A DNA stretch of 46,665 nucleotides. Origin: Candidatus Cybelea tumulisoli. Lineage in GTDB: Bacteria; Vulcanimicrobiota; Vulcanimicrobiia; Vulcanimicrobiales; Vulcanimicrobiaceae. The notes below the pieces were generated by a model that had not been told where the DNA came from, made no database searches, and saw only the letters and a list, made by a program, of their open reading frames with translations. Numbering within the stretch: the first letter of the stretch is position 1; each line of letters begins with the position of its first letter. Positions 1-46,665 of the stretch are shown here, piece by piece. The position numbers and the translations under genes were made by a program. The stretch is taken from positions 2,096-48,760 of the forward strand of contig PMTY01000133.1 of assembly GCA_003167155.1 (NCBI GenBank), written 5' to 3'.

Positions 1-527
1 CCGGGGTGAATGCCGAGCGTCCCGGCAACGCGGTTGCGACGCCAGGAGTCGGGAATCCAGTACTCGAGGTCATCGCCCCCAGCCGTCAACCCAATAGCGC
101 GCGCCAGCCGCAAGTTCTCGGCGAGGCGATGTCCGCCGCGCAGCGCGACCGCAACGTTGGGCCCAGTCCTGGCAATAAAGCGCGCGCTTCCACCGTATTC
201 GTGCATGTAGAGCCGCTTCGCGCCGGCTCCGCGCGCCAGCGCGGCGTACTGCCAACGCGTCGCGGGGAACGGGAGGATGGCGATGTCGTATCGCCGCGGC
301 CGCAGCTCCCGCAGCGCCCCAAGAGCGTCGACGGCGGTCGGGCGCAGCGGCAGCTGGGTGACGTTTTCCACGATGCCCAGCGCGCGCAGATATTCGCTCA
401 CGGGGGGGTGCATCGTCAGGGCGTCGACCGACCACGAGTCGCGCCGCAAGCCGCGCAAAACCGGACCGCAAGCCAGCGCATCACCGAGCCCTGGCAGCAA
501 GATCGCCAGTGCAGTACCTCGAGCCAA
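1..527 (-). CDS. Glycosyltransferase family 9 (heptosyltransferase-like), partial
   Basis: Last gene of the minus-strand envelope operon; its 3' end lies beyond base 1. Reading leftward from a TTG at 527-525 gives 175 uninterrupted codons. They begin LARGTALAILLPGLGDA, followed by a short repeat of LR and alternating hydrophobic strands ending in RRYDIAILPFPATRW and then an AKRLYMHEYGG segment. The N-terminal hydrophobic strand with a glycine-rich loop and the later YDIAI(L)PFP strand are the pattern of GT9/heptosyltransferase N-terminal Rossmann domains. These enzymes transfer a nucleotide-activated sugar to a lipid-linked or LPS-core acceptor on the cytoplasmic side. An in-frame TAA at 536-534, the stop of the upstream gene, rules out a longer form. 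GGAGAG sits 10 nt before the TTG. Family assignment is moderately sure; the sugar is unknown, and the C-terminal nucleotide-sugar domain is not visible. Confidence 0.66.
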   Translation of the reverse strand, partial: MARGTALAILLPGLGDALACGPVLRGLRRDSWSVDALTMHPPVSEYLRALGIVENVTQLPLRPTAVDALGALRELRPRRYDIAILPFPATRWQYAALARGAGAKRLYMHEYGGSARFIARTGPNVAVALRGGHRLAENLRLARAIGLTAGGDDLEYWIPDSWRRNRVAGTLGIHP

Positions 528-533
528 CCGGGG

Positions 534-1382
534 TTACTCTCCGATCGGGATGGGGATGACGATTTCGTGCGAGCCGGCGCGATCGAAGGCGCAGAAGCGT
601 TCCGGCCGGTCGTAGTAGCGCAAGATGCGCATTCGATAAAAGATCGCCAGCGTATCCACGAAGACGTTCCAAACGGCCGGTAGACGAAGCCGGCTGCAAA
701 CGCGGTTGAAGTTCACCACCACCGGAGCCTCGACGATACGGTAGCCGAAATGATGGACGTTTGCGAGCAGCTCGAGGTCGAACGCGAACCGCTTGACCAG
801 CACTCGAGGCAGTACGTGCTCGAGAACTTCGCGTTTGAAGAGCTTGATGCCGGTCTGGGTGTCGCGCACGGGCAAGCCGAAGAGCGAGCGCACCAACATG
901 AAATAGAAGAAACTGTAGATGCGCCGCAGGCGCGGATACTCCACTTTCGACTGCGGATGGAACTTCGAGCCGATCACCACGTCGGCGCCGCGCGACTTCA
1001 TGATCGTGAAGAAGTTTTCGAGCTGCTCGGGATGCAGGTCCATATCGGCATCGAGAAACGCGACGTACTCACCCTTCGAATAGGCCGTGCCGCAAATCAG
1101 CGCGTTACCCTTGCCTTCGTTGCGCCCGCAACGCACGACGCGGACGCATTCGGGCCAAACGCGCAGCGCGTTGATCGCCGCGGTATGCGTTCCGTCCAGG
1201 CTTCCGTCGTCGATGACGACGATCTCAAAATCAATACCGAGCGCGCGCATCGTTTCGACGGTTTCACACACGTTCTCGGCAATCGAATGAGCCTCGTTAT
1301 ATGCGGGCATCAAGATCGAGAGCATGGGTTGGGGACCTTGGCGTTCGCAAAAAGGCGCGCCTTCCGAAAGAAAGTTGATCAT
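534..1382 (-). CDS. GT2 family glycosyltransferase, dolichol-phosphate mannosyltransferase-like
   Basis: Encodes a GT-A fold polyprenyl-phosphate-sugar synthase or transferase. From residue 20 the protein reads MLSILMPAYNEAHSI, then IVVIDDGSLDGT (nucleotide-binding Asp), GKGNAL, and the metal-binding FLDADMDL. These are the standard motifs of DPM1-type GT2 enzymes, which move a sugar from a nucleotide donor to polyprenyl phosphate on the inner face of the membrane. Later parts carry the DTQTGIKLF segment typical of this subfamily. No C-terminal membrane helices are seen, so it is the short soluble type. The 282-aa reading starts 9 bp after murJ without a good ribosome site. The internal ATG at 1325, which starts exactly at the conserved first strand, has AAGG upstream and is an equally plausible start. 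It is followed directly by the GT9 gene, so both probably act on the same lipid-linked glycan. Confidence 0.86.
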   Translation of the reverse strand: MINFLSEGAPFCERQGPQPMLSILMPAYNEAHSIAENVCETVETMRALGIDFEIVVIDDGSLDGTHTAAINALRVWPECVRVVRCGRNEGKGNALICGTAYSKGEYVAFLDADMDLHPEQLENFFTIMKSRGADVVIGSKFHPQSKVEYPRLRRIYSFFYFMLVRSLFGLPVRDTQTGIKLFKREVLEHVLPRVLVKRFAFDLELLANVHHFGYRIVEAPVVVNFNRVCSRLRLPAVWNVFVDTLAIFYRMRILRYYDRPERFCAFDRAGSHEIVIPIPIGE

Positions 1383-1391
1383 AGTTAATAA

Positions 1392-3080
1392 TTACGCGAT
1401 CGGGGCTTCGCGGTTCTCCGGCGGGCTAACGAGGTTGCGTTCGAACTTGGCAACGATGGTGTGCCAGGCGAGGTCGAGCTCCTCCACGTCAAGCATGCGG
1501 GCGAATGCGATAAAAACGGTCGCGCCGATCGCCATCTGACCGAAAAGGAACCAGGCACGCGAGGCCAGCGTGGCCTCGGGCGTCACGCCCAACGCGCCGA
1601 TCCAATGCAGTGCGGCAAGCATCGCAAGCGAGCAGACCACGATCTTTCCAATCGAGAGAACGAGGGCCCCCCAGTCGATTCCCGAGACCAGCCGTGCGGT
1701 CAGCATCAGTAAGAGCACGGCCTGCACCGTCTGGCTGGTCGAGTTTGCAAGCAAGAGGCCGCGCGCCCCCAAGCCGGGCAGCCAGACCAGTGAAAGCAGC
1801 ACGTTGAGGACGACGGTGATGACGGAGATGGTAACCGGCCAGAGGGTTTCGCGGCAGGCAAAGCAGCAGCGGGTCAATACCACGTTGGCACCCAGCGCGA
1901 CTAAGCCCAGCGCCGCGTAGGGTAGCAGTCCGGCGGTCAGATCGGTCGCGCCGGCTTGAAAGGTTCCGCGTTCGAAGAGCGCCTGCACCAACGGATGCGA
2001 GAGGACGACGAGCGCGCAGGCGGATGGAATGGTGATGAAGTTCACCAACCGCAGACCGGTAACGACGCTGCGCGCGACGCCGCGGCGGTTCTCTCGCGCA
2101 AACTGCGCGGCCAGCAACGGAAATATCACGGTCGCAATGGCGGCCGCAAAGACCTGCTGCGGAAAGTTGACGAGCTTCGTCGCGTAGTTCATGCCCGCGA
2201 TGTATCCCGGCGCGAGCGTCGATGCGAAGAAGCGGTCGAAAAAGAGGGCGAGTTGGCCCGCCGCCGAGCCAACGATGATCGGCCCCAGCAAGACCCAGAT
2301 CTTCTTGAGCCCGGGGTGGTGCAGGTCGATGATCGGCCGGTACTTGCCGATGGAGAGAAAGGCTGGAAGCTGAACGAGCATCTGCGCCGTTAAGCCCAGC
2401 GCGGTTCCGACGACGAGGGCGTAGATTCCCATGCCGTGGTTGAGCAGAACGACGCAAGCGATCGTCACGATGTTCACGCCCACGCCGACGAGGGCCGCGG
2501 AACGGAAGCGATGATACGCATTGAGCATCGCCGAGAGCACGCCGCTCAGACTGACGGCGACGATGCTGGGCATCAGCCAGCGCGTCATCTTGATTGCAAC
2601 GCCCATCTGCGGCGCCGGGAACCCATGCGCGATAATCGGCACGTACCATCGCGCCGTGAAGAAACCGATAATGGCGCAGCCAGTGACCACGATCGCTAGG
2701 ATGTTGACCGTCGTGCTGGCCAAGCGCCAAGCTTCGTCTTCCTTGCGATGCGCGAGATACTCCGAGAACGTCGGAACCAGCGCGCTCACGAGCGCGCCGT
2801 TGAAGACGCCGAAGAGTATCGTCGGGACCGTCGCGGCCGCGAGAAACGTATCCATCTCCCAGCGCGTCCCGTAATAACGCGCGCTAACGACCTCTCGCGC
2901 GAAACCGAGCAGCGTCGATGCAAACGTGGCCCCCATGATAAAGAAGGTGGAACCGGCGATGGAGATGCGATGGCGCGGGTGCTCCCCCCGCCGGGGAACG
3001 GCCCGCAGGTACGGCTTAATGCGCTCCGTCCCTCCGAAGGACTGCCGGGACCGTCTTAGCGATGATGAGCAGATCCCCAA
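1392..3080 (-). CDS. murJ: MurJ/MviN family lipid II flippase
   Basis: Polytopic membrane protein (562 aa in the longest reading; MurJ is usually 500-550) that translocates lipid-linked cell-wall precursor across the cytoplasmic membrane. The first helix carries TLLGFAREVVSARYYG and the loop MDTFLAAATVPTILF, close to the MurJ pattern L(x)G(F)xR(D/E) ... D(A)FxxAfxiPn. About 13-14 hydrophobic segments follow, including SGVLSAMLNAYHRF and the SGxGxLxxRxF-like central helices. The start is unclear. The TTG at 3080 overlaps the preceding sugar-transferase gene by 65 bp. A GGAGGG lies 9 nt before an ATT (3020-3018) that overlaps the upstream TAA. The first ATG (residue 49) would remove part of helix 1 and is unlikely. 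MurJ paralogues also occur in exopolysaccharide operons, so the substrate could be another lipid-linked glycan. Confidence 0.92.
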   Translation of the reverse strand: MGICSSSLRRSRQSFGGTERIKPYLRAVPRRGEHPRHRISIAGSTFFIMGATFASTLLGFAREVVSARYYGTRWEMDTFLAAATVPTILFGVFNGALVSALVPTFSEYLAHRKEDEAWRLASTTVNILAIVVTGCAIIGFFTARWYVPIIAHGFPAPQMGVAIKMTRWLMPSIVAVSLSGVLSAMLNAYHRFRSAALVGVGVNIVTIACVVLLNHGMGIYALVVGTALGLTAQMLVQLPAFLSIGKYRPIIDLHHPGLKKIWVLLGPIIVGSAAGQLALFFDRFFASTLAPGYIAGMNYATKLVNFPQQVFAAAIATVIFPLLAAQFARENRRGVARSVVTGLRLVNFITIPSACALVVLSHPLVQALFERGTFQAGATDLTAGLLPYAALGLVALGANVVLTRCCFACRETLWPVTISVITVVLNVLLSLVWLPGLGARGLLLANSTSQTVQAVLLLMLTARLVSGIDWGALVLSIGKIVVCSLAMLAALHWIGALGVTPEATLASRAWFLFGQMAIGATVFIAFARMLDVEELDLAWHTIVAKFERNLVSPPENREAPIA

Positions 3081-3669
3081 TCGGCGTCCACGAATCCACG
3101 TATTGGTTGTCGAGTTCCATCCAGTGCTCGAACGAAACGTCGCTGCGGCCGTTGATCTGCCACAGGCAGGTTACCCCCTGGGGAACGCTCAGACGGCGCA
3201 ATGCGATTGCGTCGTAGTGCGCTACTTCGCTCGGCAAAGCGGGGCGGGGACCGACCAGCGACATATCGCCGAGGACGACGTTGACGAGGTTCGGCAGCTC
3301 GTCGATGCTCGCGCGCCGGAGAAAACGGCCAAGTGGATGAAGCCGCGGATCGTTGCGGATCTTGAAGACGGGGCCGTCGACTTCGTTGAGGTGCATGACG
3401 CTGTGGCGCAGCGCGTGCGCGCCGTTGACCATCGTACGGAGCTTGAACATCTTGAAGCGGCGGCCGTGCATGCCGACACGTTCCTGCGCGAAAAACGGAG
3501 TGCCGCCGGTAACGCACGCGATCGCCAGCGCGGCGAGAATTACGGCCGGCGCGCTAATGACGAGCAGCAGGCTGCCGGCGACGACGTCAATCCATCGTTT
3601 GAGTGACGGCCACGATTCCGGAACCTCGCGTTCGCCCGGAGCGTTGACGGCCATTTGCATCGCGTTCAA
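3016..3669 (-). CDS. Bacterial sugar transferase (undecaprenyl-phosphate phosphoglycosyltransferase)
   Basis: A monotopic phosphoglycosyltransferase of the WcaJ/PglC/ExoY family (217 aa, the short form without the N-terminal membrane bundle). It would transfer a sugar-1-phosphate to undecaprenyl phosphate and so start a polysaccharide repeat unit. Visible family features in order are KRWIDVVAGSLLLVISAPAV (re-entrant membrane helix), FKMFKLRTM, VFKIRNDPRLHPLG, the catalytic Asp-Glu in RASIDELPNLVNVVLGDM, SLVGPRPALP, and LWQINGRSDVSF. The start is a TTG overlapping the deoB TGA (TTGA). ATG codons at 3660 and 3654 are alternatives. Its position between deoB and murJ marks this operon as a surface-glycan operon; the primed sugar cannot be told from sequence. 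Confidence 0.93.
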   Translation of the reverse strand: MNAMQMAVNAPGEREVPESWPSLKRWIDVVAGSLLLVISAPAVILAALAIACVTGGTPFFAQERVGMHGRRFKMFKLRTMVNGAHALRHSVMHLNEVDGPVFKIRNDPRLHPLGRFLRRASIDELPNLVNVVLGDMSLVGPRPALPSEVAHYDAIALRRLSVPQGVTCLWQINGRSDVSFEHWMELDNQYVDSWTPIGDLLIIAKTVPAVLRRDGAH

Positions 3670-4784
3670 CTCAAGAGCGCCTTCTCGACGCTGTGACCCA
3701 CGAGGTCGAGTCCTTCGATTTCACCTAACATGGCTCCGGGCGAAGGACTCAAGTGGATGAAGGGCACGAACTCGCGCGTATGATCGGTCCCGGGGGCCGT
3801 CGGATCGCAGCCGTGATCGGCGGTAACGATCAGCTCGTCGCCCGGCCGAAGCAGTGCCTCGAGCGCCGGCAGTCGCGCATCGAACGCCCCGAGGGCAGCA
3901 GCGTAGCCGCGGACGTCGCGCCGATGGCCAAACTTCGAATCAAAGTCGTTGAGATTCGTGAATATGAAGCCGTGATCGACCTGGTTCAGCAACTCGATCG
4001 TCTTCTCCATTGCGTCGCCGTTGTCGACGGCGCGCACCGTTGAGGTAATTGACCGACCGCAGTAGATATCGCATATCTTACCGACTGCATGCACCTCGAC
4101 ATACCCCGTTCTGAGTTGGTCAAGCAGATTAGGGGGCGGCTCGACCGCATAGTCCCGCCGATTCGGCGTCCGCCTGAAAGCCCCCGGTTTTCCGACGAAG
4201 GGCCGGGCGATGACCCGGTTGACATTGTGGGGGGGCCGCAGCATCTCCCGCGCCTTCTCACTCCATTCGTAGAGCCGCCCCAGCGGTATCACCGCTTCAT
4301 GTGCCGCGATTTGGAAGACCGAATCGGCCGAGGTATAGAGGATCGGCCGGCCGGAGGCCATGTGGGCCGCGCCGAGCTCTTCGATGATCTCGGTCCCGGA
4401 GGCTGGGATGTTTCCGAGCGGCAGCTTGCCGGTAATTCGCGCGAACGCCTCGATCACGTCCTCCGGAAAGCCGTTTGGATACGTAGGAAAGGGTACGGAC
4501 GTAGTGATCCCCATCATCTCCCAATGGCCGGTGATCGTATCTTTGCCGCGGCTTCGCTCGCGCAGGCGCGCGATCCGCGCCCGCGGATCCGCAACGGCGG
4601 CGACCCCCGAAACCGGCGTCAGAAGCCCGAGGCCTAAACGCTCGAGGTTCGGCAGATGCAGCGAACCGAGGCCCCGCGCGACGTTGCCGATCGTGTTTGC
4701 CCCCGGCGCATCGCCGTAGGTACCGGCGTCATCAAGTGCGCCGACGCCTCCCGAATCGATCACGATTGCGACCACACGCTTCAT
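3666..4784 (-). CDS. deoB: Phosphopentomutase
   Basis: Interconverts ribose/deoxyribose 1-phosphate and 5-phosphate in nucleoside catabolism. It is an alkaline-phosphatase-superfamily enzyme with two metal ions. Seen are the N-terminal metal strand VVAIVIDSGGVGALDDAG with the following YGDAPGANTIGN, then KDTITGHWEMMGI, FTNLNDFDSKFGHRRD, and the C-terminal metal site LIVTADHGCDPTAPGTDHTREFVP. The order and spacing are those of DeoB, and the 372-aa length is slightly below the usual 390-400. It is first in the minus-strand operon and its TGA overlaps the sugar-transferase start, so a nucleoside-salvage enzyme is translationally coupled to a glycan operon. The 82-bp space to the divergent LptD-like gene must hold both promoters; I see no convincing -35/-10 pair in it. 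Confidence 0.96.
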   Translation of the reverse strand: MKRVVAIVIDSGGVGALDDAGTYGDAPGANTIGNVARGLGSLHLPNLERLGLGLLTPVSGVAAVADPRARIARLRERSRGKDTITGHWEMMGITTSVPFPTYPNGFPEDVIEAFARITGKLPLGNIPASGTEIIEELGAAHMASGRPILYTSADSVFQIAAHEAVIPLGRLYEWSEKAREMLRPPHNVNRVIARPFVGKPGAFRRTPNRRDYAVEPPPNLLDQLRTGYVEVHAVGKICDIYCGRSITSTVRAVDNGDAMEKTIELLNQVDHGFIFTNLNDFDSKFGHRRDVRGYAAALGAFDARLPALEALLRPGDELIVTADHGCDPTAPGTDHTREFVPFIHLSPSPGAMLGEIEGLDLVGHSVEKALLS

Positions 4785-4866
4785 CAGACTTTAATCCGTC
4801 CCGTGCCCTTTCGGAGCCTGTCGGCATTGAAAGACACGCGTTGCGGCCGTCGAAACGCCTGCGGCT

Positions 4867-6762
4867 GTGCCACGAATAGCATTATCGGCCGCGATCTCGA
4901 TACTGATGCTTATTCTCGCAAGCGCTGCGGCGCGAGCGCAAAGCACGCCGATGACGCTGCTCTATCTGAACGCAAAGTCGATCAATTTCTATTACGACCG
5001 CTTCTTGCTCGAAGCCGACGGCAACGTACGCCTGCGGACGAGCGACGGCTTCACCGTAACCGGCGATGCTTTCTCGATGGACCTCAAGCTCAACCGGTTT
5101 CTCGTGGCAGGGCACGTGACGCTCCACGATCCCAGCGGTACGGTCAGCGGCGCGGCCATCTCCGATTTCCTCGATTTCAAGCGTATTTACTTCGTGCCGG
5201 TGACGAGCGAACCCGACCGGTGGACCTTTCTCAACGGCGACCTGGCGCACCCCGCAAAGGGCCGCGTGATGCCAGGCGACGCGTTTTACTTTCCGCCGAT
5301 CACGACCAAGCCCGACATGACCGGCACGGGCGCCATCGTCGGCACGAAAACCTACGTGCGCTTTGTCGGAGCGGTGGCTTACGTCGGAGGTGTCGGCATC
5401 CCCTTGGGAAGCAACGTCATCAGCTTCTCCTCGAATCAATACTTCGCGCAAAACTCGCTCTCCGGTGCGACGGCGGACATCACTTGGCAAGTAGCCGGCA
5501 GCCCGAATGCATTGACGGCGCTCCATTTGCGGTATGATCCGACGTATAAGCTGTATGGGTCCGTGGAACAGCATTTCGTGGGCGATCATGAATACGCGAT
5601 CTTGTCGGTGAATCCCGCGACGCGGGCAGAGAAATGGTGGAATGCCATGCTGTACGAAAAGCTCGGCAGCCGCTTCCAAATTCAAAGCTTCACGCAATAC
5701 TACGCGCAGCAGAACTATCTCCAACTGCCGCGCTCGGCACAACAGACGACGTGGATCAACGCGACGTACGCGTTTCCGCATTCCTACGTTACGGGCACGT
5801 CGCAGCTGGTCAACTACAACCTCCTGGGACCCGGGTCGCTCGAGGTCCCGCACGCCCTCGGGGGCAGCCTGGATCACCCCTCGTACCTGCAAGTAACGGC
5901 CAACAGCTTTCAAAATCGCATTGCCAAGCTTCCGCTTTATGAAAGCATCTACGAGGGGTACGGCTTCGCGCACGACTCGGTCGGCGCCCAGTATCTCAAC
6001 GGCTTCGCGCAGTATCCGGAGTTCCCGCCGCTCCAGGTTCCCGGATTGCAATCGTACGGTGCGCTCTGCGCCTACCAATATCCAACCCCGCCACACCACC
6101 ACCTTAGCTATTACTGCCCGACCTACACGTCGATCTACAACACGGTTCTGGGGTTCAATCTCTTTACGCCGTCGCTCAAGCTCAACCACCCCGACAATCC
6201 GTACCAGGAATACTACTTCAACGCTTCACTCAACAAGCAGCGCCAGTGGAACTCACTGCCGCACTACATCGACAACACGAATACGACGCTGACGATCAGC
6301 CGCCAGCCCTCGCGATCGCTCCACATGTATGCCGGTTACGAGATTCAAAACGTCGGCGACCACTATATCAACGGCGGCTACGAGCAATGCACCGGTCCCG
6401 GCACGACGTACTGCCCGGATAGTTTTACGTCGTTTCGGGGCGTTGCGACGTTACGCACGACCAGCTTCGGATTCAACGACGTGCCGACGCCGGATTTCAA
6501 CTTCTCGCTGCTCGTTCGGCATCACCAGGATTTTCCAATTCCGGTGCCGGGGCTCTTCGCCTTTCCTGAAAACAACATTCTGGGTCAGCCGCTCTATTCG
6601 TGGTGGCTGGGACAACCGCCGTACGACGCGACCGCCGACGTCCGCTTCAAGATCCTTCCGCACACGCTCGTCGATCTCTCGCGCACGCTTTACTGGTACG
6701 GCAATCCGTACCGGGCGCAATATTGGCAGCCTAACTTCGTGATCCAGTTGCTGCCGATATGA
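4867..6762 (+). CDS. LptD/OstA-like outer-membrane protein
   Basis: 631-aa secreted protein with an N-terminal signal peptide (ALSAAISILMLILASAAARA, cleavage likely after ARA). The OstA/LptA-like beta-jellyroll follows at about residues 30-130 (LNAKSINFYYDRFLLEADGN, VRLRTSDGFTVTGDAFSMDL, RFLVAGHVTLHDPSGTVSG). The rest, to the C-terminus, is rich in alternating aromatic and polar strands and ends LSRTLYWYGNPYRAQYWQP then FVIQLLPI, as expected of an outer-membrane barrel. In diderm bacteria this architecture inserts LPS (LptD) or exports other glycolipids or glycans. Being first in an operon with a CBM-like protein and a GH10 enzyme, a role in glycan export is possible but is inference. Start is GTG at 4867, the only start codon between an upstream in-frame stop and the signal peptide; no strong ribosome site is visible. 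Confidence 0.72.
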   Translation: MPRIALSAAISILMLILASAAARAQSTPMTLLYLNAKSINFYYDRFLLEADGNVRLRTSDGFTVTGDAFSMDLKLNRFLVAGHVTLHDPSGTVSGAAISDFLDFKRIYFVPVTSEPDRWTFLNGDLAHPAKGRVMPGDAFYFPPITTKPDMTGTGAIVGTKTYVRFVGAVAYVGGVGIPLGSNVISFSSNQYFAQNSLSGATADITWQVAGSPNALTALHLRYDPTYKLYGSVEQHFVGDHEYAILSVNPATRAEKWWNAMLYEKLGSRFQIQSFTQYYAQQNYLQLPRSAQQTTWINATYAFPHSYVTGTSQLVNYNLLGPGSLEVPHALGGSLDHPSYLQVTANSFQNRIAKLPLYESIYEGYGFAHDSVGAQYLNGFAQYPEFPPLQVPGLQSYGALCAYQYPTPPHHHLSYYCPTYTSIYNTVLGFNLFTPSLKLNHPDNPYQEYYFNASLNKQRQWNSLPHYIDNTNTTLTISRQPSRSLHMYAGYEIQNVGDHYINGGYEQCTGPGTTYCPDSFTSFRGVATLRTTSFGFNDVPTPDFNFSLLVRHHQDFPIPVPGLFAFPENNILGQPLYSWWLGQPPYDATADVRFKILPHTLVDLSRTLYWYGNPYRAQYWQPNFVIQLLPI

Positions 6763-7634
6763 CGCTCAGTCCTTCGACTGCGCTCAGGATGACAATGGTG
6801 ATGGCGCTCGCGGCGCTCATTGCGGCGGGTCCTTCGATCGTCGTCACCGGCCAGCTGCTCGACTATCAGGACGGCTTCGTCTTCTTCACGACCGGCGACG
6901 GTTTCCGGGTCGCGCCCGCAATCGTGATCCACGACGCAAAAACCGGAGGCCCGACCAAGCTCGTTCCGGCGGCGCGCATCTGGGCCCGCGCCACTTTTGA
7001 CGCCACCGGCACGGTGACCGAACTCGATCTTTCGCGGGCACCGTTGCCGCCCGAGGGTAACTTCGCCGACGTGACGCGCTTTGCGGTCGCAGCCTCGTCG
7101 CCGGCGCCGAATCCGGATCTGCTTGCATACGCGAATCTCGCGACCCCGGCACCCGGTGGCGGTGCCCCGACGAACGTGAGCTACTCGGGCAAGCCGGTGC
7201 TCGTGACATTCATCGTGCAGGTCCCGCCGACGACGCCGCTTACGTCGAGCGTGTATATCTCGACCGATCAAAGCGCATGGAACGCCCAAGCGATCCCCAT
7301 GGACCGCATCGACGCCCTGCACTATGAGATCACGCGCCGCTATCCGTCGGGCACGATCTTCAACTATCTCTACGACCGTGGATCGCTTCAGTCGGAGGAG
7401 ATCGCGCAAAACGGCCTCTCCCGCCCGCCGCGCAAGTTCGTCGTTCCCGATGCCGACGTACGGACGGTCAGCGATACGGTTTACGCATGGCAAGACCAAG
7501 TGCCGGGAAGCATCAATCAGCAGCAGCCGCAAATCATGCCGACGCCCTACAACCCCGCACCGTTCCCGAATCTTCCGCCGGGGCTGCCGCCGCCCCAACC
7601 GCCGCAATCGCACAAGCCCCCGCCGGCGCGCTGA
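6759..7634 (+). CDS. Secreted protein with CBM20-like carbohydrate-binding fold
   Basis: The reading frame begins with an ATG overlapping the preceding TGA (ATGA). The first 10 codons are, however, a dispersed 26-bp repeat, and the natural start may be the ATG at 6795, which has AGGA 5 nt upstream inside the repeat. A hydrophobic signal (VMALAALIAAG) follows, then a short beta-rich domain (SIVVTGQLLDYQDGFVFFTT). At about residues 145-255 lies a segment with the pattern VTFIVQVPP, TSSVYISTDQSAWNAQAIPM, a Tyr, PSGTIFNYLYDRG, EE, R.F.VP and DTVYAWQD. This order resembles starch-binding-type (CBM20/48) beta-sandwich domains. The tail is proline-rich (residues 265-291). Probable role: periplasmic or surface glycan binding. 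The fold assignment is by eye and needs a profile search. Confidence 0.62.
   Translation: MTLSPSTALRMTMVMALAALIAAGPSIVVTGQLLDYQDGFVFFTTGDGFRVAPAIVIHDAKTGGPTKLVPAARIWARATFDATGTVTELDLSRAPLPPEGNFADVTRFAVAASSPAPNPDLLAYANLATPAPGGGAPTNVSYSGKPVLVTFIVQVPPTTPLTSSVYISTDQSAWNAQAIPMDRIDALHYEITRRYPSGTIFNYLYDRGSLQSEEIAQNGLSRPPRKFVVPDADVRTVSDTVYAWQDQVPGSINQQQPQIMPTPYNPAPFPNLPPGLPPPQPPQSHKPPPAR
6769..6794 (-). repeat. Dispersed 26-bp repeat, copy 1
   Basis: On the minus strand this reads TGTCATCCTGAGCGCAGTCG followed by AAGGAC. It is identical over all 26 bases to the copy at 31775-31800 on the plus strand and 24/26 identical to the copy at 35922-35947. It sits at the junction of the LptD-like gene and the next gene, inside the annotated start. 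On the plus strand its end, CAGGATGACA, places AGGA just upstream of an ATG. Confidence 0.85.
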
Positions 7635-7651
7635 ACCGGCGCGGGGTCTGC

Positions 7652-9010
7652 ATGAAACAGCGGCCGGCAACGCTGATCTATAATGCGCTTGTCTGGGCGC
7701 TTTTTCTCGCGTTGGCGACTACGCTGTGCATCATCGTCCACTGGCGGTACGCCATCTTCCGCAATGACGTCGATCTCGGCATCTTCACCCAGGTTATCTC
7801 CGGCATTGGGCGCGGGTTTTCGAGCACCGCCGAAGGCGGGGCGAACCATCTGCTGGTTCACTGGTCGCCGCTCGTTGCTACGGCCTGGCCGTTTCTGCGC
7901 GCCTTTGGGCCCGTGGGGCTCGAGTACTTTCAGGCTATCCTCGTCGCCGCAGTCCTTTTCCCGGTTTGGGGTTTAGCGCGCGCCAGATTTCGCCCAGTCC
8001 CAGCGCTGGCTTTAGTAGCCGTCGCGGCCCTCTATCCGATTCTGTGGGCAAACGGCGTCGGGGATTTTCACGAGATGGCCTTCGTGCCGCTGCTCTCCGC
8101 CACGCTCGTCTACGCGCTGGACCGGCGCCGCTGGCCGCTGAGCATCGCAACTGCACTGCTCCTGGCTTGCACGAAGGAGGACCAGTTCGTCATTTTGGCA
8201 GCCAACGGTTTGATCTTCGCGGCAATGGCGCGAAACGACGTTCGCGCGAAGCGCGTCGGATGGAGCATCTCCGGCTTGGCCGCGGTAATGGCCTTCGTGT
8301 ATTTCGCAGTCGTACGCCCGGCGCTGAACTCTCACGTCCCCTACCTGTCGTTGGAGTTCTTCAACTGGGCCGGGGCGCAAGGCGGAGGGCACGCTTCCAT
8401 TTGGGCAATGCTGCTTCCACGCCTACGGTACGTTTTGATAATCCTCGCCCCGCTGGCCTTCCTGCCATGCATCTCGCGGTATGGACTCTTCTTGATTCCG
8501 GGGTTTGTCGAGATCCTAGCCTCCCGTCAATCGGTCACGATTATGCCCGGCGCGCACTACAGCGCGTTGCTAACGGGTTACGCACTGGCGGGATTCGTCG
8601 ACGGCGCTTCTCGATTAAACGCTTATAAGCCGCGGCTAGCCAAGGGACTTGTCGTCGCGGCGGCTGCGGCGTCGATCGGCGTCGCCGTTTTCGCCAGCCC
8701 AATGGAGTATTGGTACTATCTTTACCGGCCCCCAAACGCGCACGATGCGCTGCTCGAAGCGACTCTGGGGCGACTGCCTCGGCAGGTAGAAGTTGGGTCC
8801 GAAGATGAAATCTTTGCGCACTTAGGCCTCGATCGCAACGCTTCCATCGACTTCAACGGACAGCGATGGTTCGTTTACGACCGGACACACTATTCGGAGC
8901 ACTGGCAGAAAATCGACGAGCCCGCCGTAGTTCGAGCACTCGCCCGCAACGAGTACGTCGTGAGGAGCGACCGCGACGGCGTCGTGGTTCTCGAGCGGTC
9001 GGGCTCGTGA
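7652..9010 (+). CDS. DUF2079 family integral membrane protein
   Basis: A 452-aa polytopic protein. Start is ATG at 7652 (MKQRPATLIYNALVWALF), chosen because the longer frame upstream would overlap the previous gene. About ten hydrophobic segments are visible (for example VWALFLALATTLCIIVHW, LALVAVAALYPILWANG, GLVVAAAAASIGVAVFA). Luminal motifs include FRNDVDLGIFTQVI, FSSTAEGGANHLLVHWSPL and GVGDFHEMAF, which I recognise as the DUF2079 pattern. The paired acidic residues in the first extracytoplasmic loop resemble GT-C polyprenyl-sugar glycosyltransferases, so a sugar-transfer role is likely but unproven. It sits 17 bp after the CBM-like gene and its TGA overlaps the next GTG (GTGA), so it is firmly part of the five-gene operon. 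Confidence 0.84.
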   Translation: MKQRPATLIYNALVWALFLALATTLCIIVHWRYAIFRNDVDLGIFTQVISGIGRGFSSTAEGGANHLLVHWSPLVATAWPFLRAFGPVGLEYFQAILVAAVLFPVWGLARARFRPVPALALVAVAALYPILWANGVGDFHEMAFVPLLSATLVYALDRRRWPLSIATALLLACTKEDQFVILAANGLIFAAMARNDVRAKRVGWSISGLAAVMAFVYFAVVRPALNSHVPYLSLEFFNWAGAQGGGHASIWAMLLPRLRYVLIILAPLAFLPCISRYGLFLIPGFVEILASRQSVTIMPGAHYSALLTGYALAGFVDGASRLNAYKPRLAKGLVVAAAAASIGVAVFASPMEYWYYLYRPPNAHDALLEATLGRLPRQVEVGSEDEIFAHLGLDRNASIDFNGQRWFVYDRTHYSEHWQKIDEPAVVRALARNEYVVRSDRDGVVVLERSGS

Positions 9011-9456
9011 ACCGCTTTTCTCGTGCGGCTCTGGCCCTGGGGCTGCTCGCCGCCGTCTCGTCGATCGCACTCGCCCGCGCGCCGGTCCCAACGCCCGTTC
9101 CGAGCGTTTCGGCGACACCTTCGCAGACGCCGTCGCCCGCACCGACGCCGACGATTTTGATGCTGCCGCCCGATGCGGCACCGCAGATTCTTTGGGTTGG
9201 TTTGAGCTCGACCACGCCGAAGGCGGGCGAGGCGCTCTCCGTCACCGTGCTGACCTCATCGAACGTCGCCAGCGTTGAAGTTCGTGTCGGCGGCTATGGC
9301 TTCAACTTGCCCAAGACCGATGTGGGGCGCTTTGAAGGCGCCTATGCCGTTCCCCAGCTCCCGTTCTTCATGAATCATAACCTCGTCATGCAGGTCATCG
9401 CACGAAACACCGCCGGCGTTGCCGCGACGAGCAGCGCTCAAATACAAATTCGGTAA
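9007..9456 (+). CDS. Small secreted Ig-like domain protein (paralogue of the protein at 19580-20140)
   Basis: 149 aa from a GTG overlapping the preceding TGA. Signal peptide (ALALGLLAAVSSIALARA), then a Pro/Thr/Ser linker at about residues 25-50. One domain of about 95 residues begins APQILWVGLSSTTPKAGEAL, continues SSNVASVEVRVGGYGFNLPK, TDVGRFEGAYAVPQLPFF, and ends VMQVIARNTAGVAATSS. Alternating strands and the final NTxG segment suggest an Ig/FN3-like beta-sandwich. The same succession of motifs (APQIL.V, SNVASV..R.GGY, KT.VGRF...Y.V..LP.F, M.VIA.NT.G) recurs in the lipoprotein at 19580-20140. I do not recognise a named family. Neighbouring GH10 and DUF2079 genes suggest a periplasmic accessory role in glycan handling. 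Confidence 0.72.
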   Translation: MNRFSRAALALGLLAAVSSIALARAPVPTPVPSVSATPSQTPSPAPTPTILMLPPDAAPQILWVGLSSTTPKAGEALSVTVLTSSNVASVEVRVGGYGFNLPKTDVGRFEGAYAVPQLPFFMNHNLVMQVIARNTAGVAATSSAQIQIR

Positions 9457-9458
9457 GA

Positions 9459-10637
9459 ATGCGACGGGAGAGTGCGATCGAGATTAGCCGAGGAAACGCG
9501 ATTGCCGCGATGCTTTCCGCCGGCGCGGCGTGCACTCTCGGCGTGAAGCCGAGCTATGCGGGCGATGAAGGCCTGGCGTTGGCGGCGGCACGCTGGGGAC
9601 GTTTTTTTGGATCGGCCGTCAGGGTTGGCGACCTCGACACCGAGCCGAATCTGCGAGCGGCGGTGATTCGCGAATGCGCGCAACTCGTGCCGGAGTTCGA
9701 AATGAACTGGAACGAGATCGAACCCGAATACGGCCGGCTCTCGTTTGCCAAGATTGACGACCTGACGGCTTTCGCGATTGCGAACGGCAAAAACGTTCGC
9801 GGCCACACGCTGCTATGGCATCTCGGCGTGCCGGAGTGGGCCGTCGATATGCTTCGCGAACATCAAGATTGGAATCTCATCGCCAGGTACTTTGGTTCGG
9901 TGATCCCCAGATACGGCGATGTCATCGGGATGTGGGAAGTCGTCAACGAGCCGATCGACCCCGGTCAGCGCATCGACGGGCTGCGCGAGAACATCTTTCT
10001 CGAAGTATTCGGGCCGGACTATATCGGCCGCGCCCTGACCCAAGCGCGCGCCTTTGCGCCGAAGGCACGCCTGATCGTCAACGAATACGGGCTCGAGTAC
10101 GACCTTCCCGAGGAGCGGGATCGGCGCTACTTCTTGCTCAAACTGCTGGAGCGGCTGAAAAGCACCGGCGCCCCGCTCGATGGACTCGGCGTCCAGGCGC
10201 ACCTCGACCTGCGCAAGGGCCATATCTCGCAATCCGCAGTTGCGCGGTTCTTGCGAGAGGTCGCGGCCATGGGTCTTTCAATCGTGGTGACGGAGTTGGA
10301 CGTCAAGGAGGCCGATTATGTGGCAACGGCCGACGAGCGCGATCGCCAAGTCGCCGATGAAGTGCGCCGCTACCTCGACGTCGTGTTGAGCGAGCGAGCC
10401 GTCACCGGAGTAACGACGTGGGGCTTAAGCGACCTGCACTCCTGGCTCGAGATTACGAAGGACGACTACGCGCGGTTTGCCGGGGCCTGGACCAACGGCA
10501 GCGGGCCGGGCTTTAATCGCGGATTACCGCTGGATTCCTCGATGCGAGCCAAGCCGATGTACTTTGCCATTCGAGACGCGCTTTGGTACGTCAAACCCAG
10601 GCCTCAGAAACGGCGGAAAAAGGTCGCGCCGCCGTAG
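9459..10637 (+). CDS. Glycoside hydrolase family 10 (endo-1,4-beta-xylanase-like)
   Basis: 392 aa; a GH10 TIM barrel fills about residues 45-370. Characteristic parts are the strand-3/4 region NVRGHTLLWHLGVPEW, the acid/base Glu164 in MWEVVNEPID, NEYGLEY, the strand-6 GVQAHLD, and the nucleophile Glu279 in IVVTELDVKE. The strand-8 TTWGLSDLHSWL contains the substrate-binding Trp. GH10 enzymes hydrolyse beta-1,4-xylan and sometimes aryl cellobiosides. The N-terminus (ISRGNAIAAMLSAGAACTLG) looks like an export signal, perhaps a degenerate Tat signal with one Arg. It starts 2 bp after the Ig-like gene. Its 3' end overlaps the convergent BcsS-like gene by 34 bp. Next to UDP-xylose-forming enzymes and a processive GT2, it may trim a self-made polymer as BcsZ does for cellulose, rather than degrade plant xylan. 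Confidence 0.93.
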   Translation: MRRESAIEISRGNAIAAMLSAGAACTLGVKPSYAGDEGLALAAARWGRFFGSAVRVGDLDTEPNLRAAVIRECAQLVPEFEMNWNEIEPEYGRLSFAKIDDLTAFAIANGKNVRGHTLLWHLGVPEWAVDMLREHQDWNLIARYFGSVIPRYGDVIGMWEVVNEPIDPGQRIDGLRENIFLEVFGPDYIGRALTQARAFAPKARLIVNEYGLEYDLPEERDRRYFLLKLLERLKSTGAPLDGLGVQAHLDLRKGHISQSAVARFLREVAAMGLSIVVTELDVKEADYVATADERDRQVADEVRRYLDVVLSERAVTGVTTWGLSDLHSWLEITKDDYARFAGAWTNGSGPGFNRGLPLDSSMRAKPMYFAIRDALWYVKPRPQKRRKKVAPP

Positions 10638-11296
10638 GCCCGTGGCGTAAATCCCGACTGCCAGGCCTCGCCGGCCGTGAGCTGCAACTCCGAGCGCGGA
10701 CCAAAACTCACACCGGCAAATGGCCCGACTTGATTGAGATGATAGCTGGGATTACCTTCGAAGGCGTACGCGGCGCCGAGTCGCCAGTTCGACGCGACGG
10801 CGTGCGTGACGTCGATGGTCCAATCGTAGTCGTAGAGTCTGGTTCCATAGTATCCCAGCCAATCTGCGCGCCAGGGTCCACCCGCCATTCCGCCGTCCAA
10901 ACTCACCCGAAGCTCCGTTTGGTGACCTCCGAGAAAATTCTTGGAATCGTACGGCGAAAGGCCCGTATAGGTGGCATTAACGCCGACTCCGAGGTCGTTC
11001 CAAACGTGTTTGAGCGTAACTCCGTAGACCGCATCCAACTCTTCTCCGGTGAAGTTTGCCCGAACCAGGCCGAGGTCGTGGCGCATATAGTCGTAGCCGC
11101 CGGTATCGAAGTAACCTCGAAAGGCCAGTCCGTTGCCGATACTCGAGCCGGGCAACGCCACGGTTGCGCCCGCAAAGACGTAGTTTGCAAAATCCGCTTG
11201 CGCCCCGGCAAACACCTCGACGTTATCCGCACGGACCGCAATCGGTTCCGCCAGCAAAAAGAGGCCGATAGCCGCAGCCGAGATTGCCCGTGACAC
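10604..11296 (-). CDS. BcsS-like outer-membrane beta-barrel protein
   Basis: Start GTG at 11296 is chosen because AAGGGAG lies 8 nt upstream and the product then begins with a clean signal peptide (SRAISAAAIGLFLLAEPIAV, cleaved after RADN-like site). The mature 200 residues alternate aromatic and small residues: VEVFAGAQADFANYVFAGAT, GLAFRGYFDTGGYDYMR, GVTLKHVWNDLGVGVNA, ending RAYGGATFFRRF with a C-terminal Phe. The order 'FAG.. ..YVFAG.. ALPGS.. G..FRGYF..G.YDY' resembles the cellulose-biosynthesis protein BcsS family. Function in cellulose secretion is poorly known; an outer-membrane or periplasmic barrel role is inferred. It is last in the ugd-UXS-GT2-epimerase operon, 17 bp after the epimerase stop. 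Confidence 0.64.
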   Translation of the reverse strand: MSRAISAAAIGLFLLAEPIAVRADNVEVFAGAQADFANYVFAGATVALPGSSIGNGLAFRGYFDTGGYDYMRHDLGLVRANFTGEELDAVYGVTLKHVWNDLGVGVNATYTGLSPYDSKNFLGGHQTELRVSLDGGMAGGPWRADWLGYYGTRLYDYDWTIDVTHAVASNWRLGAAYAFEGNPSYHLNQVGPFAGVSFGPRSELQLTAGEAWQSGFTPRAYGGATFFRRF

Positions 11297-11313
11297 TTTG
11301 GTTGCTCCCTTCA

Positions 11314-12450
11314 CTAAACGAGAAGTCGCTGTTTTTCGAGTTCGGCGAGGCTCGCCCGGCTGCGATCGACCGGCGCCTTCGCTTCGGAAACCCAAGAGAT
11401 GAGCTCTTGCATGCCCTCGTCGAACGACCGCTGCGGCCGCACGCCGAAGGTTCTCTCAATCTTTGAAATGTCCGCGAAGCAGTGACGAACGTCGCCTACG
11501 CGGTACTTGCTAAGATATTCCGGAGCGATGCTCTTGTCGAGCATCCGGGCCAGCGTGCTCGCCATCTCCGCAATGGAAATCGGCGATCCGCTGCCGACGT
11601 TGAAAACGTCCCACACGGCCAGCTCGCTCTCCAACACGGTCACAAAGGCGTTGGCGACGTCGCCGACGTGGACGAAATCCCGCTTCTGCCGGCCGTCCTC
11701 GAAGACTAGCGGCGGCTGATCGTTGAGAAGCCTCGAGATAAATATCGCCGCGACGCCGGTATACGGATTGCTGAGCGCTTGACGGGAGCCGTATGCGTTG
11801 AACAAGCGCAAAGCCACGGTTGGAACTTGAAGTGCCTGGCCCACCGCGAGGAACATTTCCTCGTGATCCCGTTTGTTGATGGCATAGATGGAGGCGGGCC
11901 GCAGCGGCTTCTCCTCGGTCGTCGCAATGGGAGTGAGCTCTTCGCCATCCTCCGATAGTTCCCAGCGACGCGCCGCGAGCTGCTCGTGGCTGCGCGGCGG
12001 CGGTGCCACGACTCTTCGGGTTGAGGGCGCCAGGTATGCACCTTCACCGTAGATGGACATCGACGAGGCGACGACGATTCGCCCAACCGTATGCGGGCGC
12101 CGCGAAAGGGTCTCCAACATAACGGCGGCGGTCATCACGTTGTTACGGGTGTAATCGACGATGTTGGTCATACTCTGGCCTACGCCGACTGAGGCTGCCA
12201 AGTGAACCAAATGCGTTACGCCTCGAAGACTCTCTTCGAAGACTCCTTCGTCCAAGACGTCGCCTTTAATCCGTTTCGCTCTCGGGTCGAGGTAGGTGGG
12301 CCAGCCGTTCTGGTCGCTCTCTCCGTCGGCGTGCACCTGAGGCAAGAGCGTATCGAGTACCGTAACTTCATGGCCGCGGGCTAAGAGCAAATCGACGAGA
12401 TGGGAGCCGATGAAACCGGCTCCGCCGGTGACGAGAACGCGTTTAATCAA
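11314..12450 (-). CDS. NAD-dependent nucleotide-sugar epimerase (extended SDR; dTDP-L-rhamnose 4-epimerase-like)
   Basis: 378-aa extended short-chain dehydrogenase. N-terminal NAD site VTGGAGFIGSHLVDLLLARG; catalytic Ser in VASSMSIYGEGAY and Tyr-Lys in SIYAINKRDHEE; substrate-domain motif NAYGSRQALSNPYTGV and RDFVHVGDVANAF. An insert of about 45 residues lies between the Ser strand and the YxxxK (HEQLAARRWELSEDGEELTP). I recall this insert from dTDP-L-rhamnose/6-deoxy-talose 4-epimerases, where it usually carries a Cys pair; none is present here. Substrate is therefore uncertain: UDP-xylose to UDP-arabinose or a 6-deoxyhexose are both possible. Its ATG overlaps the GT2 stop by 8 bp, so it very likely supplies a sugar for the same polymer. 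Confidence 0.85.
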   Translation of the reverse strand: MIKRVLVTGGAGFIGSHLVDLLLARGHEVTVLDTLLPQVHADGESDQNGWPTYLDPRAKRIKGDVLDEGVFEESLRGVTHLVHLAASVGVGQSMTNIVDYTRNNVMTAAVMLETLSRRPHTVGRIVVASSMSIYGEGAYLAPSTRRVVAPPPRSHEQLAARRWELSEDGEELTPIATTEEKPLRPASIYAINKRDHEEMFLAVGQALQVPTVALRLFNAYGSRQALSNPYTGVAAIFISRLLNDQPPLVFEDGRQKRDFVHVGDVANAFVTVLESELAVWDVFNVGSGSPISIAEMASTLARMLDKSIAPEYLSKYRVGDVRHCFADISKIERTFGVRPQRSFDEGMQELISWVSEAKAPVDRSRASLAELEKQRLLV

Positions 12451-13888
12451 GATCCGGCTTCTCCCTTTCTTTGAATTTCTTGCGGATGAGCAGTTTGTTG
12501 GCGTCGATTTTCTCGGTGCGCTGCCACGCCAATCCCTCGTCGAGGAGGTACATGCGAAAACCGATCACGAGCGGCACGATCCAGAGAAACCACCAGATCA
12601 TGGCGGAGAGCGGGTTAATGCGGAGCATATACCAAGCGCGGTCGCGCCATCGCGTATAGACGAGTCCGGTGCGCCGCCAGGTGTTGGCATAGAGCAGCGA
12701 CAGCGACCACGCAAACAGCGTGAGGTTCACCGCCGCGAGCCAGAGCGTCCAGACCGGCACCACGTGAGTTTGCGCCAAGTACATCCAAAACGCCCAGATT
12801 CCCAGCGGCAGCCCGATGGTATTGACCCAGAGCGATAAGCACGGGAAGAAAATCAGCCAGCATTTGAAGCGCTGCCAGGGGGAGAGGCCGAGATGACGCA
12901 GAGGCCGGCCAAGCGACTGAAAGAAGCCGCATACCCAGCGCTTTCGCTGGATTACGCCTTGCCGCCACGTCTTGGGAACTTCTTCGATCAGCGAACTGGC
13001 AAGGATCCCGAGTCGCAACCCATTCGCCCAATACCGCAAGCCGATTTCCGGGTCTTCGATCGTTATCCAAGGATGGAAGCCGCCCAAAGCGATGAGATCC
13101 GAGACCCGATAGAAGAGACCTTTGCCTAAAACCCAGTACGGCTGTTGCCCGTGTGCCGAGAGATGTGGATACTTGTAGCCGTCCCAGGCCATGTGGTCGA
13201 AGGCATGCCACGACGTCGGGAGCGTCGCGTTGAGATTCCCAACTACGTTGAGGGCCTGCACGACGTCGTAGTGTTTGAGACCGATGACGGCGCCCTTGAA
13301 ATGATCCACGGGCGGACAGCTGTCGGCGTCAATATAGTTGATGACGAGGTTTCGCTCGTGCTTGAGCGTCCTTGCGGCATGGTACAATCCATAGATCAGT
13401 TGGCGCGTCTTCTTTGGGGGCAGGTCTTTTTCGCCCGCACGTTTCCCATGGTGCCACCAATATGCTTTTGGATTGGCCTCCCAGGAATCCCAAACGACCT
13501 GCCATCTCGGATCGCTGGTCGGCGGGACCTCCAAGATTTCCAAAAACGCGAACTCCGAGGCTAGCCGCGCAAGGCTTGCGATCGTTTGCGCGTCGTCACT
13601 ATTCGGAATTGCCACGACGCGGCAGCGTTGCGGCGGATAGTCCAACTTCGCGAGCGACACGAACGTGGTCCGCATCGTTGCTTCCAGTTCTCGCAGAACC
13701 GGGTAAAAGAGCACGATATACGGCCACTGGTCTTCGGGCTCGGCGATGGGCTCGTCCATGTCGACCCAATCCACCGGGAGGCTCAAGAAGTACACGTCGA
13801 CGCAAAACGTAAGCGTGAACAACACTTGTGAAACCACGAACAATACGGTTACAAACAGTAAGAACGAATGTTCGACCGGGTGGACCAT
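12443..13888 (-). CDS. Processive GT2 glycosyltransferase (cellulose-synthase-like)
   Basis: 481-aa membrane synthase. One N-terminal helix (SFLLFVTVLFVVSQVLFTLT), a cytosolic GT-A domain at about 55-330, then four or so C-terminal helices (CWLIFFPCLSLWVNTIGLPL, TLWLAAVNLTLFAWSLSLLY, IWWFLWIVPLVIGFRMYLL). The family D,D,D,QxxRW set can be seen: VVAIPNSDD, the DxD in INYIDADSCPP, TIEDPEIGLRY, and QRKRW in VIQRKRWVCGFFQSLGR. Such enzymes polymerise beta-linked sugars (cellulose, chitin, hyaluronan, mannan) and extrude the chain. No PilZ domain is visible, so c-di-GMP control is not evident. Flanking UDP-glucuronate/UDP-xylose genes and the GH10 gene suggest a pentose-containing product; this is inference. 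Confidence 0.88.
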   Translation of the reverse strand: MVHPVEHSFLLFVTVLFVVSQVLFTLTFCVDVYFLSLPVDWVDMDEPIAEPEDQWPYIVLFYPVLRELEATMRTTFVSLAKLDYPPQRCRVVAIPNSDDAQTIASLARLASEFAFLEILEVPPTSDPRWQVVWDSWEANPKAYWWHHGKRAGEKDLPPKKTRQLIYGLYHAARTLKHERNLVINYIDADSCPPVDHFKGAVIGLKHYDVVQALNVVGNLNATLPTSWHAFDHMAWDGYKYPHLSAHGQQPYWVLGKGLFYRVSDLIALGGFHPWITIEDPEIGLRYWANGLRLGILASSLIEEVPKTWRQGVIQRKRWVCGFFQSLGRPLRHLGLSPWQRFKCWLIFFPCLSLWVNTIGLPLGIWAFWMYLAQTHVVPVWTLWLAAVNLTLFAWSLSLLYANTWRRTGLVYTRWRDRAWYMLRINPLSAMIWWFLWIVPLVIGFRMYLLDEGLAWQRTEKIDANKLLIRKKFKEREKPDLD

Positions 13889-13914
13889 CGCTCTGCTGTT
13901 GCCGGGATGGGATG

Positions 13915-14889
13915 TTAAATCCTGGAGGCTAAAACGTCGCTTGCACCGGCCGCCCCGCGAAAGTATTCTAACGTAAGCACCAGCCCGTCGCGAAGCGCGA
14001 CCTTCGGCTCCCAGTCCAAGAGCGAGCGCGCAAGGTCGATCGTTGGCCTGCGACGCGCCGGATCGTCGGGCGGCAACTCCGCTTTGACGACCTTGAGAGG
14101 GACGCCGGCGATCTGCGCGATTATCGCAGCCAGATCGATTATCGTAAACTCGTCGGGATTACCGATGTTGACGACGCTGCCGCTGCGCGCTTGCGCTTTC
14201 GCAAGCCGGACCACTCCCTCGATAAGGTCCGTTATATAGCAGAAGCTTCGCGTCTGCCGGCCGTCGCCGTAGATGACGAGGGGTTCGCCGCGCAGGGCCG
14301 CCATGCAAAAGTTCGGGATCACGCGGCCGTCCCCCGGCTGCATGCGCGGACCGTAGGTGTTAAAGATTCGAACGATTCGGGCATCGATTCCAAGCTTGCG
14401 AACTGCCGAAGTCACGTAAGCTTCGGCGTAACGTTTCGATTCGTCGTAACAAGCGCGCTCGCCGGTGGGATTGACGTTGCCCCAATACGTCTCGGGCTGA
14501 GGATGTTCCAGCGGGTCACCGTAGACTTCCGAGGTCGAAGCGAAGAGTAACCGGGCTCCGGTAGCGCGCGCCAACTCGACTCCATGCATTGCGCCCAGCG
14601 CATTGACGGCCATCGTCGCAAGCGGCTCCCGGCCGTAATCGACGGGGCTGGCAGGCGACGCGAAGTGCGCGATGAGATCGGGCGTATCGAGGTCGCGAGC
14701 CCACGTCCACGGCAGCGAAACGTCGGCCTCGATGAATCTGAAGTGCGGATGGTTATCGGCCGTCGCGAGATTTGCGCGCGATCCCGTCGCTAGATTGTCG
14801 ATGCCGGTGACGCGGTCACCATCGGCGAGTAACCGGTCGGCAAGGTGGGAGCCGAGAAAGCCGGCGGCTCCGCAAAGCACCACCCTCAA
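13915..14889 (-). CDS. UDP-glucuronate decarboxylase (UDP-xylose synthase)-like SDR
   Basis: 324-aa extended SDR: GAAGFLGSHLADRLLADGDR (NAD site), IDNLATGSRANL, and the distinctive block SPASPVDYG, FASTSEVYGDPLEHPQPE, TYWGNVNPTGERACYDESKR. The wording 'STSEVYGDP..HPQ.E.YWG.VNP.G.R.CYDE.KR' is the signature of UXS enzymes, which oxidise and decarboxylate UDP-glucuronate to UDP-xylose. Tyr-Lys (YDESK) and the downstream RIFNTYGPRM are intact. The gene is 3 bp after ugd, which makes UDP-glucuronate, so the pair forms a complete route UDP-glucose to UDP-xylose. Start is an ATG beginning exactly at the first strand. The alternative, dTDP-glucose 4,6-dehydratase, is less likely given the YWGNVNP block. 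Confidence 0.9.
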   Translation of the reverse strand: MRVVLCGAAGFLGSHLADRLLADGDRVTGIDNLATGSRANLATADNHPHFRFIEADVSLPWTWARDLDTPDLIAHFASPASPVDYGREPLATMAVNALGAMHGVELARATGARLLFASTSEVYGDPLEHPQPETYWGNVNPTGERACYDESKRYAEAYVTSAVRKLGIDARIVRIFNTYGPRMQPGDGRVIPNFCMAALRGEPLVIYGDGRQTRSFCYITDLIEGVVRLAKAQARSGSVVNIGNPDEFTIIDLAAIIAQIAGVPLKVVKAELPPDDPARRRPTIDLARSLLDWEPKVALRDGLVLTLEYFRGAAGASDVLASRI

Positions 14890-14892
14890 AGG

Positions 14893-16371
14893 CTACGAAA
14901 GCCTTAGCTCGCCGACCGCTTCTTGGTAGGCGAACTCCAATGCGGGCTCCTTTGCGCGCCCGACCCCGACGTACCGCAGCCCTTCCATGACGACTTCGTC
15001 GGCGTCGAACATATTGCGTCCGTCGAAGACGATGTTCCCGCGCATCAGCTTGCGGACCATCCTGAAGTTGATATCCTTATAGTCATCCCATTCGGTCGCC
15101 AGCAGAAGAATGTCGCAGCCGTTGATCGCTTCGTACATTTGCGAGCAATAGCGAACGTCGTCGCCGGTTTTTGCCCGGGCGCCCTCGATCGTGATCGGGA
15201 TCGGATCGTGCGCGGTGACGGTCGCGCCGAGACGAAGAAACATATCGATCAGGTGGAGTCCGGGCGCCTCCCGCACGTCGGACGTATTGGGCTTAAAAGC
15301 GAGGCCGAGAACGCAGATGGTCTTGCCTTCGATCGAACCGCCGAGCGCTTTTTCGATCTTTCCAAGCATTCGCGGGACTTGTGCGCGGTTGACGGTTTCG
15401 ACCGAACGCAAAAGCGCCGCGTCGTAACCGCGGCCGTGAGCCATTCTCTCGAGTGCCAGCACGTCTTTGGGGAAACACGAGCCGCCGTATCCGATTCCGG
15501 GGCTCATGAAGTGGCTGCCGATGCGATGATCGTAACCGATGCCGCTGCCGACCGCCTTCACGTCGACGTCGACGAGTTCGCAGATATTCGCGATCTCGTT
15601 CATGAACGAGACTTTAGTTGCTAAGAACGCATTCGCCGCGTACTTGATCATCTCGCTGGTTCGGCCGTCGGTAACGACGAACGGCGCATCGAGGGGCGCG
15701 TATAAGTCGCGCATGACGGCCTCGGCTTGCGGACTGCTGGTCCCAATTACGATGCGGCTGGGGTGCATGAAGTCCGCGACCGCCGAGCCTTCGCGCAGAA
15801 ACTCCGGATTGCTCACGACGTCGACGCGATGCCGCGCAACGGCGTTCTCGGCGATCATCGCCGAAACCATCTCGCTGGTTTCGACGGGCACCGTCGATTT
15901 CACGACGACGATCTTCGGTCCGTTCAGCTCGCGGCCGATCGTCGCGGCAACTTCCCAGATGGCCGATAGATCGACGCCGTCGTCGTGACGCAGCGGCGTT
16001 CCGACCGCGATGTAGACGATCGCCGTATCGCGCACTCCTCCCTCGACGTCTTCGGAGAAGGAAAGCCGGCCGGCGTGATGGTTGCCGACCATCATCTCGA
16101 GCAGCTGCGGCTCGAAGAACGGGAGTTCGCCGTGCCGAAGGGTCGCAATCTTTGCCGGATCGTTATCGAGGCAAACGACTGAGTTTCCGAACTCGGCCAA
16201 GCACGTCCCCGTGACCAGCCCCACGTAACCGGTCCCAACGATCGCGATCCGCCGTTGACCGTTGGGGTGATGCGAAGTCACCGATCCGACAATGCTTAGG
16301 CGGTGCGGCCCGCCGTTCGTCGAGCCGTTATGCGAACCGTTGTGAGAGCCGTTGGATGCGCCGTCCGTCAT
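14893..16371 (-). CDS. ugd: UDP-glucose 6-dehydrogenase
   Basis: Oxidises UDP-glucose to UDP-glucuronate with two NAD+. 492 aa. The N-terminal Rossmann motif is IAIVGTGYVGLVTGTCLAEF, followed by VVCLDND, VAVGTPLR-like and STVPVETS segments. The catalytic Cys is in YGGSCFPKDVLAL and the NAD-binding C-terminal domain starts at ICVLGLAFKPNTSDVREAPG. An unusual N-terminal extension of about 38 residues contains a small repeat of N-G-S-H (SNGSHNGSHNGSTNG) before the Rossmann fold, encoded by short imperfect tandem repeats near 16320-16365. First gene of the convergent polysaccharide operon; the 215-bp upstream space carries an inverted repeat at 16528-16545 and should hold the promoter. Confidence 0.95.
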   Translation of the reverse strand: MTDGASNGSHNGSHNGSTNGGPHRLSIVGSVTSHHPNGQRRIAIVGTGYVGLVTGTCLAEFGNSVVCLDNDPAKIATLRHGELPFFEPQLLEMMVGNHHAGRLSFSEDVEGGVRDTAIVYIAVGTPLRHDDGVDLSAIWEVAATIGRELNGPKIVVVKSTVPVETSEMVSAMIAENAVARHRVDVVSNPEFLREGSAVADFMHPSRIVIGTSSPQAEAVMRDLYAPLDAPFVVTDGRTSEMIKYAANAFLATKVSFMNEIANICELVDVDVKAVGSGIGYDHRIGSHFMSPGIGYGGSCFPKDVLALERMAHGRGYDAALLRSVETVNRAQVPRMLGKIEKALGGSIEGKTICVLGLAFKPNTSDVREAPGLHLIDMFLRLGATVTAHDPIPITIEGARAKTGDDVRYCSQMYEAINGCDILLLATEWDDYKDINFRMVRKLMRGNIVFDGRNMFDADEVVMEGLRYVGVGRAKEPALEFAYQEAVGELRLS

Positions 16372-16527
16372 GCGGGTGCGGCCAAGTGAGAAGAGCCTTT
16401 AAGCAAGACGGTACTCCCAATAGCAACGAACGAGGCGGTTCTGTGCCGGCTTCATCCAAGTCGATGGTAGGGGATGGTAAATCGAGCGTGCATCCTGGAA
16501 ATGGGAGAAATAGTTAAGGCAAGTTGA

Positions 16528-16545
16528 GCAAACGTTAATGTTTGC
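16528..16545. promoter_or_regulatory. Inverted repeat upstream of ugd (operator or weak terminator)
   Basis: GCAAACGTTAATGTTTGC: 6-bp perfect arms around a near-symmetric TTAA centre, in the 215-bp gap between the phosphoesterase gene and ugd, both on the minus strand. It lies about 157 bp before the ugd ATG and 42 bp after the end of the phosphoesterase gene coming from the other side. An operator for the polysaccharide operon is the more interesting reading. There is no T-run typical of an intrinsic terminator. Confidence 0.42.
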
Positions 16546-16586
16546 AGGCGCCGCAGCTTTGGCCTCCGGCATTTCGCGCTTAACTC

Positions 16587-18002
16587 TCAGTTGTTATCCG
16601 GCGGCCGCGGGTCGGGCGGCTGGTGCAGGAAGTAGTTTTTGCCGTAGGGAGCTTGAATCTGGACGAACTTGCGCGGCGACTGGGTGAAGTCGAAGGCATC
16701 GTCCGGCGGGTTGGCACGGTGGTCGCTGGCGGCCAGCCAGTGCAGGCTAAACTGTTCCTCGACGAACTTTAGAATGCTGCCGTGCTCGTAGTGCGTGTGC
16801 GAAACGTAGCGCTTCTTGGCGTATGGCGAGATGATCAGCAGCGGGACGCGAAACCCTAAACCGTCATAGTCGACATAGGCGGGAGGTTCCGGATCGTACC
16901 AGAGACCCGGATCGTCCCAGAAGACGAAGATCGCGCTGGTGGACCAGAACTTCGATTCACCGACCGCGTTGACGAGCGAAGCGACCCACGAGGGGCCGGT
17001 ATTCCCGTTACACATCGCGTGGTCGGAGTTCTTGCAGGTCGGCGTGATCCAAGTCACCGTTGCGAGCTTGCCGCTGGGAACGTCGGTGAGGAACTGCGTC
17101 GCGTTGGTGATTACGTCTTTCTTCCAGTCCGGTCCATAACAAATATGGTGAATCGCCTGGTAGGCGCTCCAAATGCCGTTGGTCTCCGTGAAGGTGGGGC
17201 CCACGCCCATGTCGCCGCGGCAGGGGTCTGGTGCGGTGCCGATGGGATACGTGTAGAACGCCCAAGGCAACTTGGCATCGTCGAGCTCGTCGCCGAGTGT
17301 TTTATTATCCAAGCAAACCGGGATCTGCTTTGTGTCCTCGCGATCCTGGCCGATCGTCCAGATCTCGTCGGTTTTACCGCCCGGACAGCCCCAGTCGGTG
17401 CCGGGATAGTTGCTTGTGGCGCTGGCCTGACCAGCGATGATGTACTGGTGCGAGACGAAGCTGCTGACGTCGAAGTTCGACGCATACATCTGATCGGCCA
17501 AGACATACTGCTTGGCCATCGAAAAATACGGCGCCGTCTCACTCTGCGGAACGTACGAGTACGGCGGATACTCGATCGGACAACGCGGCTTCCCCGTCTT
17601 TTTGCAGGTCCACCCAATCTTATCGAAGCCGTTCATCCGGCAATTCTTGCCCGGCATCTTTGGAGTAGCGTTGCACGCCGCAAAAAACGCAGCAGCGTTG
17701 TGCGAGACGTCCCACGTCGTCGCCAGGCTGATCGGCTTGAGCGTGATCTTTTGATTCTTTGAGTCGAGCCCGTAGGTCGCGGTCTTGGCGCCGGGGTAGC
17801 CGTAAAAAAGATTGTTGAAGCTGCGATTCTCTTGAATGATGATAATGACGTGCTGAATTTTTTTCGGGCCCGCAAGCGGTTCGATCGCCGTTTGGCCCGG
17901 ATGGAGATCGACTACCGGAACCGCGGGCGATGAAGCTACACTACCCTTACACGCGCAAAGGAGTAATGTCATCGCCGCGATCGCGAGCGGAAGCTTTCTC
18001 AC
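16587..18002 (-). CDS. Lipoprotein phosphoesterase (phospholipase C / acid phosphatase AcpA family), copy A
   Basis: 471 aa from a GTG with AGGAG 4 nt upstream. The signal ends LLLCAC, a lipobox, so it is membrane-anchored by Cys 18. The phosphoesterase core (PF04185-like) starts IQHVIIIIQENRSFNNLFYG, with metal or active-site residues Glu-Asn in QENRSF. It continues with VLADQMYASNFDVSSFVSHQ, ITPTCKNSDHAMCNG, TSAIFVFWDDPG and VPLLIISPYAKKRYVSHTHY. These enzymes hydrolyse phosphate esters such as phosphatidylcholine or phosphomonoesters outside the cytoplasm. It is the second of two tandem paralogues, 7 bp after copy B. The segment after NSDH differs from copy B (AMCNG instead of GGNGSD), so substrate range may have diverged. 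Cys-rich: several Cys pairs suggest disulfides. Confidence 0.88.
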   Translation of the reverse strand: MRKLPLAIAAMTLLLCACKGSVASSPAVPVVDLHPGQTAIEPLAGPKKIQHVIIIIQENRSFNNLFYGYPGAKTATYGLDSKNQKITLKPISLATTWDVSHNAAAFFAACNATPKMPGKNCRMNGFDKIGWTCKKTGKPRCPIEYPPYSYVPQSETAPYFSMAKQYVLADQMYASNFDVSSFVSHQYIIAGQASATSNYPGTDWGCPGGKTDEIWTIGQDREDTKQIPVCLDNKTLGDELDDAKLPWAFYTYPIGTAPDPCRGDMGVGPTFTETNGIWSAYQAIHHICYGPDWKKDVITNATQFLTDVPSGKLATVTWITPTCKNSDHAMCNGNTGPSWVASLVNAVGESKFWSTSAIFVFWDDPGLWYDPEPPAYVDYDGLGFRVPLLIISPYAKKRYVSHTHYEHGSILKFVEEQFSLHWLAASDHRANPPDDAFDFTQSPRKFVQIQAPYGKNYFLHQPPDPRPPDNN

Positions 18003-18009
18003 GGCGCTC

Positions 18010-19473
18010 CTAGTCGTTATCCGGCGGACGCGTGTCGAGCGGCTGGAGCATGAAATAGTCCGCGTTATACTTCGCCTGGATCGGAACGAACTTCCGTGGT
18101 GACTGGTTGAAATTGAAGGCGTCGGCCGGCGAGTTCGCGCGCTTGTCGCTGGCGGCCAGCCAGTGTAGGCCGAACTGTTCCTCGACGAACTTTAGGATGC
18201 TGCCATGCTCGTAGTGGGTGTGCGAAACGAGCCCTTTTCTTGCGTATGGTGAAATAATGAGCAACGGAAGGCGGTATCCCAGGCTATCGTAATCGCTGTT
18301 CTTTAGGTAGGCCGGAGGCTCGGGGTCGTACCAGCCGCCCGAGTCGTCCCAAAAGATGAAGATCGCAGTGGAATCCCAGAACTGCGATTCGCCAACCGCA
18401 TTGACGAGCGACGACACCCAGGACGGCCCCGTATCAGATCCATTGCCGCCGTGGTCGGAGTTTGCGTACGTCGGCGTGAGCCAGGTCACTGCCGCAAGAT
18501 TGCCGCCTTTCACATCGCTAAGGAACTTTTGCGGCGGCGATTTGACGTTGTCCCAGTCCTTACCGTAGCAAATGTGCTTGATAGCTTGATACGCGCTCCA
18601 AATTGCGGTTCGGTAGCCATTGCCGTCCGACTCGGTGCCGCTGCCGCAGGTCGTCCCGCTGCCCTCGGCCTTGAGTGGAACTGCGTAGAACGCCCACGAC
18701 AGGCCTGCCTTATCGAGCTCGTCGCCAAGCGTTCCCCCCGGAGGATCCCAGCAAGGGAAGATCGTCTTGGAATCCTTTAAATTGCGGTCCGCGCCAAGGA
18801 CCTTAATGGCATCACCCGGAGCACCCGGACAGCCCCACAATGCATCGGGATAGTCATACGTATGATCGGGGTTTACGCCCGCGATGATGTACTGATGCGA
18901 CTCGAAGCTACTGATGTCGAAGTCCGAAGCATACATCTCGTCAGCTAAGACGTATTGGCTTGCCATAGAAAAATATGGCTTGGTCTGGCTTTGCGGTACG
19001 TACGCGTACGGCGGATACTTGACTCCTTTCGGGCATTTCGGATGACCGTTGCCGCCGCACCCCCACGTCTCGTTGTTGAAGCCGTTCATCCGACAGTCCG
19101 TGCCCGGGATCTTGCCCGTGCCGTTGCAGGAGAGCATATAACCGTTGGCATTATGCTGGAGGTCCCACGGCGTTGCGATCGTGACCGGCTGCAGCTCGAT
19201 CTTCTGGCCGCTGGAGTCGTAGCCGTAGGTTGCCGTCTTAGCCCCGGGATAGCCGTAAAAGAGATTGTTGAAACTGCGATTCTCTTGAACGATGATGACG
19301 ACATGCTGGATCTTGCTCTGCGACGCACGCCGCTGGATCGGCTCGCCTATTCGTTGCAGGGTGAGGCCCGGAAGGCCCGGCGACGAAGCGAGCCGGCCGT
19401 TTCCCCCGCAGGCGCAGAGAACGGCCGATACTCCTATCGCCAGAGCCAGGTTCGGCAACGAAATGCAACGCAC
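18010..19473 (-). CDS. Lipoprotein phosphoesterase (phospholipase C / acid phosphatase AcpA family), copy B
   Basis: 487 aa; start GTG at 19473 with AAAGGA 8 nt upstream. Signal peptide with lipobox AVLCAC. The same core as copy A: IQHVVIIVQENRSFNNLFYG, YVLADEMYASDFDISSFESH, WLTPTYANSDHGGNGSDTGP, TAIFIFWDDSGGWYDPEPPA and RLPLLIISPYARKGLVSHTH. The C-terminal 120 residues are nearly the same in both proteins (HTHYEHGSILKFVEEQF, then LHWLAASD.RAN, SPRKFV.IQA.Y). This copy keeps the family-like NSDHGG. The two genes are co-directional and 7 bp apart, so they are a tandem duplication transcribed together. The 106-bp upstream region contains AT-rich TATTTATA but no clear -35 box. Confidence 0.88.
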   Translation of the reverse strand: MRCISLPNLALAIGVSAVLCACGGNGRLASSPGLPGLTLQRIGEPIQRRASQSKIQHVVIIVQENRSFNNLFYGYPGAKTATYGYDSSGQKIELQPVTIATPWDLQHNANGYMLSCNGTGKIPGTDCRMNGFNNETWGCGGNGHPKCPKGVKYPPYAYVPQSQTKPYFSMASQYVLADEMYASDFDISSFESHQYIIAGVNPDHTYDYPDALWGCPGAPGDAIKVLGADRNLKDSKTIFPCWDPPGGTLGDELDKAGLSWAFYAVPLKAEGSGTTCGSGTESDGNGYRTAIWSAYQAIKHICYGKDWDNVKSPPQKFLSDVKGGNLAAVTWLTPTYANSDHGGNGSDTGPSWVSSLVNAVGESQFWDSTAIFIFWDDSGGWYDPEPPAYLKNSDYDSLGYRLPLLIISPYARKGLVSHTHYEHGSILKFVEEQFGLHWLAASDKRANSPADAFNFNQSPRKFVPIQAKYNADYFMLQPLDTRPPDND

Positions 19474-19579
19474 GGGCTTTGTCCTTTAAAGCGGGTGAAC
19501 GGAACGCGGTTTCCTTCGCGATTCTCCCGCGTCCTGTATAAATACGCTTGCACTGCTCGAGAAAGGTGAGGAGCGGCGG

Positions 19580-20140
19580 CTAGCGCACCGTCAGCGGTAT
19601 CGTGCGCTCGACCGTGTCGCCGCGCGTATTTGTTGCAATGACGCGCATGTTGAACGTGCCGCGAATGAACCACGGCAGCGGCGCGACGGTGTAGGTCAGC
19701 GCAAAGCGTCCCACGCCGGTCTTTACAAGAGTCATCGCATAGCCCCCGATGCGCGCCTGCACGCTGGCGACGTTGGAGGTCGTGACGACGCTGCCCGAGA
19801 CGGTGTCGCCCGGATGGACGGTCGTCTCGCTTATCGCGACCGCGAGAATCTGCGGCGCCGCGTTGGGCGCCAGGCGCGGTACCTTGACTGCGAGCCGAGG
19901 AGGCGTGACGACCGGCGACGGAGGTGCCGTCGAGGCGGGCGAGGCCGAAGGAGAGGCGGCGGGCGGCGTAGCGGTGGCCTGCCCTGGTTTAGCGACGCCG
20001 GCCCGCTGCGAGGCGCCCGGCCGCGGCGGGGTCCTCGGCGCCGGCGGCGGTCCCGCTCCGCCGGAATGAGCCGCATGGCTGCAACCGGCAAACCAGAGCA
20101 AAGCCGCGCCGATCGCTAGGGCGGAACGGGCGTTAGGCAT
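19580..20140 (-). CDS. Ig-like domain lipoprotein with Pro-rich linker (paralogue of 9007-9456)
   Basis: 186 aa from ATG at 20140. A longer frame exists, but its extra N-terminus is the translation of a degenerate dispersed repeat (CHPERKARRAQELA-type sequence), so it is rejected. Signal with lipobox WFAGC. Residues about 25-90 are a Pro/Ala/Ser/Thr linker. The C-terminal domain of about 95 residues reads NAAPQILAVAISETTVHPGD, SNVASVQARIGGYAMTLV, KTGVGRFALTYTVAPLPWF, MRVIATNTRGDTVERTIPL. It matches the domain at 9007-9456 motif by motif. Likely function: cell-surface or periplasmic binding module; no named family recognised. It lies 106 bp upstream of the phosphoesterase pair on the same strand and may share their transcript. 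Confidence 0.7.
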   Translation of the reverse strand: MPNARSALAIGAALLWFAGCSHAAHSGGAGPPPAPRTPPRPGASQRAGVAKPGQATATPPAASPSASPASTAPPSPVVTPPRLAVKVPRLAPNAAPQILAVAISETTVHPGDTVSGSVVTTSNVASVQARIGGYAMTLVKTGVGRFALTYTVAPLPWFIRGTFNMRVIATNTRGDTVERTIPLTVR

Positions 20141-20151
20141 GCACGCTAGTT

Positions 20152-20186
20152 CTTGGGCCCTCCGCGCTTTCCGCTCGGGGTGACAA
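20152..20186 (-). repeat. Degenerate member of the dispersed repeat family
   Basis: On the minus strand this reads GTTGTCACCCCGAGCGGAAA and continues GCGCGGAGGGCCC, the same layout as the 26-bp repeat (TGTCATCCTGAGCG... GAAGGA) with substitutions. It lies in the 76-bp gap between the divergent Ig-like lipoprotein and GT2 genes. Membership is by resemblance only. Confidence 0.45.
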
Positions 20187-20216
20187 CGACGGCGACGCGT
20201 TGAAAACTCCAGCCGC

Positions 20217-21173
20217 ATGGCCGAAACTAAGCGCCCCACCTTCAGCGTCGTGGTTCCCCTCTACAATGAAGCCGGAAACGTCGCACCGCTCTTGGCGCGA
20301 GTCTCGGCGGCAATCGAGCCGTTAAGAGCTCAGTTCGATCACGAGATCGTGCTGGTCAACGACGGCAGTACCGACGGCACGCTCGCTGCAATCCGCATGG
20401 AGATGCAGCGGCAGACCGCGATCGTGCTGGTCAATCTCTCGCGCAACTTCGGCCATCAGCTCGCGGCGACCGCCGGCATCGAGATCGCGACCGGGGACGC
20501 CGTGATTTTGATGGACGGCGATCTGCAAGATCCGCCGGAGCTTATCGAAGATTTTTTGCAAAAGTGGCGCGACGGGTACGACGTCGTGTATGCGGTACGC
20601 CGCACTCGCAAAGGCGAAAGCCGTTTCAAGCTCTGGACCGCGCGCGCGTTTTACCGGATTATCAAACGCCTGACCAAGATCCCAATTCCGCTGGATACCG
20701 GGGACTTTCGTTTGATGAGCCGGCGCGCCGTCGAGGCCGTACGGCGGCTCCCCGAGCGCCATCGCTTTCTGCGCGGGATGGTGAGTTGGGTCGGCTTCAA
20801 CCAAGCAGCGCTCGAGTACGATCGCGACGTGCGCTATGCCGGCGAGACGAAGTATCCGCTCTCCAAGATGGTTCGCTTTGCGATGGACGGCATCACCTCG
20901 TTCTCCGACGTCCCGCTGCGCTTTGCATCCTATTTTGGCTTCGCAGCCAGCGTCATCGCCTTCGTCTATGCCGTGATCATCATCGTTCTGAAAACGTTCA
21001 GCCTGAAGCCGGCCTTTTACACTCCCGGCTGGGCCTCGACGATCGTCGCCGTGCTCTTCTTGGGCGGCGTGCAGTTGATGAGCCTAGGGATTCTCGGCGA
21101 GTATCTCGGGCGCGTCTACGACGAAGTTAAAGGGCGGCCGCTCTACATTATCAGCGACATCGAACGATCTTGA
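20217..21173 (+). CDS. GT2 polyprenyl-phosphate sugar transferase with two C-terminal helices (ArnC/GtrB-like)
   Basis: 318 aa. GT-A domain motifs: FSVVVPLYNEAGNVAPLL, IVLVNDGSTDGT, VNLSRNFGHQLAATAGIEIA, ILMDGDLQDPPELI (DxD-type metal site), TGDFRLMSRRAVEAV, and RYAGETKYPLSKM. Two membrane helices follow (YFGFAASVIAFVYAVIIIVL and STIVAVLFLGGVQLMSLGIL), then EYLGRVYDEVKGRPLYII. This is the standard architecture of bacterial DPM1-like proteins that load a sugar onto undecaprenyl phosphate for a periplasmic GT-C enzyme. The plausible partners are the two membrane proteins just downstream, the first overlapping by 4 bp (TTGA). Start ATG is immediately before the conserved strand; the ribosome site is weak. 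Confidence 0.94.
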   Translation: MAETKRPTFSVVVPLYNEAGNVAPLLARVSAAIEPLRAQFDHEIVLVNDGSTDGTLAAIRMEMQRQTAIVLVNLSRNFGHQLAATAGIEIATGDAVILMDGDLQDPPELIEDFLQKWRDGYDVVYAVRRTRKGESRFKLWTARAFYRIIKRLTKIPIPLDTGDFRLMSRRAVEAVRRLPERHRFLRGMVSWVGFNQAALEYDRDVRYAGETKYPLSKMVRFAMDGITSFSDVPLRFASYFGFAASVIAFVYAVIIIVLKTFSLKPAFYTPGWASTIVAVLFLGGVQLMSLGILGEYLGRVYDEVKGRPLYIISDIERS

Positions 21174-22468
21174 CGTATCGTCCGGTCGTCGACTCCATCG
21201 CCGTTCCGACTCCGCTCGATCCGTTCTCCGCCGTCTTCTTCGTCGCCGCATTCGTTGCGGCCGCGATGCTCACCGCGCGGCGCCCGGCGTACGGACTCTG
21301 CGCGCTGCTCCTGACGACGCCGATTGCCTTCGCGCACGATCTTGCGGCAACGACGATCACGCTGCCAAAGTGCGTCTTGCTCGGCGTGCTGCTGGGACTG
21401 ACGACCTATTCCGGCGTCGCTGGGAGGTTGCGCCGCCGGCCGGCGCCTCTGCTTGCGGGCGCCTTTGCGTTCTATATACTTGCGACCGCACTGTCGTTGC
21501 TCGACGCAACGCATCCGGCCGCGGCCATTCGCGAAACCCTTAAATGGCTCGAGTACGCCGCGTTCTTTGTCGCGGCATTCTCCTGCTATGCGCTCGACGC
21601 CGACGATGCGGCGCTCGTCGTCGCCGCAGCCATAGCCGGCATCGCGGTCGCGCTCAGCGCGCTGGTTCAAGAGATCGCCGGCGCGCCGTCGGGACTGTAC
21701 ATCGGCGGCGCGATCGTTCCGCGCATCGCGGGCCTGCTCGAAGGCCCGAATCAGCTTTCGGCCTATTGCACGATCGCCGTCGCGACGCTCGGCGCGTGGA
21801 CGCTGGTACGGCGAACGACGTTGCTCGACGTCGCGCTCGGCCTCGTGGTTTTTGCCGACGTCTTGACGTTCTCGCGTGCGGGCATCGTCTCGCTCGTCAT
21901 CGTTGGCGCAATCGTCGCGTTCTGGGCGGGCCGCCGGGCATGGCCGGCGCTTGCGCCGGCTGTGCTGGGCGCGATCGCTGGCGCCGGCGGCGCGGTCTGG
22001 TGGGCGATTTACGCGCATACGCCGGGCATACTGCGCGTTTCGCTTGCGTCCAGCGCTTACGCGGGCGGCGTCGGTAATCGCGGCGAGCTCTGGGGTGCGG
22101 CCCTGCGAATGTGGCGCGATCACCCGCTTTTTGGCGCCGGCGCCGGCAACTTCGAGCTCGACCTGCCCGAGTACGGCGTCTACGGCGTTCGCACGCATGC
22201 AAACAGCTGGTATCTACAATCGCTGGCGGAGGGCGGCATCGTACTTTTTGCCGCGACGCTTACGATGGTGAGCGCATCGATCGGAGCGTTCCTCCAAAAG
22301 CCGTTGGTTGCGCGTTTGCGCGCCCAATCGCCGTGGGTGGTTGCCGCGCTGGCGGCGAGTATAGCCCTGGCGCTCCATCAGACCGTCGATGACTTCGTCT
22401 TCTATCCGAAGGTCGGCGGCGCATGGTTTCTGCTGCTCGGCATCGCCGCCGCCGCCTTCCGCGCGTGA
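21170..22468 (+). CDS. O-antigen ligase/polymerase (Wzy/WaaL) family membrane protein
   Basis: 432 aa with about 11-12 membrane segments; TTG start overlapping the upstream TGA. A large extracytoplasmic loop near residues 280-345 contains NRGELWGAALRMWRDHPLFG, AGAGNFELDLPEYG and RTHANSWYLQSLAEGG. The 'R.ELW..AL.M...HPLFG.G.GNF' and 'H.N..YLQ..AE.G' blocks are the PF04932 signature. The Arg and His of these blocks are the residues needed for lipid-linked glycan transfer in WaaL/Wzy enzymes. It probably joins or polymerises glycan on the periplasmic face. Flanked by a polyprenyl-sugar synthase and a GT-C enzyme, it belongs to a lipid-carrier glycosylation module. Confidence 0.88.
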   Translation: MTYRPVVDSIAVPTPLDPFSAVFFVAAFVAAAMLTARRPAYGLCALLLTTPIAFAHDLAATTITLPKCVLLGVLLGLTTYSGVAGRLRRRPAPLLAGAFAFYILATALSLLDATHPAAAIRETLKWLEYAAFFVAAFSCYALDADDAALVVAAAIAGIAVALSALVQEIAGAPSGLYIGGAIVPRIAGLLEGPNQLSAYCTIAVATLGAWTLVRRTTLLDVALGLVVFADVLTFSRAGIVSLVIVGAIVAFWAGRRAWPALAPAVLGAIAGAGGAVWWAIYAHTPGILRVSLASSAYAGGVGNRGELWGAALRMWRDHPLFGAGAGNFELDLPEYGVYGVRTHANSWYLQSLAEGGIVLFAATLTMVSASIGAFLQKPLVARLRAQSPWVVAALAASIALALHQTVDDFVFYPKVGGAWFLLLGIAAAAFRA

Positions 22469-22476
22469 CCGCGAGT

Positions 22477-22523
22477 TTATCCTGAGCGCTTCGACTACGC
22501 TCAGCACAGGCTTCGTCGAAGGG
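22477..22523 (+). repeat. Dispersed repeat, long variant with hairpin
   Basis: Reads TTATCCTGAGCGCTTCGACT and on to GGCTTCGTCGAAGGGC. It shares the TCCTGAGCG and GTCGAAGG blocks of the 26-bp repeat. Inside, CTGAGCG (22482-22488) pairs with CGCTCAG (22498-22504) around a 9-nt loop. It lies exactly at the junction after the O-antigen-ligase-like stop and before the GT-C protein, whose frame reads through it. Confidence 0.68.
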
Positions 22524-22568
22524 CAACCCTTAGCCGTCGTTACCAACTGGGGCGCCGCGGGCGCACCA

Positions 22569-23726
22569 TTGCTCGGGGGAGTCTTGCTGGCGATTTTTGC
22601 CGCAGGCTTCATGTACTGGCGGGCACTGCAGCAGGCGCAGCCGGTCTCGTTGCAATCCGTCTGCCTTACCGCTGCGGCGGCGCTGGCCGCAGCCTGGTTC
22701 GTGCCGGTTCTTTTCTCGAGCGACGTCTACGCGTACGCCGCTTATGGAGAGATGGCGCGAATCGGCCTCAATCCCTACGCGCTCGCTCCGGTCAACAACG
22801 CCGACGCGCTGGTGCGCGCCGCACAAGCTCAGTGGGTGACGGCTTTTCCAATTTGCCTATACGGACCAGTCTTCGTCGCGTTGGCCCGGCTCTTGGTAAC
22901 GACGCTTGCCCCCTTGGGACCGCTCGCGCAGCTCGACGGGTTCCGCGTCACGGCGTGCGCGGCATTTCTGCTCTGCATACCGCTGGCGTACGGCGCCTTT
23001 ACGGGCGACCGCGCGGCGCGTTTGCGCGCGGCTGCGACGATCGGACTAAACCCCGCCGCGGTATGGTGCGCGGCGGAGGGGCATAACGATGCGATCGCGT
23101 TAGCCGCGGTACTCGCAGGATTCGTTCTCATAAGCCGGCGATTCGTCAATGCCGGCGGCGCGGTCATCGCGCTTTCTTCGCTGATCAAACCGCCCGGCAT
23201 CGCGGCTGCGTTCGTCCTTGCTTTCGCCGATCGCCGCGCGCGTTTTGGCACGGTTGCGGGAATCGTCGTTGCAATCGCCTTGTCGTGGCCGCTGATCCGC
23301 GGCGTGATGACGCAACTCGCACCGCACGGCAGCTATGCGCCGCAAGCCTCGCTGCAGGCCGTCTTTGCGCCAATGGGTCCATTCGTCGCCGTCGGCCTCG
23401 CCGGCGTGGTCGCGTCTCTCTTCGCCCTGCGCGGCACCGCGCTGCTGATCCGCCGGCTCGATGAAGGCTGGATTTGGCTGGGAATCGCGGTCTGGCTGCT
23501 CGTTCCTAATCCTTACCCGTGGTACGGCCTGTGGCTCGTCGCGCTCGCCGCTCTCGCACCGCGCACGCCCGTGGCCAGGGCAGCGATTTTGCTCTCCTTG
23601 ACCTCGGTGCTGCGCTACATCCCCGACGCCATCGGCACACCGCATCCCCCGCTCTCCGTGGCGCTGGGGGTCGCCGCCGTCCTTCCGTTGGTCGTACTGC
23701 TACGCTATAATAAGCGGCCCGCATGA
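22569..23726 (+). CDS. GT-C fold membrane glycosyltransferase (polyprenol-phosphate mannosyltransferase-like)
   Basis: About 385 aa with ten or more membrane helices. The early luminal loop SSDVYAYAAYGEMARIGLNP, then YAL, carries the acidic residue (Asp in DVYAY) and the 'GLNPY' block of MptA/MptB-type alpha-mannosyltransferases that use polyprenyl-phosphate sugars. GLNPAAVWCAAEGHNDAIAL and SLIKPPGIAAAFVLA are further family segments. The open frame extends up to an ATG at 22389, but that part overlaps the preceding gene by 80 bp and then reads through the repeat at 22477-22523. I therefore place the start at the TTG at 22569; TTG 22584 is an alternative. The 3' end overlaps mfd by 4 bp (ATGA). 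Likely substrate donor: product of the GT2 enzyme at 20217. Confidence 0.74.
   Translation: MLGGVLLAIFAAGFMYWRALQQAQPVSLQSVCLTAAAALAAAWFVPVLFSSDVYAYAAYGEMARIGLNPYALAPVNNADALVRAAQAQWVTAFPICLYGPVFVALARLLVTTLAPLGPLAQLDGFRVTACAAFLLCIPLAYGAFTGDRAARLRAAATIGLNPAAVWCAAEGHNDAIALAAVLAGFVLISRRFVNAGGAVIALSSLIKPPGIAAAFVLAFADRRARFGTVAGIVVAIALSWPLIRGVMTQLAPHGSYAPQASLQAVFAPMGPFVAVGLAGVVASLFALRGTALLIRRLDEGWIWLGIAVWLLVPNPYPWYGLWLVALAALAPRTPVARAAILLSLTSVLRYIPDAIGTPHPPLSVALGVAAVLPLVVLLRYNKRPA
23706..23711 (+). promoter_or_regulatory. Possible -10 box (TATAAT) just upstream of mfd
   Basis: A perfect TATAAT ends 11 bp before the mfd ATG, inside the last codons of the upstream gene. A transcript starting there would have almost no leader. 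No good -35 hexamer is at the right distance (TTCCGT, 17 nt upstream), so this is weak. Confidence 0.25.
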
Positions 23727-26700
23727 CCGTGCACGTAGTCGCCCCCGACAAAACAGAGCTTCTTGCCGAGCTGACCGAGTCGAGCCGCGCCTTTGCGAGC
23801 ACGATCGAACGACTGCGGGCGCTGCGCCGTATCACCGGAAAGAAGCCCGGCGGATACGCCTTACACGAAACGATCGCGGCGGCGCGCCCTGCGCTCTTAG
23901 CGGCGCTTCACGGAGAGCTGGGCGGCTCGATGCTCGTCGTGCTTCCGACTCCGGATGCGGCGGAACGGACCTTTGCCGACCTGCTTTACTACCTCGGAGA
24001 CCGCAGCGAACGAGTCGCTTTGGTTCGCTCACGCGACGAAGCCCTTGGCGCAATCGAGAGCCCCTCCGAGCGCAGCGCGCGAATGACCTTGCTCGCCGAC
24101 CTCGTCGACGGCGCCCCGCGAATCGTGTTGGCGCCGATTGCCGCGGTTCGTCAGCATCTGATCGCGCGCACGCGCTTCGACGAGCTCCGCTTCGCGTTGC
24201 GTCCCGGCGACGAACCTGGTTGGGAGCGTTTGCAGCAGCAGCTCTTCGATTTGGGCTACGTCCGCTGCGACGTCGTCAGCGCGGTCGGCGAGTACGCGGT
24301 GCGCGGCGGCATCATCGATCTTTTTGCGGCAACTGCCGACACGCCCGTGCGCATCGAGTTTTTCGGCGACGCGATCGAGTCTCTACGAAGTTTTTCCATC
24401 GAATCGCAACGCAGCAGCGCGTCGATCGATAGGCTCGCGGTAACGCCCTGGGAGGATCCGCTCGCGGCGAGCGCGACCATTTTTGATTATCTACCGGCCG
24501 ACGCCACGGTCGTGCTGGACGAACCGTCGACGATCGCGGCGGTCGCCAATGCGCTTGACGAAGAACGCAATCGCGAGCGTCACACGCTGCTTGCCGACGA
24601 GGACGCCGGCGAAGCGCTGCGTGCCGAGTTGTCCGCCACTCCGATTTCGCTGGCCGACGTGGGCGCGCTCGTCGCAGCACATGCCACGCTCACCTTCCCG
24701 GGCACGATCGAGATGGCAGAGCACGGGACCGTTTGGGCGCCGCGGTCCATCGAGTCGTTCGTTTTCGAGTGCCGGCCGGTCGAGCATTTCAATCGTCAGA
24801 TCGGGCTTTTCACCGAAGCGCTGCGCGAATGGATTTCAAACGGCGAGAACGTCTTCATCGTGAGCGCCGCGGTCTCGCGCACGATCGACCTCTTGCAGGC
24901 CGCCGGAATTGACGTTGGCCGGCGGGCGCGCGGAAGCGTTCTGGTCGATCATGGGTCGATCGAATCCGGCTACTGGTTGCCGGGCCTGCGGCTGCGCGTG
25001 CTGGGAGATCGTGAGATCTTCGGCGCGCCGCCCAAGCGCGTTAAGATGCGCGCCGTCAAGGAAGGCGTGCCCGTCACGCTGGCAGACCTGCGCGTCGGCG
25101 ATTATGTCGTGCATGCGGTGCACGGCATCGGCCAGTATCTCGGCCTGCGCGCCGAGACGATTCTCGGCGCGACGCAAGATTATCTCGATCTGCGCTATGC
25201 CGGAAGCGATCGGATGCTGGTGCCCGTCACCCAGATGCATCAGATCGCGAAGTACTCGGCCGCCGAAGGTCAGAGCCCTCGGCTTTCGAAGATGGGCGGC
25301 GCCGACTGGTCACGCACGAAGACGCGCGTCAGCGAATCGCTGGCAAAAGTTGCCGACGAGCTCGTCAAGCTCTACGCCGAGCGGGAGATGTCGCGCGGCT
25401 TTGCGTTTGGTCCCGACACCACGTGGCAGGCCGAGATGGAGGAGGCTTTCCCTTACGAACCCACGCCCGACCAGCAGAAAGCCTTCGACGCCACCAAGTC
25501 CGATATGGAGGCTGCGCGGCCGATGGACCGCCTCATTTGCGGCGACGTCGGCTACGGGAAGACCGAGGTTGCGATGCGCGCGGCCTTTAAAGCAATCGCC
25601 GACAAGAAGCAAGTCGCGGTGCTCGTGCCGACGACGCTGCTGGCAGATCAGCACTACCGCACCTTCAGCGCCCGCTTCGGCGCTTTTCCGGTGCGCGTCG
25701 AAGGGCTCTCGCGTTTCACTTCCAAGCCCGATCAGAAGCGCATTATTCAAGACCTCGCGCAGGGGAAGGTCGACATCGTCATCGGGACGCACCGGCTGCT
25801 GCAGAAAGACGTTGCCTTTGCCGATCTCGGCTTGATCGTCATCGACGAAGAGCAGCGCTTCGGCGTCATGCACAAGGAGCGGCTCAAAGGCTACCGCGCG
25901 AGCGTCGACGTCTTGACGCTTTCCGCCACGCCGATTCCGCGCACCCTGCACATGTCGCTGCTGGGCGTCCGCGACCTGTCGCTTATTCAGACGGCGCCGA
26001 AGAACCGGATGTCGATCAAGACGGTCGTCGTCCCCGCCAGCGATGCCGTGGTGCAGCGCGCGATCGCCGCCGAACTCGACCGCGGCGGCCAAGTCTACTA
26101 CCTGCACAACCGAGTGGAATCCATTTACGCGGTGCGCAACGCACTCGAGAAACTCTCGCCGCGCGCGCGCATCGGCGTCGGCCACGGCCAAATGCGCGAA
26201 TCGGAGCTCGAGCCGGTGATGGAACGATTCATCGACCGGGAGCTCGACGTGCTGGTCGCGACGACGATCATTGAAAACGGAATCGACATTCCCAACGTCA
26301 ACACGATGATCGTGAGCGACGCCGACCGATTCGGGCTGGCGCAGCTCTACCAGCTTCGCGGTCGCGTCGGCCGCTCGAACCATCAGGCGTATTGCTACCT
26401 GCTCTACCAGGGGCACAAAGCGCTGACCGAAGAGGCGAAGGCGCGGCTGGAAGCGATCCGGGAGTTCGCGCACTTGGGATCGGGATTGCAGATCGCGATG
26501 CGCGATCTCGAAATTCGCGGCGCCGGGAATCTATTGGGATCGGCGCAGTCCGGCTTCATCGCATCGGTCGGTTTTGACACCTACTGCGAGCTTTTAGCCC
26601 AGGCGATCGCCCAGCGGCGCGGGGAGCCGGCAGCGCTCGAGGCGCGTCAGGAAGCCGTCATCGACGTGAAGATCGACGCCTTCATTCCCAACGACTACGT

Positions 26701-27070
26701 CGGCCAAGTCTCGCAAAAGATCGCCATCTACCAACAGCTAGCGAAGGCTCGCACGCAAGAGGAGGTCGAGGAGGTCGCCGCCGGCGTGCGCGACCGCTTC
26801 GGCGCCTTCCCCCCGCCCCTGGCCAACCTCGTCGAGCTCACCAGCCTGCGCGCGGTGGCACTACGCAAGCGCGTCACCCGGGTGGTGGTCGACGAGCGCC
26901 GGCTTACCCTGGGCGTCGGCTCGGGTTTCGAGCTGGATCCGGCCGCCGTGCCCAAGCTCCAGGCCCTGACGAAGAACCGCTTCCGCTTCTCCGATGGGCG
27001 CATTCTCGTCGACCTGCCCGGCAGCCAAAACTGGATGCCGCTCCTGCGAAAGCTGCTCGAAGCGCTCTAG
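23723..27070 (+). CDS. mfd: Transcription-repair coupling factor
   Basis: 1115-aa ATP-dependent translocase that removes RNA polymerase stalled at lesions and recruits UvrA. The N-terminal UvrB-like region is present (residues 30-330, including [20 protein letters not shown] and [13 protein letters not shown]). The RNA-polymerase-interacting module follows ([20 protein letters not shown]). The RecG-like helicase motor has Walker A in [19 protein letters not shown], the DEEQ box in [17 protein letters not shown], motif [12 protein letters not shown] and motif [21 protein letters not shown]. The C-terminal TRCF domain is [20 protein letters not shown] onward. Length matches the family (about 1150). 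ATG overlaps the upstream TGA. Two hairpins at 27095-27146 follow the stop. Confidence 0.98.
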
Positions 27071-27094
27071 GAGGCTCCCCTCAATCGAAGGAAC

Positions 27095-27146
27095 GCGGGC
27101 ACGACACGCGAACGAGCCCGCCGTGATGCGGGGCTCCAGGCCCCGC
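27095..27146 (+). terminator. Two consecutive hairpins after mfd
   Basis: First: GCGGGC (27095-27100) pairs with GCCCGC (27116-27121) around 15 nt. Second: GCGGGGC (27128-27134) and GCCCCGC (27140-27146) around TCCAG, a perfect 7-bp stem. Only TTCC follows, so a factor-independent terminator is weak; RNA processing or partial termination between mfd and the isomerase gene is possible. Confidence 0.45.
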
Positions 27147-27178
27147 TTCCCTACGCACTTTTACCCAACGGAGCAACA

Positions 27179-28174
27179 ATGTCGACAGTCCAACGCCTCA
27201 CCGTAGGCCTGGCCGCCCTTCTCTTCGGCACGTCGCTAGCGGCGTGCTCGGGCGGCGGTACCGTCGCGACGGTGAATGGCCAACCGATCAGCGAATCCGC
27301 ATTTAACATAAAGCTGGAAGGGACGCCGATGGCACGCACGGTCTTGCAGCAAATGGTGCAAGATGCGTTGATCGATCAATACGCCAAGAACAATAACATC
27401 ACCGTCACCGATGCCGAGATCAGCGCGCGCGAAGACCAGATCAAGCAGAACTTCCCGGCCGGCTCGTGGGACGAGATGCTGAAGTCTCGTGGCCTTTCCG
27501 AAGACGACGTTCACGCCGCGCTGCGCGAGCAGATCATCCTCGACAAGGCGCTGGGTTCCCAGGTGAAGGTCACGCCGGCCCAGATCAAGGATTACTTCGA
27601 CAAGAATCACGCCACGTTCGATAAGCCCGAAGAAGTGACCGCGCGTCACATACTGGTGCCGAACTTGGCCGAAGCGCAAAAGGTCGAGGCGCTTCTCAAG
27701 TCCGGATCGAACTTCGCCGACGTCGCCAAGCAATACTCGACCGATCCCGGCAGTAAGGACAAAGGCGGCGACCTAGGCACGTTCAAACGCGGGCAGATGG
27801 TGCCGTCATTCGATGCGGTAGCCTTCTCCGAGCCGGTCAACGCGATCAGCGCGCCGGTGAAATCGCCCTTCGGCTACCACATCATTCAAGTCACAGCTCG
27901 CATCCCGGCGACCAAAGCAACGCTGGCCAGCGCGACGCCGCAGATCACCGATACGCTGCGCCAGCAGCAAGAGTCGCCGCTGATTCAGCCGTTCCTCCAA
28001 GGCCTGCAGCAGAAGGCGGACATCAAAATCAACAATCCGACCTTCGCCGGCCTCTTCCCATCGCCGCCGCCGGCATCGGCAATGAGCGCTCCGCCGCCGT
28101 CGGGCGGGGCGAGCGCAGTCTCCTCGCCGCCGGCAGCGAGTCCCGCGGGTTCGCCCGCGCCTGCCTCGACGTAA
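27179..28174 (+). CDS. SurA/PrsA-like peptidyl-prolyl isomerase lipoprotein
   Basis: 331 aa; ATG with GGAG 7 nt upstream. Signal peptide with lipobox LAAC (Cys 23). A SurA-type N-terminal helical chaperone part follows: VATVNGQPISESAFNIKLEG, then QMVQDALIDQYAKNNNITVT and the EQIILDKAL segment. One parvulin (PpiC) domain lies at about residues 150-245: EVTARHILVPNLAEAQKVEA, FADVAKQYSTDPGSKDKGGD, LGTFKRGQMVPSFDAVAFS, SPFGYHIIQV. The tail is Pro/Ser/Ala-rich (residues 285-331). It would assist folding of exported proteins outside the cytoplasmic membrane. The lipid anchor is PrsA-like while the domain order is SurA-like. Separated from mfd and mazG by hairpins, so probably its own transcription unit. 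Confidence 0.93.
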   Translation: MSTVQRLTVGLAALLFGTSLAACSGGGTVATVNGQPISESAFNIKLEGTPMARTVLQQMVQDALIDQYAKNNNITVTDAEISAREDQIKQNFPAGSWDEMLKSRGLSEDDVHAALREQIILDKALGSQVKVTPAQIKDYFDKNHATFDKPEEVTARHILVPNLAEAQKVEALLKSGSNFADVAKQYSTDPGSKDKGGDLGTFKRGQMVPSFDAVAFSEPVNAISAPVKSPFGYHIIQVTARIPATKATLASATPQITDTLRQQQESPLIQPFLQGLQQKADIKINNPTFAGLFPSPPPASAMSAPPPSGGASAVSSPPAASPAGSPAPAST

Positions 28175-28182
28175 ATCGCATG

Positions 28183-28210
28183 CGGCGGTGTCCCGACCGG
28201 GACACCGCCG
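28183..28210 (+). terminator. 12-bp perfect hairpin after the isomerase gene
   Basis: CGGCGGTGTCCC, loop GACC, then GGGACACCGCCG: a perfect 12-bp GC-rich stem starting 9 bp after the TAA at 28172-28174. There is no T-run after it, but the strength and position fit a terminator or 3'-end stabiliser. It ends 21 bp before mazG, close to the mazG ribosome site AAGGA. Confidence 0.6.
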
Positions 28211-28231
28211 CGAGGTTGCGAAGGACGCGGC

Positions 28232-29419
28232 GTGCTGGTTCGCATCGCGGGTCTAGGCCCAGGTGATCCGGGGCTCCTGACCATCGGCGGCCTCGACGCG
28301 CTGCGCGCGATCGGTAAGGCCGTCGCTTTGCTGGCGCCGCCGGATTTGACGGCCTATCTCGAGCGCAATGGGATCGCGGTCATTCGCGATATGGTGGACG
28401 ATCCAGCGCTCTTCGTGCGCGGAAGTTCCGAAGAGATCGAACGTTTCGCCGAGCGGCTCTCCAGCGGTACGCATGACGACTCCCTGGGTTTGGGCGTGCT
28501 CGGAAACCCCCTCTCGGATTTTCCGGGCCTTCCGTCGCTGTTGCGGCTATTGGAATTGCGCGGCGTCGCCACCCAGATCGTCCCCGGCGTACCGCGCGCG
28601 ACGCTCTCCGCCTCAATCACGATGCCGCTGGTCCCGCTGCCGCCACAGTCGGCGCATTACTCATGGGACGATTTGGTCGAGATCATGGCCCGCCTGCGCC
28701 TGGGCTGCCCGTGGGATCGAGAGCAGACGCACCGCACGCTGGTTCCGTACCTCCTCGAAGAGACGTACGAAGTGGTCGAGGCCATCGAAGGACCGCACCT
28801 CGACGCGCTCTGCGAGGAGCTGGGGGACTTGCTGCTACAGGTGCTGTTTCACGCGCAGCTTGGCATGGAAGTTGGAAAGTTCAGCATCGCCGACGTCGTC
28901 GACGCGCTCTCCAATAAGATGGTGCGCCGCCATCCACACGTCTTCGGCGACGCGGTCATCGAAGACGTGGACGCGCAGTGGCGCAACTGGGAGAGGCTCA
29001 AAGCCCTGGAAAAAACCGGGCGCCGGCGTAAGAGCCGCCTCGACGGAATTCCCACGCAACTCGGCGCGTTGCAGCGCGGTCAGCGCATGCAGGAGAAGGC
29101 CGCACGCGTCGGCTTCGACTGGCCCAACGTCAACGGAATCCTGGAGAAGCTGTCGGAGGAGCTGGGCGAACTCGCCGAGGCGCGCCGCCTAGCCCAAGAC
29201 GACCCCAGGGTGCGCGAAGAGCTCGGCGACGTTTTCTTCACGCTGGTCAATCTCTCGCGCGCGCTCGGCATCGACGCCGAGACGGCGGTGCGCGAAGCCA
29301 ACGAAAAGTTCTACAAACGGTTTTCGTTCATGGAAGAGCACGCGACCAAAGGCGGAAAGAGCATCTCGGATCTCTCGCTGCCCGAACTCGAGGAATTGTG
29401 GCAACTAGCGAAGGCCTAG
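28232..29419 (+). CDS. mazG: MazG nucleoside-triphosphate pyrophosphohydrolase with reduced N-terminal methylase-like domain
   Basis: 395 aa; GTG start with AAGGA 6 nt upstream. Residues 1-135 begin [15 protein letters not shown], the SAM-binding loop of tetrapyrrole methylases, as in YabN/MazG fusions. This domain is much shorter than the usual 200-220 residues; the middle is missing and it is probably inactive. The MazG part has two metal-site helical bundles: [13 protein letters not shown] with [20 protein letters not shown] (first), and [17 protein letters not shown] with [20 protein letters not shown] (second). Both EExxE/ExxD sets are intact. MazG removes non-canonical or excess NTPs to the monophosphate. 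The end overlaps the next gene by 22 bp. Confidence 0.92.
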
Positions 29420-29817
29420 AAGATACGCTCCCCACAGCCACAGCCACGCTGCGCGTGCGTATGAGCGCGCTCGACGCGCACTATGGCGGAAATCTCGTCG
29501 ACGGAGCACGCATGCTCGCGCTCTTCGGCGACGTTGCAACCGAGCTGTTAATTCGATTGGACGGCGACGAAGGGCGCTTCGCGTCGTACGACAGCGTCGA
29601 ATTCTTGGCTCCCGTCTTCGCGGGGGATTACATCGAAGCGACCGGTAGGGTCGTGATGATCGGCAGGACGTCGCGCCGCATGGAGTTCGAGGCGCGCAAG
29701 GTGATCGCCGCGCGACCGGAGATCGGCGAAAGCGCCGCCGACGTGCTGGATCCCCCGGTAATCGTCTGCCGCGCCAGCGGCACTTGCGTTACGCCCAAAG
29801 CGAAGAAGCGGAAGTAG
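29398..29817 (+). CDS. Hotdog-fold protein, 3-aminobutyryl-CoA ammonia-lyase-like
   Basis: 139 aa; GTG start inside the mazG end. The sequence [69 protein letters not shown] and [15 protein letters not shown] matches what I remember of Kal, the lysine-fermentation hotdog lyase that removes ammonia from 3-aminobutyryl-CoA. The DAHYGG...DG, GDVATEL and YDSVEFL blocks include the family's acid/base residues. No other lysine-fermentation gene (kamA, kamD/E, kdd, kce) is present in this window, so the physiological substrate is open; an acyl-CoA thioesterase role is possible. The extra C-terminal KAKKRK tail is basic. Confidence 0.78.
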
Positions 29818-29828
29818 GGCCCGACTTC

Positions 29829-31217
29829 TTAGGCGAGGCGTTCGTGCGTTTTGCGTTTCCAAACGAACTCGTAGTAGGTGAACTGCAGCACCAGCACGAC
29901 GCAGAAGGCGGCTGGATAACCGAGCCAGACGCCGTCGAGCCCGATGCGGTGCATCAAGAACCAGGCGACCGGCACTTCCACGCCCCAAATGGCGAAGATA
30001 CCGTTGATCGTCGGCCAGAGCACGGCGCCGCTGCCACGCATGAGGCCGCTCAGTACGGCGGAGTTTCCGAACAAGAGATAGCTCCAGAGCGTGATCATCA
30101 GCAGTTGGTGTGCGATCACCAGCGTGGAGTGGTCGGTGATGAACCAACCCAGAATGAACCAGGCGCACAAGTAGCAGAGGGCGATGATGATGCCGCCGAC
30201 GATGTAGTTCAGGCCGACGGCCGAGCGAATAACGCTCCCGAGCTTATCTTCGCGACGCGCGCCGATGCATTGTGCGCCGAAAATCGAAGCCGCGATGCCG
30301 ATCGAGATCGCCGGGAACTGCACGTAGCCGACAACCTGATTGACCGCGCCGTAGGCCGCCGTCGCGCTCGATCCAAAACGATTGACGAACGAGATGACCG
30401 CGATCTCGGCAAGCGAGACCATCATCACCTGCAGCGCGGTAGGCAGTCCTATGCGCAGGACCGCTCCGAGAATCTTCCAATCGATTCCCATGTCTACCAG
30501 CGTCTCGCGGTCAAACTGCAGCGGGTGGTTCTTGCGGCGGAGGTAGATCAGGAGCCATGCGAAGGCCGCCGTGTTGGCGATAAGTCCGGAAACGGCGGCG
30601 CTAACGACCCCGAGCTTCGGCAATCCGAAGACGCCAACGATGAAGAGGGGCGTGATGGCGATGGCCAGTACGCTCGAAACGATTAGCGCGTAGAACGGCG
30701 TGGTTGAATCGCCGGTGCCGCGCAAGATCGTCGCATAGACGAAGTAGACGAAGAAGACCGGCATCGTCAGGAAGGCCACGCGCGCGTAGGCGTCGGACTG
30801 CGCGATGATGTCGGGCGGCGTTGCCAGCCATTTGAGAATCGTCGGCGAGCCGAAATATCCCAGCACCGCGACGATGATGCCGAGGTAGAGGGCTGCGCCC
30901 GTGACGGTTCCGGCGATCTTCTTGACCTTGTGGAAGTCCTTCGCGCCAAAGGCCTGTCCGATGAGGACGCTGCTGCCGCTCGAGACGCCGAAGACGAACG
31001 AGAACAGCAAGAAGATGATGGGAAAGACCGCCGAGATCGCGCCGAGCGCCGACGTGGAGATCAAACGCCCGATCCAGATGCTGGCCATCGTCTGCGATGC
31101 CGATTGCAATACGTTGCTGAGCATCAACGGCACGAGAAAAACGAGGAGGATCTGCCACATCGGCTTGCCCTCCTCGAAAATGTTGACCCCACGGTGCGCC
31201 GCTCGCGCTTGCCCCAA
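29829..31217 (-). CDS. MATE family multidrug/Na+ antiporter
   Basis: 462 aa with 12 predicted membrane helices in two homologous halves. The first half holds LVPLMLSNVLQSASQTMASI, WIGRLISTSALGAISAVFPI and VSSGSSVLIGQAFGAKD. The second half repeats the pattern with LPTALQVMMVSLAEIAVISF, AAYGAVNQVVGYVQFPAISI and GAQCIGARREDKLG. These are the MatE (PF01554) repeats. It exports cationic drugs or metabolites using Na+ or H+. The gene follows a PadR regulator by 12 bp on the same strand, a common efflux-pump arrangement. Its end is 11 bp from the convergent Kal-like gene. The first ATG is used; a shorter start at the Met of GKPMWQILL is possible. Confidence 0.94.
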   Translation of the reverse strand: MGQARAAHRGVNIFEEGKPMWQILLVFLVPLMLSNVLQSASQTMASIWIGRLISTSALGAISAVFPIIFLLFSFVFGVSSGSSVLIGQAFGAKDFHKVKKIAGTVTGAALYLGIIVAVLGYFGSPTILKWLATPPDIIAQSDAYARVAFLTMPVFFVYFVYATILRGTGDSTTPFYALIVSSVLAIAITPLFIVGVFGLPKLGVVSAAVSGLIANTAAFAWLLIYLRRKNHPLQFDRETLVDMGIDWKILGAVLRIGLPTALQVMMVSLAEIAVISFVNRFGSSATAAYGAVNQVVGYVQFPAISIGIAASIFGAQCIGARREDKLGSVIRSAVGLNYIVGGIIIALCYLCAWFILGWFITDHSTLVIAHQLLMITLWSYLLFGNSAVLSGLMRGSGAVLWPTINGIFAIWGVEVPVAWFLMHRIGLDGVWLGYPAAFCVVLVLQFTYYEFVWKRKTHERLA

Positions 31218-31229
31218 CCTGCAAACCCC

Positions 31230-31706
31230 TTACTCTGTTGCCAGCACTTCGTAAATCTCTTTGCGCGCTCTGTCGAGCAGCTCGCGCACGCGCTCGATGC
31301 TTTCGGGTTTGGAAGAGTAGCCGAGCTGCGAAACCGCTTGCATCAATCGAGCCGCTGAATCGCGCATTTGCGCCCGCCGGTCGCGCGTGCCCTCTTCCTC
31401 GTCGTCATCTTCGAAAAAGCGTCCGATGTCGGCCCAGCGCTCTTCCATGATTTTTCGTCCTCTCTCGGTGAGTTCGTAGATGCGGCGCCCCTCCTCGTCG
31501 CGGCCGACGATGAAGCCGGCAGCTTCGAGACCCGCGAGCAGCGGATAGACCGACCCCGCGCCACCGGCCCAGCCCTTCTCCCGGATCTCGCGAATCAGGT
31601 CGTAGCCGTGCCGCGGCGTCTCGCTGAGCAGTTTGAGCAGCGCAAACTTAAGAATCCCACGCTTTAAGCGCCGCATTCCGTGCCGCCGCATTCCCCATCT
31701 ATGCAT
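31230..31706 (-). CDS. PadR family transcriptional regulator
   Basis: 158 aa. The winged-helix domain follows RRLKRGILKFALLKLLSETP, RHGYDLIREIREKGW, GSVYPLLAGLEAAGFIVGRD, EEGRRIYELTERGRK: the classic PadR pattern with the recognition helix around SVYPLLAGLE. A coiled C-terminal dimerisation region carries an acidic run (EDDDEEEG). PadR proteins repress neighbouring efflux genes and are released by small molecules. Three Met codons (31706, 31691, 31676) lie before the conserved part. The promoter at 31716-31743 predicts a transcript starting only a few bases before 31706, so translation may be leaderless or use an internal ATG. Operon partner: MATE transporter. Confidence 0.93.
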   Translation of the reverse strand: MHRWGMRRHGMRRLKRGILKFALLKLLSETPRHGYDLIREIREKGWAGGAGSVYPLLAGLEAAGFIVGRDEEGRRIYELTERGRKIMEERWADIGRFFEDDDEEEGTRDRRAQMRDSAARLMQAVSQLGYSSKPESIERVRELLDRARKEIYEVLATE

Positions 31707-31715
31707 ATCGACAAT

Positions 31716-31743
31716 ATTATCCGATATATCGCGATACTGTCAA
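31716..31743 (-). promoter_or_regulatory. padR-MATE promoter with embedded palindromic operator
   Basis: On the minus strand TTGACA (31743-31738, perfect -35), a 16-nt spacer, then GATAAT (31721-31716, 5/6 to TATAAT). The spacer contains the perfect palindrome CGATATATCG (31722-31731). A longer imperfect dyad (GACAATAT ... ATACTGTC, 31710-31741) surrounds it. A repressor bound there would block RNA polymerase, so autoregulation by the adjacent PadR protein is the natural reading. Confidence 0.72.
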
Positions 31744-31774
31744 TATTCCGCTACTGTGATCGTGAGCCCCGTTT

Positions 31775-31800
31775 TGTCATCCTGAGCGCAGTCGAAGGAC
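31775..31800 (+). repeat. Dispersed 26-bp repeat, copy 2
   Basis: TGTCATCCTGAGCGCAGTCG followed by AAGGAC; exact match, in opposite orientation, to 6769-6794. It lies in the 141-bp space between divergent padR and rqcP, upstream of the padR -35 box and 47 bp before rqcP. Confidence 0.85.
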
Positions 31801-31847
31801 GAGGTGGGTAACAACGTTGGGCGGCCCGATGGCGAACTCTCTCTGGC

Positions 31848-32120
31848 GTGCGGTTGGATAAGTTTATGAAGGTGTCGCGCCTGGCGAAACGGCGCAGCGA
31901 GGCGCACGAGGCTCTGGAGCACGGCCGCATCACCCGGGATGGAAAAGCGCTCAAACCCGGCTATCAGGTCAAGGCCGGCGACGTCCTCCAGATCCACTAC
32001 GCTACGAGATTCGTGACGGTCCGCGTGCGTGAGGTTCCGCTGCGAGTCACCCCGAGCGTAAAGCCCGCCGACCTCTACGAGATTCTCGACTCGCGCCGGG
32101 ACGAGGCGGAGTGGCTGTGA
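31848..32120 (+). CDS. rqcP: S4-domain RNA-binding protein RqcP (YabO)
   Basis: 90 aa; GTG start. Begins MRLDKFMKVSRLAKRRSEAH and continues EALEHGRITRDGKALKPGYQ, VKAGDVLQIHYATRFVTVRV: a single S4 fold nearly colinear with RqcP/YabO. RqcP binds the large ribosomal subunit and works with RqcH to add C-terminal Ala tails to stalled nascent chains. In Bacillus it is near mfd-yabN(mazG). Here mazG and mfd are also close (under 4 kb), but a MATE/PadR pair has come between. It overlaps whiA by 10 bp. Hsp15 is the alternative S4 family but is longer. Confidence 0.88.
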   Translation: MRLDKFMKVSRLAKRRSEAHEALEHGRITRDGKALKPGYQVKAGDVLQIHYATRFVTVRVREVPLRVTPSVKPADLYEILDSRRDEAEWL

Positions 32121-32983
32121 TCTCCGCCGACACCAAGGACGCCCTCGCCCGCGAGCTTCCCGGCGAGCGCCACTGCCGGGATTCGCTGCTCGCCGGACTC
32201 TGCGTGTACGGCGGCAACGACGGGGAGTTCGTGACGCATCGCAACGCCGTCGCGCGTCTCTTCTGGTCGCTGCTGGAGGAGCGAAAGCTTCATCCCATTG
32301 AGGCGCGCGCCGCCACGCGGCTGCAACGGTTGCCGACCTTTGCGGTGAAATTGCCGCAACGGCTGCGCGCGATGCCGCCCAAACCGGTGCACAAGTGCGA
32401 TCGTTTGATCGAAGTACGAGCCGCCTTTCTGGCGTGCGGTTCGCTGGCCGCGGGAGCGCGCGGCTACCATCTCGAGTTCGTCGTCCGTGATGAAGCCATC
32501 GCGACGCGGTTGACGTGGATGTTGCGCAGCAACGGCGTAACGGCAAAAGAAACGCGCCGAAAAGGGCGCAGGGTGCTCTATCTGAAGGATTTCGACGCCA
32601 TCGCGGAGCTGCTGACGCGCATCGGCGCCTTCGCCGCGGTTCTCCGGCTCGAGGACGTGCGCGCCTTGCGCGAGACCAAGAACCGCATTCACCGCCTAGT
32701 GAACACCGAGGCGGCGAACCTGCAGCGCAGCGCCCAGGCCGGTGCCCAACAGCGGCACGTGATCGAGTTTCTGCGGAGCGCCTATGGTTTGTCGAGCCTC
32801 TCGCCGCCGCTGCGCGAAGTCGCCGAACTTCGTCTGCGCCACCCCGACGAGTCGCTTGCAGAGTTGGGACGCCGCTGCAATCCACCCATCGGCAAACCGA
32901 CCGTAAGCAGCCGGCTGGGCGCGTTGACCAAGTTGGCCGGCAGCCTGCGCGGCGTGCAGGGGAGCGCGAAAGCGGCCCGGTAA
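32111..32983 (+). CDS. whiA: WhiA-like DNA-binding protein
   Basis: 290 aa; GTG at 32111 or 32117. Two parts are visible: an N-terminal LAGLIDADG-like fold lacking catalytic acids (LPGERHCRDSLLAGLCVYGG; then CGSLAAGARGYHLEFVVRDE) and a C-terminal HTH domain. The HTH part holds ETKNRIHRLVNTEAANLQRS and LREVAELRLRHPDESLAELG, RRCNPPIGKPTVSSRLGALT. The 'NRlvN.eaAN..k...Aa..Q' and 'L.e.a..R...P..sL.eLg....ppisKs.v..Rl..l' blocks are diagnostic. WhiA controls sporulation and division genes in Actinobacteria and links division with metabolism in Firmicutes. The following gap-pgk-tpiA order is also found next to whiA in Actinobacteria; rapZ and yvcK, usual upstream partners, are absent here. Confidence 0.93.
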   Translation: MAVISADTKDALARELPGERHCRDSLLAGLCVYGGNDGEFVTHRNAVARLFWSLLEERKLHPIEARAATRLQRLPTFAVKLPQRLRAMPPKPVHKCDRLIEVRAAFLACGSLAAGARGYHLEFVVRDEAIATRLTWMLRSNGVTAKETRRKGRRVLYLKDFDAIAELLTRIGAFAAVLRLEDVRALRETKNRIHRLVNTEAANLQRSAQAGAQQRHVIEFLRSAYGLSSLSPPLREVAELRLRHPDESLAELGRRCNPPIGKPTVSSRLGALTKLAGSLRGVQGSAKAAR

Positions 32984-32992
32984 ACGCGGCTC

Positions 32993-34006
32993 ATGCGCAT
33001 TGGAATCAACGGCTTTGGCCGCATCGGCCGGAACTTCACCAAAGCGATCGTGGAGCGCCATCCGGAGATCGAGATCGCCGCCGTAAACGACCTCATGCCC
33101 GCAACGGAGTGCGCGCACCTCTTTAAATACGACAGCAACTACGGCATCTACGCCGGCAGCGTAAGCGCCGGAGACGCAACGCTCTCCATCGACCGGCAGA
33201 GCATCCGCATCTTTGCCGAACGCGACCCCGGCAAACTTCCGTGGCGCGACCTGGGCGTCGACATTGTGATCGAGTCGACCGGCCTCTTCACCGATGCGGC
33301 CAAGGCTCGCGCGCATATCGATAGCGGCGGCGCGAAAAAAGTCCTCATCTCCTCCCCGGCAAAGGGTGAAGACATCACGATCGTGCTGGGCGTGAACGAC
33401 CGCCGCTACGATCCGCAGAAGCACAACATCATCTCCAACGCTTCGTGCACGACAAACTGCTTGGCCACCGCCGTAAAGCCGATCGTTGAAGAACTGGGCT
33501 GGGTCAAGGGTTTCATGACCACGATCCACTCCTACACCAACGATCAGAACGTGCTCGACGGGCCGCAGCGGGATCTTCGCCGCGCGCGCAACGCCGCGAC
33601 CAACATTATTCCAACCTCCACGGGCGCCGCCAAAGCGCTGTACCTGACGATTCCGGAAGTCGAAGGCACCTTCGACGGCTTTTCGCTCCGCGTCCCGACG
33701 CCGACGGTGTCGATGATCTACCTCGTCGCGCAAACCAAACGCCCGACGACCAAGGAGCAGCTCAACGCGCTGCTGCGCCGCGCCGCGGAGGGCGAGATGA
33801 GCAAATACGTCGCCTATACCGAAGAGGAGCTGGTCTCGAGCGATTTCAAGAAGAATCCTAACAGCTCGATTATCGACTCCAGGCTCAGCAACGCCAACGG
33901 CGATCTCATCCAAATTGCCGCCTGGTACGACAACGAGTGGGGTTATTCGTGTCGCCTCGCGGAGCTGACGGCCTTGGTTGGCTCGACGATTCCAGCCGCG
34001 GCGTAG
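32993..34006 (+). CDS. gap: Glyceraldehyde-3-phosphate dehydrogenase, type I
   Basis: 337 aa. NAD domain IGINGFGRIGRNFTKAIVER with Asp after the second strand (VNDLMP), which favours NAD over NADP. Catalytic Cys in ISNASCTTNCLATAVKP, His in MTTIHSYTNDQNVLDGPQRD, substrate site TSTGAAKALYL, and RVPTPTVSMIYLV. C-terminal YDNEWGYSCRLAEL is complete. Oxidises glyceraldehyde-3-phosphate to 1,3-bisphosphoglycerate. First of four consecutive lower-glycolysis genes, 9 bp after whiA. Its TAG shares one base with the pgk GTG (TAGTG), so translation is coupled. Confidence 0.97.
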   Translation: MRIGINGFGRIGRNFTKAIVERHPEIEIAAVNDLMPATECAHLFKYDSNYGIYAGSVSAGDATLSIDRQSIRIFAERDPGKLPWRDLGVDIVIESTGLFTDAAKARAHIDSGGAKKVLISSPAKGEDITIVLGVNDRRYDPQKHNIISNASCTTNCLATAVKPIVEELGWVKGFMTTIHSYTNDQNVLDGPQRDLRRARNAATNIIPTSTGAAKALYLTIPEVEGTFDGFSLRVPTPTVSMIYLVAQTKRPTTKEQLNALLRRAAEGEMSKYVAYTEEELVSSDFKKNPNSSIIDSRLSNANGDLIQIAAWYDNEWGYSCRLAELTALVGSTIPAAA

Positions 34007-35190
34007 TGGCTCTGCGACGCCTGCAAGAGTGCGACGTTCGCAGCAGGCGCGTTCTGGTGCGCGAAGATTTGAACGTACCCCAAATGACAGGCGGTAAAAT
34101 CGCCGATTACAGCCGCATTGACGCGGCGCTGCCGACGCTGCGCTGGCTGCGCGAGCACCGAGCAAAAACCATCGTGCTCTCGCACCTCGGCCGCCCTGAC
34201 GGCAAACCAAATCCGCAACTCTCGTTGCGCCCGGTCGCACGGGCGCTGTCGGATCGCCTCGGCATTCCCGTCGGCTTTGCCCCCGATTGCGTCGGCGAGG
34301 TGGCCGAAAGCGCGGTGGCTGCGCTGCACGACGGCGACGTGCTCTTGCTCGAAAACGTGCGCTTCCATCCAGGCGAAGAACGCAACGACCCCGCGTTTGC
34401 CCAGCAGCTTGCTAGACTGGGCGATCTCTACGTCAACGACGCGTTTGCGACGGCGCATCGCGCACACGCCACCACCGAAGGCCTCGCGCATCTGCTTCCG
34501 AACGCGGCCGGCCTTCTGATGCAAGCCGAGGTGTCGGCGCTCTCACGCTTAACCGATCGTCCAGCTCGACCCTTCGTCTGCGTCGTCGGCGGCGCAAAGA
34601 TCAGGGACAAGATCGGCATGCTCGAACGCTTGAGCGAGCTGGTCGGTGCGTTCTGCATCGGAGGAGGGATGGCCAATACGCTACTCGCGGCGTTGGGCGT
34701 CAACGTCGGCACCTCGCTGCGCGACGACGATCTCCAGCCGACGCGCCGCATCCTAGCTGCGATCGAAGAGCGCGGTGTCGGCCTGCATCTACCAAGCGAT
34801 GCGGTCGTTGCGCCCTCGGCAGACGCGCAGGACCAGGCTCACGTCGTTGCGATCGACGCCGTCGGCGAGGAGATGATTCTCGATATCGGGCCGGCAACCG
34901 CGCAGGCGTATGCGAGCGCGATCGAAGCCGCCAAGACGATCGTCTTCAATGGTCCGATGGGCGTGTACGAAAAGCCGGCGTATCGAGGAGGAACGCAAGT
35001 AGTCGGCGATGCGATCGCGCGCGCGACGGAGGCCGGAGCGACGAGCGTCGTCGGCGGAGGCGACGCCGCGGCGGCAGCACACTTACTGGGCTTCGCCTCG
35101 AAGATGACGTACGTATCGACGGGCGGCGGCGCGACGCTAGAGTTTCTGGAGGGAAAACAACTGCCCGGAGTCGCCGCACTTGAACGCTAG
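34006..35190 (+). CDS. pgk: Phosphoglycerate kinase
   Basis: 394 aa from the GTG at 34006 that overlaps the gap stop (TAGTG); a longer frame into gap is not used. Motifs: VLVREDLNVPQMTGGKIADY, VLSHLGRPDGKPN, LLENVRFHPGEERNDP, YVNDAFATAHRAHATTEG, FVCVVGGAKIRDKIGMLERL, IVFNGPMGVYEKPAY, VVGGGDAAAAAHL. Note REDLNVP in place of the common RVDFNVP. Two-domain hinge enzyme that makes ATP from 1,3-bisphosphoglycerate; length (394) is typical. Its end overlaps tpiA by 11 bp. Confidence 0.97.
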   Translation: MALRRLQECDVRSRRVLVREDLNVPQMTGGKIADYSRIDAALPTLRWLREHRAKTIVLSHLGRPDGKPNPQLSLRPVARALSDRLGIPVGFAPDCVGEVAESAVAALHDGDVLLLENVRFHPGEERNDPAFAQQLARLGDLYVNDAFATAHRAHATTEGLAHLLPNAAGLLMQAEVSALSRLTDRPARPFVCVVGGAKIRDKIGMLERLSELVGAFCIGGGMANTLLAALGVNVGTSLRDDDLQPTRRILAAIEERGVGLHLPSDAVVAPSADAQDQAHVVAIDAVGEEMILDIGPATAQAYASAIEAAKTIVFNGPMGVYEKPAYRGGTQVVGDAIARATEAGATSVVGGGDAAAAAHLLGFASKMTYVSTGGGATLEFLEGKQLPGVAALER

Positions 35191-35932
35191 AACCATCATC
35201 GCCGGTAACTGGAAGATGCACAAGACCGCGGCCGAGACCGCCGCGTTCTTCGACGAGTTCCTGCCGCGCGTCGCAGCGCTCGGCGCAGAGATAGAGATCG
35301 TCATTGCGCCGCCATTTACTTCCCTGCAGTTGGCGGGTGAGCGTTTGGCGGAGACGCGGGTGCGCTTGGGAGCGCAGACGATGCATTGGGAACTCCGAGG
35401 CGCCTTCACCGGCGAAGTCAGCGCACCGATGCTGCGCGAGCTTGGCGTCTCACACGTAATTCTCGGGCATTCGGAGCGCCGCGCATATTGTGACGAAACC
35501 GATCGCACGGTCAACTTGAAGGTGCATACGGCACTCGCGCAGGGCCTGGTGCCGATCGTCTGCGTCGGCGAGACGCTTGAGGAGCGCCGCGCCGGTGCGA
35601 CCGACGACCGCGTCGTATCGCAGACGCGCGCCGCATTTCACGGCGTACCGGAGGCCGATCTCGCGAAGGTCGCGATCGCCTACGAGCCGATTTGGGCGAT
35701 CGGCACCGGCCAGAACTGCGAACCCCAGGAAGCCAATAGGGTGATGGCGACGATTCGTCGCGCGATCGACGGCTTGAGCGCAACGCCGATTCTCTACGGC
35801 GGAAGCATGACGGCGGTCAACGTTGCGTCGTACATGGAACGCTCCGATATCAACGGTGGCCTGGTCGGAGGCGCCTCGCTCGATCCCGACGGCTTTGCAA
35901 CCCTGATCGAACGAGCCGCGGTGTCATCCTGA
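35180..35932 (+). CDS. tpiA: Triosephosphate isomerase
   Basis: 250 aa; TTG start overlapping pgk. Catalytic residues in place: Lys in IIAGNWKMHKTA, His in VILGHSERRAYC, Glu in IAYEPIWAIGTGQN, phosphate loop ILYGGSMTAVN and GGLVGGASLDPDGF. Interconverts dihydroxyacetone phosphate and glyceraldehyde-3-phosphate. The last residues (AAVSS, then TGA) and the stop codon itself are contributed by the dispersed repeat at 35922-35947, so the natural C-terminus has been replaced or the repeat arrived exactly at the end. Confidence 0.97.
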   Translation: MNARTIIAGNWKMHKTAAETAAFFDEFLPRVAALGAEIEIVIAPPFTSLQLAGERLAETRVRLGAQTMHWELRGAFTGEVSAPMLRELGVSHVILGHSERRAYCDETDRTVNLKVHTALAQGLVPIVCVGETLEERRAGATDDRVVSQTRAAFHGVPEADLAKVAIAYEPIWAIGTGQNCEPQEANRVMATIRRAIDGLSATPILYGGSMTAVNVASYMERSDINGGLVGGASLDPDGFATLIERAAVSS

Positions 35933-35947
35933 GCACAGTCGAAGGAG
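35922..35947 (+). repeat. Dispersed 26-bp repeat, copy 3
   Basis: TGTCATCCTGAGCACAGTCG followed by AAGGAG, 24/26 to copies 1 and 2. It provides the tpiA stop codon (TGA at 35930-35932) and the AAGGAG (35942-35947) that is the only ribosome-site-like sequence before gpmI. Confidence 0.82.
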
Positions 35948-35961
35948 ACCGGCCGGTCGTT

Positions 35962-37497
35962 TTGTGCGTGCTCGATGGCTGGGGATGCACCGACGCGACG
36001 CACGGCAATGCGATTGCGGCGGCGAGTCTGCCGCATTGGCGAGCGCTCTTGGAGCGCTATCCGCATACGATGCTGCAAGCGTCAGGTGAGGCGGTAGGTC
36101 TTCCCCCGGGCGTCATGGGAAATAGCGAGGTCGGCCATATGAACCTCGGCAGCGGGCGCGTCGTGCCGCAAGGCGTGACGTTGATCGACGCCGAGATCGC
36201 ATCGGGCGAGTTCGCGAGGAACGAAACGTTACGGCAGGCGCTTGCGCATGCGGCGCGCACCGGCGGGACTTTCCATCTCATGGGCCTGCTCTCCGACGGG
36301 CAAGTGCACAGCTCGATGGTCCATCTCTTTGCGCTGATCGATGCCGCGGTCGCAGCCGGCGTGCCGATTGCCGTACACTGCTTCCTGGACGGGCGCGACA
36401 CGACGCCGCGTTCGGCGATGACCTACGTGGAACGGCTCGAAGCAAAACTGCGCGCGGTCAATCGCGCCGGAGCGATCGCCAGCGTAGTGGGACGCTACTA
36501 CGCCATGGATCGCGACGGGCGCTGGGAGCGCACGCAACTGGCTTACGACCTGCTTGCGGGGGGTCGCGCGCAGTTCCGCACCGGCGACGCGCTCGGCGCC
36601 GTTGGCGACGCTTACGCGCGCGGCGAAGATGACGAGTTCGTGCTGCCGACGATCGTCGGCGAGCCGCGACCGATCGAAGATGGCGACGCCTTCGTCTTCT
36701 TCAACTTCCGCCCCGACCGCGCGCGACAGTTGACGACGGCGTTCGATGCGGGAACGACACTCTACTACAACGGCGGCTTCGAAGAGTTCGCGTGTAAGAC
36801 ATATCGGAATCCGTACTTCGCAACGATGACGAAGTACGACGAGAACTACACCAATCCGGTCCTCTTTGGCCCGCGGCCGCAGCGCGAGACGTTCGGCGAA
36901 GTCCTCGCGCGAGCCGGCTTACGCCAGTTGCGACTTGCCGAAACCGAGAAGTACGCGCACGTCACCTACTTCTTTAACGGCGGGCGCGAGGATCGGTTCG
37001 AGGGTGAAGACCGCGAGCTGATTCCGTCGGACCGTTCGGTGGCAACGTACGATCTCGCACCGGCCATGCGTGCGCAAGAGATCACCGATACCGCCGTCAG
37101 CGCGATCGAGAGCGGGCGCTACGACGTTATCGTGATGAACTACGCCAATGCCGACATGGTCGGTCATACCGGCAAGTGGGAGCCGACGATCGAGGCCGTC
37201 GAAATCATCGACCAATGTTTGTCGCGGTTAGTCGAGGCGACGCTTCGCGCGAATGGCCTGCTTGCGATCACCGCCGATCACGGCAACGCCGAAACGAAAC
37301 TCGACGAGCAGAACAATCCTCTAACCGCGCACACGACCAACCCGGTTCCGTTTATCCTAATCGCCAATGGCTTGCATGGAAGTTTGGCGTCCGGCGGCAA
37401 GCTGGGCGACGTCGCGCCGACGTTGCTGAGCCTCATGGGGCTTCCGATTCCCGCACAAATGACCGGACGCAATCTTTTCGACGCGTCGCGAGCGTAA
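35962..37497 (+). CDS. gpmI: Phosphoglycerate mutase, 2,3-bisphosphoglycerate-independent
   Basis: 511 aa from a TTG at 35962. Mn-dependent enzyme of the alkaline-phosphatase superfamily; interconverts 3- and 2-phosphoglycerate. Motifs: CVLDGWGCTDATHGNAIAAA, the phospho-Ser in GVMGNSEVGHMNLGSGRVVP, VHCFLDGRDTTPRSAM, VVGRYYAMDRDGRWERTQLA, FFNFRPDRARQLTTAF, HVTYFFNGGREDRFEGEDR, MNYANADMVGHTGKWEPTIE and ITADHGNAE. The family normally begins with about five more residues (RPVVLCVLDGWG). The same frame does encode RPVV just upstream, but only the repeat lies before it and no ATG/GTG is there. The true start is therefore uncertain: TTG 35962 (14 nt after AAGGAG), or a CTG at 35929. Confidence 0.96.
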   Translation: MCVLDGWGCTDATHGNAIAAASLPHWRALLERYPHTMLQASGEAVGLPPGVMGNSEVGHMNLGSGRVVPQGVTLIDAEIASGEFARNETLRQALAHAARTGGTFHLMGLLSDGQVHSSMVHLFALIDAAVAAGVPIAVHCFLDGRDTTPRSAMTYVERLEAKLRAVNRAGAIASVVGRYYAMDRDGRWERTQLAYDLLAGGRAQFRTGDALGAVGDAYARGEDDEFVLPTIVGEPRPIEDGDAFVFFNFRPDRARQLTTAFDAGTTLYYNGGFEEFACKTYRNPYFATMTKYDENYTNPVLFGPRPQRETFGEVLARAGLRQLRLAETEKYAHVTYFFNGGREDRFEGEDRELIPSDRSVATYDLAPAMRAQEITDTAVSAIESGRYDVIVMNYANADMVGHTGKWEPTIEAVEIIDQCLSRLVEATLRANGLLAITADHGNAETKLDEQNNPLTAHTTNPVPFILIANGLHGSLASGGKLGDVAPTLLSLMGLPIPAQMTGRNLFDASRA

Positions 37498-37509
37498 AAA
37501 TTCATGCAA

Positions 37510-37549
37510 CTCACAGGCGCCCTTACGGTGGCGTTCAGGAACGTGTGAG
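37510..37549 (+). other. Inverted-repeat structure after gpmI / before the small ORF
   Basis: CTCACA (37510-37515) pairs with TGTGAG (37544-37549); inside, CGCC (37518-37521) pairs with GGCG (37530-37533). It starts 12 bp after the gpmI stop and ends 35 bp before the small gene, so it could be a 3' end of the glycolytic transcript or a leader element. No T-run. Confidence 0.38.
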
Positions 37550-37584
37550 ACCATACCGTGGACGGCCCAGAGGAGGGTCCCACG

Positions 37585-37701
37585 ATGGCGCATCAGCGCA
37601 AAGAGATCCACGACGTTCTGATATTCGCACAAGGTTTGACCTACTTCATCTTCGTCGGTGCTGCAACGGTCGCAATCGCCGTCGCAGCGCACCTGCACTA
37701 G
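37585..37701 (+). CDS. 38-aa single-span membrane protein (unrecognised)
   Basis: ATG at 37585 preceded by a perfect AGGAGG (37571-37576) with 8-nt spacing, the strongest ribosome site in this window. The product has a charged N-terminus (AHQRKEIHD) and one hydrophobic helix (VLIFAQGLTYFIFVGAATVA, then IAVAA) ending HLH, stop TAG. It looks like a small inner-membrane protein with the N-terminus in the cytoplasm. I do not recognise a family. It lies 87 bp after gpmI on the same strand in a 310-bp region otherwise free of genes, between the glycolytic operon and the convergent flagellar operon. Function unknown. Confidence 0.62.
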   Translation: MAHQRKEIHDVLIFAQGLTYFIFVGAATVAIAVAAHLH

Positions 37702-37751
37702 ATCCGCGTGCAACACATACGAGACTCCACATCCAGCATGGATAGTCGCGC

Positions 37752-37778
37752 GGCGGGAGCGCAAACTCGCGCTCCGCC
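37752..37778. terminator. Hairpin between convergent transcription units
   Basis: GGAGCGC (37756-37762), loop AAACTC, GCGCTCC (37769-37775), extendable to about 10 bp with one bulged G. It stands between the plus-strand small gene (ends 37701) and the minus-strand hypothetical (ends 37808). A second short hairpin (GGGC GACC GCCC) follows. Usable as a bidirectional terminator, though without T-runs. Confidence 0.48.
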
Positions 37779-37807
37779 TGGGCGACCGCCCGAGAGGCGC
37801 TAGGCTC

Positions 37808-38113
37808 CTAGGAAACGCGATAGCAACCGCTCGGATCCACCGCAACGCAGCGATTGCCAACCATAATCGAACGAATTCGATGATCCCAAAACGAAAGGAC
37901 GTGGACGATGACAGGCCGCAGCTTGGCGATAAGCTCGCGGCCTCGCTGCGAGACGGCAACCGCGTCCTTTATCCAACGCGGATGGTCCTGCGGCAGGAGC
38001 GCAGTCTCCAGCTCAGCCTCGGCAACGGCCGGAACGACCGCCTCGGAGCGTCCTGCTTCGAGGCGCGCGGAGAGCGCGGCCGGGGATTCGTCGAGCTCAA
38101 TACGGCGAAGCAT
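37808..38113 (-). CDS. Hypothetical small protein at the end of the flagellar operon
   Basis: 101 aa from the ATG at 38113 (GGGAG 4 nt upstream), overlapping the end of the sigma-factor gene by 17 bp; an earlier start at 38137 is also open. Sequence begins MLRRIELDESPAALSARLEA and has the central parts EAELETALLPQDHPRWIKDA and GRELIAKLRPVIVHVLSFWD. No signal, no membrane helix, no family I recognise. The tight overlap with the sigma gene suggests co-translation. Its function could be flagellar (chaperone or regulator), but nothing in the sequence shows it. Confidence 0.42.
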   Translation of the reverse strand: MLRRIELDESPAALSARLEAGRSEAVVPAVAEAELETALLPQDHPRWIKDAVAVSQRGRELIAKLRPVIVHVLSFWDHRIRSIMVGNRCVAVDPSGCYRVS

Positions 38114-38771
38114 GAGACTCCCGTTTGAGCTTGGCAATCGCGCTCAGGTGAAGTTGCGACGCACGCTGCGGTGAGATCGCCAAACTCTTTCCAACCGAGC
38201 GCAGCGAGCTTCCCCCAAAATAATGCAGCAGCACGACCTCGCGCTGGCGCCGAGGCAGGCCGTCAATGAGCGCCGCGAGTTGCGCGCTTTCGGAGCGGCG
38301 CTCCACGATCCGCGCTGGGTCGGCGCCCCAGTCGTTAACCAGCGATTCTCCCAGCGGGAGCGGCGCATCGAGCGAGAGCGGCTGACCGCGATAGACCGCG
38401 GCAATGGCACGGCGATATCCGGGGCAGCGCTCCTCCATCTCGCTTGAGGTCGGCACCGCACCGAGCGCCGCGGCGATCGAGTACCGCTGGTTCTCGCCGT
38501 CGCGCACGATCCGGCGCGCCCGCTCGGAGACCGGATCCATTCGGCGGATGCCGTTGAGCATTGCACCGACGATGAGGCGCCGCGCGTAGTCGCCAAGCTC
38601 CGGCCCGCGGTACGGATCAAAGGAATCGACGGCGCGGATCAAGCCAACCGATCCGTCGCCCACGAGATCGTCGAGATCGAAGGTCGGCACCAGCCGTTTG
38701 AGCCGTCGCGCAAGCTTCTTCACGACCGGCAGCAAGCTTCGGATCTGCTCGTCGCGGTCGCCGGTGCTCAT
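38097..38771 (-). CDS. fliA: RNA polymerase sigma factor, FliA/WhiG (sigma-28) type
   Basis: 224 aa, sigma-70 family without region 1. Region 2: VPTFDLDDLVGDGSVGLIRA, VDSFDPYRGPELGDYARRLI, VGAMLNGIRRMDPVSERARR; the 'RGAMLD.lR..D.v...R' block is the FliA/WhiG mark. Region 3 is short (SIAAALGAVPTSSEMEE). Region 4: LIDGLPRRQREVVLLHYFGG, SSLRSVGKSLAISPQRASQL HTH. Slightly shorter than FliA (about 240). It would direct transcription of late flagellar genes. Here it lies downstream of flgF-flgG and overlaps the FlgJ-like gene by 4 bp, so it is made with rod proteins. No anti-sigma FlgM is visible. Confidence 0.9.
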   Translation of the reverse strand: MSTGDRDEQIRSLLPVVKKLARRLKRLVPTFDLDDLVGDGSVGLIRAVDSFDPYRGPELGDYARRLIVGAMLNGIRRMDPVSERARRIVRDGENQRYSIAAALGAVPTSSEMEERCPGYRRAIAAVYRGQPLSLDAPLPLGESLVNDWGADPARIVERRSESAQLAALIDGLPRRQREVVLLHYFGGSSLRSVGKSLAISPQRASQLHLSAIAKLKRESHASPY

Positions 38772-38962
38772 CGAGTACTTTCCAAGCGAGAGGCGATCAG
38801 GGCCGCGAATCCCGCGCCGTCGCTTCTGGCTATCGTTTGCGCCAAGAGCTCCAGCTCGTAGTCGCCGAGCATGCCGTCGCCTGCGATCAGCGGGCGAAGC
38901 ACGGGTGCGAGCAGGATGGACTCGAGCATCTCGCCCGCGCGGCGCGCGGTGACGCTATCCAC
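38768..38962 (-). CDS. Minimal FlgJ-like rod-binding protein
   Basis: 64 aa from a GTG at 38962 overlapping the flgG stop; the 88-aa reading extends further into flgG and is less likely. Sequence RRAGEMLESILLAPVLRPLI, GDYELELLAQTIARSDGAGF, AALIASRLES has the order of the FlgJ N-terminal domain (A..FES.ll.qLl..m ... ...Y.....QalA......G.g.ai...l). FlgJ caps the growing flagellar rod; in many species it also carries a muramidase domain, which is absent here. Position directly after flgG supports this. The match is short, so confidence is moderate. Confidence 0.55.
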   Translation of the reverse strand: MDSVTARRAGEMLESILLAPVLRPLIAGDGMLGDYELELLAQTIARSDGAGFAALIASRLESTR

Positions 38963-39686
38963 GCGAAAGGTTGTTGGCGATCCGCAGCATCTCGTCGGCC
39001 GCCTGGACGCCCTTTGCATTGGCTTCATAGGCACGCTGCGCGGTGAGAATCTGCATCATCGCGTCGATAATCGTGACGTTCGACTCTTCGAGCATCCCGA
39101 AGTGCAGCTTTGGACCATCGGGCGAACCCGCAATGACGTCCTTTGCTTTCCCCGACGCGGACGTCGCTTCGAAAATCGCGCCGTCGAGCGCTCGCAGGTG
39201 CTCGGGTGCCGCAAACTCGGCGAGACGAATGCGGCCCAGGTTGCGGGCGGCGCCAGCGGCAAACGTTGCACGAACGCTTCCGTCGCCGGCAACCGTTACG
39301 GTAAGCGCGTCGTTGGGAATCGTGACGCCCGCGAGGCGGTAATCGGCGGCGTTGCGCAGCGTTCCGTCGGCGCTGCGCGAAAACGCTCCATCGCGCGTAT
39401 AGAGCCTGCGCCCGTGGCCGTCGAGCACGGTGAAAAAACCGGGGCCGTCGATCGCGAGATCGAATGGACCGGCGCTTCGGGCCAGCTTACCCTGCGCGAA
39501 GAGCACGCGCGAACCGAGCGCGACGGTTCCAAGTCCCTGTCCGCCGGGCGCGATCAGCTCGGCAAAGCTTTGCGCCGATCCTTTGAATCCGACGACGCCG
39601 GCGTTCGCTAGGTTATCGGCAATCGTATCGAGGTTACGTTGCTGAGCCGCCATGCCGGTGGCGGCGGCAAAAAGTGCGCGATCCAT
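38955..39686 (-). CDS. flgG: Flagellar basal-body rod protein FlgG
   Basis: 243 aa from the ATG at 39686, with AAGGAGG about 6 nt upstream; a longer frame to 40478 is not used. N-terminal rod signature MDRALFAAATGMAAQQRNLD, TIADNLANAGVVGFKGSAQS, then the central GPFDLAIDGPGFFTVLDGHG, RRLYTRDGAFSRSADGTLRN. The C-terminus is LEESNVTIIDAMMQILTAQR, AYEANAKGVQAADEMLRIAN. These end motifs are those of the distal rod protein FlgG. A little shorter than E. coli FlgG (260). Assembled in the periplasm after export by the flagellar type III system. Upstream flgF, downstream FlgJ-like gene and sigma factor. Confidence 0.94.
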   Translation of the reverse strand: MDRALFAAATGMAAQQRNLDTIADNLANAGVVGFKGSAQSFAELIAPGGQGLGTVALGSRVLFAQGKLARSAGPFDLAIDGPGFFTVLDGHGRRLYTRDGAFSRSADGTLRNAADYRLAGVTIPNDALTVTVAGDGSVRATFAAGAARNLGRIRLAEFAAPEHLRALDGAIFEATSASGKAKDVIAGSPDGPKLHFGMLEESNVTIIDAMMQILTAQRAYEANAKGVQAADEMLRIANNLSRG

Positions 39687-39697
39687 GCACGCCCTCC

Positions 39698-40264
39698 TTA
39701 TTTCACGCGGGCCGTTTCGGCCGACTTCTGACGGGTGGCATCGATTGCGGCAACGGCCTTTTCCGCGCTCTCGAACGATCGCTCCGCGGCGAGCACGTCG
39801 ATCATTTCGGCGATCGCATCGACTGCCGGGCCCTCCAAAAACCCGCTCTGTACGCGGCTGGTCGAAGGAAGATCGAGCGCGTGCGCGTCGACGACGCCGC
39901 CCGATGGAACGTGCAGCGCGCCGCGAAGCCCCAATACCACGCGTCCCCGGCCATCGTGCAACGTTCCATCGGCTTCGTGGATGAAGGCGCCGGCTCTCGT
40001 CTCGCTCACGCGACCCGCAGAGTCCACAACGCGAAACGCACCGTCGCCAAGAATCGCCAGATCGAAATCGCGACCGGTATGGCGCAACGCGCCGCCTTCG
40101 CCCGACGTCCGTCGCGCAATCGTTACTCCCAGCGCGGTTAGGAAACCCCGTGCATCGATGCGGCGAAAGCCGTCGGTCGAAACGTTGGCGAGATTTTCGG
40201 TCGCGATTTCTAGCCGCGTTCGGGCCGCGACCATGGCGCTGGCCGCCCATGCTATTCCGTCCAT
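39698..40264 (-). CDS. flgF: Flagellar basal-body rod protein FlgF-like
   Basis: 188 aa. Begins MDGIAWAASAMVAARTRLEI, ATENLANVSTDGFRRIDARG: the rod-protein N-terminal heptad motif with NLANVSTDGFR. Central segment RDFDLAILGDGAFRVVDSAG, and a C-terminal helix VDAIAEMIDVLAAERSFESA. Compared with FlgF (about 250) the middle domain is reduced, so FlgF is the best name but another FlgG/FlgF family rod protein is possible. First gene of the flagellar unit; its ATG is 44 bp from the divergent lipoprotein gene. I see no TAAA...GCCGATAA sigma-28 promoter in that gap. Confidence 0.82.
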   Translation of the reverse strand: MDGIAWAASAMVAARTRLEIATENLANVSTDGFRRIDARGFLTALGVTIARRTSGEGGALRHTGRDFDLAILGDGAFRVVDSAGRVSETRAGAFIHEADGTLHDGRGRVVLGLRGALHVPSGGVVDAHALDLPSTSRVQSGFLEGPAVDAIAEMIDVLAAERSFESAEKAVAAIDATRQKSAETARVK

Positions 40265-40308
40265 GCTCGCATGGTAGCGAAGCGGGTTGGCCGAATCGTT
40301 TCCGTACG

Positions 40309-40671
40309 ATGGCCGGCCTGCGGTTCCTCGCGCGTGCGGTTGTGGCGACGCTCGTCGTGGCGTGCAGCTCGCCCTCGGCCCAAGAGCGCGCCAACGATGC
40401 CGAGCTTGCCGCGGTCGCGCCGCTGCGCACGCAATATTCCGGCGTCGAGATGGGCTTCGACATCCGCTCGCCGAACACGTTGATCGTCAGCCTCGACTTG
40501 CAAACCTATCTCGACATGGACGATGATGCCGTCGCCGCGATGCAGCGAAACACGCTAGGGCACTGGCGCTCTGCTTGGGGCGCCGCTCACCCGCACGCGC
40601 ACGCGGCGCTGCACGTGCGCTTCATCGATTTTATCGGACGAAAGGTCGCGGAGCTCTCGTCACGCCGATGA
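40309..40671 (+). CDS. Small lipoprotein of unknown function
   Basis: 120 aa from ATG at 40309; a longer upstream frame exists but the signal peptide begins here (LRFLARAVVATLVVAC, lipobox VVAC, Cys 19). Mature part: SSPSAQERANDAELAAVAPL, MGFDIRSPNTLIVSLDLQTY, LDMDDDAVAAMQRNTLGHWR, HPHAHAALHVRFIDFIGRKV. It reads like a compact alpha/beta domain with a strand TLIVSLD, a helix, and a final strand LHVRFID. No family recognised. Divergent from the flagellar genes and followed by 164 bp with possible RNA structure. Confidence 0.66.
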   Translation: MAGLRFLARAVVATLVVACSSPSAQERANDAELAAVAPLRTQYSGVEMGFDIRSPNTLIVSLDLQTYLDMDDDAVAAMQRNTLGHWRSAWGAAHPHAHAALHVRFIDFIGRKVAELSSRR

Positions 40672-40705
40672 CCCACAACCTTCAAGAGCAGGTGCCTTCT
40701 TGCTA

Positions 40706-40791
40706 AGACAGGTCAGATAGTCCCTTCGGATTCCTTCCGACTATTTAGATAGGGCCAATAGACATACCAAAGGAGGGTACCCTCTCTGTCT
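40706..40791 (+). ncRNA. Possible structured leader upstream of the response regulator
   Basis: An outer pair AGACAG (40706-40711) / CTGTCT (40786-40791) encloses a hairpin. In it AGATAGT pairs with ACTATTT (40715-40721 with 40740-40746, one G-U), and CGGA (40727-40730) pairs with TCCG (40736-40739) above a 5-nt bulge. After it comes AAAGGAGGGTACCCTCTC, which contains the palindrome GAGGGTACCCTC (40773-40784). The layout (closing stem, internal hairpin, purine-rich SD-like segment sequestered by CCCTC) is that of a regulatory leader. It matches no riboswitch class I can name. Could also be a protein operator. Confidence 0.35.
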
Positions 40792-40835
40792 CGAAAGCTT
40801 GCTGGCTGGAAGCATCACGGCGGTTCTCCGGACGC

Positions 40836-41564
40836 ATGGAAACGGGGAGCGTATCCTCACCGATGGAGCGCAAACGGATCCTGATTGCGGACGACGAACC
40901 GCAGATCGCCGAGGCGCTCGCCGCATACTTTAGGCGCCAGGGCATGATCGTCGAGACGTCCGGCACCATAGCGGACACGCTCCGGGCACTGGAAAGCTTT
41001 GCTCCTGACATTCTCGTACTTGATGTCAGGCTTCCCGACGGATCTGGGTTCGACGTCTTGCGTACCACCGCGAAGCCCGACGGGTACGTTCCCACGATTT
41101 TGCTTACGGCCGAAGTGGACGAAGCCGATCGCATCATCGGTTCACAGCTCGGCGCAGACGATTTCGTGACCAAGCCTTTCTCCCCGAGTGAAGTCGCGGC
41201 GCGGGTCCGTTCGACGATGCGCCGGGTCGCGGAGAGCGGCGCGCGCCGGCTGGCAAAGAAGCGCCGCACGTCGCGCGTGGGAGGCCTGGAACTCGATCAC
41301 GATTTCCGCGAGGCGACCGTTGACGGTACCCACGTGAAGCTCACCGCAACCGAGTTCGACATCCTTGCAGCGCTGGCGGAGAGTCCGGGCGAGGTATTTA
41401 CTCGCTCCAAAATGCTCGACCTTTTAGGGGACGACGGCGACGTTTACGAGCGCACCCTCGACCGTCATATCAACAACCTGCGCAAGAAGATCGAACAATA
41501 CCCGCACGATCCCCAGTATTTACTGACGGTTCATGGCGTCGGCTACAAAATGCGGAGACTCTAG
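40836..41564 (+). CDS. OmpR/PhoB-type response regulator (orphan)
   Basis: 242 aa. Receiver domain: IADDEPQIAEALAAYFRRQG with the acidic pair Asp19-Asp20, phospho-acceptor Asp63 in ILVLDVRLPDGSGFDVL, Thr91 region TILLTAEV, and Lys113 in DDFVTKPFSPSE; all key residues present. C-terminal winged helix: LELDHDFREATVDGTHVKLT, ATEFDILAALAESPGEVFTR, YERTLDRHINNLRKKIEQYP, YLLTVHGVGYKMRRL. Usual length for the family (220-245). No histidine kinase lies next to it in this window. Start could be ATG 40836 or ATG 40863 (MERKRILIADD). Its stop shares a CTAG with the convergent HerA-like gene. Confidence 0.93.
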   Translation: METGSVSSPMERKRILIADDEPQIAEALAAYFRRQGMIVETSGTIADTLRALESFAPDILVLDVRLPDGSGFDVLRTTAKPDGYVPTILLTAEVDEADRIIGSQLGADDFVTKPFSPSEVAARVRSTMRRVAESGARRLAKKRRTSRVGGLELDHDFREATVDGTHVKLTATEFDILAALAESPGEVFTRSKMLDLLGDDGDVYERTLDRHINNLRKKIEQYPHDPQYLLTVHGVGYKMRRL

Positions 41565-42859
41565 AAGAGTTCTCTGCGCCAGCGCTCGATTGCTCGATCG
41601 CGGAACCCAACGTCAGGGGAATCACTCTGCCAGGCCTCTAAGAAGCGGGCACTTCCGCCGCTCGGACGGTTTTCAGCCTCTAGCTCGTCGAAACGGACGT
41701 GCATCGGCACTGAGACGCCGTCTCCAAAAATGATTGCCTCGCGATCCGGCAGTCTGCCCAGCGTTCTTTTCAACGACGCTTCATCGTCGTTGAGGTTCTC
41801 CTCGACGCAGAGCCGGTCGGCGCGGTTGCGGAGGCGAAGGGCGAGGATGGTTCCGCATTGGGCTAGCGCGCGAGGGGAGAGTTCCGACGGGTGTTCCGAG
41901 ACAAGGGCCATCGAGAGACCATACTTGCGTCCTTGTGAAATGATGCGGCTGAGATTGCGCGTGCAGGCCTCATAGGTCGCTCCCTGGGTCGCCGGGAGGT
42001 AGTGATGCGCATCTTCGCAGACCAGTAAGATGGGAACTCTGTGCTCGGGCTCGCAGCAGAACGCAAACTGGAAGATCATCTTCGCGAGTACCGTGACGAC
42101 CACGTCGGCAATCGCCGTTGGAATGGTCGACATATCCACGACCGTAACGGGTCTCCCGTTGACCGGGATGCGGACCAGCCCGCCGATATCTTCCGACAAC
42201 GTATCGATCGCGTAGTCGCCGAACATGAATGAAAATCTCCGGTCTCCGACCAGCGAGTCTAGTCGAGCCAGCAGCCGGCGATGTGGACCGATGCTCTCGG
42301 CGTTATTGACAGCGCCCATCGCCGTGTTGATGTTACGGCGCAAGTTTTGGATGAGATAGGGCAGCGGAGTGTCGACGGTAATCCACGATGTATCTTCGGG
42401 GTGAGAAGCTTCCTTGCGTGCCTTGACAATCGCGTCCTCCAGAATGCCGGTCTGGAGATGTTGTTCCGCCGGTGGACCGCCCTGCACGAGTATTCGCGAC
42501 GACGATTCCAGGCTCAAGGCCCAGAACGGCATCCGCGTATTTGCTATGTTGACTACGACGGCCGAGTCGCCGAATGCCTGAGCGTACTCGTTGTGAGGAT
42601 CCAGCAGAATTATGTGAGCATTTGGCGCCTTAGCAAGGATTCTGCGCAGCAGCAACGCTACCGCGCACGATTTCCCCGAACCCGTTGCGCCGAGGACCGC
42701 GAAGTGTTTTGCTAGCAACTCTTCGACCCTAATGAGGGCCGGTTGAGAGACATCGCCCGCTAGTGAGCCGACGCGGACGCTCGAAGCTGCAGCCGCGTCA
42801 ATCCCGCTGAGGACGGCCCGCAGTGGAAGGGGACCTACCCGCTCGATCGTTTCGTTCAC
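41561..42859 (-). CDS. HerA-like DNA-translocating ATPase, lacking the N-terminal barrel
   Basis: 432 aa; GTG start, GGAGG 12 nt upstream, in-frame stop 33 nt before. Walker A is at residues 57-64 (FAVLGATGSGKSCAVALLLR), then ILLDPHNEYAQAF, a Walker B-like ILLVCEDAHHYLP, and the FtsK/HerA helical block RIISQGRKYGLSMALVSEHP, SELSPRALAQCGTILALRLR. Archaeal and bacterial HerA proteins usually have about 100-150 residues (HAS-barrel) before the ATPase; here only about 45 precede the P-loop. No NurA nuclease is adjacent. Such ATPases act in DNA end processing or, with other partners, in phage defence (for example with Sir2- or DUF4297-type effectors), but no effector is visible here. It has its own promoter at 43026-43054. 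Confidence 0.86.
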   Translation of the reverse strand: MNETIERVGPLPLRAVLSGIDAAAASSVRVGSLAGDVSQPALIRVEELLAKHFAVLGATGSGKSCAVALLLRRILAKAPNAHIILLDPHNEYAQAFGDSAVVVNIANTRMPFWALSLESSSRILVQGGPPAEQHLQTGILEDAIVKARKEASHPEDTSWITVDTPLPYLIQNLRRNINTAMGAVNNAESIGPHRRLLARLDSLVGDRRFSFMFGDYAIDTLSEDIGGLVRIPVNGRPVTVVDMSTIPTAIADVVVTVLAKMIFQFAFCCEPEHRVPILLVCEDAHHYLPATQGATYEACTRNLSRIISQGRKYGLSMALVSEHPSELSPRALAQCGTILALRLRNRADRLCVEENLNDDEASLKRTLGRLPDREAIIFGDGVSVPMHVRFDELEAENRPSGGSARFLEAWQSDSPDVGFRDRAIERWRRELF

Positions 42860-42860
42860 C

Positions 42861-42947
42861 TTAACGGGGTCCTCCGCGCCAACGTTGGACTACTTCGTCG
42901 CAAAACGCCGAATCCATGGAATCCGGCAAACTGTCAAGAAGCTGCAC
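42861..42947 (-). CDS. 28-aa small ORF immediately upstream of the HerA-like gene
   Basis: GTG at 42947 with GGAAGG 8 nt upstream; reads QLLDSLPDSMDSAFCDEVVQ then RWRGGPR, stop TAA one base before the HerA GTG. An internal ATG at 42917 is in the same frame. The herA ribosome site lies inside this ORF, so translation of the two would be coupled. Could be a leader peptide or a true small acidic protein; no family known. It occupies part of the 340-bp region between leuB and the HerA-like gene. The remaining part holds only the promoter at 43026-43054 and a hairpin around 42952-42979. Confidence 0.32.
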   Translation of the reverse strand: MQLLDSLPDSMDSAFCDEVVQRWRGGPR

Positions 42948-43025
42948 TAAAGAACCCTTCCTTTAAAGAAGAGCGGTTCCGGTTTTCTCACGAGCTGGTT
43001 CGGAGCGCGAGATTCCCCGTACCAC

Positions 43026-43054
43026 ATTATACAGGGCGGATGTTCCCAAGTTAA
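43026..43054 (-). promoter_or_regulatory. Sigma-70-type promoter for the HerA-like gene
   Basis: On the minus strand TTAACT (43054-43049), exactly 17 nt, then TATAAT (43031-43026), a perfect -10. It lies 146 bp downstream of the leuB stop and would start transcription near 43019, giving a leader of about 70 nt to the 28-aa ORF and 160 nt to the ATPase gene. Confidence 0.66.
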
Positions 43055-43199
43055 GAATTTCGGCGAGAAGAAACGCCCGAAAGCGCCTTCTTAAGCAGCC
43101 ACGCGCTTGCCCTAAGCCTTTCCTGCCGCGGACGCTCCGATACTACCAGGACGCCAGCGGCAGTAGTAACGGCTCAGCAGTGCCCCAACTAGCGAGACT

Positions 43200-44267
43200 T
43201 CAGGATGACAAGCGGTCGAGAATCGCTTCCGTGAACTTTGCCATCGAGAGTGCCGAGGCGCCACACGCTACCTCGGCGGTGCGTAAACCGTCGGCGTAGG
43301 CGCGGTCAACCGCGCGTTCGATGCGCGCCGCGGAGGAATCGTCGGCGAGACTGTGGCGCAGCAGCATCGCGGCGGAGAGAATGGCCGCCGTTGGATTTGC
43401 GACGTCTTTGCCTGCCAAGTCGGGCGCCGTGCCGCCGATCGGTTCGTAGAGGCCAAACTGCCGGCCTGGAGAGCCTCCGGAGCCGAGACTGGCGCTGGGC
43501 AGCGTCCCGAGTGAGCCCGTAAGAATCGCGGCTTCGTCGGAAAGGATGTCGCCGAACATATTCTCGGTAACGATCACGTCGAAATCGCCGGGCCGCGCGA
43601 CGAGCTGCATCGCGGCGTTGTCCACGAGCAGATGCTTGAGCTGCACGTCGGGATACTCCGCCGACATCTCGCTGACGACTCGTCGCCATAAGCGCGACGT
43701 CTCCAAGATGTTCTGCTTGTCGACCGAGGTGAGGTGCTTGCGCCGCTCCCGCGCCAAATCAAAAGCGATGCGCGCGATGCGTTCGATCTCCGGCGCGCGA
43801 TAGATCATCGTGTCGACCGCCTCGTCGACGCCGTCGACGGTGCGCTGTTCCTTCGGCCGGCCGTAATAGATGCCGCCGGTCAGCTCGCGCACGACGATCA
43901 GATCGAGACCGCGCACGATCTCGGGGCGCAGCGACGAGGCATCTTCGAGTCCCGGAAAGACGCGCACCGGCCGCAAGTTTGCGTACAGCTCGTAGTCGCG
44001 CCGCAACACGAACAGCGCGTACTCGGGACGTTGTTCCAAAGGAAGCCCGTCGTACTGCGGCAGGCCGACACTCCCAAAGAGGATCGCATCGCTGCGATCG
44101 CAGAGCGCTTTAGTCTCCGGCGGCAGCGCGGGTAGTCCGGCGGCCAGCGCCGCCGCGCCTACCGGCGCCTCCGTGCATTCGACATCGGGCCGGACGCGCC
44201 GCAAAACCTCAGCGGCGCAAGCGATAACCTCCGGGCCGATTCCATCGCCCGGCAGGAGCGCTATCAA
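43200..44267 (-). CDS. leuB: 3-Isopropylmalate dehydrogenase
   Basis: 355 aa. Begins IALLPGDGIGPEVIACAAEV; substrate loop LRRDYELYANLRPVRVFPGL; active-site region VVRELTGGIYYGRPKEQR, Tyr of MIYRAPEIERIARIAF, Lys of TSVDKQNILETSRLWRRVV, metal Asp residues in VTENMFGDILSDEAAILTGS, and NAD site EPIGGTAPDLAGKDVANPTA. The LR(R/K)DYELYANLRP and GTAPDIAGK blocks separate LeuB from isocitrate dehydrogenase. Oxidative decarboxylation step of leucine synthesis. Its ATG overlaps the divIVA stop by 4 bp, an unusual link of leucine synthesis with division genes; no other leu gene is in the window. Confidence 0.96.
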   Translation of the reverse strand: MIALLPGDGIGPEVIACAAEVLRRVRPDVECTEAPVGAAALAAGLPALPPETKALCDRSDAILFGSVGLPQYDGLPLEQRPEYALFVLRRDYELYANLRPVRVFPGLEDASSLRPEIVRGLDLIVVRELTGGIYYGRPKEQRTVDGVDEAVDTMIYRAPEIERIARIAFDLARERRKHLTSVDKQNILETSRLWRRVVSEMSAEYPDVQLKHLLVDNAAMQLVARPGDFDVIVTENMFGDILSDEAAILTGSLGTLPSASLGSGGSPGRQFGLYEPIGGTAPDLAGKDVANPTAAILSAAMLLRHSLADDSSAARIERAVDRAYADGLRTAEVACGASALSMAKFTEAILDRLSS

Positions 44268-44818
44268 TAGACGGTGATGCGCTTAGTGTCGTCGTGTTTG
44301 GGCGGAGGCTCGACCGGCGGGCTGATTTCAGCTTGGACCGCCGGAGTCGGGATCTCACCGTTGCTTGCCGCGCCTTCCCTCCGTTCGAGCAACGCCAGAT
44401 GCGTCATCAGTAGGCTGCGCAGCTCGCTCTTGGCTTTCTCCGTGGCTTCGAGCGCGCGCTGCTGCTCGCGCCGAACATCGGAGATCGTATCGCTGTAGCC
44501 GGCGATCTCGCGCTCGTTGGCCAGACGCGCCTGCTCGCGGATCAGGTCGGCCTCTTTATGCGCCGACGCCTTGACCTCGTCGGCCGTGCGCTGAGCGAGC
44601 ACCAAGGTATTTTGCAGCGACTCTTCGATCGCTTTGAAATGACTTACGCGCTCCTTGAGGTCGGCGATCTCCGCCTCCAAAGCGGCCCGCTGCTGCGCTT
44701 CGTCCTCGAGCGTCTCGATGATTTCGTCGAGAAACTTATCGACGTCGGCGCGCTCGTAGCCTTGAAGAGCCTTCTTGAAGCTCTTGTGTTGTATGTCGAC
44801 CGGTGTGATCTTTTCCAT
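44264..44818 (-). CDS. divIVA: DivIVA-domain protein
   Basis: 184 aa. N-terminal membrane-curvature domain TPVDIQHKSFKKALQGYERA, DVDKFLDEIIETLEDEA, then a long coiled coil to about residue 145 (AALEAEIADLKERVSHFKAI, EEVKASAHKEADLIREQARL-like heptads), and a Pro-rich tail (TPAVQAEISPPVEPPPKHDD). DivIVA localises to strongly curved membrane at poles and septa and recruits growth or division proteins. It is 11 bp downstream of sepF, the order seen in Firmicutes (yggS-sepF-ylmG-ylmH-divIVA), with ylmG and ylmH missing. Together with an LptD-like protein elsewhere in this window it points to a diderm with Gram-positive type division genes. Confidence 0.93.
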   Translation of the reverse strand: MEKITPVDIQHKSFKKALQGYERADVDKFLDEIIETLEDEAQQRAALEAEIADLKERVSHFKAIEESLQNTLVLAQRTADEVKASAHKEADLIREQARLANEREIAGYSDTISDVRREQQRALEATEKAKSELRSLLMTHLALLERREGAASNGEIPTPAVQAEISPPVEPPPKHDDTKRITVY

Positions 44819-44829
44819 CGCTTCCTGTC

Positions 44830-45243
44830 CTACTGTCTATTGGCCATGAAATCGAAGGTGCCGTCGGCCATCATCGAATCGCGCAAGCCTGCGGCGTTTA
44901 CGACGATGCCGGCGGGGACGACCAGGTAAATGGACTCGGCGAGCTTTTGGATCTTACCGTCGATCGTGTAAGCGACCCCCGAGATAAAATCCACGACGCG
45001 CTGCAAGAGCGTTCGATCCGCGTTTTGCAGGTTCATGATAACGACTTGCCGGTTCCGAAGTGAATCGGCGATTTCGACGACGTCTTGGTAGCTCCGCGGG
45101 GAGTAGACGCTCACCTGCGTGCCGCCGCGCCGCCCGGCGGCCGAGAGCGGAACGACGCGCCCCGACGGCACTTCGTCCTCATAAAGCTCTTCTTCATCGT
45201 CTCGAATCGAAAAAAACGAGCCGATTTTGCTGAACACGCTCAC
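44830..45243 (-). CDS. sepF: Cell division protein SepF
   Basis: 137 aa from a GTG at 45243 overlapping the yggS stop (GTGA); a longer frame into yggS is rejected. N-terminal amphipathic membrane anchor (VFSKIGSFFSIRDDEEELYE), acidic linker, then the SepF core: VYSPRSYQDVVEIADSLRNR, QVVIMNLQNADRTLLQRVVD, FISGVAYTIDGKIQKLAESI, YLVVPAGIVV. SepF tethers FtsZ to the membrane and bundles it in Gram-positive bacteria and cyanobacteria. Length and motifs are typical. Neighbours yggS (upstream) and divIVA (downstream) support the call. Confidence 0.96.
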   Translation of the reverse strand: MSVFSKIGSFFSIRDDEEELYEDEVPSGRVVPLSAAGRRGGTQVSVYSPRSYQDVVEIADSLRNRQVVIMNLQNADRTLLQRVVDFISGVAYTIDGKIQKLAESIYLVVPAGIVVNAAGLRDSMMADGTFDFMANRQ

Positions 45244-45917
45244 GTGTGCCTCCCATCCATGCGCTGGCCAAAGAGCGCCTCTCCGATGCGCAGCATCGTC
45301 GAGCCCGCTTGCAGCGCTTCGCGCCAATCTCCCGACATGCCGATGGAAAGCGTACTTCCACCTATGCGTGCCAAGGTCTTGGCAGCGAGCTCGAATGAGC
45401 GTAATATTGCGTCGCGCTGCGCGCCCAGCGGTCCCATCGCCATCACGCCCTCGAGGCGTAAGCCCGCCTGGCCCCGGAGCGTTTCGGCAAGCGCTTCGGC
45501 CTGATCGGGGAGACATCCAAAGCGATCGGAGGGCGTGACGTTGAGCTGTAGCAGCACAGGAAGCGCCGAGCCGCGTTCTTGCGCCGCCCTTCCCAGCGCG
45601 ATGCCGGCTTCGGCGCGATCGACGCTCTGGACGACGTCGAACGCTGCGGCGATGGCTTTCGCCTTGTTGGTCTGCACGTGGCCGATGAAGTGCTTGCGCA
45701 CGGCAGGCAGCAACCCAAACTTGCGGCGCGCCTCCTGCAGGTAGCTCTCACCGAGATCGGTCAAGCCTGCTTCGATCGCCTGCGCGATTATCTCCGGGGG
45801 CTGGCGCTTGCCGACCCCAACGAGCGTGACGCCGCCCGGGTCGCGCCCCTCTTTCTCCAGTTCCTCGTCGATTGCGCTGCGCAGCGCTCGATAGCGTGCT
45901 TTGACTCCTTGCGTCAT
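45240..45917 (-). CDS. yggS: PLP homeostasis protein YggS/PROSC
   Basis: 225 aa, alanine-racemase-like TIM barrel without racemase activity that binds pyridoxal phosphate. Lys37 in VTLVGVGKRQPPE is the PLP lysine (commonly VAVSKTKP). Further blocks: LGESYLQEARRKFG, KHFIGHVQTNKAKAI, VQSVDRAE, VLLQLNVTPSDRFGC, LRLEGVMAMGPL, STLSIGMSGDWREALQAGST, MLRIGEALFGQR. All family signatures are there. ATG overlaps the lgt stop by 4 bp; sepF overlaps its own stop. Common upstream partner of sepF. Confidence 0.96.
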   Translation of the reverse strand: MTQGVKARYRALRSAIDEELEKEGRDPGGVTLVGVGKRQPPEIIAQAIEAGLTDLGESYLQEARRKFGLLPAVRKHFIGHVQTNKAKAIAAAFDVVQSVDRAEAGIALGRAAQERGSALPVLLQLNVTPSDRFGCLPDQAEALAETLRGQAGLRLEGVMAMGPLGAQRDAILRSFELAAKTLARIGGSTLSIGMSGDWREALQAGSTMLRIGEALFGQRMDGRHT

Positions 45918-46665
45918 CCACGCGCCGGCTTGACCGGCCGGGCTTGCGTGCGGGGGCCGGGCCGGGTCGCACAGTAGGCGATTCCGATTACGCCGACGAC
46001 GATCATCGGCAAGGCGTAAAGTTGGCCGCCGGTCAGGCCCATCCAGCTAAAATCGGTCTGACGCCACATCTCCGCGATCGTTCGCGTGATGCCGTAGCAC
46101 GTGAACCAGGTCCACGCAACGACGCCGTCTTTGGGTTTGAGCCGGTAGACGATCAAGAGGATCGGGAGCGTCAGGATGTCGAGAATCGCCTCGTAAATCT
46201 GTGAAGGGTGGCGGAATGCCGGAACGCCGTTGACCAGCGGAGCGTTGGGAAAGACCATGCACCAGGGATGGTCGGGACGGCAGACGTCTCCCCACAGCTC
46301 GTCGTTGATGAAGTTCACGATTCGCACCAGCGTGATGCCGACGGGGAGCATCATCACGACTTCGTCGCCGACGACCACGTATTTGAGGCCCGGGTGGCGC
46401 CGAACAAAAATCCAGATCGCCACCAGCACGCCGATCAATCCGCCGTGGAAGGCCATGCCGCCGTTCCAGACCGCGATAAAGTTGATCGGGTTGGAGAGAT
46501 AAAACGCGGCGTCGTGCTTGCTGATGATGTCGTTGATGACGAAGAAGGTTCGGCCGCCGACCAGCACCCCGATCAGCGCGTAGAAGAGAAAATCCTGAAT
46601 CTGCGGCTTGGTGAGGCCCAGGCGGCGCAGCCCGGCCGGACGGCTCATCCACAGATAGACGCAGA
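45914..46665 (-). CDS. lgt: Prolipoprotein diacylglyceryl transferase, N-terminus cut by window edge
   Basis: Membrane enzyme that adds diacylglycerol to the lipobox Cys of prolipoproteins; the window has at least five lipoproteins. The frame is open to the right edge (CVYLW before the Met at 46648), and LRRLGLTKPQIQDFLFYALI shows that the first helix of Lgt lies outside. Signatures: VLVGGRTFFVI, FIAVWNGGMAFHGGLIGVLV with the HGGLIG motif, MLPVGITLVRIVNFINDELW (R.gNFiN.El), VPAFRHPSQIYEAILD, and ITRTIAEMWRQTD. The catalytic His of the HGG region and the Arg of the RxxNFIN block are intact. Starts the operon lgt-yggS-sepF-divIVA-leuB on this side. The C-terminal tail is Pro/Arg-rich. Confidence 0.94.
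   Translation of the reverse strand, partial: CVYLWMSRPAGLRRLGLTKPQIQDFLFYALIGVLVGGRTFFVINDIISKHDAAFYLSNPINFIAVWNGGMAFHGGLIGVLVAIWIFVRRHPGLKYVVVGDEVVMMLPVGITLVRIVNFINDELWGDVCRPDHPWCMVFPNAPLVNGVPAFRHPSQIYEAILDILTLPILLIVYRLKPKDGVVAWTWFTCYGITRTIAEMWRQTDFSWMGLTGGQLYALPMIVVGVIGIAYCATRPGPRTQARPVKPARG

Follow-up and report, generated by a model that had tools for sequence, protein, structure and literature searches.

The repeats of 26-28 nt that recur at gene boundaries in this DNA are probably non-autonomous, REP-like mobile hairpins that have been gained at new sites through the action of an enzyme working in trans. The best reading is that they represent a GTCA-tagged type that is mobilized in trans and whose insertions are tolerated at gene boundaries. 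The window, the whole stretch of 46,665 nucleotides that was analyzed, belongs to contig C94 of a genome of 3.7 Mb in 201 contigs. It contains three near-identical 26-mers, at 6769-6794 on the minus strand and at 31775-31800 and 35922-35947 on the plus strand, exactly where the earlier note had placed them. The first two are the same at 26 of 26 positions, an identity that extends to 27 of 27, and the third matches them at 24 of 26. The pattern occurs three times in the window and never in 100 shuffles of it, with none expected by chance. The location of these copies at gene boundaries had also been described correctly. The unit at 6769-6794, with the core GTCATCCTGAGCGCAGTCGAAGGA, lies in the gap between two co-directional ORFs, the unit at 31775-31800 between the divergently oriented genes of a PadR regulator and an S4-domain protein, and the unit at 35922-35947 at the tpiA-gpmI junction just upstream of gpmI, where the TGA at 35930-35932 inside the repeat is the stop codon of tpiA. 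Two related forms had been proposed as well. The one at 22477-22523 stands as a plus-strand composite (22476-22523) in which an inverted unit (22488-22514) is nested in the tip of an outer unit, TCCTGAGC...GTCGAAGGG, and composites of this type are also found at loci L001, L078 and others. The form at 20152-20186 on the minus strand (GTCACCCCGAGCGGAAAGCGCGGAGGG) lacks the conserved tip, has no match to the tip patterns and is at best a degenerate relative. Elsewhere in the window, two paralogous neighbours on the minus strand (16587-18002 and 18010-19473) are ~75-80% identical in DNA over long stretches and represent a tandem gene duplication.

The unit is a hairpin of 26-28 nt, GTCAYNCT / GAGCGNAGTCGA / AGNRTGAC, and the consensus of the copies in the window's genome is GTCAYNCT-GAGCGNAGTCGA-AGNR(C/T)GA(C). 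The GTCA tag is present in at least 70 of the 86 copies in this genome and in most foreign copies. The stem of 4-8 bp is free in sequence while its complementarity is kept, and the tip is fixed, with GA...GA, GC...GC, GNA or YT, and one extra T; between GAGC and GTCGA, GNA or YT is found almost exclusively. In several phyla GTCA/TGAC lengthens the stem to 8 bp, so that both ends can pair and the unit is double-footed. Covariation was assessed with the 12-nt tip alone as bait, so that the arms were unselected. Stem pairs 1-4 are Watson-Crick in 90-97% of the foreign-phylum copies, with two to four pair types at each position and z values of 4.6-7.3 (up to 13-14 in viral contigs), although the rows are related sequences and the z values therefore overstate independence. 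This covariation shows that the hairpin is constrained and, together with the invariant GNA or YT tip, supports the reading of the units as mobile hairpins. Part of it could come from template-switch correction or repair of imperfect palindromes rather than from selection. d(GCGNAGC) is a DNA mini-hairpin of very high stability. As a structural inference, the tip can be read as a d(GCGNAGC) mini-hairpin plus a bulge, built from a tandem GA/GA mismatch, two G-C pairs, a GNA triloop and the extra T; for the unit with the extra T, a DNA folding programme predicts the outer stem alone. At locus L015 a second GA-GC-GCA-GC-GA mini-hairpin lengthens the tip (GAGCGAGCGCAGCGAGTCGA), as if the same motif had been stacked to make the tip grow. 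A third tip form, GAGCGNAGCGA, showed no covariation in the samples when searched without arms and is not claimed, although its full hairpin form has matches in viral contigs, those listed being a lower bound.

At least 84 matches with up to 3 mismatches are present genome-wide, against none for the reversed pattern and 0.018 predicted from base composition, and a second tip type (CTGAGCYTGTCGAAG) adds a further 61 exact copies. The stretches around the copies were annotated with a purpose-written simple gene finder (coding fraction 0.84), which placed 14 of 86 copies inside a CDS, 16 across a gene edge and 56 in intergenic DNA, the last divided into co-directional (28), convergent (13) and divergent (10) gaps and contig ends (5). 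The 14 copies inside predicted CDS compare with 77.5% of random positions in the same stretches (p=3e-33), a bias that supports the mobile-hairpin reading. The repeat is thus the dispersed, boundary-biased and REP-like family that had been suggested, and its translations are peptides of the SFDCAQDD and CHPERSEG type, as the earlier note had indicated. The further claim that no copy is mid-gene is true of the window only, since some of the 14 inside-CDS copies lie within enzymes; placement at gene boundaries is a strong bias and no absolute rule. Several of these copies survive as in-frame inserts, as seen by translation: an asd-like gene carries VILSAVEG, a Rieske oxygenase-like gene SFDSAQDD, and purA-like and add-like genes FAQGD-type repeats, all of these gene names being read off translations and not from family searches. 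Compared with the nearest relatives, the asd site has 36 additional nt and remains in frame.

Such placement could also be expected if the repeat had a function and were retained at gene ends by selection, as a terminator, an mRNA-stabilizing hairpin or a protein-binding site. The constraint on the hairpin, the intergenic bias and the stable RNA fold (-10 to -11 kcal/mol) are consistent with this explanation. However, copy number varies from 0 to 147 within one genus, both orientations are found at one orthologous junction, divergent and co-directional gaps alike are occupied, copies lie in frame within enzymes, and no Rfam family matches in the window, so that a selected function of this kind is improbable.

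The earlier note had proposed a comparison of empty and filled sites, and at orthologous sites among the congeners this comparison reveals insertions, with empty, filled, inverted and nested states all seen. The tpiA-gpmI junction (window 35922) is plain in eight congeners; a single direct unit is present in G000, G015 and G005, altered forms in G002 and G003, an inverted unit in G006, and in G010 a direct unit with an inverted one nested inside it. The site at window 6770 is filled in G006 and G015 and empty in G003 and G010, and in G015, G003 and G006 different units of the superfamily occupy the PadR/S4-domain gap (31775). All four close relatives lack a unit at the asd and L020 sites. These empty and filled states argue for gain at new sites. 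The clearest insertion event is at L009, where G000 and G010 have a single unit and G015 has a 27-nt unit, AATGTCATGCTGAGCGCAGTCGAAGCA, sitting between GCAGT and CGAAGGA in the tip of the host unit; G003 has the same nested arrangement with a few substitutions. The arms of the insert are unlike those of its host, it can be placed in one way only and the target shows no duplicated bases, and this clean insertion into another unit's tip at an orthologous site is a further support for mobility. The flanks at L020 are GC-rich and ambiguous for target-site duplication, and the species are 73-90% identical at the compared loci, a distance too great to settle target duplication in general.

By our own count, some superfamily unit is present at 33 of 51 relative-sites, which indicates that old sites have also been remodelled in place, and part of the variation therefore needs no transposition. 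Partial direct duplications with a period of 20-25 nt build arrays of up to ~18 units in G011, and these arrays likewise need none. The largest, L553 (G011 C1:1901900-1903600), is a tandem array in which ~18 hairpin units of the second type recur every 25 bases, and L556 and L555 (G006 and G003) contain about four partial direct duplications of a half unit with a 20-base period and a breakpoint in the tip. The idea that every head-to-tail partial copy is a nested insertion was rejected, because left halves outnumber right halves in several arrays, which are therefore partial tandem duplications; an upstream half unit is moderately associated with a downstream CGAAG (Fisher p=0.014). It could be supposed that DNA-level accidents are the whole explanation, with slippage, template switching at hairpins and gene conversion between units and no dedicated enzyme, and both the arrays and the remodelling at shared sites fit such a process. 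It is nonetheless unlikely to be sufficient, as it leaves unexplained the new copies at unrelated sites (asd, L020), the unit with different arms inside another unit, and the same 28-mer in unrelated phyla.

The distribution of the repeat is wide and patchy. Representative genomes of many phyla contain the exact 28-mer, in 62 stretches altogether, and the 31 carrier genomes that were searched contain 1-43 copies each. Closer to the window, counts in its own genus range from 0 to 147, and only 2 of 19 members of the family outside the genus have even one copy. The second tip type is also patchily distributed, and the near-complete genome G011 contains 172 of its units, in mosaic clusters. These are divided 47 to 125 between the two strands; tandem arrays explain at least part of the difference, as seen among the places listed, and no claim about replication strands is made. 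At least 120 stretches of viral contigs match the repeat, plasmids give few matches, mostly partial, and the repeat was not found in annotated phage records or phage isolates. Conserved inverted pairs ~20 bases apart, REPIN-like and with the foot CTCA instead of GTCA, are present in the viral contigs L254, L266 and L272. Inverted pairs and mosaic clusters of units occur in other genomes too; with the patchy spread over phyla and the variable copy number in the genus, they speak for mobile units. Most carriers are MAGs, as would be predicted if the repeat were an artefact that assembly or contamination had introduced into environmental genomes, but the isolate Bacteroides stercorirosoris DSM 26884 has 16 matches with up to 3 mismatches, which argues against a metagenome artefact, and variation at orthologous sites among congeners is ordered. 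An artefact is accordingly a negligible prospect.

Against the preferred explanation, no mobilizer was found, and the unit-flanked genes in the part of the genome that was searched are ordinary. A profile search for Y1_Tnp (PF01797), which gave a match in the E. coli control, found none in 18 congeners. Y1_Tnp is found in 8 of 10 class-level relatives, which hold essentially no repeat copies, and 24 of the 31 carriers searched in other groups have Y1 genes. None of the 70 Y1 loci in these other carriers is closely flanked by units, and two have second-type units more than 1 kb away. In the roughly 10% of the window's genome that was searched for genes flanked on both sides by units, three ordinary-looking genes and no mobilizer were found. 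The earlier note had pointed to a RAYT transposase as something to look for; within the genus none was found, and its role as the mobilizer there is not supported. The absence of Y1 from the genus and the unflanked Y1 loci elsewhere imply that the arrangement is not a standard REP/RAYT system.

The units might still be conventional REPs moved by a TnpA_REP (Y1) enzyme that was merely missed, was too divergent for the profile or was recently lost in the genus. Their tip is nearly equal to that of the RAYT-associated REP of Coxiella (PMC2817692), the Y1 genes of the other carriers would fit, and TnpA_REP genes are patchy and often lost, some subclasses having atypical or double-foot REPs (PMC6006769). 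The search results in the genus and at the Y1 loci stand against it, as do the near-complete G011, with its many second-type units and no Y1, and the tag GTCA in place of GT(A/G)G. This alternative is a serious possibility, yet one that we regard as doubtful.

In the preferred mechanism, of non-autonomous hairpins moved in trans, an enzyme would bind the extruded single strand and recognize the hairpin by its tip, as TnpA_REP/RAYT does with REPs. It would cut close to the extra T and immediately 5' of GTCA, and the cut unit would be joined elsewhere, including into the tips of other units. Selection would then purge most insertions in genes, so that survivors would be mainly at boundaries or in frame in tolerant protein loops; at boundaries, a unit could donate a stop codon (TGA) and the Shine-Dalgarno-like GAAGGA. 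Within the genus, the mobilizing enzyme would not be a recognizable Y1 transposase. A more specific version is put forward tentatively, as somewhat short of an even chance: an undescribed, GTCA-tagged REP-like superfamily, shared base for base by about ten phyla and moved by a non-Y1 enzyme, may insert readily into its own single-stranded tips without target-site duplication. SFDCAQDD and CHPERSEG have been unexplained translations in environmental genomes, and the repeat behind them now has an anatomy, a likely kinship with REPs, and a series of orthologous sites seen both empty and filled. The element is REP-like and yet flourishes in a genus that lacks the enzyme regarded as defining REPs, so that looking for its mobilizer becomes a concrete task. 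How a repeat of 28 bases could travel between unrelated phyla is a further question, and viral contigs are among its carriers.

Neither the repeat nor its peptides were found printed in this context in the open-licence literature, and the closest known relatives are the RAYT-associated REPs. The Coxiella burnetii REP is GTAGGTTGGGCTGAGCTTGCGAAGCCCAAC, that is, GTAG-GTTGGGCT-GAGC-TT-GC-GA-AGCCCAAC (Nunvar 2010, PMC2817692), and some enteric REPs carry AAGCGNAGCGC-type tips (PMC2817692). Like these, the unit is a short, extragenic, high-copy hairpin with a stem, a two-base mismatch, GC/GC and a TT or GNA tip, and the mismatch in the Coxiella REP is the same GA/GA. It differs in its GTCA tag, the extra T in the tip, the pairing of its ends as GTCA/TGAC and its identical sequence in many phyla. 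Measured against GTAG-type REPs, it is an imperfect palindrome with extragenic bias and high copy number; it lacks the GT(A/G)G foot, a Y1 gene in the genome (0 of 18 congeners) and a RAYT gene flanked by repeats. REPINs and BIMEs (Bertels and Rainey 2011, PMC3116915) resemble the inverted pairs, spaced by a few tens of bases, and the mosaic clusters of several carrier genomes, whereas the copies in the window's genome are mostly single units or direct partial repeats, with no cognate RAYT found. CGTC-tagged REPs are palindromic, have been described without a dedicated transposase and are sometimes within coding regions (PMC3733652), but they have a CGTC/TGTC tag, an 8-9 bp stem, a 4-5 base loop, a CCA tail and a different tip. 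TnpA_REP subclasses 2.4, 2.6 and 3 have double-foot or atypical REPs, some without GT[AG]G, which flank or interrupt a tnpA_REP gene, with in-frame insertion for 2.4 (PMC6006769); compared by description, the GTCA...TGAC unit is double-footed like them, with no adjoining tnpA_REP gene seen. Rickettsia palindromic elements (RPE), of 105-146 bp and restricted to Rickettsia, lie in frame in conserved enzymes whose products are still functional (PMC2229807). The unit resembles them in its in-frame insertion into conserved genes, at the asd site and, by translation, in other copies, and is unlike them in its length and its presence in many phyla. The small dispersed repeats of Nostoc (SDR5), whose mobilizer is not known, are 20-odd-base units that insert into other repeats, and by description alone they are alike in size and in this habit. 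The unit is most likely a REP-like hairpin with a different tag and, in this genus at least, with another mobilizing enzyme or one that was acquired and has since been lost.
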